A stretch of DNA of 64,000 nt from Mesostigma viride (taxonomy: Eukaryota > Streptophyta > Mesostigmatophyceae > Mesostigmatales > Mesostigmataceae): positions 3,792,002 through 3,856,001 of the forward strand of contig RPFO01000312.1 in NCBI GenBank assembly GCA_009746045.1. The letters run 5' to 3'. The notes under the pieces are model-generated. The model searched no databases, was not told the DNA's origin, and worked only from the letters and a program-made list of their open reading frames with translations. How positions within the stretch are numbered: the first letter of the stretch is position 1; the number at the start of each line of letters is the position of its first letter. Positions 1 to 64,000 of the stretch are shown piece by piece. The translations under genes were made by a program, and so were the position numbers.

Positions 1-27
1 CACCACCACCACCACCACCACCACCAC

Positions 28-63
<36 letters not shown>

Positions 64-97
64 TGCCCACCGCCTCCGCCACCACCACCACCTTCAG
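1..97 (+). repeat. CAC/CGC trinucleotide run in EML intron
   Basis: A CAC-repeat followed by a CGC-repeat forms the pyrimidine-rich end of the intron before the first visible EML exon. The acceptor is the CAG ending at 97. Confidence 0.8.
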
Positions 98-2430
98 GGC
101 CACGCGTCGGCGCTGGATGAGGAGAAGAAGGCCCACTGCGGCGAGGTGTGGGGCCTGGACTGCCACCCGTCCAAGGCCCAGTTCCTGACCTGCTCCGACG
201 ACAAGTCGGTGCGCCTGTGGAGCATCCCCGAGCGGCGCATGCTGTCGATGCGCAAGGTCCCCTTCCGCGCGCGCTCGGTGGCCTACCACCCAAAGGGGGA
301 GCACGCGGCGCTCGGCACCATGGGCGGCACGGTGGGTGCTTCACTGGCACTAGGGGCGGTGTCAGAGGTGAATTTCACCCTGTGTGCCCTACTGCCTGCC
401 GTTGATGTATTTCATATAAGCCCACCTACTCTATTTCAGGCCGGTAGATTAATCGACTAGGCAAGTTGTGATTTTGCTGACAAACATGTCGCAGTTTATG
501 CGGCATAATTTAGTCAAGTATTCCGAAAGTCACAGTATACCAGAGTATAATAATCGGCGCAATACTTTGCGTGATCTGGGTGCCGTTTCTACTTTATCTG
601 TGCCGTAGTTGTATGTCACATGTTTTATAGTGATTCGTACACTGGGCTATCAGCCGTTTCGTGCTGAATAGAGTGGCGAGTTGAACCTTGTTAGTGTACG
701 ACTGACAATGCGCACTACACCAAGTTAAGTGGTAAGTTACGCATGCCAGCGCCGCCTTTGCCTTGCTGGAATGCTGGTAAATGCGTGATGGACGCATCTT
801 GCTGGTTTTCAGGCGACGTCTGGATGATGTCGTAGATCTGACGGTTGCTATTGATCACCGCCGTCACGTTGTGCATTGTTAAGGAAGATGCAACCTACGC
901 TTGCACTTGCCTAAAGTCCTAGCCATGACTCATGGTCTCATGGCTGACGCTTATGGTCCCACCTGGGATCCGCACCATGTCGTTGGCGGAGAGGAACCGT
1001 TGTAATTCCGGTTATCATATTTGTATTGATTAATATAAAGATGTAATCTTTGTCACTATGAAATTTATTTATGATTGGCGGGATGGTAGGTGTGCTTTCG
1101 TGGCCGCATGGGCGACACGGTAGGTGCTTTACTGGCACCATGAGCGGGATGGTAGGTGTGCGCGTCGTCGTAGTCGTGGCCGCGTGGGAGGCATGGTGGG
1201 TGTGGAAAGGTAGCTCCGCACTGTTGGCACCATGGGCGGCACGCTGCGTGCTGGAGTGCGGATTTGTTGATGGCATGGTGGTTGCTATCATTCAGGTGAG
1301 CAATTCTCGGCACCGTGGGGGAGACGGTGGGTGTTTATTGCGAGCACTATGGGAGGCACGGTGGGTGTTGCGGTGGGTTGAGGCGGTTCCAGGAAGAATG
1401 AGGGCACTCCCGACCTGTTCAAAGAGCCCTGTTTGATGGCAGCCAGGTTTTGGGGAGTCTGTGGCCCCGCAAGCGTTGCAGGCGGCAGCATACGGCGCTC
1501 GGTTGATTGCCGCCCACATGCTCACGGTTTTCAACCATCTGCCTGCCATGCACGCCGCATTCGCGTCCCGGCAGGTGGTCATCTTTGACTGCAAGACGGG
1601 CCACCAGGTGACCCAGTTCCGCTTCATGAAGGAGTGGGTGTCCGTTGTGAAGTACTCCCCCTGCGGCAAGTATCTGGCTGTCGGATCACACGACAACTAT
1701 GTCATGGTCTTCGACGTATACCGTGGCAAGGAGGGGGGATACAAGCCCATCTGCAAGTGCAAGGTGAGGGGGGATGACCGTGGTGAAAGGCAAGGGGAGA
1801 GGCATGCGTTTTGATATGAAATGGAAACGGCGTGCTGTCTGGCACATGCTCCAGCATTACAGATCTGCCAGTGAGGGGTGGAATACGACACGATATCAGG
1901 GCCAGAGTGACTGGATAGCACAACTATTCTCTTCCCCCCCCCCCCCTTTCCCTGGACTGCGGGCGGGGAAGAAGATTTATCCAAGTCAGATACCTTTTTT
2001 CAGATACCTTGTCACGATCACAAGCTTATCTCCTTGGGTGTACCCACTTACATGTGTTCTCATCCCAACTGTTGTACTGTTTGCCCGCGCTCGACTTATC
2101 ACGCTGAGCGCCTATACCCAATGTCTACGCGTAGGTGTCACGTACTCACGCGAAGATGGACGGCCATAACCTGCCCAAGGTGACGTGCGCTTGCTGTGCC
2201 GTGGTGTCTCATACACTGCCATCCTACGGCCCTCACATGTTTACTCTATCGTTGCCACTGCAGGGCCACGCGAGCTACATCACGTGCCTGGACTGGTCCA
2301 CGGATAGCACCATCCTGCAGACCAACAGCGGCGACAATGACCTGCTCTTCTGTGAGTGGGCCACGCATGCTCAGGATAGTGTAGCGCAGGCACCCACCCG
2401 CCCATGTCCGCACAATGCAAGCGCCACGCG

Positions 2431-2503
<73 letters not shown>

Positions 2504-5500
2504 ATGTCCGCAGATGCAAGCACCCACCCAACGGCTCGTTGCCAATTCGCATGCTGTGCAGGCATGTGTCACTGATTGTTGGAACTTGCCACTGGTCGAG
2601 CTTTGCTGGCCGTCACGTTTTGCCTTCGTACGCCTTCTAACAAGAGAACTTCACCCCTTGACACTCATGACTGCTTTCTGCCTTGGTACTGCCCCATCCT
2701 GGGCTGCTCAACCATTTTTTTTTTTTTTTCCCCACTCTCTGTGGCGTGCAGGGAGCATCCCCTCGGGCGAGCAAATCAAGTTCCCCTCAGAGCTGCGGGA
2801 CCGCGAGTGGGCCACCTGGACGTGCACGCTGGGCTGGCCGGTGCAGGGCATCTGGCCCAAGTACGCCGATGGGACGGACATCAATGCTTGCGCACGCACC
2901 AAGCAGGGCTCATGGGCGGAGAACGAGTGCGTGCTGGTGACCGCGGACGACTTCGGTCTCATCAAGCTGTTCCACTACCCCTGCGATGTGGCCAGGGTAA
3001 GGGGGTGCCTGCGTGCTGCTGGGTAGACCATGTGACATGCTCTTGCTGCTCGGTAGAGTATGTGCCATGCTCTTGCTGCTGGGTAGAGTATGTGCCATGC
3101 TCTTGCTGTTGGGTAGAGCGCATGCCACATGTGCGTGCTGCTGGGTAGAGCATGGGCTTCTCTGTCAGTTCGCTGGCTGTGGGAGGTTCCCTCCCTGTGT
3201 CACCTCAGCCAGTTCATGTAGTTCATGCTGGATGGCCTTTGCCGTCGTAGATTCTGCGGTGAGGATACGAATAAGAAGAGCGATGCTGATTTTGTTCGCC
3301 CTGCCGCTATGCTGATTTTTTTAGTCCTGTCACTATGCCGATTGCCGCGTGTGTTGCCCCCCCCCCCCCCCCCAGGCGGACTACAACGCGTACGAAGGCC
3401 ACGCGGCGCACGTCACCAACGTGTGCTTCTCCCACAATGACAAGTACCTCATTTCCACGGGGGGAGGTGACCGCTGCGTATTCCAGTGGAGGCACCTGGA
3501 GGATGGCGAGGCGGATGGCAGCGGTAAGTGCGGGCATGCGCGCTGGCTGCTAGCGTGGGCGGTGGGAATGAACAAGATCAGATGGTGAGCACCCTGGAGG
3601 CAGTTTGTTGGATTGCCCAATAGGTCTACACTTACCCAGCGTGTCCACTCTAGTTTTTGTGCATGTACATTGTCATCATCTGCCAGTTGTTCATTCCTGT
3701 CCTCAACCTGATCAAAGAATGCTGGTCACGTACTGACTCGATCTGTAGCGCGTGCTGAATGCTTCTTTTTTATTCTGGCACATGTGTATTTTTAACTGCT
3801 CTCCCGTGTGCGTACCTCATCGCCTTTGAAATGCTCTTTCCCGTTCCATTCCTGGGAGAGATTGCAGCCCCCGCACACCGCCTGTAGTTTCTTGTCCCCT
3901 CTCGCGCCCCTCCTGTCTTTATCCTCCTGTTTCATATCCCGCCACGGCCCTCCTTCCCACCCTTGTTAAATCTCCACCCCTCCCCCCTTGCCTTCATCCC
4001 CTTCTCTATCTCAGCCCTTCTGCCCCTCGTCACCGTCCCCTCGATACATCATCGATACAACACGTCCCATACTCTCCTCTTCATCACATCTTGTGGCTCC
4101 TCGGCACACTCTCCCTCCTTATCGTGTCCTCTCCTCGGATAACTCTCTTCTCCCCCCAGCCACATCCCCGATTAACCCCTCTTGCCGAGCGCGCTCGTAA
4201 TGTCTTGCCCACGGGGACATCTCTCCTTTGCCTGCGTGTGCGCAGACTCGGACGAGGAGGAGGCCGTCCGCGACGAGAAGATCGAGCACACGGCTGGCAA
4301 CCAGGCCACGCTCATGATCCCCCTGGGCATGGAGAACGGGGTCATGCGGTGGGAGCCTGTGAACGCGGCCGAGGGCAAGCCCAACCCGTACAAGAACCAC
4401 GGCGTGCGCGAGCTGGGCGCCAAGAAAGGGATGAAGAGCCCGATGGTCGGCCGCCCCTGCCTGGGCCAGACATTCATGCCCACGGGCTTCACGCCGGGCC
4501 CCAGCGCGTATGACATGCCGCGCGAGAGCCTGCAGCTGGAGTGGGTGTATCCTTGCCCCCATGCCCTCATCCCCTCAGGCCCCCGTGCCCCCATGCCCTT
4601 TTTCCCACATGCCTTGATGCCTCAACGCCCCCGTCCGGCTTGCTGTGCGATAGGGTAGAACGTTTGGCAGGTGTATAGGGTAGTTTCGCTCTTTGCTTTA
4701 GTCCGGTGGATGGGGTAGTCGGAGAAAGGGGGTCCAAGTAGGCCCAATGCATAGGGATTGTCAAGATGCATGTCGCGTCCTCTAAGAAGTCCCCCAGACC
4801 TTAACTTTCCAAAACTGCCCAAAGTGTGTATATTTGACCACGTGTGTTCGTTCACGGCTTTGTCGTTTGCGGCTTTGTCGTTTTTGCGTCCTCTGTTTGT
4901 CCACGTGCATGTTCACCAGTCCGCACATGCGCCTGTGCTATAGCCCACGTGCTGTCCCGTGGCCCTGGTCGTATAAGTCACGGAGTGAGTACTTGGGTCT
5001 GCGGTGCACCGGGTGGGATGAGGGGGATATTGGGGGGAAACTGCCTTTTCTGTCTTTGGCAAGCTTGCTGGCGTAGACTAGTATGGACACCATGATCCTT
5101 CACCAATGGGGATCTGCCCGTTCACGTTCAATATCATTTCTTCAATTAAAATGTTAGAAGCAAACGTATCCTATGATGATGTGATAGTAGAGTTTAGGAT
5201 GGGTGTGCATGAACTTTGGACATTTTTCCTTGACCTTGCCACGGCTTCGAGCCACACCGACGGCGCCGTCTGGGCCGACACATGTACGCACGCTCATGGC
5301 CACGACACAACGGTCCAGTTACGGTTACCGTGGGTACGACACACGCAACAGCGTCTACTATACCAAGGACGGCCACATTGCCTACTTTGTCGCGGCGTGG
5401 GCCATCGCGTACGACCCGCAGGGCCACCGCCAGCGGCACCTGACGGATGACCCGATGACGGCGTCAGAGAGTGAGGGCAACACGGACGACATCCTGTGGT

Positions 5501-8500
5501 GAGTGGACATTAAGTATTAACAGGTGGTCAGTGCAGGTAGTGAGCATCATGAGCAGATGGTGAGAACAAGGCGGGCGACATCCGCTGGTGTGCGCGCAGT
5601 TGTTACTTTATCATGTGGACGGGTGATAAGGGAGGTGGGGGGGGATAGATGCAGCGTATCCCTCTGGTGAATGGAGGTAGTGAGCAGATTGGGCTGATGG
5701 TGAGGGCAGCTGGTGAGGGCAGGCTGCGGCAGCCACGGCTTGTATCGATGTTATCCACCAGATGCGCTTGGCATGAACGAAGGGGCAGGCAGTCACGTCA
5801 TTGGTTTGTGATTACTGTATCCGGGTATGCGAAAGTACGACGAACACACGTGAGAATAGGGAGGTGCGCTAGCCAGAGCGCCGAAGCATGTTAGTTTTAT
5901 CCACGTAGGAATTGGTGAACGGCAGATGTTGGTCTCCCAGCATCCCACATGTGCTAGGGGCTCGAAAGCACTTAATAGGGCTCCATAATCTTCTCACGCA
6001 GGTGCTTGTTTATTTTATTTATTGTTTAGTATGATTGAGTACTTTTTTACTCCTTATTCAATGGGTATCTTCCTCCGTGCATTAGTGGAAAGTGCCCACA
6101 TTCGAAAACCATCGCCTCACGATCGGCACCCCCTGCCCCGCCCAACGCGCAGCATGGCGCGGCACCCCGACGGGCAGCACTTTGCGACGGGCGAGATCGG
6201 GCGCACGCCCAAGATCATCGTGTGGGACAGCGAGACTATGAAGGGGGTGGCCGAGCTGCGCGGGTTCCACTCGCGCGCGGTGGTCTCGGTCTCCTTCTCC
6301 CCCGACGGCAAGCACCTGGCCTCGGTGGGGCTGGATGATGACCACAGCGTGGCCATATACGACTGGCGGGCCGAGCAGCTGCTGGCCACATACAAGGGCG
6401 ACAAGAACAAGGTAGGAGAGAGGGGGGGAGTAGAACACAGGAAGGGAAGAGGAGGAGAGAACGCGGGGCATGGGGAAGGAGGGACAAGGCAAGGGAAGAG
6501 AAGCGGAGAAGTTGCTGGCCACGTACACGGCGACAAGGACATGTTAGGAGGGGGGGGGGAGTAGAACAAGGTGGGATTCTGGGACCAGCAGGATTGTGGG
6601 ACATATAGGGTATGCCAACCAGGTAGGGTGGGGAGGCGAAAACAAAAAAAATAAAACAATGCAGGGCATGTGTTGCGGCAAGACCAGGGGGGGGGGGGGG
6701 GGGGGGGCAGAGCAATGGAATGGGGGGGTGTTTGAGAACAAGGGAGGGTGTGCGTGAGAGCCATGGGACAAGGGAAGGGGAGATAGGGAGGGAGGATTCT
6801 ATTACGTATCTTTCCCTATCAAGGGAAGGGGAGATAGGGAGGGAGGATTCTATTACGTATCTTTCCCTATCAAGGGAAGGGGAGATAGGGAGGGAGGATT
6901 CTATTACGTATCTTTCCCTATCAAGGGAAGGGGAGATAGGGAGGGAGGATTCTATTACGTATCTTTCCCTATCACAGCCCGTGTTGCATATGCGACCAAT
7001 GAACCATCGCGTTCAACCCCTATTCACCTGATCCCTCCCCCTATTCACCTGATCCTTCTCCTGACCTACCTGATCCCTCCTCCTGATCCCCCTATCCATC
7101 TGTGTATGCACCTGATCCCTCCCTATTCACCCAATCTTCTCCTCTACTTACTGATCCCTCCCTATTCACCCAATCTTCTCCTCTACTCACTGATCCCTCC
7201 CTATTCACCCAATCTTCTCCTCTACTCACTGATCCCTCCCTATTCACCCAATCTTCTCCTCTACTCACTGATCCCTCCCTATTCACCCAATCTTCTCCTC
7301 TACTCACTGATCCCTCCCTATTCACCCAATCTTCTCCTCTACTCACTGATCCCTCCCTATTCACCCAATCTTCTCCTCTACTCACTGATCCCTCCCTATT
7401 CACCCAATCTTCTCCTCTACTCACTGATCCCTCCCTATTCACCCAATCTTCTCCTCTACTCACTGATCCCTCCCTATTCACCCAATCTTCTCCTCTACTC
7501 ACTGATCCCTCCCTATTCACCCAATCTTCTCCTCTACTCACTGATCCCTCCCTATTCACCCAATCTTCTCCTCTACTTACTGCTCCCTCCCTATTCACCC
7601 AATCTTCTCCTCTACTCACTGATCCCTCCCTATTCACCCAATCTTCTCCTCTACTCACTGATCCCTCCCTATTCACCCAATCTTCTCCTCTACTCACTGA
7701 TCCCTCCCTATTCACCCAATCTTCTCCTCTACTCACTGATCCCTCCCTATTCACCCAATCTTCTCCTCTACTCACTGATCCCTCCCTATTCACCCAATCT
7801 TCTCCTCTACTCACTGATCCCTCCCTATTCACCCAATCTTCTCCTCTACTCACTGATCCCTCCCTATTCACCCAATCTTCTCCTCTACTCACTGATCCCT
7901 CCCTATTCACCCAATCTTCTCCTCTACTCACTGATCCCTCCCTATTCACCCAATCTTCTCCTCTACTCACTGATCCCTCCCTATTCACCCAATCTTCTCC
8001 TCTACTCACTGATCCCTCCCTATTCACCCAATCTTCTCCTCTACTCACTGATCCCTCCCTATTCACCCAATCTTCTCCTCTACTCACTGATCCCTCCCTA
8101 TTCACCCAATCTTCTCCTCTACTCACTGATCCCTCCCCCTCCCCTCCCCCCAGGTGCTGGACATCGTCTGGTCCCCCTTTGCAGCCGACCCCACGATCGT
8201 GACCGTCGGCATAAAGCATGCCAAGTTCTGCAAGGTGCCCTCCCTTGCCAAGGGGACCAAGCTGGCCCCGAAGAAAGGCGTCGTCTCCGAGAAGGGAAAA
8301 GTGACCACCTTCTACACGGCCGCGTTCCTGGGACCCGACACGGTGGCCACGGGCACCAAGGAAGGGGCGCTCTACATCTTCAATGGGCCCACGCTGAGCA
8401 AGACCGTCGAGCACGCGCACAAGGGGCGGCTGCAAGCGCTCACCGCGGTGCACGGCAACGGCGGCGTGACACTTGTCACCGGCGGGGACGATGGGCAGGT

Positions 8501-9794
8501 GAAAGTGTGGGCCGTGTCAGACTTCAGCGTGGTCGCACAGGTGTCGCTGGCTTCCGCCCCCAACAAGGTGTGCAGCAGCCTGCGCAGCCTGTTTGCTCTG
8601 GACCCCGGCTGCATCCTCGCGGGCACGGCGCAGGGGGAGATTTTCGAGATCAAGGGGAGCAAGGCCACGCTCATCACGCAGGTACAGGGATAATGCTGCC
8701 CCCCGCTCCTCTCTATGTACAGGACTAGTGCTCCTCCTTGGTACCGAGGCTACTATCCCCCGGCTCCTTCTGTGCACAGGCGTACAGTTCTCCCACCATG
8801 GTGCGAACACAAATGGCGCCGCGGTAATCTCCCATTCCCGGCACGTGGTGTGTTATCCCGCTGGCCATGGTGGGCCCGTTTTATTGCTGTGGGAACATGG
8901 GCAAGATTCCAAGGGGATACACACGCTGCAATGTGACGAATACTGCCCCCGCAACGGCGCATGCTTTTTCTTGTGCTTTTTCTTGTGCTTTTTCTTGTGC
9001 CTATCGGCCCATGGCCACGTCCTGCTTGCGTGCGCACACGTTCTGTTTGCTTGCGCACACGTTGCGTTTGCTTGCAGCGACCGTGAGATTTCGTCACAGG
9101 ATTCCCTTGAGTCCACCTTCGGCTATCCCATGCCATTCGTATTTCCTCCTTGTCCTGCCTTATCTGACATATTTTGAGTCTGCTGCGTGCCCACCGCGGT
9201 GGTGCACCCCCTCCCTGCATCGTCCTCCCCCTGCCAGGGCCACGGCGAGGGGGAGATGTGGGGCCTGGCCACCCACCCGACCGACCCCAACACGGTCGCC
9301 ACGTCTAGTGACGACGGCACGCTGCGTGTTTGGGACGTGCGGGCCAAGCGCATGGTGTCGGCGACGGAACTCGTGCCGAAGCGTGAGTGGCAGGACATCA
9401 AGGCGACCAGCTTCCACACCGGGTGCATCCGGTGCGTGGAATACGGCCCGGGCGGCGCGCACATCGCGGCCGGCATGTTCAATGGCAAGGTGTTTGTGCT
9501 GGACGCGGGGAGCATGGAGCTGATCAAGGAGATCAACCAGCGCGAGGAGTGGATCAGCGCGATACGCTGGTCGCCGGACGGGCGTTACATGGCGGTCGCG
9601 TCGCATGACAACTTTGTGGACGTGTATGACGTGGAAAAGGACTACAAGCGGGTGGGGTGCTGCAAGGTGAGGGGGGGCAGGAAGGGAATAAAGGAAGGGG
9701 GGGGGGGGGGGGGGGGAAGGGGGGGGGAGGCGGGGGGGAAGGGGGGGGAGGGGGCGGGAGGGGGGGGAGGGGGGGGGGAGGGGGGGGAGGGGGG

Positions 9795-9839
<45 letters not shown>

Positions 9840-12800
9840 GGGGGGGGGGGGGGGGGGGGGGAGGGGGGGAGGGGGGGGAGGGGGGGGGGGGGGGAGGGGG
9901 GGGGGGGGGGAGGGGGGGGAGGGGGGGAGGGGGGGGGGGGGGGGGAGGGGGGAGGGGGAGGGGGGGGGAGGGGGGGGGGGGGGGGGGGGGGGGGGGAGGG
10001 GGGGGAGGGGGGGGGGGAGGGGGGGGGGGGGGGGGGGAGGGGGGGGGGGGGAGGGGGGGGGGGGGGGGAGGGGGGGAGGGGGGGGGAGGGGGGGTCCAGA
10101 AAAGGGTACTTGGTGGGAGGACAGAGTTGTTATCTGGCTTGTTGTGCAACAATGGCTGACCATCCTGTGCAGGATCTTATGAGGAACTTTTGTTTAATTT
10201 CCCCCAGTTTTCCCTTCCTACTTTTTTGACAGCAAGAGTTCTTTTGCGGGGCCTAGATGTCGCTCCTGGCCGCCACCTGTTCTTATATCCTTTCTTATAC
10301 TCCTTCACTTTTTTCCCTTTCCCCAAAAGTGGAGATACAAAATAGAATTCCCTTTTTTTCCCGTGTTACACCCTGGTTGACGTCAAAGCTCCAAGCAACT
10401 GACCAAATGCATGTCGTTGTGGGCTCGTGGCCTTTGTTTTGTGCGGGCTCTTTGGCTGGACATACGTACCCGCCCTTGTCTCCTTTCCTTTTTCTTCCTC
10501 TCCCCATCACGGCAGGGCCACTCGAGCTTCATCACGCACATGGACTGGTCCAAGGACAGCAGCAAGCTGTTCACCAACAGCGGAGACTACGAGATCATGT
10601 TCTGTACGTGATGAAGGGATGAAGTAGTACCAATAGATGTAGGGGAGAAGCGATGAGGATGAGCGAATAGGGATCATGTTCTGTACGTGATGAAGGGATG
10701 AAGTAGTACCAATAGATGTAGGGGAGAAGGGATGAGGATGAGCGAATAGGGATCATGTTCTGTACGTGATGAAGGGATGAAGTAGTACCAATAGATGTAG
10801 GGTAGAAGGGATGAGGATGAGCGAATAGGGACAAGCGGCGGTGAATACTCCAAGATTGGGGTCTTGAAGCGATGAAGTGACAGTGAAGGTATAAGGGAAT
10901 AGGGATGAGGACAGGGATGAGGATAGGGACAAGCAGGTGTACCTTTAAGATGATGATGGGTACGTGTCGCCATATTTGGCTATATGGGCCACCATTTCTG
11001 CCTCATGCTTGCATCTTTGTTTTTTTATTGAGCCCAAACCGCCCCCATGCTTCGTGTGTGGCTGCGGCAGCAGCTTCCTAACTATATTTTCCCCATGGTT
11101 CTTGGAGACAGCCTGACTACCAATGTTGCCATGAAGGCAGACGCACGAGCCTGGAGCATGTGCCCGGCTGTCTGATGTGAGACACATTACGTAAGGAGTA
11201 GAACGTGCTTGTTGCCGTGAATAGAATCCATATAGAATAGTCTATTGTCTGTGTTACGTATGCTGTAACCTGGTGCTGCCGCTCTGCTTCATTCTTCTGA
11301 CATCCGGCCCGTCCGTCCACCCACCATGCACGGCCAACCCTGCAATCGTGCTTGGTCCAATGACACGCGCGTGCGGCAGGGGACATGCCCAAGGGCTCGC
11401 AGATCAAGTTCTCCTCCTCCTGCAAGGACGTGGAGTGGGCCACGTACACCAGCGTGCTCGGCTGGCCGGTCATCGGTGGGTGACACAGCGCTGGTGGCTC
11501 CTCATGCCACTGACCGTGAATGGGTGCCACGTAATGACACCATCACGCTCCTCAGAGCCATCTCACCTTGCTGTTCTCGGGCTCGATACCCCACCAGAGA
11601 TATCAAGTATCATATCGTTTACGACAAGAGTATCATATCATATACACCCCTAGTCCCACGTTTAAGATTTCCAGGTTTAAGATCTTGAGACCCTGGATTT
11701 TGAAATTTCAGGTTTAAGATCGCAGGGCTGGTTTGGGGGAAAAGATCTTAAAGTAGGTACAAATAGCTGGTCAGTGGTATGCGATATAGATTATGTACTC
11801 AGGTATACCGCATCAGGTTTGAGATCGCCTACAGCTCTCTACTTTAAGATCGTCAGCCCTGGATTAGATTTTAGGTTTAAGATCGCAGCCCTGGGCCGGC
11901 CGGACCCCAATCAAAACGTGGAGATAGGGGCGATAAGTACAAGGGTACCACATCATATTCTATAAGAGATATCACGTATCATATCATTTACTACAAGAGT
12001 ACCACATCATATTCTATAAGAGATATCACGTATCATATCATATATTAATGTACTACTAGTACTACTATGATGTTATGTATCATGTTTACGCTCTCAGTAG
12101 GCGCGAACATGTGTGGTCTCCCCTGCTCTGCCGCGTGGCGCGGTTGTCCCACCTTGCCACCGTGGGATACTGGCAGACACGGCCCCCCTTCTCCATCTTG
12201 CGTCCACGGGCTAGTGCCTGGGACTGTGGATCCCCCTCCCCACCTGGGGTTGTGAATCCCTCGCCGCGCCTGGTATCGCGAATACCCAGTCATAGCCCTC
12301 CACCCAGCGGTAGCATTTTGCAGGGATAGTGGTGGCATTCTTTCGCTTGGCCTTGTTGTGCTGGTATTGCGGCCCCTTTTGGCCCACATCCTCGTGCATG
12401 GTCGGCTTCCTTCTCTGTACCACACGCGGGCGTCAATTCCCCACATCTCACGTTCTTGCTGCCTACCCTCTCTGCTCTGCTCGATGTCCAGGCATCTTCT
12501 TCCTCAAATCCTACTGCCCTATCCACACCGGGCACACGGGCGCTGCCTTTCTCTTGTCGTACTCCGGTGCCACCTGCCCTTCCAGCTCCCTTGTCGCCCA
12601 CCTTCTGCGCACTGCACTCGGCGCGCGCATGTTTTCCTCCCATCTTACTGCATTGTCGCCTGCCTCTTCTGCACGGCTCTGCGCGCAGGCATCTGGCCCA
12701 AGGGGTCGGATGGCACAGACATCAACACCACGTGCCGGGACAAGACGGGGTCGTGCATCGCGACAGGGGACGACTTTGGCATGGTCAGCCTGTTCAAGTA

Positions 12801-13542
12801 CCCAGCACTGGGGGTAAGTGGCAAGGGGGGGTCGCGCTAACTGGCGGGGGTGGGGGATGCTGGAGGTGAGTGACAAGAGGGGGGGTGGGCATGGGATCAG
12901 AGCTTGTAGGTGCTCTTTGTGACGTGCCCTTGGACCATTTGTAGTGCTCTTCAGATCCTAGCCACCAGTTCACACGAGAGTGCAAAGGCCGTGAGCAGGT
13001 GCATAGTGTGCATAATAGGCGAAGGGGGAGAAAGAGAGCACGTAGGTGTCCCTATACTGCTACCATTGGCGTGGGAGCTAACTCACAAAGTTGCGGGCAT
13101 TGTCGAGCGTAAAATGATCCAGCATGTACATGCAGACATCTACCTACTTTAGACAAGGGTACCTCATATGCGGGGTCAGCATGCTGACTCTACCGTAGAC
13201 ATTGCGGTCTTGTTCCTGCCAGGTTAAACTGCCATAGCTACATGTTTATTGCTTAGTGCGTACATGATTCCCAATTAAGGCATGGAAACATCATGAGACC
13301 ATCGCTACCTATCTTGTCTGGTCGGGCTGTCTTGTGAGTGCTAGTTTTGCTCCAGAAAGGCCCCTGGTCACTTATCTCTGCACTGTCATTGCTGCCTTTT
13401 ATCTTGTCCGCAGGGGAGTGCAAAGATCTATGGAGGCCATTCGTCCCATGTCACCACCGTGCGGTTCTCCAGCGACAACCATTACCTATACAGCTCTGGT
13501 GGCGCTGACACGGCACTCGCGCAGTGGAAGCTGATCGGTTAG
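98..13542 (+). CDS. EML-type microtubule-associated protein, 3' portion (14 exons)
   Basis: Echinoderm microtubule-associated protein-like (EML) family, which binds microtubules through HELP plus WD40 propeller modules. Exons: 98-331, 1575-1763, 2264-2351, 2752-2996, 3376-3523, 4246-4546, 5319-5498, 6153-6411, 8154-8681, 9238-9666, 10516-10603, 11380-11475, 12689-12813, 13414-13542. All have AG/GT borders, phases join without a break, and the sum is 1013 codons including TAG at 13540. Residues 1-301 are the end of one WD40 array. 302-392 is an acidic linker (SDEEEA). The HELP motif begins near 393 (LEWVYGYRGYDTRN), followed by a second WD40 array to the C-terminus. The arrays are clear duplicates: GHASYITCLDWS matches GHSSFITHMDWS, both on 88-bp exons, and GWPVQGIWP matches GWPVIGIWP. 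The first exon is internal, so the gene starts before the window; multi-repeat EML5/6-like architecture is inferred. Family assignment is strong; exact borders are by eye. Confidence 0.9.
2439..2501. repeat. (CA)n microsatellite in EML intron 3
   Basis: Uninterrupted CA dinucleotides of about 60 bp following a short CGCG run, lying between exons 3 and 4. The His/Thr and Cys/Val reading frames across it are repeat artefacts. Confidence 0.95.
3010..3156. repeat. 30-bp tandem repeat in EML intron 4
   Basis: About four imperfect copies of a 30-bp unit built around TGCTCTTGCTGCTGGGTAGA, just downstream of the exon 4 donor. Each unit carries GGTAGA, a weak splice-donor look-alike. Confidence 0.75.
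6769..6975. repeat. 51-bp minisatellite, four copies, EML intron 8
   Basis: Four essentially identical 51-bp units. Each contains GATAGGGA near its start and TCCCTATC at its end, so each can fold on itself. Because 51 is a multiple of three, an open frame runs through it by chance. Confidence 0.9.
7111..8133. repeat. 39-bp minisatellite, about 26 copies, EML intron 8
   Basis: About 26 nearly identical head-to-tail 39-bp units containing CCCTATTCACCCAATCTTCT, ending just before the exon 9 acceptor at 8153. The unit length is divisible by three, so several frames stay open on both strands; these are not genes. The array is pyrimidine-rich on the transcribed + strand and serves as a very long polypyrimidine region before the acceptor. 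Copies differ by only a few substitutions, for example near 7577, implying recent homogenisation. Confidence 0.95.
9667..10095. repeat. Near-pure G/A purine tract in EML intron 10
   Basis: About 400 bp made almost only of G runs separated by single A residues, with a few C near 9678, 9731 and 9755. It begins at the exon 10 donor. G-quadruplex or R-loop potential is high on the non-template strand. Poly-Gly and poly-Pro frames here are artefacts, and the length may be compressed by sequencing errors. Confidence 0.9.
10592..10830. repeat. 79-bp tandem triplication including the exon 11 splice donor
   Basis: Three copies of a 79-bp unit. GATCATGTTCTGTACGTGAT, which spans the last bases of exon 11 and its donor at 10604, recurs with donors at 10683 and 10762. 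The duplication therefore copied the exon end and donor into the intron. Confidence 0.85.
11650..12060. repeat. AT-rich repeats in EML intron 12
   Basis: AGGTTTAAGATC-like motifs recur four or more times between 11660 and 11890. Two copies of a roughly 53-bp unit containing AGAGATATCACGTATCATAT follow at about 11950-12045. The base composition differs sharply from the exons, suggesting an inserted and decayed element; no ends were identified. Confidence 0.5.
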
Positions 13543-15459
13543 CACTTGATGGCAAGAGCCTGTGCGTGTTGCCTGTCCCTGCGCCATACGTCAGGAGGTA
13601 CCGTAACAAGCCCTTTTGCAGCCAGGTCCATGTGCGAGACGAAAGCTCACATTCACCGATGCAGTTTCTGTCAGAAGCGACACATTCAGCACAGCTCTCG
13701 GCCCAACCTAAAGCGATGGCTCCAGTGCTTTCATGACATGACATATGCAAAAGGGAAGCATGCCTCTGTGCCAGTTGGCAGCCAAGCATTTGCTCGTAGG
13801 TGCAAAGACTGTCCTGGTTGACGGGTCTGAACGATGGAGTACTTTGGTGCTTTCACTTTTTTAGCTTGGGGATCCTTGGAAACGCTGGTTCATCATTCGT
13901 ATATTGTGTTTAAGATAACTGCAGTAGAGTGCATTCAAGAATGGAAACGTCTATGCGCAGGGTTTGCCTGCACATCATCGCCCACAAATTGGTGTAGTCA
14001 TGAGAGACTAGCGGGCCCGGCCAACTGGGAGTAGGTAAGCGCTTGCAGCAATACGAAGATGATCGAGCACCAAACAATGCATATATAAACGCATTACTTA
14101 ATTAACTTATTATTCACGCGCTCCCGTTATTCTAGCTCAAGTGTGTACATAACACATATGCAATTCACACGGTATACATGTAAGTATTATTATCATGGAG
14201 ACAACCAGCGCAGGCCAGAAATCGGGACAATCCGGACCATGGTAGCTCGAGCCTGCCGTTATCGTGTCCGCGTGTTCAAGTCGTTCAGGATGATGAAGAT
14301 GAATGGTGATGGAAATGTGTATCCTTGTTTATTATTATTATTATTATTATTATCATTGTTGTTGTTAATTGTTGTTGTTGTTGTCAGTTGTTGTCATGAT
14401 AAAGAAACAACTATTAATTCCTGGACACATGGCGGTCCAATTCGTTGTATGAGGACTAGACGTAATTGTCGAGAGGAAAGGCACGAAGCATTATATGCAA
14501 TCCACAAGATGCATACAGAAGTTCTACCCTGGCCCGGTCTGTGATATAAACGCGGAATGTGCGAACTGCAAAGTTTCAGGGTTGTGCATGATTGGCCTGC
14601 TTGAATATCCACTATACCATGAAGTAGTCATCAGTGGTTGTGGTCAGCTTTTTATTGCATGTTTGATAAAAATGCTCACAAGAGCTGGTTTATTTGTATA
14701 CAAAATTTTAAGTACCGGAATAAGAGTTTGTGCCAATTAGCAGGTGTCAGGGGCCCTAGCTCACGGCCACCCGGCCCATTACTAGCTGACAACAGCAAAC
14801 CTGTTGTCAGGTTTCATCTGGCGATGGCTAGTGCACACAAGCAGTTTTCACTATTTAACTACTCTGAACGGGCAAGCAGCTACATTGAAGACTATATCAC
14901 ATAATATAGCCACTGTGTACCGATATGCCAGCTTCCGTTACCGATCTGCACTGTCAGGGAGCGGCACGTACGTACACCGGGAAGCAGATCGGGAGTTTTG
15001 ACTTGCACATTGTTGGCACCCAGCCAGGACTACAAGGTAGCACAAGAACTTTCAGCACAGTGAAACTTCTCAACCTCGCTCTTCGCTGGTCATCTTTCAT
15101 GCATCGCACAATGAGGTCCATGCTCATTGCTCAGCCGGAGTAACTGGACCCGTCCTGCCAGTGCACCTGCACGTCAGCTATCCAAACCACTCAATATCGG
15201 CTGCCAGCAGCTAGTGCCTTTAAGCTAGCTTTGACAGTTTCCGGAGCCCCGAGGCACTGGTGATAAGTCTAGCAGCCAGGGTGTGGCCGGTGACAGAAAA
15301 AACATCCACATAATTCTGGCCCTTAAGTTACTTCACCGCATGGCATTACTTGCAGGGGGGGCTGACATCACTAAAGTGACATTCCCTCCTGAGCAGTCCA
15401 ATGCTAGCTCCCAATATATTGGCTATATTCTGGTGCAAGAGCTGATATTATAATACAAG
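13543..15459. other. Intergenic region between EML and sHSP genes
   Basis: Convergent 3' flanks of the EML gene (+) and the small heat shock gene (-). Visible features are a TTA/GTT-type microsatellite at about 14330-14390 and short AT-rich stretches. The ORFs here are short and show no recognisable protein. Confidence 0.6.
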
Positions 15460-17247
15460 TCACGCCAGCTGGCTGCTTTGACGCTTCTGCTCCTGTGGTA
15501 CACGAGGCGCTGCTGCGGGCGCAGGGCTGGCATGCGGCGCCGGCTCGTGCTTGAAGGACACTGGGATGGACTCCACCTGCACTGCCCCATCGGCCCCCTT
15601 CTTGGGTGCAATCAGCCGCAGGAACTTCTTGTCTTCGACGTTCGCGCGTACCTGCGTCGGGTCCGCATCCTTGGGCAGGCTGGCCAATGTCACCATATAA
15701 TAGGCCACATCTCAGGGCAGGCATGACCGTGGGCACACCAAGAAGTCACGTACACAGAGCACCAGTTTTGTTAGAAAACAGAAGAAGTCTAGAGTAGTAG
15801 ACGCAAACCGCAAATCCGCAATCACGCTGCACCCACCATTGCTGCATGGTAAGGCGCGGTCACTCAGTGCATGGGGGTTATCGCATGCACACTACATCTT
15901 GATCATGCCAACACAAAACAACGAACTCCCCAACGATTTGTTTACAGGACACTAGCAGTCAACCCCCCTGCAACACACCAACATGAGTACCCAGTAAATT
16001 AGCCTTGTGGCAACACCATCCAAAGATCCCATCAACAATGCAGGTACACCCAGCACTCACACCAGCTCGCGTGCCCACTGAACTGCATGCATTGCAACAC
16101 ACCCACGGTGCATAGCCATGCAGCACTCACACTAGCTCGTGGCGGAACTTGGTGGTGATCCACTCCTGGCGCTTGTAGTTGTCGTCCTCGGTGATGTCCT
16201 CCGACACAGTGGTGCCCGCCACGATCAGCTTCCCGCCTTCGACGGATACCTGGATGTCCTCCCGCTTCATGCCGGGCAGGTTGATGCCGAACACGTACTC
16301 CTGGACACGTTGGATACGTGCAGCACAGTGACGTGTGCAATAGCAAAGCGATTCGAGAGAGCCATGTCAGAGCGGTTAAGACCTTGACAGCAGGAAATTG
16401 ATTTGCATCATGTTCATTATCTGCAGACATCATTTTCATGCAGACATATTGACTGTCACTGAACCTCACAAACAAATCGGTCTGTCTAGAGCTTTTGCAG
16501 GGGGACCCTTACGCCTCAGCCGCGAGTTCTTGTAAAACCTAAGGAAAAGGGAGCCGGATGGGTGGTTTCGGAAAGGGGACGCGGCTTAACTACTTCGCCT
16601 CGAACATGCAGGACGACAAGACGCCATGGCCAGCACCAGAACTCGACTCTATTAGCTGCCAGTAACGATAGGTACATCCAAATGCTTACATCTTCCGTCT
16701 CCTGGAACACCATCTTCCGGGGCGGCGCGTTCACACTCTGCACGGGGTTCTCCCGCCCTCGTTGCATGCGCCGCTGGCTGCGAGCCGGCCATAAGGATGG
16801 CTCGTCCAGCAGGTCGAGAAGGGTCAGAGGAGTCGCGCGACGCACGGAAAATCCTGGGATCTCGGAGCCTGCGCAGTGGCGGGCATTCATTTTGCAGGCA
16901 TGGACAGACCAGAGATCGTTTCGGTCATCAAGTTAGAGCACAGCTGTAATTGCCGACTAGCCAGTGGGAGGCCGACATTGCGCCGGAAACACCGAAGCAG
17001 GAAAGGGAATTCTTCATGTGCGAGCACAAAATCGTGAGGACAAGTAACCACAACCATAGCAAATTTGCTACTTACCACCGCTTTGCCTGCTAGAGATGCG
17101 AACCGATTTCCTGGCAGGTACAAAAGGCCTGGCCTCTGGAACCCCCACTCCTGTAAACACACTATCCCGCTTACGGATAGTCGCAGGAGATGCTGAGAGG
17201 ACGGCGCCGCATGGAGCTGGGCACATCAATTTAGCGACGGTCGCCAT
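15460..17247 (-). CDS. Organelle-targeted (probably plastid) small heat shock protein, HSP20 family
   Basis: ATP-independent holdase chaperone that binds unfolding proteins under heat stress. Four exons on -, transcribed downward: 17247-17076, 16868-16690, 16300-16131, 15679-15460. Phases are 1, 0, 2 and the total is 741 nt, 246 aa plus TGA. The N-terminus (MATVAKLMCPAPCG) is rich in Ala, Ser and Arg and lacks acidic residues for about 30 residues, like a green plastid transit peptide. The alpha-crystallin domain starts at about residue 118 with EYVFGINLPGMKREDIQV, continues with RQEWITTKF, and ends near VLPKDADPTQVRANVEDKKF. An IPV tripeptide at 212-214 fits the C-terminal IxI/V anchor. The last 25 or so residues are Ala/Pro-rich. 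ATG at 17247 is the first Met of the open frame. The fold is certain; plastid rather than mitochondrial targeting is inferred. Confidence 0.9.
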
Positions 17248-17518
17248 TGTTGCCAAATCCAGATAGCAGAGAATTGAGGGTTGTTGTAGAAGACTGCTTG
17301 CCTCGAATTGGCTCGCGTGGGAAGTGCAATTTTCGACGATTGCGGTTGGGATAGTCGCGATTTATGTATTTCGTCGCAGGAATTACGCGCGACGACGTGG
17401 CTGGTAACTGGTAAGATTCGAGTTATCTCTAGACGTCACGGATAAACCTCCAGAACCTACCCGCGTCATCGTGGCGTTGGCAGAAGCTCTAGACGTCCTG
17501 CGGATTCAGAGATCCCGA

Positions 17519-17606
17519 TTCCCGAACTTCAGGTGCTGAGCGCACTCGCGCGGGAATACACTCAACTCAACTCAACTCAACTCGCAGAAGTTCGTTTCGA
17601 GAAACG
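17519..17606 (-). promoter_or_regulatory. Heat-shock elements upstream of the sHSP gene
   Basis: TTCccGAAcTTC at 17519-17530 and TTCgaGAA at 17596-17603, preceded by GAAgTTC, match the inverted nGAAn pentamers bound by heat-shock factor. They lie 270-360 bp upstream of the ATG at 17247. Two copies of TCTAGACGTC (about 17430 and 17488) and a CTCAA repeat at 17558-17583 lie in the same stretch. Confidence 0.65.
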
Positions 17607-18063
17607 TTGCAGTCTGTCACAGATGCGTACCACGGCGATTCCCTTCAGACCAGTCTCCTGAAGTCGCATGAGCGCGCGCGAAAGCATTCAATGGTGAAGG
17701 TACAGTACATAAACTCAAGGTTGCCATCGCAAGTAATTACTGCATTTCTTAGGAAATTATACCACCTTGAACAGGCCTTGAACTGAACTCGTTCAATCCC
17801 GGCGGAAACAAACTTTGGAAGAGTTTCAAAATGCCGGGGCCGTTTGCTAGCTAGTGCCACTTAGTGCGCCGGAGCTCTCCGGTTTGGATTTCTTATTATG
17901 TACTAGTCGACTGTTTGCGACGATTGCGACTAAGAGCATTTGATTGCGGCATTTTTTTTAACGCGCCTGCACAGTGGGAGCTTGGGGGAATGATTTATGA
18001 ATGGCAGGCATCGCACTCCCTTTCTTGATCTCCTATGCATATTTATAACACGAAGTACGTGTT

Positions 18064-18091
18064 ACCCACACCGAAACGTTTCGGTGTGGGT
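18064..18091. repeat. 28-bp perfect palindrome
   Basis: Two 14-bp arms, ACCCACACCGAAAC and its complement, meet with no spacer. The centre GAAACGTTTC resembles an inverted heat-shock half-site pair. It is followed by TATACGTATATATACC at about 18091-18106, a possible TATA region for a + transcript. Confidence 0.85.
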
Positions 18092-18157
18092 TATACGTAT
18101 ATATACCACTTACCTCACCTTTCAGCGATTGTTATTGTCTCTCGACACAGTGCCGCG

Positions 18158-18424
18158 ATGCCCGGGCTGCGCAAGCTTGCGATCGCGAGGATTTTGACCA
18201 AGGGATGCTCATCCTGCTTCTGTACTTATAGCCGCGTGACCTGCGTATCCATGATCAGATTGTTGAACGAGACTACGATGGAAACTAGGGTGCGTAATAC
18301 GCCAAAGGTTTGGTTATTCGACACCACTGGTATAAGGTCTCCGGCGCGAGGAGGAGCTACGAATGCGCTTGAATGGGGCAAACGTGAACTAGACGTTTAT
18401 AAAAAGAGAGCTGCACATGATTAG
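18158..18424 (+). CDS. Hypothetical 88-aa protein
   Basis: An ORF opening MPGLRKLAIARIL, about 50 bp downstream of a TATA-like stretch and divergent from the sHSP gene. It is basic, Cys-containing and ends KKRAAHD. I do not recognise the family. The basic amphipathic start could be an organelle presequence, and the true gene could have further exons. It may equally be chance: the evidence is only start position, promoter-like sequence and GC-richer composition than its flanks. Confidence 0.25.
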   Translation: MPGLRKLAIARILTKGCSSCFCTYSRVTCVSMIRLLNETTMETRVRNTPKVWLFDTTGIRSPARGGATNALEWGKRELDVYKKRAAHD

Positions 18425-19560
18425 GGAGCCCGTTTTTTAGGCGGGGGTGGAACTAAGTTGATTGGGCGCAGTTCACAACTATACATCGGCATGCCCAGTC
18501 GCTGATGCCGCGGCGGCCGGTGCGCCTCCTTGCCGCGTGGCCGCGGGCTTCCTGTCATCACCGATTGGGGATGTGAGACGTGTGATGCTCCGGGACGTAC
18601 CAGAAGACTACATGTTAGCGGTTGCCTACGCTGTTGTACTGCGCCAGATAGCCAGGACACCCATCCGCCAAATTAAACATCGATTTTTAGGACTTCCATG
18701 CAAGCAAGAATTTGCAAACTACGTAGTAGCCTAGGATGAGCTCTGGCCATTAGCTCAGTCCATGCAACCAGTGCGTTACAACCATTGCACAACGTGGGCA
18801 CGAACTAATACCCAACCTAGTAAACACCTAGCCCTTCAGGTCACAATAAGTAGGACCTACCTACCAGTTGCAACCGCGGCATTACCGCCACTCGGCCTTG
18901 ATCGATGACTATGTTCATGCTGAGGCGGAATTAATGGGCAGCTAGCTGCGTGAATCCCCACAGGCCATGCATTCCATGAGCCGTTGACTACGCATCATGA
19001 TGAGTAAAAGGGGGCCTGCATGCCTAGCAACTAGACTACGGAATCATGATTAATATTGCATGTCATGATGTATAGCTGTGCATGACCGATCGCGGGACCT
19101 TCTGCAGGCTAGCCGCTAGTGTACAGGCAGGTGCTTTCTAGACAAAAACTGTACGTAGAGCCGCACTCTGTGACGAAGTATATAACTTGCATGTGCATTT
19201 TAAAAACTGCGTGCTTCCTTTTGTGGAAAATTTAGCTTTTAAAAAATATCATACAGACTAATTCAAACTTGGCAGGCCAACTAACCAACATTCCGTATTG
19301 TACAAAGATTGCAAATATCTGCTACTATACTGTATAGTAGTAGCCTGAGCACTATTGATCGACATTTTGCACGATTCTTGTAGCGACGTCTGACTAGCTT
19401 CATCATAAGCAACCTGAGTTGCCATTGACTCCCGTGCCTCTTTCAAACGTACTCGAACTCCAACTCCATTGAACTCAGAAGTTACATTCCGATCCCAGAT
19501 ATCGCTGGAGGTGTACCTGATCTTATTATGTAAGCTCCGCATGCCTCTTTCCACCGTGGA
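18425..19560. other. Intergenic, no convincing gene
   Basis: AT-balanced sequence without a recognisable protein or RNA. A 98-codon open frame on - (19258-19554) has no family resemblance and no splice or promoter context. Confidence 0.5.
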
Positions 19561-19561
19561 C

Positions 19562-19815
19562 CGCCATCACCACCACTTGAGCTCCAGGAGCTGGAAGACA
19601 CTTAGCGCCGTGAGGCCGCTGACCGCGACCTCCGCCGCTGCCGGGCGATCATCCTGAGGCCGGCGCTTCGACATGCAGCCAGGGGAGACCCCAGAGTCTC
19701 TTCTCGACGAGCTCATGCAGCTCGCCCCATATATACCTATAGTCGTGAGCGTGCACCGCTAACGCACGGTACACAACCAGCCATAGCCTTAGCTTAGCCC
19801 TTGTACAGCCATGCT
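19562..19815 (+). pseudogene. LINE ORF1 and 3' tail relic
   Basis: A fragment around 19670-19740 reads FDMQPGETPESLLDELMQ, matching FDQPAGETSSESLLMAF in the LINE ORF1 relic near 50430. It is followed by a tail segment (CGCACGGTACACAACCAGCC) that also occurs near 45630 and 52490. No intact ORF remains. Confidence 0.6.
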
Positions 19816-19829
19816 ATAAAAAAAAAATA

Positions 19830-21447
19830 AATAAATTATAACATGCCTCCGTGGGGAGATCATGTAGCACATATTCCTTGATGGATGGGTGGGGTGGAAG
19901 GAGACGCGTAATCGAACTAACCTAACTCTAAGCTATCTAGTCTAGAAAAATCCTAACTACACTACTCATCAAAACGCCGCCTCCTCGATCTTGGGGGGAG
20001 GTGGCTTGCCCACAGGGGCTGGCGTGTGAGCCTTGACAATCTTCTGCCACCGCGTCTAGCCATGCTATTAAAAAAAAATTTAAATTATAACATGACTCCG
20101 TTGGGAGATCATGTTGCACATATTCCCTTGGATGGATGGAGGGGGGGGGAAAGCCGCGAAACCAAACTAATCTATATTATACTAAGCTAATCTTCTAATC
20201 TAGAAAACCCTACCTATTCTACTCAGCAAAACGCCCCTTCCACTTAATTGGGAGGAGAGGGCTTGCCCACAGGGGCGGGCGTATGAGCCTGGACAATGGT
20301 CTTCCACCTCTTCTTGTCCCAGGTGTGGGTCCAGCGCGGCGCGGAGCCGGTGCAGCATGAAGACCTTCAGCGCGGCGCTCTGGAGGCAGACACCCCGATA
20401 GTTACCGGGGTCAGCAGCAGAGCCCTTCTTGTATACAGCATAACTCGGATGGCCGTCTGCCACTCTGACAGCAGGCGGAGGCTCGATCAGAGAGCAGGAC
20501 ACGGTTGCAGAACGCCAGCAGAATTAAGCTCCCTCACCGCCAGGTCAGGGGTCTTCAGCAACTCAGCCGAAAGGTGGTCGGCACCGACCGCCGCGTCATA
20601 CCGCAGGCGAGCAAGGGCGCCAGCTGTCCAATTCCTTCAAAGTGAAGGGGTGGACGGCGCCGTCGGTGGTAAGGCAGCCCTCCTGCAAAGCGGGGACTTG
20701 GTAGTCCGCGGCCGAGGAGGTGGGCGCAGGCGGCGGCGGGGGTCCTGCAACACCGAGACGGGCGGCCGTCTCGGGGTGAAGCGGCGGGGGAGGGGCGCGA
20801 GCCCCACCTGTCAAGGAAACATGGCACATGGGCCAACCAGCGGTCAAGGCTGACCGGCGCCGTGCCGTCCCGCGTGTGCTCCACCGGGGTGCGCTGCCGC
20901 CGGCCGCCGAGCCGGTCGAGGTGGTACCACATGCATGTCCTTGCCCTGGTTGCGAGCTTGGCAGGCCTTGGCATCTGCGATGCACTGGGCCGCCTCTGCG
21001 TCCTGATCATGTGCGTAGGCCTCGATCCCAAGGGCGGCCAGGAGCACCGGTTTCAGCAATGGGTCCCGGTTACGCTTGAGGCGGTGCCGGGCGGCCAAGA
21101 CCTTGGGGTCCTGGCGGTAGAGCGGGCCGGGCCGGGCGGCGGCGGGGCATGACCGGCAGGTGCCGGGCCCGGCCAGCAGCGGGGCGCGGGCCGCAAAGCC
21201 CGCAAAAATGGCGGCGTTGGGAGCACCCTGGTCCAGCTCGTCGACGTCCGCCCGGGCGTCCAGGGCCGACAGGTACTCCAGTCGGCACCGGTTCCGCTCG
21301 CGCTCGGCGTCCGTCCAGTCCTCAGGATCTCCCCGGACCGGGCGTAGAGCAGACCAGTCAGGACGGGCCACTGGGGCGCGGCGCTTGGATGCGTGGAACC
21401 GGATCCGAATGGTCGCACGCACCAGGCAGTGGTCAGAGCACACCGTG
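19830..21447 (-). pseudogene. LINE endonuclease C-terminus / reverse transcriptase N-terminus, broken
   Basis: Read on -, it starts at the junction with the CACTA-like element: CSDHCLVRATIRIRF is the SDH end of an APE-type LINE endonuclease. It continues through a GC-rich linker with frame changes near 20840 and 20560 into VYKKGSAADPGNYRGVCLQS (about 20430), the start of a LINE reverse transcriptase. The 3' end at about 20060-20110 carries the terminal hairpin CTCCCAACGGAG. The upstream endonuclease half is at 40925-41788 beyond the inserted element. The copy is dead through frameshifts and truncation before the RT catalytic core. Confidence 0.75.
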
Positions 21448-21800
21448 CACTAGGAACTCAGATCTGAGATTTTTCTCAGTTTTTCTCAGTTTTCTCAGTT
21501 TTCTCAGGAAGGCTGCCTGAGATTTCCTGAGATTTCCTGAGATTTCCTGAGATTTCCTGAGATTTCCTGAGATCAACTGAGAAAAATCTCAGTTTTCTCA
21601 GGAAAACTGAGAAAATCACCTGAGAAAACTGAGAAAACTGAGAAAAAACTGAGATCAGCCTGAGAAAGTCGCCTGGCCTGAGATTTTTTTTTCTCAGGAA
21701 CGAAATTTCTCAGGCGCCCGGTTTTTTCTCAGGTTGCTGCCTGAGAAAATCTGAGACTGAGAATATCTGGGAAACTTAAGGCCTGAGAAAAACTGAGAAA
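21448..21800. repeat. Left subterminal CTGAG/CTCAG repeats
   Basis: Dozens of CTGAGATTTC, CTGAGAAAA and their complements in both orientations, with a 10-bp TTTCCTGAGA array at about 21510-21575. Mixed orientation gives strong secondary structure. In CACTA elements such repeats are transposase-binding sites. Confidence 0.85.
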
Positions 21801-21962
21801 CCTCATGCACACAGAGAAATCGCATTCATACCACGCAACCAGAAATCACTTTGATTACAAATTATAATAATTTCTTGTGCAGTTGGAGTACAGCTCTTCA
21901 AGTTTAATAAGAACATCAATTTCAGTCACTAGACGAGTTGCTACAATCTGCTTCAGCGTAGC

Positions 21963-22337
21963 TCACTTTTCCATACGCCCTTGCACTTCTCCTCGTTGGT
22001 GCAAGGTCGCCCCGGCTAGGTTCAGCCACATTCTTGTGCTGCCTACCCCCTCTCCCCCTCTGCCCACGATTCCCCCGCGTAGGTTCAGCCGCATACTCGC
22101 GGCCATCGCCACCACGGGCAGAATCAGCAGCATTTTCTGCTGCAGGCTGCCTCCTTCCTCTCCCCCTCCGTCCACGCTTCCCCGTGCAGGTTCAGACGCA
22201 TTGTAGCTGCATGGGTCATCACTGTCGCTGCTAGGTGGAGCCACATCCTCTTGGCTACCATTATCACTGCCGCTGCAGATGGAGGAATCAGTTTCTGCTG
22301 CAGGCTGCTTACCCCTCCTCTTCCTTGGTGCAGGCAT
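21963..22337 (-). CDS. Low-complexity basic/Ser-rich ORF inside the CACTA-like element
   Basis: 124 codons from ATG at 22337, beginning MPAPRKRRGKQPAAETD and then rich in Ser, Asp and Gly. An RKRRGK cluster could be a nuclear localisation signal. The DNA is internally repetitive: a unit encoding GKQPAAE recurs in a shifted frame, so part of the open frame may be a repeat artefact. It is the only candidate protein in the element's own left arm. No family recognised. Confidence 0.3.
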   Translation of the reverse strand: MPAPRKRRGKQPAAETDSSICSGSDNGSQEDVAPPSSDSDDPCSYNASEPARGSVDGGGEEGGSLQQKMLLILPVVAMAASMRLNLRGGIVGRGGEGVGSTRMWLNLAGATLHQRGEVQGRMEK

Positions 22338-22353
22338 GCCATCCTCGCTGCCA

Positions 22354-22419
22354 CACTAGGAACGGAGTGTTGACAAACTTTGACAATTGTTTGTCAAGAA
22401 TTGTCAAATAGTTCTAGTG
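22354..22419. mobile_element. 66-bp miniature element with CACTA-type ends
   Basis: It starts CACTAGGAAC and ends GTTCTAGTG, with TTGACAA/TTGTCAA pairs in both orientations between. The ends resemble those of the large element (21448-40922) but the interior differs. No target duplication is evident. Confidence 0.4.
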
Positions 22420-22794
22420 TGACCCGCTGGCTTCACACAGCCAAAAAAAAAAAAAAATTTAATCAATTTTTGGCGGTAGAGAGACCATGGAGGGACTGCC
22501 CGCTGCCCGCTGTAGACGCATACTGTAGTTCGTAGAAGCGTACTCCTTCGCTGCACTCCGGAGAGGAATCGTGACGGACTGACGGTCTCCTTCGCTGCCC
22601 TCCAGAGAGGAGGCCGCTAAAGCGGCCGCTCGCTTCGCTCGCTGGGAGCTTTGCGCGGATTGGTTGGCAGTTCTTCCGTGCGCTTGGCGCGGATTGGTGG
22701 TCAGTCAGTCCGCCCCTTCTGGATTGGCCGCGTACTCGGTGATGCCCTGAATAGTGTCGGATTACCTTACATTGCCAAATTAGTAATATAGATT

Positions 22795-23115
22795 CTTGAC
22801 ATATCAACTGACATGACCTTGACAAACCTTGACAGAACTTGACAAAAGCTTGACATGATAACATCAAAGGCTTGACAAACCTTGACAGAATGTTGAAAGG
22901 TTGACAAAACCTTGACAATCTTTGAAATATCAACATATCAACACGGAAAAAAATGTCAATACACTGACAAACCAAGGTGATGTGTCAAGAAATGTCAAGA
23001 CGTTAACAAACGAAGGCCAAAAAAATTGTTAACATGACAAAATGTCCACAAATGTTAACATGACAAACGTCAACATGACAACCAAAGGCGTAGCAAACTG
23101 ACAAATCAACACCAC
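22795..23115. repeat. Cluster of TTGACA / TGTCAA motifs
   Basis: Around 20 copies of CTTGACA, TGACAAA or their complements in about 320 bp, irregularly spaced and mostly in one orientation, the same motif as in the 66-bp miniature element. It resembles a second family of subterminal transposase-binding repeats. Confidence 0.6.
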
Positions 23116-23761
23116 GCACAGGTAAACTTATTTCATTAAAATCAACAAGTTCAAAAGACCACCTAAACCAAGTCATCATCATCATCATCATCAAAATCAA
23201 CATGGCTGCTACCTTGCTGCCTGAATTGCGGTTTTCTGCATTACATTAGCATGACAAACTGTACTGACAAAACACATGAAGGAGAAGTGCACTCAATCAC
23301 AGTCCGAGGGTGGCGGGCAAGATGCACAGCCACAAGCATCTTACAAATGCAGTATAACATCCGCGTAGGGCTGTCCCAGCGATCATTGCTGAAATTAATG
23401 GACGACTTTCTAGAAATTTACCGCAGGAGACTGTCCAGTGCTACAGCGATGTGATGAGGGCTCAGAGCCTACAAAATCTGTGTCCGCAGGTGCCCTCCCC
23501 GCCATGCTGGGCTGGCCGATGTGTGCGCCATGGTTGTGTTAGGTAGATTGCCTGCATGCAAGGGAAACATGCGTTATCCAGCAAAGCAGCAAAGGGAACA
23601 CACAACGATCTTAAGTGAGATGAATACCCGACGCCTTGACGCGCCAACAACGTTGCATTACCTAAATCAGTTGTGTGTAATGAGACGGCGTGAGAGCAAA
23701 GCAGTCGCGTGGCTATTTGTGAGTGATGGCTTGATTTTTGGACCGAGAAAGTGAGATAGTG

Positions 23762-23866
<105 letters not shown>

Positions 23867-24399
23867 CCTGGTATTCTCACCTAAACTGTCCCTATGTACC
23901 TCACAAGATGTAGGGAACTGCGAAACCACAGGAATACCTAGAGAAGAGCGCTTCCTGGCTCACGAAAAACTCGCCGATTGAGTGCTTGACGTTCACGTTT
24001 GATAATGCTGAACTGCGTTATCAAATCATCTGCGTTATCAAATCATCATCTGGCAGAGTCACGTCACTTGGTTGGTGCCGGGCCCGCTACAAAAAACGTA
24101 GCGGGCCCGGTGATGTCGCTAGTACACCACCCGACTTTACATCGAGTCACTGTGAATGATATATATATGGCTGCCTACAGCACCGCGCATGGTGTCCAAG
24201 TAAAATTATGGCGCTGCCAAGGCTGCGTACCTGCCGTTATCGCCTTGGTCTTTGTCACGGTGGCGTTCTCCAATTCACGTTCAACGTCCACTTCCTGTGC
24301 CAGCTCTGGCGCGGCGCGTGCCCTTCGGGCTGAATTTCAAATTTCCGCGTGCAGTCCGTTGGAGAGGGGCGCTGCGTCCGGAGTCCGGACTTGGGGAAT

Positions 24400-24528
24400 G
24401 AGTTTTTGTAAACATCAGACACTGATTTCTTCAGACGATGCACAAGGCTGGGCGCGGCGCAGCGTGCGCAAGGCTGGCGTGCGCAAGGCTGGGGAGTGCG
24501 CGAGGCTGGGAGTGCGCAAGGCTGGGCG
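24400..24528. repeat. MULE left terminal inverted repeat
   Basis: Pairs with 38074-38202. After a 50-bp unique head it consists of GTGCGCAAGGCTGG-type units. A weaker match (GGCGTAAAACT, CGACGTAAA) extends to about 24580. The transposase start codon is about 210 bp beyond the core repeat. Confidence 0.88.
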
Positions 24529-24736
24529 CGGCGCGACTTGACAGCTACCCACTGGTGCGGCGTAAAACTCCAACCGACGTAAAAGTGTGGCTTGCAAAAG
24601 GCGCCAAATTTTGAGCAAGCAGGACTTGGGTCAAATTCGCCGATGCGACCTCTGGTGATCATGGCCGCAACTAGCCGACTGCAATCCTCGTGAAGAACGT
24701 CGCGGCTTGCGATTTCATTTCATAGGCACTATCATC

Positions 24737-34268
<9,532 letters not shown>

Positions 34269-35930
34269 TTCATCCCCTTCAATTAGTCCATCCCAGCCTT
34301 GTCCATTGTACCACTCGGTCACGAGATAGCTGCCCTTGGGTGGTGCCATGTCCGGCGGATGAGTTAAAATGTTGTTATTGTATTAAAGCATGGATAAAAT
34401 AATTGCATTTTCATTTTAGCAACATCAAAGAGACAACATAACATGTTCATAATTCAATTGTGATTGATTTGGGTTTGATAAACAGTGCTCTCAACGTTTT
34501 CCAATTCATCTACACCTTAGTCATGAATTTCAATACAAAATGCTGGTGGGATGGTGATGCATGGAGCATGAATTAATGGATTAAAATATTTACTCATATA
34601 ATTTTAACACCTAAAAAGTGATTTCAGTCGTCACATGCAATGTTGGGCTACCACCTCTTTTGTTTTGGAATTTTGGCACAGTATCGAGAAAGAGGTAATT
34701 CCAAAGTTTGCCAATGACTGCATGGTCTCGGAGCTAAACCAAGAGTTGTGTGTACGACCCTCATTTGTCGTGGCATGATCCACGTAGGGTCTGAGTACAA
34801 GGCTAACCAGGACAGTCATAATGCGTACACTCTATGCTCCTAGTACTTGTTGATATTGACATATTCTCCAGATTTCTGGCCTGCGCCGGTAGTCGCTTTG
34901 ATATTGCATTCATTATGCTCACGTGATGCATGTCACGATAATATTATACTGTCTAACGTATTAGTTGCATTGAATTGAAGCGTTACTCCGTTGGGAGATC
35001 ACGTAACACATGTCCGGTAGTCTGTAATATTAAGGCAGATGGTGCGCAAGGATAGATGGCAAGTAGTGATGAAGGAGACCACCCCCAAGTCTGTGGGGGC
35101 TCCGCGTGTGACCAAGTATGGCATTCATAGCGATTCGGGCCGCGGTGCCCACACCCCTGTAACTAGGACCTAGATAGCTTATACCATCCATTCCATCCCA
35201 TGTTCCCCTCCCACTGAGGACTTATGCTCACGTGACGCAGTCACGTGTCTATTAATTAATTAATTAATGTCCGGTAGGGGCACCTCGGGTAACCCGCTAC
35301 GGTCGGCACAGTGCCACCGGCCGCGGGGCCCACAATCCTGCTACCCGTGCTTAGATAGTTTCTTTCGCATGTCATCCATTCCCTTCATGAGGATACTGCT
35401 CACGCAGTCACGTGGTATTAATTAATTAATTAAATGTCCGTGAGAGGGGGTACATGGTCTATAAGCGTGCTAAGCAACAACCTGCAAATGATGTAAACTT
35501 AATAATGCTCACGTGATGTTTGTTAATTATAATATTGATAATTGTCTCTTGTTCACGTGGTGCAGTCACGTTCTTATCGCACGCAATTGATAGCACTGTT
35601 ACGAGTTAACCCACCTCTATGTGAGAACCTGTACGTCTCCACCGTTGGCACTCGAATGGTACCTATCACCACTAAAGATGATTTAGAGGAATCGTTCGCG
35701 ACAGCTAGATTGCAATGAAGCTTGATACATGTTCAGCTGCAATAAAACACATTTCCCAATTAACACAAGCAACAGCTATTGTGTGGGTCGACAACAACCA
35801 ACTAACTATGAGCCCAACTCGAACGTATCGACGTTGGCTAGACTGCCATTATTGTTCTCACGACAGACCATACATTGAGGTGCTCACAGAACGCTGGCAC
35901 CAAGGGCAGAGGACATACAGGTAAAAACCA
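34269..35930. other. Non-coding part of the MULE with LINE-tail scraps
   Basis: AT-rich and without a convincing ORF. TGCTCACGTGA-type motifs (containing CACGTG) recur near 34916, 35227, 35398, 35507 and 35550, two followed by TTAATTAA runs and ATGTCCG. A LINE-type terminal hairpin CTCCGTTGGGAG lies at 34986-34997. These look like stacked retroposon tails. Confidence 0.5.
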
Positions 35931-35934
35931 TGAC

Positions 35935-37300
35935 ATGAGTAGGAACGGGCATGGCATGACTAGGAACGTGTACAGCATGACTAGGAACGGGTATGGCATG
36001 ACTAGGAAGTAGGAACAGGTATGGCATGACTAGGAAAGAGCATGGCATGACTAGGAACGGGCATGGCATGACTAGGAACGGGTGTGGCATGACTAGGAAC
36101 GTGTACAACATGACTAGGAACGGGTATGGCATGACTAGGAATGAGTATGTCATGACTCGGAACGGGTATGGCATGACTCGGAACGACCATGGCATGACTA
36201 GGAACGGGTACAGCATGACTAGGAACGGGTATGGCATGACTAGGAATGAGTATGTCATGACTCGGAACGGGTATGGCATGACTCGGAACGACCATGGCAT
36301 GACTAGGAACGGGTATGGCATGACTAGGAACGGGTGTGGCATGACTAGGAGCGTGTACAGCATGACTAGGAACGGGTATGGCATGACTAGGAACGGGTAT
36401 GGCATGACTAGGAACGGGTATGGCATGACTAGGAACGGGCATGGCATGACTAGGAACGGGTGTGGCATGACTAGGAACGGGCATGGCATGACTAGGAACG
36501 GCCATGGCATGACTAGGAACGGGCATGGCATGACTAGGAACGGGTATGGCATGACTAGGAACGGGTATGGCATGACTAGGAACGGGTATGGCATGACTAG
36601 GAACGGGCATGGCATGACTAGTAACGAGTATGGCATGACTAGGAACGGGCATGGCATGACTAGGAACGGGTATGGCATGACTCGGAACGACCATGGCATG
36701 ACTAGGAACGGCCATGGCATGACTAGGAACGGGTATGGCATGACGTGGCCCACGCGCATGTGCGCCCATAATGGCCCCCATGGATGATGCTTTCAGTATT
36801 TAGCCGCGCCCAGCCTACAATGGGACCTCCCATGGATGATGCATTAAGAATTTAGCCATGCGATGCCTATGCAGGGAGTTACTCTCTGCTGAGATGCCAT
36901 GTGTACACCAGCTATAGCCTAGCCACATACCCTCCACCCCATATGTCATGCAGGCCTTCTAGGCCCTCTCCTCAAGCCCCCCCCTGGGTGCCTGTGCTTG
37001 TTAAGGAGGCATGAACCATCATGGCGGTGCAGGTGCACCTTGTGCACCCAGAGCAGGTGACAGTTGTACATCCTCCACCTGCAGGTTGTAGCCCTGATTG
37101 TATTACAAACCCATAGATGCCCTTTTCTCAGGGCTATGTGTTACATATGCTCCCAACGGAGCTATCATTTTAATTAATTAATTAATTAATGGCATGACTA
37201 GGAACGGGAGTGACATGACTAGGAACGACCATGGCATGACTCGGAACGACCATGGCATGACTAGGAAGGAGCATGGCATGACTAGGAACGGGTATGGCGG
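35935..37300. repeat. 21-bp minisatellite (GGTATGGCATGACTAGGAAC unit)
   Basis: About 38 copies to 36744 and about five more after 37191, separated by an inserted LINE tail. Units differ at the GGTATGG and GAACG positions. The length, divisible by three, leaves long open frames (MTRNGYG and VMPYPFL repeats) on both strands, which I do not regard as genes. Confidence 0.92.
36745..37190 (+). mobile_element. 5'-truncated LINE 3' tail inserted in the minisatellite
   Basis: 446 bp ending in hairpin CTCCCAACGGAG (37150-37161) and a TTAATTAA-type tail. GGCATGAC occurs on both sides (36737-36744, 37191-37198), consistent with an 8-bp target duplication, though the same motif occurs in every minisatellite unit. 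It is nearly identical, in inverted orientation, to 41800-42240. Confidence 0.8.
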
Positions 37301-38008
37301 CCAAGCACGTGGGCGGGTTCGTGCTATTCGTACCGTTGATGCTGAAGAGTCACAGGTATCGTTGGAACGGAACGGTCCAGGGGTCGCAGGCGGTTCTTCC
37401 CGGGACTGATCTTCCAGCGCTGCAAGAAAATCACGAACATGTCCCTGGTTGGGTAAAGAAAGCAGGCAAACCCCGACCGGCCGACCGCGTCCCCACCGTG
37501 CATGTACCTTGGTAAGACGTACGTAAGGTTCTGTGGGCTGAACTGACCGCGCTTCAAGAATATGACGATTTGAAGCCACTATGAAGGTATATGCAAACCA
37601 TGTCGGCGTCATCCGCTCGACCCCTCTTACTCAGATATAGTTGGATATGCAGCATAAAAAGCAACGGGGAGAAATTGTCAATGACTATGATCCCCCAACT
37701 GTGGGTGTTAGGAAATAGAAAAAGCATGGCAGGCATAGCTTGCGTGCAACATTGGGGGTCGGAAATTCTAGTCGGGGGGTCAGTGGACTCCAACGTGGAC
37801 TCGAGACTCAGATTGATTGATTATTGAGGGTAAACTGCACGACTACAGGCTCTTTGCGCGCGCCACATGTTAAGTAATCATGCCATCAGCTGCCATTTTG
37901 AACGCATCATAAGGAAACCCGTCGGGTTAAAAACTAAGATCTAAACGGCCATCACCACTCGCATCGACGACGAAATTCGGCTAAGTCCAAAGGCAGCCGA
38001 TACGATTT
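37300..38008. other. MULE right arm, no recognised gene
   Basis: Mixed-composition sequence between the minisatellite and the right terminal repeat. Open frames are under 150 codons and lack any family signature. Confidence 0.5.
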
Positions 38009-38073
38009 ACGTCGTTTGCAGTTTTACGCGCCAGCCTTGCGCACGCTGCCGCGCCGCGCCCAGCCACGATGCA

Positions 38074-38202
38074 CTCCCAGCCTTGCGCACTCCCAGCCTC
38101 GCGCACTCCCCAGCCTTGCGCACGCCAGCCTTGCGCACGCTGCGCCGCGCCCAGCCTTGTGCATCGTCTGAAGAAATCAGTGTCTGATGTTTACAAAAAC
38201 TC
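38074..38202. repeat. MULE right terminal inverted repeat
   Basis: Complement of 24400-24528, ending CAAAAACTC at 38202. It holds one extra GTGCATCGTGGCTGG unit compared with the left end, so the two repeats have diverged by repeat-number change. Confidence 0.88.
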
Positions 38203-38212
38203 CTTGGGGAAT

Positions 38213-40595
38213 TCGGAGGCTGCTGGTCGCACAAAAGATCGTTGTTGGCTGTTGAGTGATGTCCGACTGGCACGATGGAGAGGGCTCCATCACATTGGCG
38301 ACCTCAACAGTGGCCCACATGTACCGACGAGACCTGCATCTCGAGCTTGTCGGCCCTCACGCTGCAGCTGTCGCCATGCGAGACGCCCTGAGACTCTCGG
38401 CATGATTTTTCCCGTGCAACATCACGCCCTCGATTCGCAGCAAGGCCCGTCTGCTCCAATATGGCCGACTGCGGGCTGTGCCGTAACAGGAAATGTCCGG
38501 GTGATGGCAGGCAGTGCCTACCCATCCCACCGCACGCACCGCGTCAAGCAATATTTCCACTTCCGCTGCTGCTGGGCACCGGGCTACTGCCTACATTTCT
38601 TCAATCGCTCCATCGCCTCCTCCATGGTGCCTCGCTCCCTGCGGCCCCTCCGCCACGCCGGATATCCATGGCAATCAAGCCTACCGGCTACCACCATACC
38701 GGCCACGAGCCCTTGCTGCACCAAACGAAGTGTGCGGCCCCGAATTAAGTGAAGTACACGGCAGGACTGGGAACCACCTGAAATTACATCGGGGTCTCCA
38801 GTGGACTTGGCGTCACATCTTGCTAACGTTGTCACTGTCGGCAGTTGTCAGTTGCTGTTGGTTGTTGCATGCTGAGGGTTGCAGATGTTCTAGGAACAGC
38901 TGGTCCAATGTTGCTATGCATGCAGTTACTCTTGCCATTACGTGTGTCCGTGTGCCTCCAACCATCCCGCCACGATGCCAGCACCCTCCACCCCGCTAAC
39001 TCCCACTCGCCCCACTCCCCTGCCTGTTCCATACCCGCCCCACCCACAAATATACGTCACAGACATCCACATGCCGTTATCCATCCCCACCTGCCGTTAT
39101 CCATCACGGACTACTCTCGCCCCCACGCTGAGGTCCCCCACAACACCGTAACACCGCCCTCCTCCCCCAAACCATCCGATGACCCACCCGACCATCCACC
39201 TTGAGTCCCCCCAAACCAACCTATCTGACTACCACCCTTCCGTATTACATACACCACCTTCCACACCAACATAACAAACCACCTACTAAACAAACCTACC
39301 GCCCCACAACGAGGTTCCCCTACACCACTGCACCCCGCCCACCCCGCCCCCCGCTGCCCCAACATACGATGACTCCACCCCACCATCCACGTGAAGCATA
39401 ACCATCCACCCCGGCCTCCGGGGCAACCAATCAGCTGTCCACTCAACCATAACTGACACTGCTGCACCGACCACCGGCAAGCCCGCCTACGTACCATACC
39501 CAAGCCACCCGCGCAACCCAAGCATCCCCAACCCTCACACGAACCTGTGACCTACGCACGAGCTACCTACAACTGCGACTCACAACTACTACATAATCAA
39601 CCCATAACAATGTCCCCCATGACCCCCGCCAAAGGGGGGGGTCCCCCCAATAGTCCAACACACACACACACACACACACACACTCTACAATACCCAGGAC
39701 CACGAGTACCCACCCAATTCACCTCCCACAACGGTATCACCCACGAGTCCAGTGCCCCACCCATGTCCACAGCGACACCCCGGAGACTTCACCACGCCCA
39801 CCGACTGCACGCACGCACACCTAGCTGCACACTCCCACGCACCTACCCTCGCACGCACGCATGCACGCAGCCATCAACCCACCCACCAAGGCACGCCTGC
39901 ACAAACGCGCACATGCACAAGTGCACGCACACGCACACATAGCTGCACACTCTCACGCACCCACTCACGCACGCACGCCTGCACACAGCCATCAACCCAC
40001 CCGCCAAGGCACGCCTGCACAAACGCACTCATGCACAACTGCACGCACTCGCCCACGCACGCACACCTAGCTGCACGCCTGCACGCAGTCACGCAATGCA
40101 TGGCAGCATGCCCGCCTTCTATATCATTCTTGGAATATCATGTTGCATATGGCATTATTATCATGTTTGTAAATTTAACTCCTTGCTTTCTGTATGCTTT
40201 CTTTCTTTGGGGGATGACTTGATGCAGATCGTGGAGCATACAAGCTCGACGAGAAGACGTACACATCAATATTGAGTGAAACCACCGTTGCTGGGCTCTG
40301 GCATGCCAGCTGTTATATGGCCATGAGCCATCAGCTAGCAATCCAGAAATAGGATGAGAGCAGTTTTGAGTCGATGTTTTATATTTTGATGGTATTGAAA
40401 TGATGAGTCACAGAATGCCACAATGAAACATAAGTTCATTACTATCAAACAGCGTGATGCCATGAATGCCACGCCTAATACCACAAGATGTGCTAATAAC
40501 GTATTTAATTCATTAATGAATTGTTGGATTTATTGCATGATGGTGTTATGCTTGTTAGAATACACATTTAATTCTGGCAATGGCATGCCTGAGAA
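38213..40595. other. Right arm of the CACTA-like element, low complexity
   Basis: 38213-38940 has mixed composition with no convincing gene. 38940-40100 is strongly C/A-rich (CACCC, CCCAC) with a CA run at 39659-39683 and GCACGCAC/CTGCACAC repeats at 39790-40095. Open frames here are compositional artefacts. No transposase domain was recognised. Confidence 0.55.
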
Positions 40596-40922
40596 AATGC
40601 CCTGAGATTTTCAGCGCCTGAGAAAATGCCCTGAGATTTTCAGCCTGAGAAAAAAAAATCTCAGTGTCCACGTAAAATCTCAGTTTCCACTTAGCCCTGA
40701 GATTTCCTGAGATTTCCTGAGAAAAAGCCAATTTTCTCAGGCCAATCTCAGGAAATCTCAGGTCACTTTCTCAGGAAATCTCAGGAAATCTCAGGAAAAT
40801 CTCAGGAAATCTCAGGAAATCTCAGGAAATCTCAGGAAATCTCAGGAAATCTCAGTTTTTTTCTCAGGAAATCTCAGGAAATCTCAGGAAATCTCAGTTT
40901 TCTCAGTAGCGAGTTCCTAGTG
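40596..40922. repeat. Right subterminal CTGAG/CTCAG repeats
   Basis: Mirror of the left array: runs of GGAAATCTCA at about 40745-40910 with opposed copies at 40596-40735, ending in the 12-bp terminal repeat. Confidence 0.85.
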
Positions 40923-40924
40923 TG

Positions 40925-41788
40925 GGCGTGTCAAACACTCGGGTGTCCAGAACCGAGGTGCACCTGGGCTGCCATACCACCACGTAGTCCAGACAGGCCT
41001 GACGGCCGTTAGGGCCCCGAAAAGTGACCAAGTCCTGTGAGGGACGTTGGAAGTGGCAGTTGACAGCAACCATCCCGCTATCCCGCAAAAAGGCAGAAAA
41101 CAGGGGAGTGTTGTCGTTAGCAGCCGTGTCAGCAGGCGCAAAGCGACTGCCATGGCAGTGCCCACGGGGAGCGTGGCATTGGCGTTGAGCAGCATAACCA
41201 AAAAGTGGCGGGCCGGGGTGGCCCCCTCAAGCTAGGCGATGCAAGGCCTCGAAGAACTTCTGGCATTCCGGCTCAGGTAGGTCTACCACTATGGGGTGCG
41301 TAGCCCACCCCCACCGTGAGGTGGTGTTTAGACCGCCCCTCGACGGAGGTGAAATGTGCTACCATAAGGCGTGGGGTTAGAAACTTCAGCGTGCTGAGGC
41401 TGGCGACTGCCGGCCAGCGGCGAACACAAAAGACCAACACCACCTTGGCCTAGTGTACCACTGCCAGCGAAACAAAACCGCCAGCCACCTGCCAGGCGAT
41501 CAGTGCTCACCATGCCAAGTGGCACCGTGCGGCGATGCTCTTGCACGCCTAGAATAGACACACGATGGGCTATGCAAAAGGCGACGAGCTCCTCTACCCC
41601 GCGGTAGCTATGATCGCCATCTGCTAGTAGCAATGTACGTGCGTTAAAAGTCGCGAGGGCCAAGGATGCCTGCTGGCCCAACAGGGGAGAACGGCGATAT
41701 GCCAGGGGATGGGGATGGATGCAGCGGGAGGTGGGGGTGGGGATGGAACGGAGGGGAGGGAAGCGGAGGCCCATGCTATGTCCTGGCA
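40925..41788 (-). pseudogene. LINE APE-type endonuclease, N-terminal half
   Basis: On - it reads ATFNARTLLLADGDHS, then HRVSILGVQEHR (catalytic Asn and Glu regions), GTLGQGGVGLL, then after a frame change LLNANATLPVG (where GDxN is usual) and GPNGRQACLDYVVV, ending VFDTPT at the CACTA-like insertion. The rest, from VCSDH, resumes at 21447. Frame changes and loss of the Asp in the LNANAT stretch show the copy is dead. Confidence 0.75.
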
Positions 41789-41799
41789 ATGATCAGATT

Positions 41800-42957
41800 A
41801 ATTAATTAATTAAAATCATAGCTCCGTTGGGAGCATATGTAACACATATAGCCCTGAGAAAGGGGCATCTATGGGTTTGTAATACAATCAGGGCTACAAC
41901 CTGCAGGTGGAGGATGTACAACTGTCACCTGCTCTGGGTGCACAAGGTGCACCTGCACCGCCATGATGGTTCATGCCTCCTTAACAAGCACAGGCACCCA
42001 GGGGGGGCTTGAGGAGAGGGCCTAGAAGGCCTGCATGACATATGGGGTGGAGGGTATGTGGCTAGGCTATAGCTGGTGTACACATGGCATCTCAGCAGAG
42101 AGTAACTCCCTGCATAGGCATCGCATGGCTAAATTCTTAATGCATCATCCATGGGAGGTCCCATTGTAGGCTGGGCGCAGCTAAATACTGAAAGCATCAT
42201 CCATGGGGGCCATTATGGGCGCACATGCGCGTGGGCCACTTGCAAAGGCTAAGCCTATCTAATCTACACTACTGGTATATTCCCTAGTCTGGGGTGGCAG
42301 GAGGGGCCTGCCAGGGCTTGTGGTCAACGTGGATGACCGCCCCCCTCCAGTATACCGGCTTCCCCCCTGCACGCTGCCGGAGCTGAAGGTAGGTCGGCCA
42401 TAGCTCGCGTCGCCGCTGTTGCTGGGCCAAGGTCAAGTCATCGTCCAGCGTGAAGCGAGTCTCCGAGAGCTTCTTGCGGCATTTAAGGAACGCCAGCTTG
42501 TCCGTCATGTACTTAAAGGTGAGGAGAACGGGTGCCGGGCCAGCCTTCCCCCGCGCGCGGGGGATCGAGGCGGACAGCCGACATGTCCAGCTCACCGAGT
42601 GAGTAACATGGGGGCAAGAATGGCGCGCTTAAATGCCTCAAGAAGGCTCGTGGAGGTCTCACCTGCCGGCTGCATGGTCGAAGTGCTTGACGATGACATT
42701 GTGGCTGCGCTTGTCGATCGAGCTCGGCCGCCTCGCGAAGGTCGAGGGCTTGTTGCTTGAGTTGTGCCGCGATGGTGGAGGTGGTGGAGGTGGTATGATG
42801 CTTAAACAAGTCCGCCCAGGTGGAGGGAACATCACTGGCCGGGCCAGCAGGTGCCGGCTGGGCAGCGATTTCCTGCACCGCTTGGGCGGTGAGGCCGGCG
42901 GTGTCATGCAAGCTCTCGAGGGCGGTGGCGGTGGCTTGAAGGCGTTGGTCGTGATGA
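41800..42957 (-). mobile_element. Half-LINE: ORF1-only retroposon with 11-bp target duplication
   Basis: Flanked by ATGATCAGATT at 41789-41799 and 42958-42968. On - it holds LINE ORF1: KRSHNVIVKHFD (shifted frame), then VLLTFKYMTDKLAFLKCRKK, TLDDDLTLAQQQRRRELWP and KPVYWRGAVIHVDHKPW, the L1 ORF1p RNA-binding and C-terminal pattern. It passes straight into a 3' tail with hairpin CTCCCAACGGAG (41822-41833) and TTAA repeats. No endonuclease or RT lies between. The 50.2-51.4 kb copy has the same structure, so this is a family rather than one deletion. Confidence 0.8.
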
Positions 42958-42968
42958 ATGATCAGATT

Positions 42969-43340
42969 ACTTGCCCACACTCCTTGTTATATGATATGCT
43001 CACATGGGTCTTATTGCACCCACAGAATTGCCGGATCGTCTATCGTGTCTGATTGCTGCTGTGGGAAAATTAAAAATTAAATTAAATTATAACATGATTC
43101 CGTTGGGGGATCATGTAGCACATATTCCCTTGCTGGATGGATGGAGGTGGGCAAAGCCGCGAAACCGAACTAATCTAACTCTAAGCTATATAATCTAACT
43201 ATAATCTAGAAAACCTGCTGTGGTATGCCTCTGGCATGAAGGAGAAAGGGGACTCTCTGCCCTTTCTTTCTGTTGTGCACATACAGGTATTAAAAGCACT
43301 CCGGTGCTTCGTGACTCCAGGCCACTAACGGGAGCACGAG
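42969..43340 (+). repeat. LINE 3' tail relic
   Basis: Shares CATGGGTCTTATTGCACCCA with copies near 45745 and 52960, then breaks into a second tail type (TTCCGTTGGGGGATCATG, about 43097) before returning to a degraded GCTTCGTGACTCC end. A composite of two insertions. Confidence 0.6.
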
Positions 43341-43640
<300 letters not shown>

Positions 43641-43680
43641 CTAATTAATGCAGCTAGAGCTCTCTTAAGTGTGCATGGAG

Positions 43681-43858
43681 TAAGGAACGGCACTGCAGGG
43701 TGCATGCCTACCGCCTGAGTGCCCCATCCACGGGACAAGGCTGGCCCCCCACCAGTGGTCTGCATCTTTAAAGATGCAGACCACTGGTGGGGGGCCAGCC
43801 TTGTCCCGTGGATGGGGCACTCAGGCGGTAGGCATGCACCCTGCAGTGCCGTTCCTTA
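43681..43858. repeat. 178-bp perfect palindrome
   Basis: Two 89-bp arms, perfectly complementary, meet at CTTTAAAG (centre between 43769 and 43770) with no spacer. Such a sequence extrudes as a cruciform or, in RNA, forms an 89-bp hairpin. No similar sequence is seen elsewhere in the window. Confidence 0.95.
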
Positions 43859-43949
43859 ATCGTGCAGCTCCAATATAGCGACATTGCAGCCTGAGTTCGG
43901 TTAGCTCTCTGGCCGGAAGAAGCTGGTGACTACCTCCTGTGCACATGCA

Positions 43950-44300
43950 TGGTGGCTCGACGACGACCTGACGCCATGCAGCCCGGCCAGGCATGCAGCG
44001 CAGCAGCGCCACGACCAGTCCGGCCCGACTACATCCGCCACAACCGACCAGCCCTGCTGAGAAGCCCAAAGTGTACTGCATGGCGGGGCGGCCGGGCCGG
44101 ACCTTAATTTACCAAAGACCTGCATGCATCGGCATGGTCGCTCGACGACGACCTGAGTGACGCCAGCCCAGCAGCGCAGCAGCGCCACATGCAACCAGTG
44201 GCCCGACTACATCCGCCACAACGGACCAGCCCCGAGAAGCCCAAAGTGTACTGGCGGGGCGGGAACCTGGAATTGGGGCCAGAATCTTGATATTGGAGCC
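43950..44300 (+). pseudogene. Two tandem LINE ORF1 C-terminal scraps
   Basis: Two degraded copies (about 43955-44080 and 44145-44270) of the segment that elsewhere encodes DDDLTPAQQQQRRDLWPEY and KPKVYWRGG; the second retains MTPAQQ and WPDYIRHN. Both are broken by short insertions and stops. Confidence 0.6.
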
Positions 44301-44439
44301 ACGAGCCACGAGGTAGCCATGGCTGACGGCGGAGCTCATAACTTTTACGTTTGGTGGGCACCAAATTCGGCTGTGAATATATCACAATCGCTTCGTCTTT
44401 CTAAGACGCACACGCTGATCTATTCTTCCGAAAAAAAAA

Positions 44440-45125
44440 TAAATTATAACATGACTCCGTTGGGAGATCATGTAGCACATATTCCCTTGCTGGATGGATG
44501 GAGGTCCACGGGCAGAGCCGCGAAACCGAACTAATCTAACTCTACTAAGCTAATCTAATCTAGAAAACCCTACCTATTCTACTCAGCAAAGCGCCCCTTC
44601 CTCTTGGGGGGAGGAGGCTTGCCCACAGGGGCGCGGGCGTATGAGCCTCAGGACAATGGTCTTCCACCTAGCTCTTCTTCGGTCCTGCATGCATAGCAGC
44701 AGTCCAAGCAAGAGAGAGGGAGTGAATGCGATGTTCAAACGGGGCTGGGACCACTAGGTCGGCCAGCAACTGCTGCGGGTAGGTCGTGACAGGTTTGCCT
44801 ACCTAGCTTCTTAGGTATGTCCTTGGGGCCAGGCCACGTCAGGATATGCCGCCCTGCCAGGCTGGCCAAGCCGCTGGGGGCCGGCCAGACCGAGGTCGGT
44901 GTCTACCTGGCTGGTGCGAGCAAGATTAATTAAACACGTGCTCCCGTTGGGGAGTCACGGAGCACCGTACTGCTTTTAATCCCTGTGTGTGCACAACAGG
45001 AGAAAGGGCAGAGACCCCCAGTCTCCTTCATGCCTATGAGGCATGCCACAGCTGCACTCGGGCGCGCTAGCTAAACGGACACGCTAACGATCCGGCAGTC
45101 TGTGGGTGCAATAAGACCCATGTGA
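44440..45125 (-). repeat. Two LINE 3' ends in - orientation
   Basis: 44440-44690 copies the 3' end of the LINE at 20060-20330 (hairpin at 44455-44466; GCTTGCCCACAGGGGCG). 44935-45125 is a tail of the second family (hairpin at 44941-44954, then GGGTGCAATAAGACCCATG), inverted relative to 45735-45930. Confidence 0.65.
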
Positions 45126-45239
45126 GCAAGATGTCCTATACGAATGCTATCCTGCGCTGTCTAATCTCGTCCGAAATGCGAGGCATGCCCTGGTACAAAG
45201 ATTCTAAAGACCTATGCGTGGTAAACCCTACATTCAGGG

Positions 45240-45945
45240 CCTGACGGAGCATCCTGGTTACCGTGCCGTCTAGCTTGGCCGCCAGCTCCCGTGAGGACAA
45301 GCAGCGGTTCCTCTCCCGTCGCAAGCGGTTGCACGACCTCAGGTGCCTGGACGCTGGACGACGACCTGACCCCCGCTCAGCAGCAGCAGCGACGCGACCT
45401 GTGGCCGGAATACCTCCGCCACAAGCAGGACCCCCAAAAGCTAGCCCAAGGTGTACTGGAGGGGCGGGGCCCTGATGATCAACCACAAGACGTGGACGCC
45501 CCCCGCGGGCTATAGACTAGCTAATAGCCCTAGCTTGTATCCCTAGTGGTCACTGCCGCCATGGCAGCAATTTTTGCCTAGCTGTGCCAACATACCTAGA
45601 CACGTGCATCGCTCATGCACGGTATCACAACCAGCCATAGCCTTAGCTTAGTCCTTAATTGTACAGCCATGCTACGTAGTACGTCCTGGCTATGACCAGA
45701 TTCCTTGCACACGCTCCCTTAATTGTTATGCCATGCTCACATGGGTCTTATTGCACCCACAGATTGCCGGATCGTTATAGCGTGTCCGTTTATAGCTAGC
45801 GCGCGCCCGGATGCAGCTGTGGCATGCCTTAGTTAGGCATGAAGGAGACTGGGGGTCTCTGCCCTTTCTCCTGTTGTGCACACACAGGGATTAAAAGCAC
45901 TTCGGTGCTCCGTGACTCCCCAACGGGAGCACGAGTTTTTAATGA
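45240..45945 (+). pseudogene. LINE ORF1 C-terminal relic with 3' tail
   Basis: SREDKQRFLSRRKRLHDLR, then after a frame change WTLDDDLTPAQQQQRRDLWP and a degraded YWRGG end. It is followed by the tail with CATGGGTCTTATTGCACCCA and hairpin CTCCCCAACGGGAG at 45916-45929, then TTAATTAA. No endonuclease or RT is present. Confidence 0.7.
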
Positions 45946-45959
45946 ATTAATTAATTGGC

Positions 45960-47420
45960 CGCCAGCGTGTTCGTGAGCGTCCATGCCTCGGCGCCATACC
46001 TGTGAGCACCGTGAGGACCAGGACCTTGAGGAGCATGCGCTAATTGCGGTGCTCGCCGAGGGCCTTCCAGTGCCAGTAGTTTTTGAGCGAACGATGCCTA
46101 GCCCAGGCCAGGCCGATGCGGGTGTCCACATCATCGGCAGTATCGCGGGGAGCATGCTCCGGCCCAGCAGTTTGAAGCGATCACCGGAAACGGGACCTTC
46201 GTCCCGTCTAGCAGCCGCGGCAGCGGCGGGCGACTGGAAGCCCCAATCACCATCGCCTCAGCTTTATAACACTAATCTCCAACCGGCCCCACCACCGCCC
46301 GGCCTCGCCTATAGCTCCAGGCCCAGACAATCCAGCCAGCTAGGTCTGAATGTGCTCGGGGCGCGCGCGATGATCGAGGGTGGTGTCATCCGCATAAATC
46401 CAGTCGGACAGGCGGTAGCCCGGGTCCACGCCGCCGTGTTCGCGTGCGTTAAGGATGTCCAAGCCGGGCTTGAACCCGAAGAGCAGTAAGTAAAGCGCAC
46501 ACGTGCCCGGCGCATGACATGATCCACGACAATAATGAACAGATATGGGGACAGTCCTGACACAACCTTGCCACACCACATGGTGAAGGGCCGGGGAATG
46601 GTGGTGTGGTGCCTTCCGCAGTCCGCACTACTTGCCTGTGATCGAGCCCTCATACAGTCGACGAATGGCAGCAATAAACGTGGGTGGTACCCGATCCAGA
46701 GCTAGGATGGCCCAAAGAGCCTCCCAGAGGACCGTGTCAAAGGCCTTGATATAGTCAACAAAAAATGAAGACTAGCGGCAAACTGTCAGGGCAAAGGCGA
46801 CGCACCTCCTCTATCATGCAACCGGCCGGCGTGCCGTGTCGACGACAAACACAGCCATATGACAGTGTTACGACCATGACGGAAACCCATCAGATGAGAC
46901 TTACCCAGGTGTGGGTCCAGCGCGGCGCGGAGCCGCGGTGCAGCATCAGGCGCATGAAGACCTTCAGCGCGCCGCGCTCTGGAGGCAGACACCCCGATAG
47001 TTACCGGGGTCAGCAGCAGAGCCCTTCTTGTACAGCATGACTCGGATGGCCGTCTGCCACTCATGCAGCAGGCGGAGGCTCATCAGAGAGCAGGGCACGG
47101 TTGCCGGCAGAACGCCAGCAGAAGCTCCCTCACCGCCAGGTCAGGGGGCTCAGCTCAGCCGAAAGGTGGTTGGCACCGACCGCCGCGTCGTACCGCAGGC
47201 GAGCAAGCTGGCGCCGTCCAGTTCCTTCAAAGTGAAGGGGTGGACGACGCCGTAGGAGGCATTGAAGGCAGCCCTCCTGCAAGGCGGGGACTTGGTAGTC
47301 CGCGGCCAAGGAGGGAGCTAGGTGCAGGCGGCGGGGGGGGTCCTGCAACACCGAGAGGGGCGGCCGTCTCGGGGTCATGAAGCGGCGGGGGAGGGGCGCG
47401 AGCCCCCCCTGTCAAGGAAA
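45960..47420 (-). pseudogene. LINE reverse transcriptase pseudogene
   Basis: On -, from about 47240: GANHLSAELSPL, KKGS-type region, GFRHGRNTV, VDYIKAFDTVLWEALWAIL, IAAIRRLYEGSITG, LSPYLFIIVVDHVMRRA, and YADDTTLD (catalytic YxDD variant, about 46370). These are successive LINE RT motifs in different frames, so frameshifts inactivate it. It overlaps in sequence with the copy at 20200-20800. The thumb and tail toward 45960 are degenerate. Confidence 0.8.
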
Positions 47421-47732
47421 CATTCTCCCGAAACTACCACGCAGTATTATGACGAGCAAACGCTCGACCACGCAACGCAGCCTGGCGGCTGCGATGAGCC
47501 AAGAAAATTCGCCTGCAGCTCCGGCTGTAGCTCCGCCTGGCCTGCTAGGCGGCGGGGACACTAAAGCGTTAGTAACTAGTGCACTCGGCTCCTGCGCGCG
47601 GCCTTGCCCTCGGCATCGCCTGATCCAAAACGCAGTCGCCCAGCAGAATATCGCACCCAACAGATCAACCGCGCTTTCGGCCCCAACCTTTCAAAGTCGA
47701 CGATCACGACTGGCTCAACATGGCCCCGGGGG

Positions 47733-47850
47733 ATTAATTAATTAATTAATTAATTAATTAATTAGACTTTAATTAATTAGACTCGTGCTCCCGTCGGGGA
47801 GTCACGGAGCATTAACCCCGATGGATGGATGGATGGATGGATGGATGGGG
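47733..47850. repeat. TTAA and GGAT microsatellites with LINE hairpin
   Basis: (TTAA)n at 47733-47765, hairpin CTCCCGTCGGGGAG at 47788-47801, then (GGAT)n at 47820-47848. It marks the 3' end of a retroposon lacking a recognisable body. Confidence 0.75.
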
Positions 47851-48194
47851 ACACACAATCCTAGGTATACCGGTCTAATGTATATCTACAACATCAAGCC
47901 AACTCTATTCTAAGCTCTCCTCTCCCCGGGGCCGGGATGCTATGCACTGCGTCTTCTACGGGGATCGATTACGCCTTGCTGTACGACCTGTGCCTCGATC
48001 CATCTCCACAGCATCAATTACCGCCTCATCCATCCAGACGGCACCGGGTCGATGAACCCCAACCTTCTGCATGTCAATTGGGTGCGCACGCCACCTCCAA
48101 CACATCATTCTCTGCTCCCTCCTCATGCTCTCCGGATGGCAAGATCTGGGCTCCATCCATTTTCGCACCCATGCACCCTCCGCTCCATCCTTAA

Positions 48195-49893
48195 CCCCTA
48201 AATGGGCGGAAATGCTGCCGATAAATCGGCAGTAACTCACCTATTTTGTAAACCAGCCCCTGTACAACCTAGCAATATCCAATGGCTGTCCTTGGGGGGC
48301 AAGCATGTCCATGAGTTGCCCTAAGCCATGATATATCACAACCTCACATATATTCATCGTAGGCCATGTATAACTGCCGTCAAAGTCAGGGGGGTCAAGA
48401 CGAGCGTTTTCATTTTTGGTAGAATGTGCATTTTGAATTATGTTGTAAGAGCTAGGCACCTACCACTTCAGGGATGATAAACAATTAGTTGCTGAACAGT
48501 TTGAGCCATTGGGGTCATCATTTGGGTGGGTATACCAGCAGTTACACCCAGTACAGCCCATAGGGGTACCGTTGGTAAAAAGCAACCAAGGGGGTAGGAG
48601 TGGGCATACTACCTACTAATACCTACTAATATGGCCCCCAACCATGCCAAACAATACATTTCCCTTCCACAATGATGGGGAAACATAACTGCATCATCAC
48701 ACTGCCCTTACATGGCACCTATGTGCAGGTGCCACCTTGTCCATGCACGTAGGTAACGTGGTACGGATACCCTACGCAAGGCATGCATTCTAGGAGGCAG
48801 CCACCAACAAACTAGTGATTTTAAGCCTATTTCAGCCTGCCCTAGCAAGGATAAACTAGGCCTAAGCTGATATAGCTTTCCAGGTGATGGCCAGCACACC
48901 TGGTGGCACATGCTGACAATGGGAAGCTTCTACTCACCGGTTACATGCTTGATGATGCCACAGAGACCAGCCAACTGCCTCACACTCATGCAATATGTGT
49001 GTGGGAAATGTATAACAAACATATATGGAGGTATTCAAACCCATACAGCCTCTAAAACTTATCACCATCACCCTGTGGCAGGTCAACTGACTGAGGGAAG
49101 CATCTAAGAAGGGTGTTTTAGAAAGGGGCCAGGCCAGGGTCAAGAAAGAGCATGAATAATGCAAAAAGAATGTGCTACACAAGCTAGAACGTATATATAA
49201 ACGTCAAACATCGATAGGAAAACGATGCTTAAGCTTTACCAGGCATGGATGGCGTTACCTTGGCCCAGGCGGTGGCCGCAAAATGGCGCATTTCGGCACA
49301 CCAAAGTTGTGCAGCATGGTCGCTGGATTCGGCGATTTCTGGCCACCCTTGCACGTTTACGACTAATATGTATCATAAAAAGTACAAAGAAACCGATATA
49401 TCCTTTAAAATACGCCGGAAAGGTATTGCTGTCAACGTTTCTATCGTCCAGCCTGATCGCAGTTTTTTCCAGCAAGAACGCTGCCGACACCTATCAAATG
49501 GCATTCCCGCGAACCAAAAATTGGCCTGTATGATCTTTAGGACGTATAAAATCAATACCCTAAGTTTGGCCAGAAAATTCGAACGCAAACGTAAATGCCA
49601 TGCGTGGGCGCAAGCCGCCATGGCCAGGTCGTCGTTTTCCGGAATGCACGTTGTACGTGAAAAAGTACCCTGACCCCTTGTACTTTGACGGTCTGGAACA
49701 CCTGTTAAACTTGGTCAAAATATAGCAAACCCTAGTATCATGTTCTGGAGAAACTTATAAACTTTCATTCTTCTCAGCTAAACGTTTCCTAATTCCCAAT
49801 AGTATTCTCGCAAACTGGTCCCCCGAGTAGGTGCCGACAAATCGGCTCTAAGTCACTTTTTGGCGGAAAATCGGCAGCAAGACCATTTAGGGG
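48195..49893. mobile_element. TTAA-flanked, piggyBac-like non-autonomous element
   Basis: TTAA at 48191-48194 and 49894-49897 borders 11-bp perfect inverted ends, CCCCTAAATGG and CCATTTAGGGG. piggyBac elements insert at TTAA and start with CCC. Inside each end lie CTGCCGATAAATCGGCAG-like palindromic motifs (about 48220 and 49830-49880). Open frames inside are short and show no transposase. Confidence 0.7.
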
Positions 49894-49897
49894 TTAA

Positions 49898-50199
49898 GGA
49901 GGCCCTCGAGCAGCACGTGACCCCCCTCGCTGCAGACGTGGCAGCAATGCATGGGAGGCACGCTGGCTAGCTACTGAGCTCCCTCACCTTTCCATCACCG
50001 TCACCAGCTGGCTCCACCTCCACCCTCCTCGCCTCCACCTCCACTGCCGCCGGCCACCCGCCCCCACCTCCGACATCAAAGCCCAGCTCGACTCGACATC
50101 GACCAGCTAGCGCCTCTTGAGGACAACGCCATCGCCATTGAGTGGCAGCCTGCAAAACACCGCAGGCCTTACCGCTCAGGCGCGGTGAAGGACATCGCC
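49898..50199. other. GC-rich spacer
   Basis: CTCCACCTCC-type low-complexity sequence leading into the ORF1 relic; probably its degraded upstream part. Confidence 0.35.
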
Positions 50200-51375
50200 G
50201 CCCACGGCCGGCATCTGCTGGCCCGGCCAGCGATGCTCAGTCCTCACACCCAGATCGACCTGGCCCGACATGCTGAAGCACCACACCACCTCCACCACCA
50301 TCCATGCACCATGCATCGCGGCACAGCTCAAGCAACACACGCTCGACCTCCGGACGCGAGAAGGCCAACCTCACCAAGCGCAGCCACAATGTCATCGTCA
50401 AGCACTTCGATCAGCCGGCAGGTGAGACCTCCTCGGAGTCTCTTCTCATGGCATTTAAGCGCGACATTCTAGCATACCGGCCCCATGTACTGAACTCACT
50501 GGTGAGCTGCGGATGTCGGCTGTCCGCCTTCCCCGCGCGCGGGGTATAAGGCTGGCCCGGCTCCCCTGCTCCTCACCTTTCAGTTAATAAGTACATGGCG
50601 GATAAGCTGTCGTTTCTTAAATGCCGGAATTAAAAAGCGGCTCGGGGACCTCCTACACTCTGGACGACGACTTGACCCTGGCACAGCAACAGCGGCGACG
50701 GGAGCTACGGCCGACCTACCTCCAGCTCCGGCAGAGCGCGGGGGGGCGCAACCGGTATACTGGAGGGGGGACGTAATCCACGTCGACCACATTATTAAGC
50801 CCTGGCAGGCACCCCCTGCCACCCCAGCAAGTACCCCAGTCTAGATAATATAGCAGTAATTAGTGTAGATTAGTCATGCTTAACTTAGCCCGTGCCTGGC
50901 ACAAGCCTACGCGCATGTGCGCCGGCCCATATAAATATTAAAAATATAATTACTTACAGCAGAGTGAAATCACTCAAACCATATAAATACCCCCCCCCAT
51001 GGATGATGCCTTAAAAATTTAGCCACGCTTTGCCTATGATTGGACTCCCCATGGATGAATTTAGCCATGCAAGCTTTGCCTATGCATAGAGAGTCACTCT
51101 CTGCTGAGAAGCCATGCCCTCTATAGAGCTCCATTGTCTAGCCATGATGATCTTCCCCCCTATATCCAGGCGTATGTCCCGCCCTTGGTGCTGGAATACA
51201 TAGCGGTGACTGCGGTGCGCAGGTGCACTTTGTGCACCCATGCAGAGCAGGTGTAGTTTACACCCTATAGGTATACCCTGGCACTGAGGAAGTATAGCTA
51301 AGAATGTATTAAAAGCCATATGCGCCCCTTCTCAGGGATATGTGCTACATGCATGTACTCCCAACGGAGTTATAA
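50200..51375 (+). mobile_element. Second half-LINE (ORF1-only) copy
   Basis: ORF1 segments: KRSHNVIVKHFDQPAGETS, LLMAFKRDILAYRPHVL, MADKLSFLKCRN (then a stop), TLDDDLTLAQQQRRRELRP. They pass directly into the tail that ends with hairpin CTCCCAACGGAG at 51358-51369. Layout matches 41800-42957, including no endonuclease or RT. It is inactivated by stops and frameshifts; target duplications were not identified. Confidence 0.7.
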
Positions 51376-51691
51376 CCGAGCTCAAGAACCAGCTTCTTAC
51401 CCTCATGGGCCTGGTAGGTGAGGTAGAACTGCGTGGGTGCCACCGCCTTCCCCACTCACGGGACATGCAAGGCGGCTCCCCCACCAATCCTGCTCACCTT
51501 CCCCTCCCCTGAGGATAAGCAGCGGTTCCTCTCTCGTCGCGAGAGGTTGCACGACCTCAACTGGACGCTGGATGACGACCTGACCCCCGCTCAGCAACAG
51601 CAGCGAAGCGACCTGTGGCCGGAATACCTCCACCATAAGCAGGACCCCCAGAAGCCCAAGGTGTACTGGAGGGGCGGGCACCTGATGATCA

Positions 51692-52341
51692 TGTTACGTG
51701 CCAGCCCAGACACACCTATCCTGGGCTACGTAGCGAAAGATCCTCCTTGCCGGAATTAGGATTAATTCAAGGTGGCCTAATGTAGATTGCGCTTCACGAC
51801 GTGAGTCGTGAGATATCTGGCACCGCGGCTTGATGCCAATTAGCTAATTGTTACACGCTTATATTGGCTAGCAATACCAATTACAAATGGATAATTGCCC
51901 CAGGCTCAATGTGAAGGCGTTTTCGCACTTGACATTCATCAAACCAAGAGGACGAGACTCTCGTCCTCGGACCAATTTCACCTAGGTCTGCCACTACGCT
52001 GGCAAGGGGCGCCGACATGGCGCCGACCTTCCGAAGCATGCAGTCCACACAAGATCCTCGCCTACAGAATCCACGCATGAGTACAATATCTCAGCTATAA
52101 AGTACGCAGCGCGGCGCGACTGCACCGCCCCCTAGAAGATCGCATACAACAACCTAGGCCCAAAATAACTGGTCCGAATCACACAAACTATCATAGTTCC
52201 ATACAAAAGTCCTGACCAAGGGACAACAATTCCCAAATTAAGTCCCGAAATGAGTCCCAAAGTCCTACGGACTATGACAACAAGTCAAACTACATAATTT
52301 ATTCCATTGTTACGTCCGTCCGAAAGGGCCGGCACGTAACA
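51692..52341. mobile_element. Solo LTR with 5-bp target duplication
   Basis: Starts TGTTACGTGCC and ends GGCACGTAACA, an 11-bp perfect inverted end with the TG..CA signature. GATCA flanks both sides (51687-51691, 52342-52346). Removing it with one GATCA joins the LINE ORF1 sequence as in the copy at 45480. No internal retroviral genes remain. Confidence 0.82.
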
Positions 52342-52515
52342 GATCAACCACAAGATGTGGACGCCCCCAGCGGGCTAGAAATATAGCAATAGCCCTAGCT
52401 TGTAACCATTGGAGTCACTGCCGCTAAGGCAGCCATGCCTAGAATGTTTGCCTAGCTGTGCCAACATACCTAGTCACGTGCCGCCAACGCACGGTACACA
52501 ACCAGCCATAGCCTT

Positions 52516-52806
52516 GGACACGTGTGTAGTACTCCTACACACAGATCTCGAATGATTTATCTAGTACCAAATCCGAAAGGCTTGCATCACTCCCCGGAAA
52601 GGATACCTTTTGCGGATGACTGTAGGTGTCAGTTGGCGATGCCTTAGGATCCGGAGACGCGGTCCGTTCTATAGTCAGCAAAATTGGTGCGAGAGGTCCC
52701 CAGTTCGATTCCGGCCTGGATTCATTTGCAGACCGCATTTTTCCGCGTTTTCCGCGGACCGGCACTGAACGCAAATGGTTTTCACTTTGCGGCGTGCCAA
52801 ATCAGA
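52516..52806 (+). mobile_element. 291-bp insertion with tRNA-like module (SINE-like)
   Basis: ATAGCCTT on both sides (52508-52515, 52807-52814) gives an 8-bp duplication inside a LINE tail that is continuous near 45640. The core has TAGTCAGCAAAATTGGT (box-A-like) and GGTCCCCAGTTCGATTCCGG (box-B-like, 52695-52714). Spacing is too short for a full tRNA and the T stem is imperfect, so it is a tRNA-derived relic rather than a functional tRNA gene. Confidence 0.55.
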
Positions 52807-53348
52807 ATAGCCTTAGCCTAGTCCTAGTACAGCCATGCTACGCCCTGGCTATGTTCAGATTAAATAATTAATTAATTATGTTCAGCACGAGTCTAATTAA
52901 TTAATGAATTAATTATGTTCAGATTACTTGCCCACGCTATACTTGTTATGCCACGCTTACATGGGTCTTATTGCACCCACAGTTTGCCGGATCGTTAGCC
53001 TGCCCTTTAATTTAGCTAGCGCGCCCGAATGCAGCTGCATGTGGCATGCCTTAGGCATGAAGGAGACTGCAGGGGTCTCTGCCCTTTCTCCTGTAGTGCA
53101 CACACAGGGATTAAAAGCACTTCGGTGCTCCGTGACTCCCCAACGGGAGCACGTGTTAAATTAATTAATTAACGGAGTTATGTTACAATTTAATTTAATT
53201 TATTTTAATTGTTGGGGCATGATGCCGACGGTATTTGTCACTTTCGTGTAATCATTTTTTCTAATGAGATTAGCCTATAGTACTCCTTGGCATGCCCATG
53301 CGCATGACACACATGCATGCCAGTACTTACTTACTTACTTACTATGGT

Positions 53349-54051
53349 TGTAACGACTAAAAATGTTGTGTTTGCAACAGCCTCAGTTTCAACATTGATG
53401 TGAAAAGATCTTTATACCTGGGTTGGAGTCGCGACAGATAACTTCACGTCCAGAGAAGCAATGAAGATGGATCTTCAACAGTTAAGGGAATGAGTCCCCA
53501 CCCTTGTTAGACACAACAGACAATGTTATATCCAAGTCGACTATCTGTTGAAGTTATAGTTGACTTTTAGCGAGGGTTGTTTGATTGATGAAACAAGGAA
53601 ACCCTTGAATTACACCATAGCTTTAGCTTTCTTACACGCACACGTTCACAGCCGCCACAAACAGGATAAAAGTCATCGTGCACGCAGGGTCGGCTCAGCC
53701 CTAACCCGGAAGGACCAATCAAAAGTGAGGATCACTCAAGATAAGATCTTAGCTTCCGAATCCTCAACACAACACAAAGCCAGCACATACGGAATCTCCA
53801 TGACCTGGAACCAGATCCACCAGGTACAACGGTATTAAAGAGAATATATGACTGACTGAACAAAACCATGCAAAGTACCCTACGTGGATCAGGCCACGAC
53901 CAATGAGGGTAGAACAATAAATTCTGCAGATCTCAGCAGGCCCAATATCCATCAGACGTCGAAGCCTCCTAACTTCCCAAATAATTGTCCTAAAGAACTC
54001 ATAATAAGATCAACAGTAGGAAAACTTTGGATGTAACATTTGGTTGTTACA
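53349..54051 (-). mobile_element. 3' LTR of an LTR retrotransposon
   Basis: Read on -, polypurine GAGGGGGAGAT (about 54053-54063) is followed by TGTAACAACC; the LTR runs to GTCGTTACA at 53349, with TGTAAC/GTTACA inverted ends. The internal region lies on higher coordinates. The 5' LTR is not in the window because the DUF7869-like transposon interrupts the internal region at 55084. Confidence 0.65.
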
Positions 54052-54394
54052 TATCTCCCCCTCAAGACAGGAACTCCCAGTTCCTAGAAGCCAAGAAGAA
54101 TAAAATAACAACCTCCACAAAAACAACACAACAATAAACAGGAAGTCCACCACCTCTTGGGACAAGCAAGTGGGTTTTTACATCCCCAAAGGGCCTCCTA
54201 TCTCATTATCATCTGATCCTGGTCAACTCTGAATAAGACAAATTCATCCACAGATGAAATGTCATCAAGTGACTAACACACAGGCAACCATGCCTGGATA
54301 ATACAACTGCAAGACTACCATGAACCCAGAACTGTCATTACTGGAAATCTGGACTGGACATCAGAACTGGCCTCCTCCATTCTGGATCCCCACC

Positions 54395-55083
54395 TCACTC
54401 CACAGCCCCGTCTCCAACCATCCTGGAACCCTTCACAAAGTGAACCAATCCCCCTTCTTCGTGTCCTTCCCCCTGGTTCCAAACACTGGAAAGTGCTCCA
54501 CCATGGACACCCGGATCTGGCCAGTTCCTGCTGACCTGAATAGCCAGGCAGGTCTCAGCAGCCTTGCCCAACTCAGCTGAAAACCCACTGCACTGGGCAG
54601 GGTAGGACAGAGTAACCACAGCCTGTCGGAGGGGGTCGAAGACCCAGCCACTGGCAGTCTTATGGCGACATAGCCAGCTGCTATAGGACCACCACAGCTG
54701 TAGAAAGGCCTTGATAGGCCCCCACCTGGCCCCCAAGATGGGTACCAACACCCTCAAGGGCGTGAGCCTGGCCCTCAGCTCGTTAGGGAACTTTGGTAAC
54801 TGCAGCCCCACGAAGACCGTGCTGTCCTTGTGTGGAAAACATGACATCACAGAGCAGCTGGACGACGGAGTCATGTCAAACTCTCCCTGCTTGACAGCTT
54901 GCTCGAGTAGCTCAGTGTAGGTCTGGGAATAACCAACTGGCTTGAGCTCTGCAAAGGCGAGTCTCAGATCACTGGGCAGAGCTGCCATCAAGTCCTGGCC
55001 CTCCACCGGCCTCATGTCAAACGAAGGCCATGGGTACACTGCAAAGACGGTGTGCATAATGTAAGCCACCATGGGTGAACCAA
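54395..55083 (-). CDS. 3'-terminal ORF of the LTR retrotransposon, interrupted
   Basis: About 230 codons open on - from the insertion point at 55083 to a stop at 54395, some 340 bp before the LTR. The sequence (MVAYIMHTVFAVYPWPSFD near its start, QLPKFPNELRARLTPLRVL in the middle) matches no integrase or RNase H motif I can recognise. It could be a C-terminal polyprotein piece or an additional ORF. Its upstream part is cut off by the transposon's inserted end. Confidence 0.4.
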
Positions 55084-55115
55084 CCCTACCAGCCATTTAG
55101 AATGTACTCCAGCAC
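55084..55115. repeat. Left 32-bp terminal inverted repeat
   Basis: Perfect complement of 63959-63990. It contains GAATGTACT, the motif that recurs in the central promoter repeat and again just inside each end (AAAATGTACTT at about 55119 and 63948). Confidence 0.92.
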
Positions 55116-55149
55116 GCAAAATGTACTTCGTACCGAAGTTTGTCTTTTT

Positions 55150-55930
55150 ATGCTGAAAATTGTCATGCATGATGTTTGCAACCAAAATAGACCTCGTACA
55201 AAGTTTGGTATCGATCGGACGTCATCTTGGTGACATTTGCTAGCAATAAAGGTACATTTTTGTCATTTTAAATTAAATTAAATAGTAATAAATAGGAAAC
55301 AGTACTAAATCACGTCAAACCATCATGGATATTTGCAAGCAACCTAATTACCACTAGAATAGACCATGCACAAAGTTTGGGGTCAATCTGAACTCAAAAT
55401 AGTGACGTTTGCTAGCATAAATACTGCATTTTTTGCCATTTTCAAGCATTTTGCTCAGTGTAAGCTACTAAACAAAATCAAACTACGTCATAAAGCTATG
55501 AAATGTTGAAAGCAACCTAAACACCACTAGATTAGACCATGGGCCAAGTTTGGGCTCTGTTTGATGTCAAAATAGTGACGTTTGCTAGCATAAATGGTGC
55601 ATTTTTTGCCATTTTCAAGCATTTTGCTCAGTGTAAGCTACTAAACAATATCAAACTATGTCAGAAAGCTATGAAATGTTGGAAGCAACCTAAACACCAC
55701 TAGATTAGACCATGGGCCAAGTTTGGGCCCCGTTTGATCTCAAAATAGTGACGTTCGCTAGCATAAATGGTGCAATTTTTGCCTTTTTCAAGCATTTTGG
55801 TAAGTATAGTTGCCTCAAACTAAGTCAGAAAACTGTGAATTGTTGTAAATAACCTGTTTGCCACTACATTAGACCATCCTCAACTTGTAAGGTCAGGCAT
55901 AGGTAAAGGTAGTGACACTTGCTAGCACTA
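55150..55930. repeat. Diverged 173-bp tandem repeats in the left subterminal region
   Basis: About five copies; the best pair starts near 55521 and 55694 (173 bp apart). Shared blocks include CCACTAGATTAGACCATG, AGTGACGTTTGCTAGCATAA and GCATTTTGCTCAGTG. No ORF. Confidence 0.8.
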
Positions 55931-56347
55931 TATATGAGCATATTATGCCTCTTTTCGCATATACACATAAAAAATAACAAGACAATATTAAATCATGGCC
56001 TTAATACAAGGTGTGCAAATGCAAATCACACCAGATCGGATGACCAATGATGGGTGGCTGCATGCCAACACATCTACCAGGCTGCAGGGTGAGAGGCCAC
56101 ATCGCTACAAGACAGGAATCCTCGCAATTGCACACCGCTAGTACACTGCATACCCCAAGAGGATTTGGCTACAAGCCATAAAAGTTTGGCCATGCTAACA
56201 CATTCTTCATCCAAGCAAACTGCAGCCTCTCCAAACTCAACTCATTGATTTAAATGCAACTAGGCCAGGCGTGCATGCTCTACTTGCCGATAACCATGAG
56301 TAAACTTGTGTACCACTTCATTCCATGCGCCGGTAGATGGCACCGTC
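55931..56347. other. Non-coding spacer downstream of the transposase gene
   Basis: AT-rich 3' flank of the - strand gene inside the transposon; nothing recognisable. Confidence 0.5.
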
Positions 56348-59300
56348 TCATCTACCAGTCATCCCCGGCTCCCATTCCGCATCCTCCTCTCCCTCTCCCT
56401 CTCCCTCTTCCTCCTCCTCCTCCCCCTCCCCCTCCCATTCTCCCTCCCCCTCTCCCTCCCCCTCTCCCTCCTCCTCCCCCTCCTCCTCCCCCTCTTCCTC
56501 CCCCTCTTCCTCTCCCTCTTCCTCCTCCTCCCCGCCTTCACTGTCACTGTGCACAGCAGGGACGGCATCGTCCATGTGGGTGCCATCACCTGCATTCACG
56601 GTGCCACCCTCCTGTGGAAAGAAGCGAGCGCGGCCAAATGCCTCGACTGGGTGTGGGCAGCCGCACACAAACTGAGTCACCTCCTCCAGGGCATGATAGT
56701 CCTCATACTGCCCATCAGCCCACATCGCCTTGATGAGCAGGTGACCTCCCCTTTCCTGAACCTTAGTGACCCAGCCATGGAAGCGCTCCCTCTTCCTCGC
56801 TGTCCCCGGAAACAGGGCACACAGGCGCATCCCGATAAGCGCACGTGCTCCATGCTCGGCAAAGTAGGCATTGCAGTCATCCTTTGCTGCTGCCCTGGCG
56901 GCGGTGGCAGTCTTGTAATGCTCAAAGTCAATCTGCGGGTGCTCTTTCAACGCCGCCACCGTGGCAGCTGACAGTTTGCCGGTACTGATCAGCTCAGGCT
57001 GGTGCACCTCTGCCGTACCGCCCACTGTCCAGTGCTGCAGGTGTACATCAGAAATGGGGACCGTCATCCCTGCGCTGCCGCCACCTAATGTCACTCTAGA
57101 AAACTGGCCCGTCCACGTCGGTGCGTAGTAAGGAGAGGCGACAATGCTGTCACGCTCCGTGCGATCGCCTTCCAGATCAAGGACCTTCACCAGCATGTGT
57201 GGTGCCCACGGCATTCCCTGCCCGCAGGTGACGGCTGGCCGCTTAACAACGAGTAGGTCGCCGCGTCGTATGAGGCTTCCATTCACCTTGAAGGTGTGCC
57301 TGCCAGAAATCAGTGTGCGCAAAGCGGGCGTTGCCGTTGATGTGCTCCCTCGCGCAGCGGGCGCACATGCGCGGTTGATCTGCGCTTGAATCTCGCGGGC
57401 AGGGCAAGCGACGTGCGAGATGACTTGGTTTACGGGCAGCCTCAGTGCCCGTGTTGCCCGCGCAACCGACTGGTCGCCTGCAGATCGCAGCGGCAAGGGT
57501 ACCGCCTTGTTCGCTTGCAGTTCACGCTGCTCTTTGAGCTTTTGCTCCATGATGTCGAACAGATTCTCGTTGTTGGCACGCACATCCTCCACGGACTTTG
57601 GCACCTGCTCAAACCATCTGTCCAGCAACTGCTGCTTCTCAGCGGAGACGATGTCGGGAAAGAGGCCGTGAAGGCTAGCGCAGGTACGTCTCCTGGCACC
57701 GCCCTCGTCCCATTCAAAAAGCGGTGCTAGACCGGGACTTCCCTTGGGGGCCTTGCCACGCTCCATGAGGAGGCACCCATAGACAGGATCTCCCTGCGGG
57801 GTGTACCCAATGGGCGTGACCCCGTCACAAGCCTCGCCGTTAGGCCCTGTGGGCTGCCACTTGTTCACCGGTGCATTTACCAACGTTTCTGATGCGGCTA
57901 GGCGCCAGCGGACATACACGTTCATATCCGGCCCTAGAAACACTTCGAGATCGAACACCTTCGAAGAGCGGTGCCTCTCCCTCTCGGCTTCGGTTGCTGG
58001 CTCATCATCCAAGTTGGCGGTGGCGCCCGCGCCCGCGCCTACGCCCGCGCCTTGGGTGGCGCCCGCGCCCGCACCCGCGCCTTCTCCCCCGCCCCCGCCC
58101 CCGCCTGCACCTGCGCCCGCGCCATGGGTGTCGCCCGCGGCTGGCTTCTTCGGAAATGCGTCCATCGATTTCACCCACCGGCCAAAGTCGCGGTGGATGC
58201 ACCCATTCAGCCACGTTGTGACATCCAGTGCGGCGTCCACAATCTGCAAGCAATAGAACAGTCATGCAATAGGAATAATGCAATATGAATAATCATTAGT
58301 ATCAACGATGCGTTCATGCAGACGTGAACATGTGAAAAACAACAAGCATGCAACAACGACTCCAGCACACTTAGTAAATACTGCTCATAATATCTGTAGC
58401 ACATGCAACATGGTTAAAACACACATGGATGACCTATATGGCTGCACATGAAGTGTGCACATAGAGAAGACTAGAAATCCAGCATGATATCAAGAGCCAT
58501 CCACACTAATATAAGTCTTACCGCAGCTTGGGGCTTCTTCGGGTTGAGTTGGCGCATCGAGTTTGTCGGGCCCTGCTCGTAGTAATGCTCAAATGCGATG
58601 CCAAGGCCCGCCAGCACATCATCAAATGTGATTAGTTTCACAGGTGGCCTGTCCGTCACCTTGTTCTTTAAGCCATTCATCCACCTGACGAACCAACCGA
58701 ACCGTTGATCACAATCAATATGAGTGTGACCAACGGGTAGCCTGCAGAAGCGGACACGGTCAAACAGTCCTCTCATGATGAGGACGGCGGCGAACCCCAG
58801 AACCTCGCGGTTCATGTTGTCGCCGCCACCGTCCACCTGCATGACCAAAATTCTGGGCAGCCCGTAAGCCCTTATCTCAGGGTCCGTGGCACTGTTCCAC
58901 GACTGTTGCTCGCAGATTTCAATGATGTGACGAACAAGGATGGTGACAGTTATCCTGCCCGAATTACCAGCCACAGCCTTGTTGATCACCCATGGTGCGA
59001 CCACCCAGAAAAAAGTCCTCAACCCGTGTGCAATCGTACAAATCAGGGTGTAAGGTACGGTCAGGTCTCGCTTGGAAAGAAAGTCCTTAGGCGCCTCAGC
59101 CGCCGCAGGAATGTGAGTCCTCATGTGAGCGATAGCGTCCATGGACATGGAATGATAGTGACCGTTCTTACCATTAAAGCGCCTGACAAGAAACCCCTTC
59201 CTCTCTACATGAAAAAGCTCTTCGTGGTTGGCGAGTTCCTCCTTCCAATACTCCCATCGTTTAGTGTCAGTGTGACGGGCAGCATTGATGTTGTTGTTGA

Positions 59301-60183
59301 TGTTGCTGCAAATGTTGCACACGCCCATGATCTTCGTGCGAAACTTCTCCACGCGGACATAACTGGTTGCAACAACCTCCTCAAAGATGATCCGGAACAG
59401 AGTGAGAGACACGAAGGGAAAGTTGGCTTCCTTCTCGTTCTCCTTCACATAAGTGGCGAAAAGAGTCTGCTTGCATGGCTCCTCAATGAACGTAGTTCCG
59501 TTTGTCGGGTCATTCTGCACCGCGGGCTCCAACCACCGCCGAATCCACTCCTCCGCAAGCGCCCGTGCTTCCAGCCCCCTCTCCTTGCAGCCCCCGCGAG
59601 ACTGCTTCTTGCCATGGTGGCCGCTTACATCTATGACGTGCTGTCCCTCGGCTCGCGCTTGGCGCTCATCAGCCACCTCGTGGACCGACGAGTGCCAAAC
59701 GTGGTTGCTAATTTTCAGGCAGTGCCTGAATGCCGCCTCGCAAACCTGAAAGTGAAAAGGGGTCACAGACCCTGTGTTCTTATCCTTGACTCCCCCGTCG
59801 AGAACGAACCGGAAACCAGCGTCATGAACGAACTTGTGACGAGTAGATGACGACATGGTCGTTATGGCGTCGTACCCCCCCTGGTGCAGCTGCTGCTTTA
59901 TCGCCGCCTTCCTGTCCTCTTGCTTCCGCCCGGGCGCAAACCAGGCGCTCCGCAATGCCTGGAGATGTGATGTTTTAATGGGCTTCATGCACTCGTGGCC
60001 GCACTTACAGTCGACCGTCTCGTCGGTCACTAGGCTGCCGGCATGGGTGCTGCCGCTTAGCATTTCAGCTGCGGACTTGCGCTTCCCATGGTGTCCCATC
60101 AGCATGATAGCGAAAGCCAGGAAGCAGAGAGCCACGATTATGTCCCAGCAAAGCCATAGCACACCTTCCGTTTCGACCGCCAT
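56348..60183 (-). CDS. DUF7869-like putative transposase (two exons)
   Basis: Exon 1 60183-58522 and exon 2 58243-56348 (GTAAGA donor, TTGCAG acceptor, phase 0), 1185 aa. ATG at 60183 is the first in frame. Residues 8-29 are strongly hydrophobic, odd for a nuclear protein. CKCGHEC (59-65) and CNIC (289-292) could bind zinc. The core has SMSMDA (D349), MQVDGGGDNMNRE (D451, D455) and RLPVGHTHIDCDQRFG (D490, D492). The last two match the pattern I associate with DUF7869 proteins, presumed RNase H-like; assigning catalytic roles is inference. Exon 2 adds an Ala/Gly-rich linker (about 594-630), a beta-rich region (RHTFKVNGSLIRRGDLLVV), FHGWVTKV and a Glu/Gly tail. The two exons could be misread as separate ORFs; the splice and phase argue for one protein. 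Confidence 0.75.
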
Positions 60184-60287
60184 GTCGGCCACTAGTCCGG
60201 ATAGCTCAACGTACACCTGACCTTGACACTAATCGCACAAACAGCCACAATTTTGCAAGCAAGAAGACATGGCTACCTCGGCATTTC

Positions 60288-60612
60288 ATGAAATGTACTT
60301 CGTGAAATGCATTTCGTGAAATGTACTAAGGAACGTGATTGGCCGGCGTTCGCTCGCCAAATCTCGCAAAATGTACTAAGGCACGTGATTGGTCCCGCAA
60401 AATGTACTAAGGAACGTGATTGGCCGGCGAAGATTCTGTTTGCAACAATTAAAATTCCCTACAGAATCTTCGCCGGCCAATCACGTTCCTTAGTACATTT
60501 TGCGGGACCAATCACGTGCCTTAGTACATTTTGCGAGATTTGGCGAGCGAACGCCGGCCAATCACGTTCCTTAGTACATTTCACGAAATGCATTTCACGA
60601 AGTACATTTCAT
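60288..60612. promoter_or_regulatory. Central perfect inverted repeat, shared divergent promoter
   Basis: Perfectly complementary 151-bp arms (60288-60438, 60462-60612) around a 23-bp spacer. Each arm has three copies of an AATGTACTAAGG plus CGTGATTGG unit, the latter an inverted CCAAT box. Start codons are 105 bp (-) and 78 bp (+) from the outer edges, so both genes see the same sequence upstream. Confidence 0.85.
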
Positions 60613-60689
60613 GGAAGCTGCGCAGAAGACAGCCTGGAGGCAGAGGGAAAGTTCCTGTTCATCGTGAGTCGGGGTTAGCAATCACGGCG

Positions 60690-63028
60690 ATGTCGTCTGC
60701 CATGGCGGAGGAAGTCGGTAATGGCTGCCCTGCCGCGGTAGAGAACCTGGAGGAAGTAAAGATCGAAGAAAAAGCTAAGGAAACTAGCGCTGTGGAAGGG
60801 GGGGTGTTGGGCGACAACTCCAGACTTCGAAAGAGTTTTGTTCCGTGCCGGGGGGCTGTCGCTGGGTTGGAGCGCATGGCGCAGGATGCTAGGTCAGCCT
60901 CGGGGAGTGGCCTTATTAGCTCGGCCCCCGTGTTCAGCAAATGCCTAGTAAAGTATGGTGGCCACTTAGGGGTGCGTAGAATGGCTATGAATGCGGTGGC
61001 ATCGAAGATGACGGCAAACAAAGGTGCCGTCATCAACGTCATTGACGTCGGTGGGGGGACGCCTGCAGGCGTGAGGCGACAGAATGGTGAGAATCAGCTG
61101 TACTTGCTGGATGCCACTATGCTGACAGAGTATACCAGCTTCTCCGAGGCGATTCATCTCGACGTGCGCAAGGGGCAGGTAACCGGAAAGCCGGGATATC
61201 CCGACATCTTCGTCGCCTGCGAAACTGGGAACGACACATTCGCAATCGGAGACTTGGTCACGTTTGATGGCCAGGCAGCTGTCGCTGACATGGCTTCTGC
61301 AATGGAGCTTGACGTGGCGACATTCTCCTCGGCCCTAATCGCTGGCCTGGTCCGTACGGGGGGTAAGAATGATAGAGAGGAGCAGTGGTTCTGCCTGGTA
61401 ATGCCCCTTTTGAGCGATTCGCAGGGGTTTTACTCGCTGCCGTCCACATCACCGGGGAAGCAGTTTCCGGCAATGTGGTGTAAGCCGCGGTTGCTGGCAG
61501 TGGATCTGGGCGCCCATGGGGCAATTCGAGAAACTTCTCTGGTGGCCCAAGCTGTGGAAGCCGCCGCGGGAATATTCTATGACCCAAACTCTGCCATCAA
61601 TGCATTAAAAACTACCTGCACGCAAGAGAAAGGCTGGAGTGTAAGTCTTGCACGAATGCTTTCCTCTTTGATATAAGTGCCTTTTCCGTGGATAGATTGG
61701 GCTCTTTTTATAATAAATAAATAAACACATGGTAAAATGTCCTTGGGTTGTTTTGTCCTGTATGCACCTCCTTGCCCAACATCCAGGCTGTCGGCTACAA
61801 GGTGCCAGCGTCTACACCCCCTGCCACACTCCCAGCGCCGCCGCCAAGCACACCACTTCCTGCCTCACTCCCCTCGGTGCCCCTGCTATGTGCACCCCCT
61901 GCCGTATCTTCAAGGGCAGCTGAAGGGACTCAGGACGACGACATGACACCGCACAACAGCAGCGGGGATGGCGGTGACAACAGGTCAGACAAGTCTTACG
62001 GCTCGCCACCCGAGAAGAAGGGGAGGGTCAAGCAGGAGCATGCACCAGTGAAGCGCGAGAAGCATGTTCGCACTTGCACCAATGCATCTAAGCATGCCAT
62101 TCCACCTGTGGTTGCTGATGCTGCCATTCCCATGGTGACTGCTGGTGATGCCGACTTATCCGACTTGCGCTCGTCTCTGGATGAGGTCAAGAAGGAGTAT
62201 GATGGCTTGAGGGAGGCAATGGCCGAGGCTCAAACCGATATCAAAAGCATCCTCGGGGGCGGTCGCACCAAGCCAAAGCGGGGGAGCCAGGCTGTCGAGT
62301 CGCTGCCCGCTCTGGCCAAGAAGCTTGGCTTAGCTGAGGGGAGGCTGGCCAGGGTGGAGCAGGAGCACGCAGCTATAAATGCAAAGCTGGCCACACTTCA
62401 AGGCACAGCTGCAGCACCAGCAACGGTGGGGAGCAGGAAGAAAAAGGGGCAGGAGGTTGTTGCTGCGCAGCAGTCACCACCAAAAGTTGAGGCGCCCGCT
62501 ACCCCTGACATGCGAAAGGAGGTCAAGGAGCTGCGGGAGCGGGTGGAGCGACTGGAGCGCGAGTACCGTACTCCGTTGGTGGTCCCTGGTACTCCAGCCA
62601 GTGACTCCAGTCACGGGCTGGAGCAGCAAGGGCATCATTATTCAACACGGTCGAGTCCCCAGAGGGTGCTGCACTATGATGCAGCCATGGCTCAGCCCAG
62701 GGCTGTGACATATGTGGACGATCAGCGGGTGGTGTACACTGCTGCAGGAGGCGGATACCACAGGCAGGCAGCTCCCGTGACACTTCGCACGGCATTGGAC
62801 CCTGAGGTTGAATACCACCGGCATGCACCTCCAGTGACAAGCCGCTCGACATACAGTAACAGTGGGCAGGGCACTGCTTTCGTGCTAACCCCACCGGCAG
62901 GTCACCAGCAGTACTTCGACTCTGAATCAATCACGATGGTGCCTGTCACATCTCTCGCGCAGAACGTGGTGCACTTGCAGCCCGCTTATCCAGCAGTGGA
63001 GTATTCCATGAAGAAGCAACGGCGCTAG
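60690..63028 (+). CDS. Unrecognised 730-aa transposon-encoded partner protein (two exons)
   Basis: Exon 1 60690-61640 and exon 2 61787-63028 (GTAAGT donor, CATCCAG acceptor, phase 0). The start is the first ATG after the central repeat in a frame already open upstream. Residues about 75-320 look globular: KCLVKYGGHLGVRRMAMNAV, GGGTPAGVRRQNGENQLYLL, YPDIFVACETGNDTFAIGDL, WCKPRLLAVDLGAHG. I recognise no family. From 318 it is Pro/Ala-rich, with a probable nuclear localisation signal (PEKKGRVKQ, then VKREK, about 392-410) and predicted coiled-coil stretches at about 441-470, 492-522 and 558-575 (RKEVKELRERVERLERE). The C-terminus is Pro/Tyr/His-rich and ends MKKQRR. Divergent pairing with the putative transposase suggests a DNA-binding or regulatory subunit; this is inference. 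Confidence 0.7.
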
Positions 63029-63958
63029 ATTAGTAGCTTGGCTATCGATGCCATGCTTATCAAGGTCTATGAGGCATGGTGGGATGTCTTGTTAAGTGCT
63101 GCTCATTAAGGAGCACAGGTGAGCGATATGTTTGCAGGATGCTGTACATTGTCTTACACCATATGTTTTGTGGCTCATGTTTTCGCGCAGGCATTGATTA
63201 TACATGTATCATGCATCAAGAATGGCATGACAACTAGGACTATGCATGTGCAAACTAAGAGTAAAGCTCACGGGCTCTTTCATCAAGATAGCCATGCATG
63301 GAATATGTGTGCCCACAGTCCATCATGGTTGGAAACCGGGTGTTGCAACTTGCCTTGTTCAAAACTCTCTTAATAAAAGGCAACAATATAATTTGTGGTT
63401 GGTGATGTTTGGTGAGTTTCAAGAGTTTTGCCACAATGAAGTTGCTATTTTGCCATGTGCATGTGTCATGATTGTGAGGCGCTTTCTATGGTCCCTGATT
63501 ATATAGCTGTCTCACTTAATACTTGCTTATCGCTACAAGATGAATTATGACAACACCAGTATGCATGACATGCTTGCTTGATTACATGTGATCGCAAGGC
63601 GCAATGGGGGGCAGGATTGCCTCATTAGTCCGGTGGCTGCGACAGTTTTCGTGTAGCGAATCTGGGCGCGAGCAGGGTCGGGGAGCCGAAAGAGGCGGCA
63701 AAACCTGTTTTTCAAGGGTCTGGAACACTAGACAACTGCATAGCAGCCTTAAAATTTGTTCAAATGTAGTTCAATGTAGTACATTATAGTAAAAATGTAG
63801 TACAAAGTAGTACAAACTAGTACAATGTAGTATTTTGTAGCATATACTAGTTCAACTACCTCCAGATGAGATCCAGGGGCCATGGGGACACTTTTTTTGC
63901 AGAACTGAACTTGAAACAAGCAAAAAAGAGGAAACTTGGAAAAACTCAAAATGTACTT
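63029..63958. repeat. Right subterminal region with GTAGTAC repeats
   Basis: 3' flank of the partner gene, without ORFs of note. 63775-63850 holds about six copies of TGTAGTAC/AGTAGTACAA, related to the GTAC core of the AATGTACT motif, then AAAATGTACTT just before the terminal repeat. Confidence 0.7.
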
Positions 63959-63990
63959 GTGCTGGAGTACATTCTAAATGGCTGGTAGGG
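63959..63990. repeat. Right 32-bp terminal inverted repeat
   Basis: Perfect complement of 55084-55115, followed by CAA at 63991-63993, the same trinucleotide as before the left end. Confidence 0.92.
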
Positions 63991-64000
63991 CAATCTCACA

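What the first reader, a model, noticed from the sequence alone, without database searches (positions are those of the whole stretch)
55084..63990. Apparently intact 8.9-kb transposon of unfamiliar type encoding a DUF7869-like protein plus a partner
Seen: 32-bp perfect terminal repeats, CAA on both sides, two divergent spliced genes with open frames, insertion into a retrotransposon. Known: proteins with an LPVGHTH-D-DQ motif (DUF7869) occur in scattered eukaryotes, and I know of no defined element structure for them. Inference: this copy defines ends, target-site size and a second conserved gene for such a family.
Basis: partly seen in the sequence, partly recalled or inferred. Interest (0 to 1): 0.9.

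Follow-up and report, generated by a model that had tools for sequence, protein, structure and literature searches.

The report
Recently active two-gene algal DNA transposon
This is an intact, very recently active jumping gene, most likely from the green alga Mesostigma viride, with exact ends, a 3-base duplication at each landing site, and two back-to-back genes, one for a protein of unknown function that probably does the cutting and pasting.

Summary
Window 55084-63990 is an 8907-bp element with 32-bp perfect inverted ends (CCCTACC...) and CAA on both sides. Of 20 further copies fetched from the same genome, 10 are full length (2 substitutions in total against the window copy), 9 are an altered subfamily and 1 is truncated. 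All 17 copies whose two ends were seen carry a perfect 3-bp duplication; related empty sites exist. Gene 1 carries DUF7869 and keeps QxDGG...GHTHxDxDQ with the two downstream aspartates at fixed spacing in three lineages, as a DDD-type transposase would (inferred; structure prediction failed). Gene 2 matches no known family. Of 30 diverged gene-2 relatives on contigs whose GHTHxDxDQ sites were listed, 25 lie within 15 kb of such a site, all 25 divergent; but 68 of the 100 listed sites have no gene-2 match nearby, so the partner is old yet not universal, or often too diverged. AATGTACT sits at both ends and eight times in a near-perfect palindrome between the genes, suggesting that one element protein binds ends and promoter. 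Best reading: a cut-and-paste DNA transposon that I could not place in a named superfamily, with DUF7869 as transposase.

The parts
55084..63990 (.). whole element, 8907 bp
   Evidence: shared boundaries with 16 other copies whose two ends were seen; 10 full-length copies nearly identical
55081..55083 (+). target-site duplication CAA, left
63991..63993 (+). target-site duplication CAA, right
55084..55115 (+). left terminal inverted repeat, 32 bp
   Evidence: 100% complementary to the right one
63959..63990 (-). right terminal inverted repeat, 32 bp
55181..55927 (+). subterminal repeats with a period of 172-173 bp (last step 164)
   Evidence: families D2, D4, D6, D8
58522..60183 (-). gene 1 exon 1, with DUF7869 core (D349, D451, GHTHxDxDQ at residues 485-493)
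   Evidence: open frame; PF25273; residue numbers. The first 30 residues are uncertain (hydrophobic, may hold an intron)
56348..58243 (-). gene 1 exon 2 (last base of the stop codon at 56348), ends in an acidic low-complexity tail
   Evidence: open frame, GT-AG phase 0, fewer nonsynonymous than synonymous changes per site against subfamily B
60284..60616 (.). central palindrome, 156-bp arms with 1 mismatch, between the divergent genes; holds 8 AATGTACT and 6 CCAATCACGT; proposed bidirectional promoter
   Evidence: promoter role inferred
60690..61640 (+). gene 2 exon 1 (317 aa), conserved partner
   Evidence: relatives
61787..63028 (+). gene 2 exon 2, coiled-coil-like
   Evidence: weak coiled-coil type matches only

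Best explanation
An autonomous, very recently active cut-and-paste DNA transposon. Shown: exact ends, 3-bp target duplication, nearly identical copies, related empty sites, two divergent genes with open frames, and an altered subfamily with nearly the same ends. Inferred: the DUF7869 protein (gene 1) is the transposase and uses D349, D451 and D490 or D492 as a DDD triad in an RNase H-like fold, cutting the two target strands 3 bp apart. Inferred: gene 2 is a helper protein, probably DNA-binding. Inferred: one of the two proteins binds AATGTACT at the ends to pair them and binds the same motif in the central palindrome to regulate both genes from one bidirectional promoter. Inferred: subfamily B, which lacks the DUF7869 core, is moved in trans.
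For: Ends and 3-bp duplications in 17 of 17 copies with both ends seen, out of 21 examined. Related empty sites with the triplet once: two in the window for L013, one in L001 for L021. 10 full-length copies with 2 substitutions in total. DUF7869 is the only credible family match in gene 1. D451-x38-D490-x-D492 in A, the same in lineages C and D; D349-x101-D451 in A, x94 in C, not seen in D. Gene 2 relatives beside GHTHxDxDQ sites: 25 of 30 diverged rows, 25 of 25 divergent, 23 distinct sites. AATGTACT 13 times in the element, 2 times in the other 55 kb of the window, kept at both ends and in the palindrome of 6 of 6 B copies examined.
Against: No structure, no assay, no expression data. Both structure models failed. 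Profile search of solved structures gave no transposase. No sequence outside this genome tests the catalytic residues. 68 of 100 listed GHTHxDxDQ sites have no gene-2 match within 15 kb. Ends of the other lineages were not seen. Four of ten full-length copies have one-base deletions in the tract that codes for the acidic tail of gene 1.
Confidence: 0.75

Rival explanations
1. The element is a real transposon, but DUF7869 is an accessory protein and gene 2 or an enzyme encoded elsewhere does the catalysis.
For: No catalytic test; gene 2 is also old and paired with DUF7869 genes; subfamily B spreads without either intact gene.
Against: Gene 2 shows no family match and its second exon is coiled-coil-like. 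Lineages C and D have many copies and no gene-2 match nearby among the listed rows, while the DUF7869 aspartates are kept.
Confidence: 0.15
2. A very diverged member of the EnSpm/CACTA (CMCT) group.
For: 3-bp duplications, subterminal repeats and two genes. CMCT elements make 2-5 bp duplications (PMC12730594, passages).
Against: Ends are CCC..GGG, not CA..TG; no C(2)C and H(3-4)H between the second and third aspartate (sequence); no EnSpm-type Pfam match.
Confidence: 0.07
3. A diverged member of the PIF/Harbinger (PHIS) group.
For: 3-bp duplications and two proteins are known there (PMC12730594, passages).
Against: Only 2 of 17 duplications fit TNA and 1 of 17 fits ANT (ACT, by reading the list); no Harbinger transposase or Myb/SANT match in Pfam.
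Confidence: 0.03

Closest known systems
DUF7869 (Pfam PF25273)
   Same: Gene 1 matches above the curated cut-off
   Different: Pfam gives no function and no element structure; here it lies in an element with defined ends and target duplication
EnSpm/CACTA and the wider CMCT group
   Same: 3-bp duplication, subterminal repeats, two-gene layout (the two-protein layout of Spm is recalled)
   Different: Ends CCC..GGG; no C(2)C/H(3-4)H motif before the last catalytic residue; no Pfam match
PIF/Harbinger (PHIS)
   Same: 3-bp duplication, transposase plus second protein
   Different: No TNA target preference, no Harbinger or Myb/SANT match
KDZ (Kyakuja, Dileera, Zisupton)
   Same: Large elements with a large transposase gene (recalled)
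   Different: Zisupton makes 8-bp duplications (PMC12730594, passage); no KDZ match in Pfam

Membership tests
[quoted passage not shown]
[quoted passage not shown]
   3 bp in 17 of 17 scorable copies; three related empty sites with the triplet once, one further poor match that does not keep it
[quoted passage not shown]
   spacing and motif order fit; structure models failed
DUF7869 (PF25273) | Score above the curated cut-off | tested here: met
   49.5 bits against 26; 3 of 3 members of A3 match
EnSpm/CACTA (CMCT) | Duplication of 2-5 bp | tested here: met
   3 bp
EnSpm/CACTA (CMCT) | CA..TG ends (in most cases) | tested here: not met
   CCC..GGG
EnSpm/CACTA (CMCT) | C(2)C and H(3-4)H between second D and last catalytic residue | tested here: not met
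   absent between D451 and D490/D492, if those are the catalytic residues
PIF/Harbinger (PHIS) | TNA (or ANT) target triplet | tested here: not met
   2 of 17 TNA, 1 of 17 ANT; pattern as described in PMC12477816 (passage)
PIF/Harbinger (PHIS) | Harbinger transposase and Myb/SANT partner | tested here: not met
   no Pfam match
KDZ (Zisupton) | 8-bp duplication | tested here: not met
   3 bp

The most novel reading that the evidence does not exclude
DUF7869 proteins are the transposases of an undescribed superfamily of eukaryotic DNA transposons, marked by a D-x(about 100)-D-x38-D-x-D core with QxDGG and GHTHxDxDQ, by CCC-ended inverted repeats and 3-bp duplications in the type element, and in part of the lineages by a divergent partner gene. 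The ends and a palindromic bidirectional promoter share one binding motif, so that the same protein assembles the ends and controls expression.
Probability: 0.6. Interest if true: 0.8.

Novelty: new variant of a known kind. Interest (0 to 1): 0.7.

Why it matters
A DUF7869 protein is tied here to an element with exact ends, target size and very recent movement, so its function can be tested with a simple excision assay. If it is the transposase, a lineage is added to the catalogue of eukaryotic DNA transposons, the 234 GHTHxDxDQ sites of this genome are explained as mostly transposon genes, and there is a candidate active transposon in an early-branching streptophyte alga. The shared end and promoter motif gives a testable model of self-regulation.

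Tried and rejected
Protein search with each gene alone gave nothing (in each the 8000 candidates sharing most words were scored). A three-sequence profile found two proteins, both matching the subfamily-B fragment of gene 1 by reading. Viral contigs: no relative with alignment A1, whose search words came from poorly chosen stretches; one GHTHxDxDQ match in a frame full of stops, judged chance. Phage records: no match. Solved structures: 12 marginal matches for A1 (adenylyl-sulfate kinase, prolyl peptidases; E 0.14 or worse), judged chance, none for A3. Structure models of exon 1 (553 aa) and of a 176-aa core, each from one sequence, failed, so no fold search was run. Rfam at gathering thresholds: 0 matches in the window. 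Never answered: a whole-genome count of the ends, a whole-genome gene-1 protein search and a whole-genome empty-site search; copy numbers are therefore lower bounds, and empty sites were sought only in sequence already held. The collections genome contigs, plasmids and E. coli genomes were not searched.

Considered and rejected: assembly artefact (the 11 full-length copies, window included, lie on 9 contigs and have different flanks and triplets); ordinary EnSpm or Harbinger (features not met).
Full report
WHAT WAS CHECKED. The element at 55084-63990 is real and its ends are exact. The 32-bp arms are perfect and CAA flanks both sides. A 317-bp probe from the left end gave 40 full-length matches of 99-100% identity, the window copy among them; 40 of 297 candidates were scored. 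The genome holds 440 Mb in 2243 contigs. Of the 39 other places, 20 were fetched whole; 19 were not. Of the 20, 10 are full length, nine are an altered subfamily (B) and one (L011) follows the element only to position 8436.

ACTIVITY. The 10 full-length copies differ from the window copy by 2 substitutions altogether (element 8904 in L010, element 58 in L022); three have no difference at all. All indels (one in each of the other seven) lie at element 1302-1393, a CT-rich tract that codes for the acidic tail of gene 1. In four copies the indel is one base, which shifts the tail's frame or is an assembly error. Such identity means very recent spread; that the family still moves is inference.

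TARGET SITES. In 17 of 17 copies where both ends were seen (window, L009, L010, L012-L024, L027) the flanking triplets match perfectly. Four of the 21 examined (L011, L025, L026, L028) could not be scored, because no right end was found in the stretch; L025 has 4451 masked bases and L028 124. The 17 triplets are of 15 kinds, without a clear consensus. Joined flanks of these 17 copies were compared with all sequence then held. L013 has related unoccupied sites at window 42299-42917 (92%) and 50147-50791 (79%) and a poorer one in L026 (77%); L021 has one in L001 (85%). At the junction the first two and the L021 site carry the triplet once; the L026 site does not keep the triplet. The other 15 copies had no such match in what was held. 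For the window copy, removing the element and one CAA leaves an open frame of at least 413 aa on the minus strand (right flank from L049).

GENES. Gene 1 (minus) has exons 60183-58522 and 58243-56348 with a phase-0 GT-AG intron; gene 2 (plus) has exons 60690-61640 and 61787-63028, 731 aa. One search joined gene 1 one base out of place; the gene 1 frames rest. Gene 1 matches DUF7869. Its exon 2 was compared with nine B copies: no stops, 14-17 synonymous differences in 307-330 sites against 15-18 nonsynonymous in 944-1029, a ratio near 0.33. One-sided binomial p is about 0.001 with counts rounded to 17 and 34; the nine copies are close kin and count as one comparison. Gene 2 has no match in Pfam or NCBIfam beyond weak coiled-coil type hits in exon 2.

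OTHER LINEAGES. PF25273 gave 150 matches above the cut-off (150 of 275 candidates scored) and 0 in 14 control genomes. The DNA pattern for GHTHxDxDQ occurs 234 times (133 + 101); the pattern read backwards, 0 times. The 100 rows listed hold 13 different 27-base words by my count, about 11 if one-base variants are merged. Two further lineages could be read: C (L029 and kin) and a 103-residue piece of D (L051). Identity to the window protein is 26% and 46% over the aligned parts. Spacing: D349-x101-D451-x38-D490-x-D492 in A; x94, x38, x1 in C; x38, x1 in D, whose first aspartate was not seen. The order of a hydrophobic stretch with D, a helix-like stretch, a second hydrophobic stretch, then D in another helix-like stretch is what an RNase H-like core would show; that sentence is my reading and no tool result.

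THE PARTNER GENE. The exon-1 protein of gene 2 gave 71 matches in its own genome (82 candidates, all scored): 14 identical, 57 diverged (23-42% identity). A fair test uses contigs up to C1435, for which one search lists all its sites. There, 9 of 9 identical rows and 25 of 30 diverged rows lie within 15 kb of a GHTHxDxDQ site, all 34 in divergent orientation. The 25 rows stand for 23 distinct sites; 21 of the 25 lie within 5.1 kb. One search gave 28 of 34, but three sites had been added by hand because they were seen to lie near, so 25 of 30 is the better figure. The five misses lie on contigs without a listed site (C1227, C433, C680, C777, C480). The other 27 diverged rows, on contigs beyond C1435, were not tested in this way. 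Chance nearness is about 1.6% per row. Against universality: 32 of the 100 listed sites have a gene-2 match within 15 kb, 68 do not. The rows of lineages C and D are among the 68. Loss, strong divergence or absence of the partner could explain this.

CIS MOTIFS. Between the genes lies a palindrome with 156-bp arms and one mismatch. AATGTACT (either strand) occurs 13 times in the element: twice at each end, once more near the right end and eight times in the palindrome; it occurs twice in the other 55 kb of the window. CCAATCACGT occurs six times, all in the palindrome, and not elsewhere in the window. In 6 of 6 B copies examined AATGTACT is kept at both ends and in the palindrome. I read this as a bidirectional promoter with sites for an element protein that also binds the ends; it recalls TNPA of Spm (recalled, not tested).

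SUBFAMILY B. In all nine fetched B copies no sequence matches element 3564-4597, which holds the DUF7869 core, and where the right end was seen the right half is low-complexity sequence in place of gene 2. Six B copies have both ends seen: 1 mismatch to A's end at the left, 3-4 at the right, with 3-bp duplications. They are best read as non-autonomous elements moved in trans.

HOST. The profile search gave two hits: a gene model named Mesvir1/Mv10966, which I read as Mesostigma viride, and an entry of Prorocentrum lima in EukProt. Both match the B form of gene 1. The published Mesostigma viride NIES-296 assembly is 442 Mb in 2363 scaffolds (PMC6947507, passages), this genome 440 Mb in 2243 contigs. 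So the host is most likely Mesostigma viride. The P. lima entry is probably contamination (inference).

COMPARISON. Passages of PMC12730594 give CMCT features: CA..TG ends in most cases, 2-5 bp duplications, C(2)C and H(3-4)H before the last catalytic residue. The first and third are not met. Harbinger's TNA triplet (PMC12477816, passage) fits 2 of 17; Zisupton's 8-bp duplication is not met. I do not file the element in a named superfamily. Searches for a description: 'DUF7869', 0 papers; listings, returning no paper; passages of four papers. None of what I saw describes it. Only passages and listings were seen, and Repbase Reports and subscription papers are not in that library, so an earlier description cannot be excluded.

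SHOWN AND INFERRED. Shown: ends, duplication size, related empty sites, near-identity of copies, two genes, pairing with the partner in part of the lineages, shared motif. Inferred: transposase role of DUF7869, RNase H fold, DNA binding by gene 2, autoregulation, movement of B in trans.

Noticed in passing
window 29920-34265: A second transposon: frames with MULE transposase (PF10551, E 1.2e-15) and SWIM zinc finger (PF04434) matches.
   Followed up: no
P0002: A EukProt entry for the dinoflagellate Prorocentrum lima nearly matches the subfamily-B form of the gene 1 start; contamination or transfer.
   Followed up: no
L019 and kin, element position about 4243-4716: In subfamily B the central palindrome is longer: it also holds an inverted copy of the start of gene 1.
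   Followed up: partly
L028 positions 501 and 9439; L019: Three B left ends share the same 15 bases of left flank, two of them in one 10-kb stretch: tandem or segmental duplication, or an assembly effect.
   Followed up: no
L019, L021, L023, right halves of B elements: Long low-complexity, GC-rich repeat arrays stand where A has gene 2.
   Followed up: no
window 42299-42917 and 50147-50791: Two copies, in opposite orientations, of a repeat that is the unoccupied relative of the L013 insertion site; its own nature was not worked out.
   Followed up: partly
L029-L048: Lineage C carries the DUF7869 core in a long open frame followed by a repetitive glycine/alanine/arginine-rich tail.
   Followed up: no
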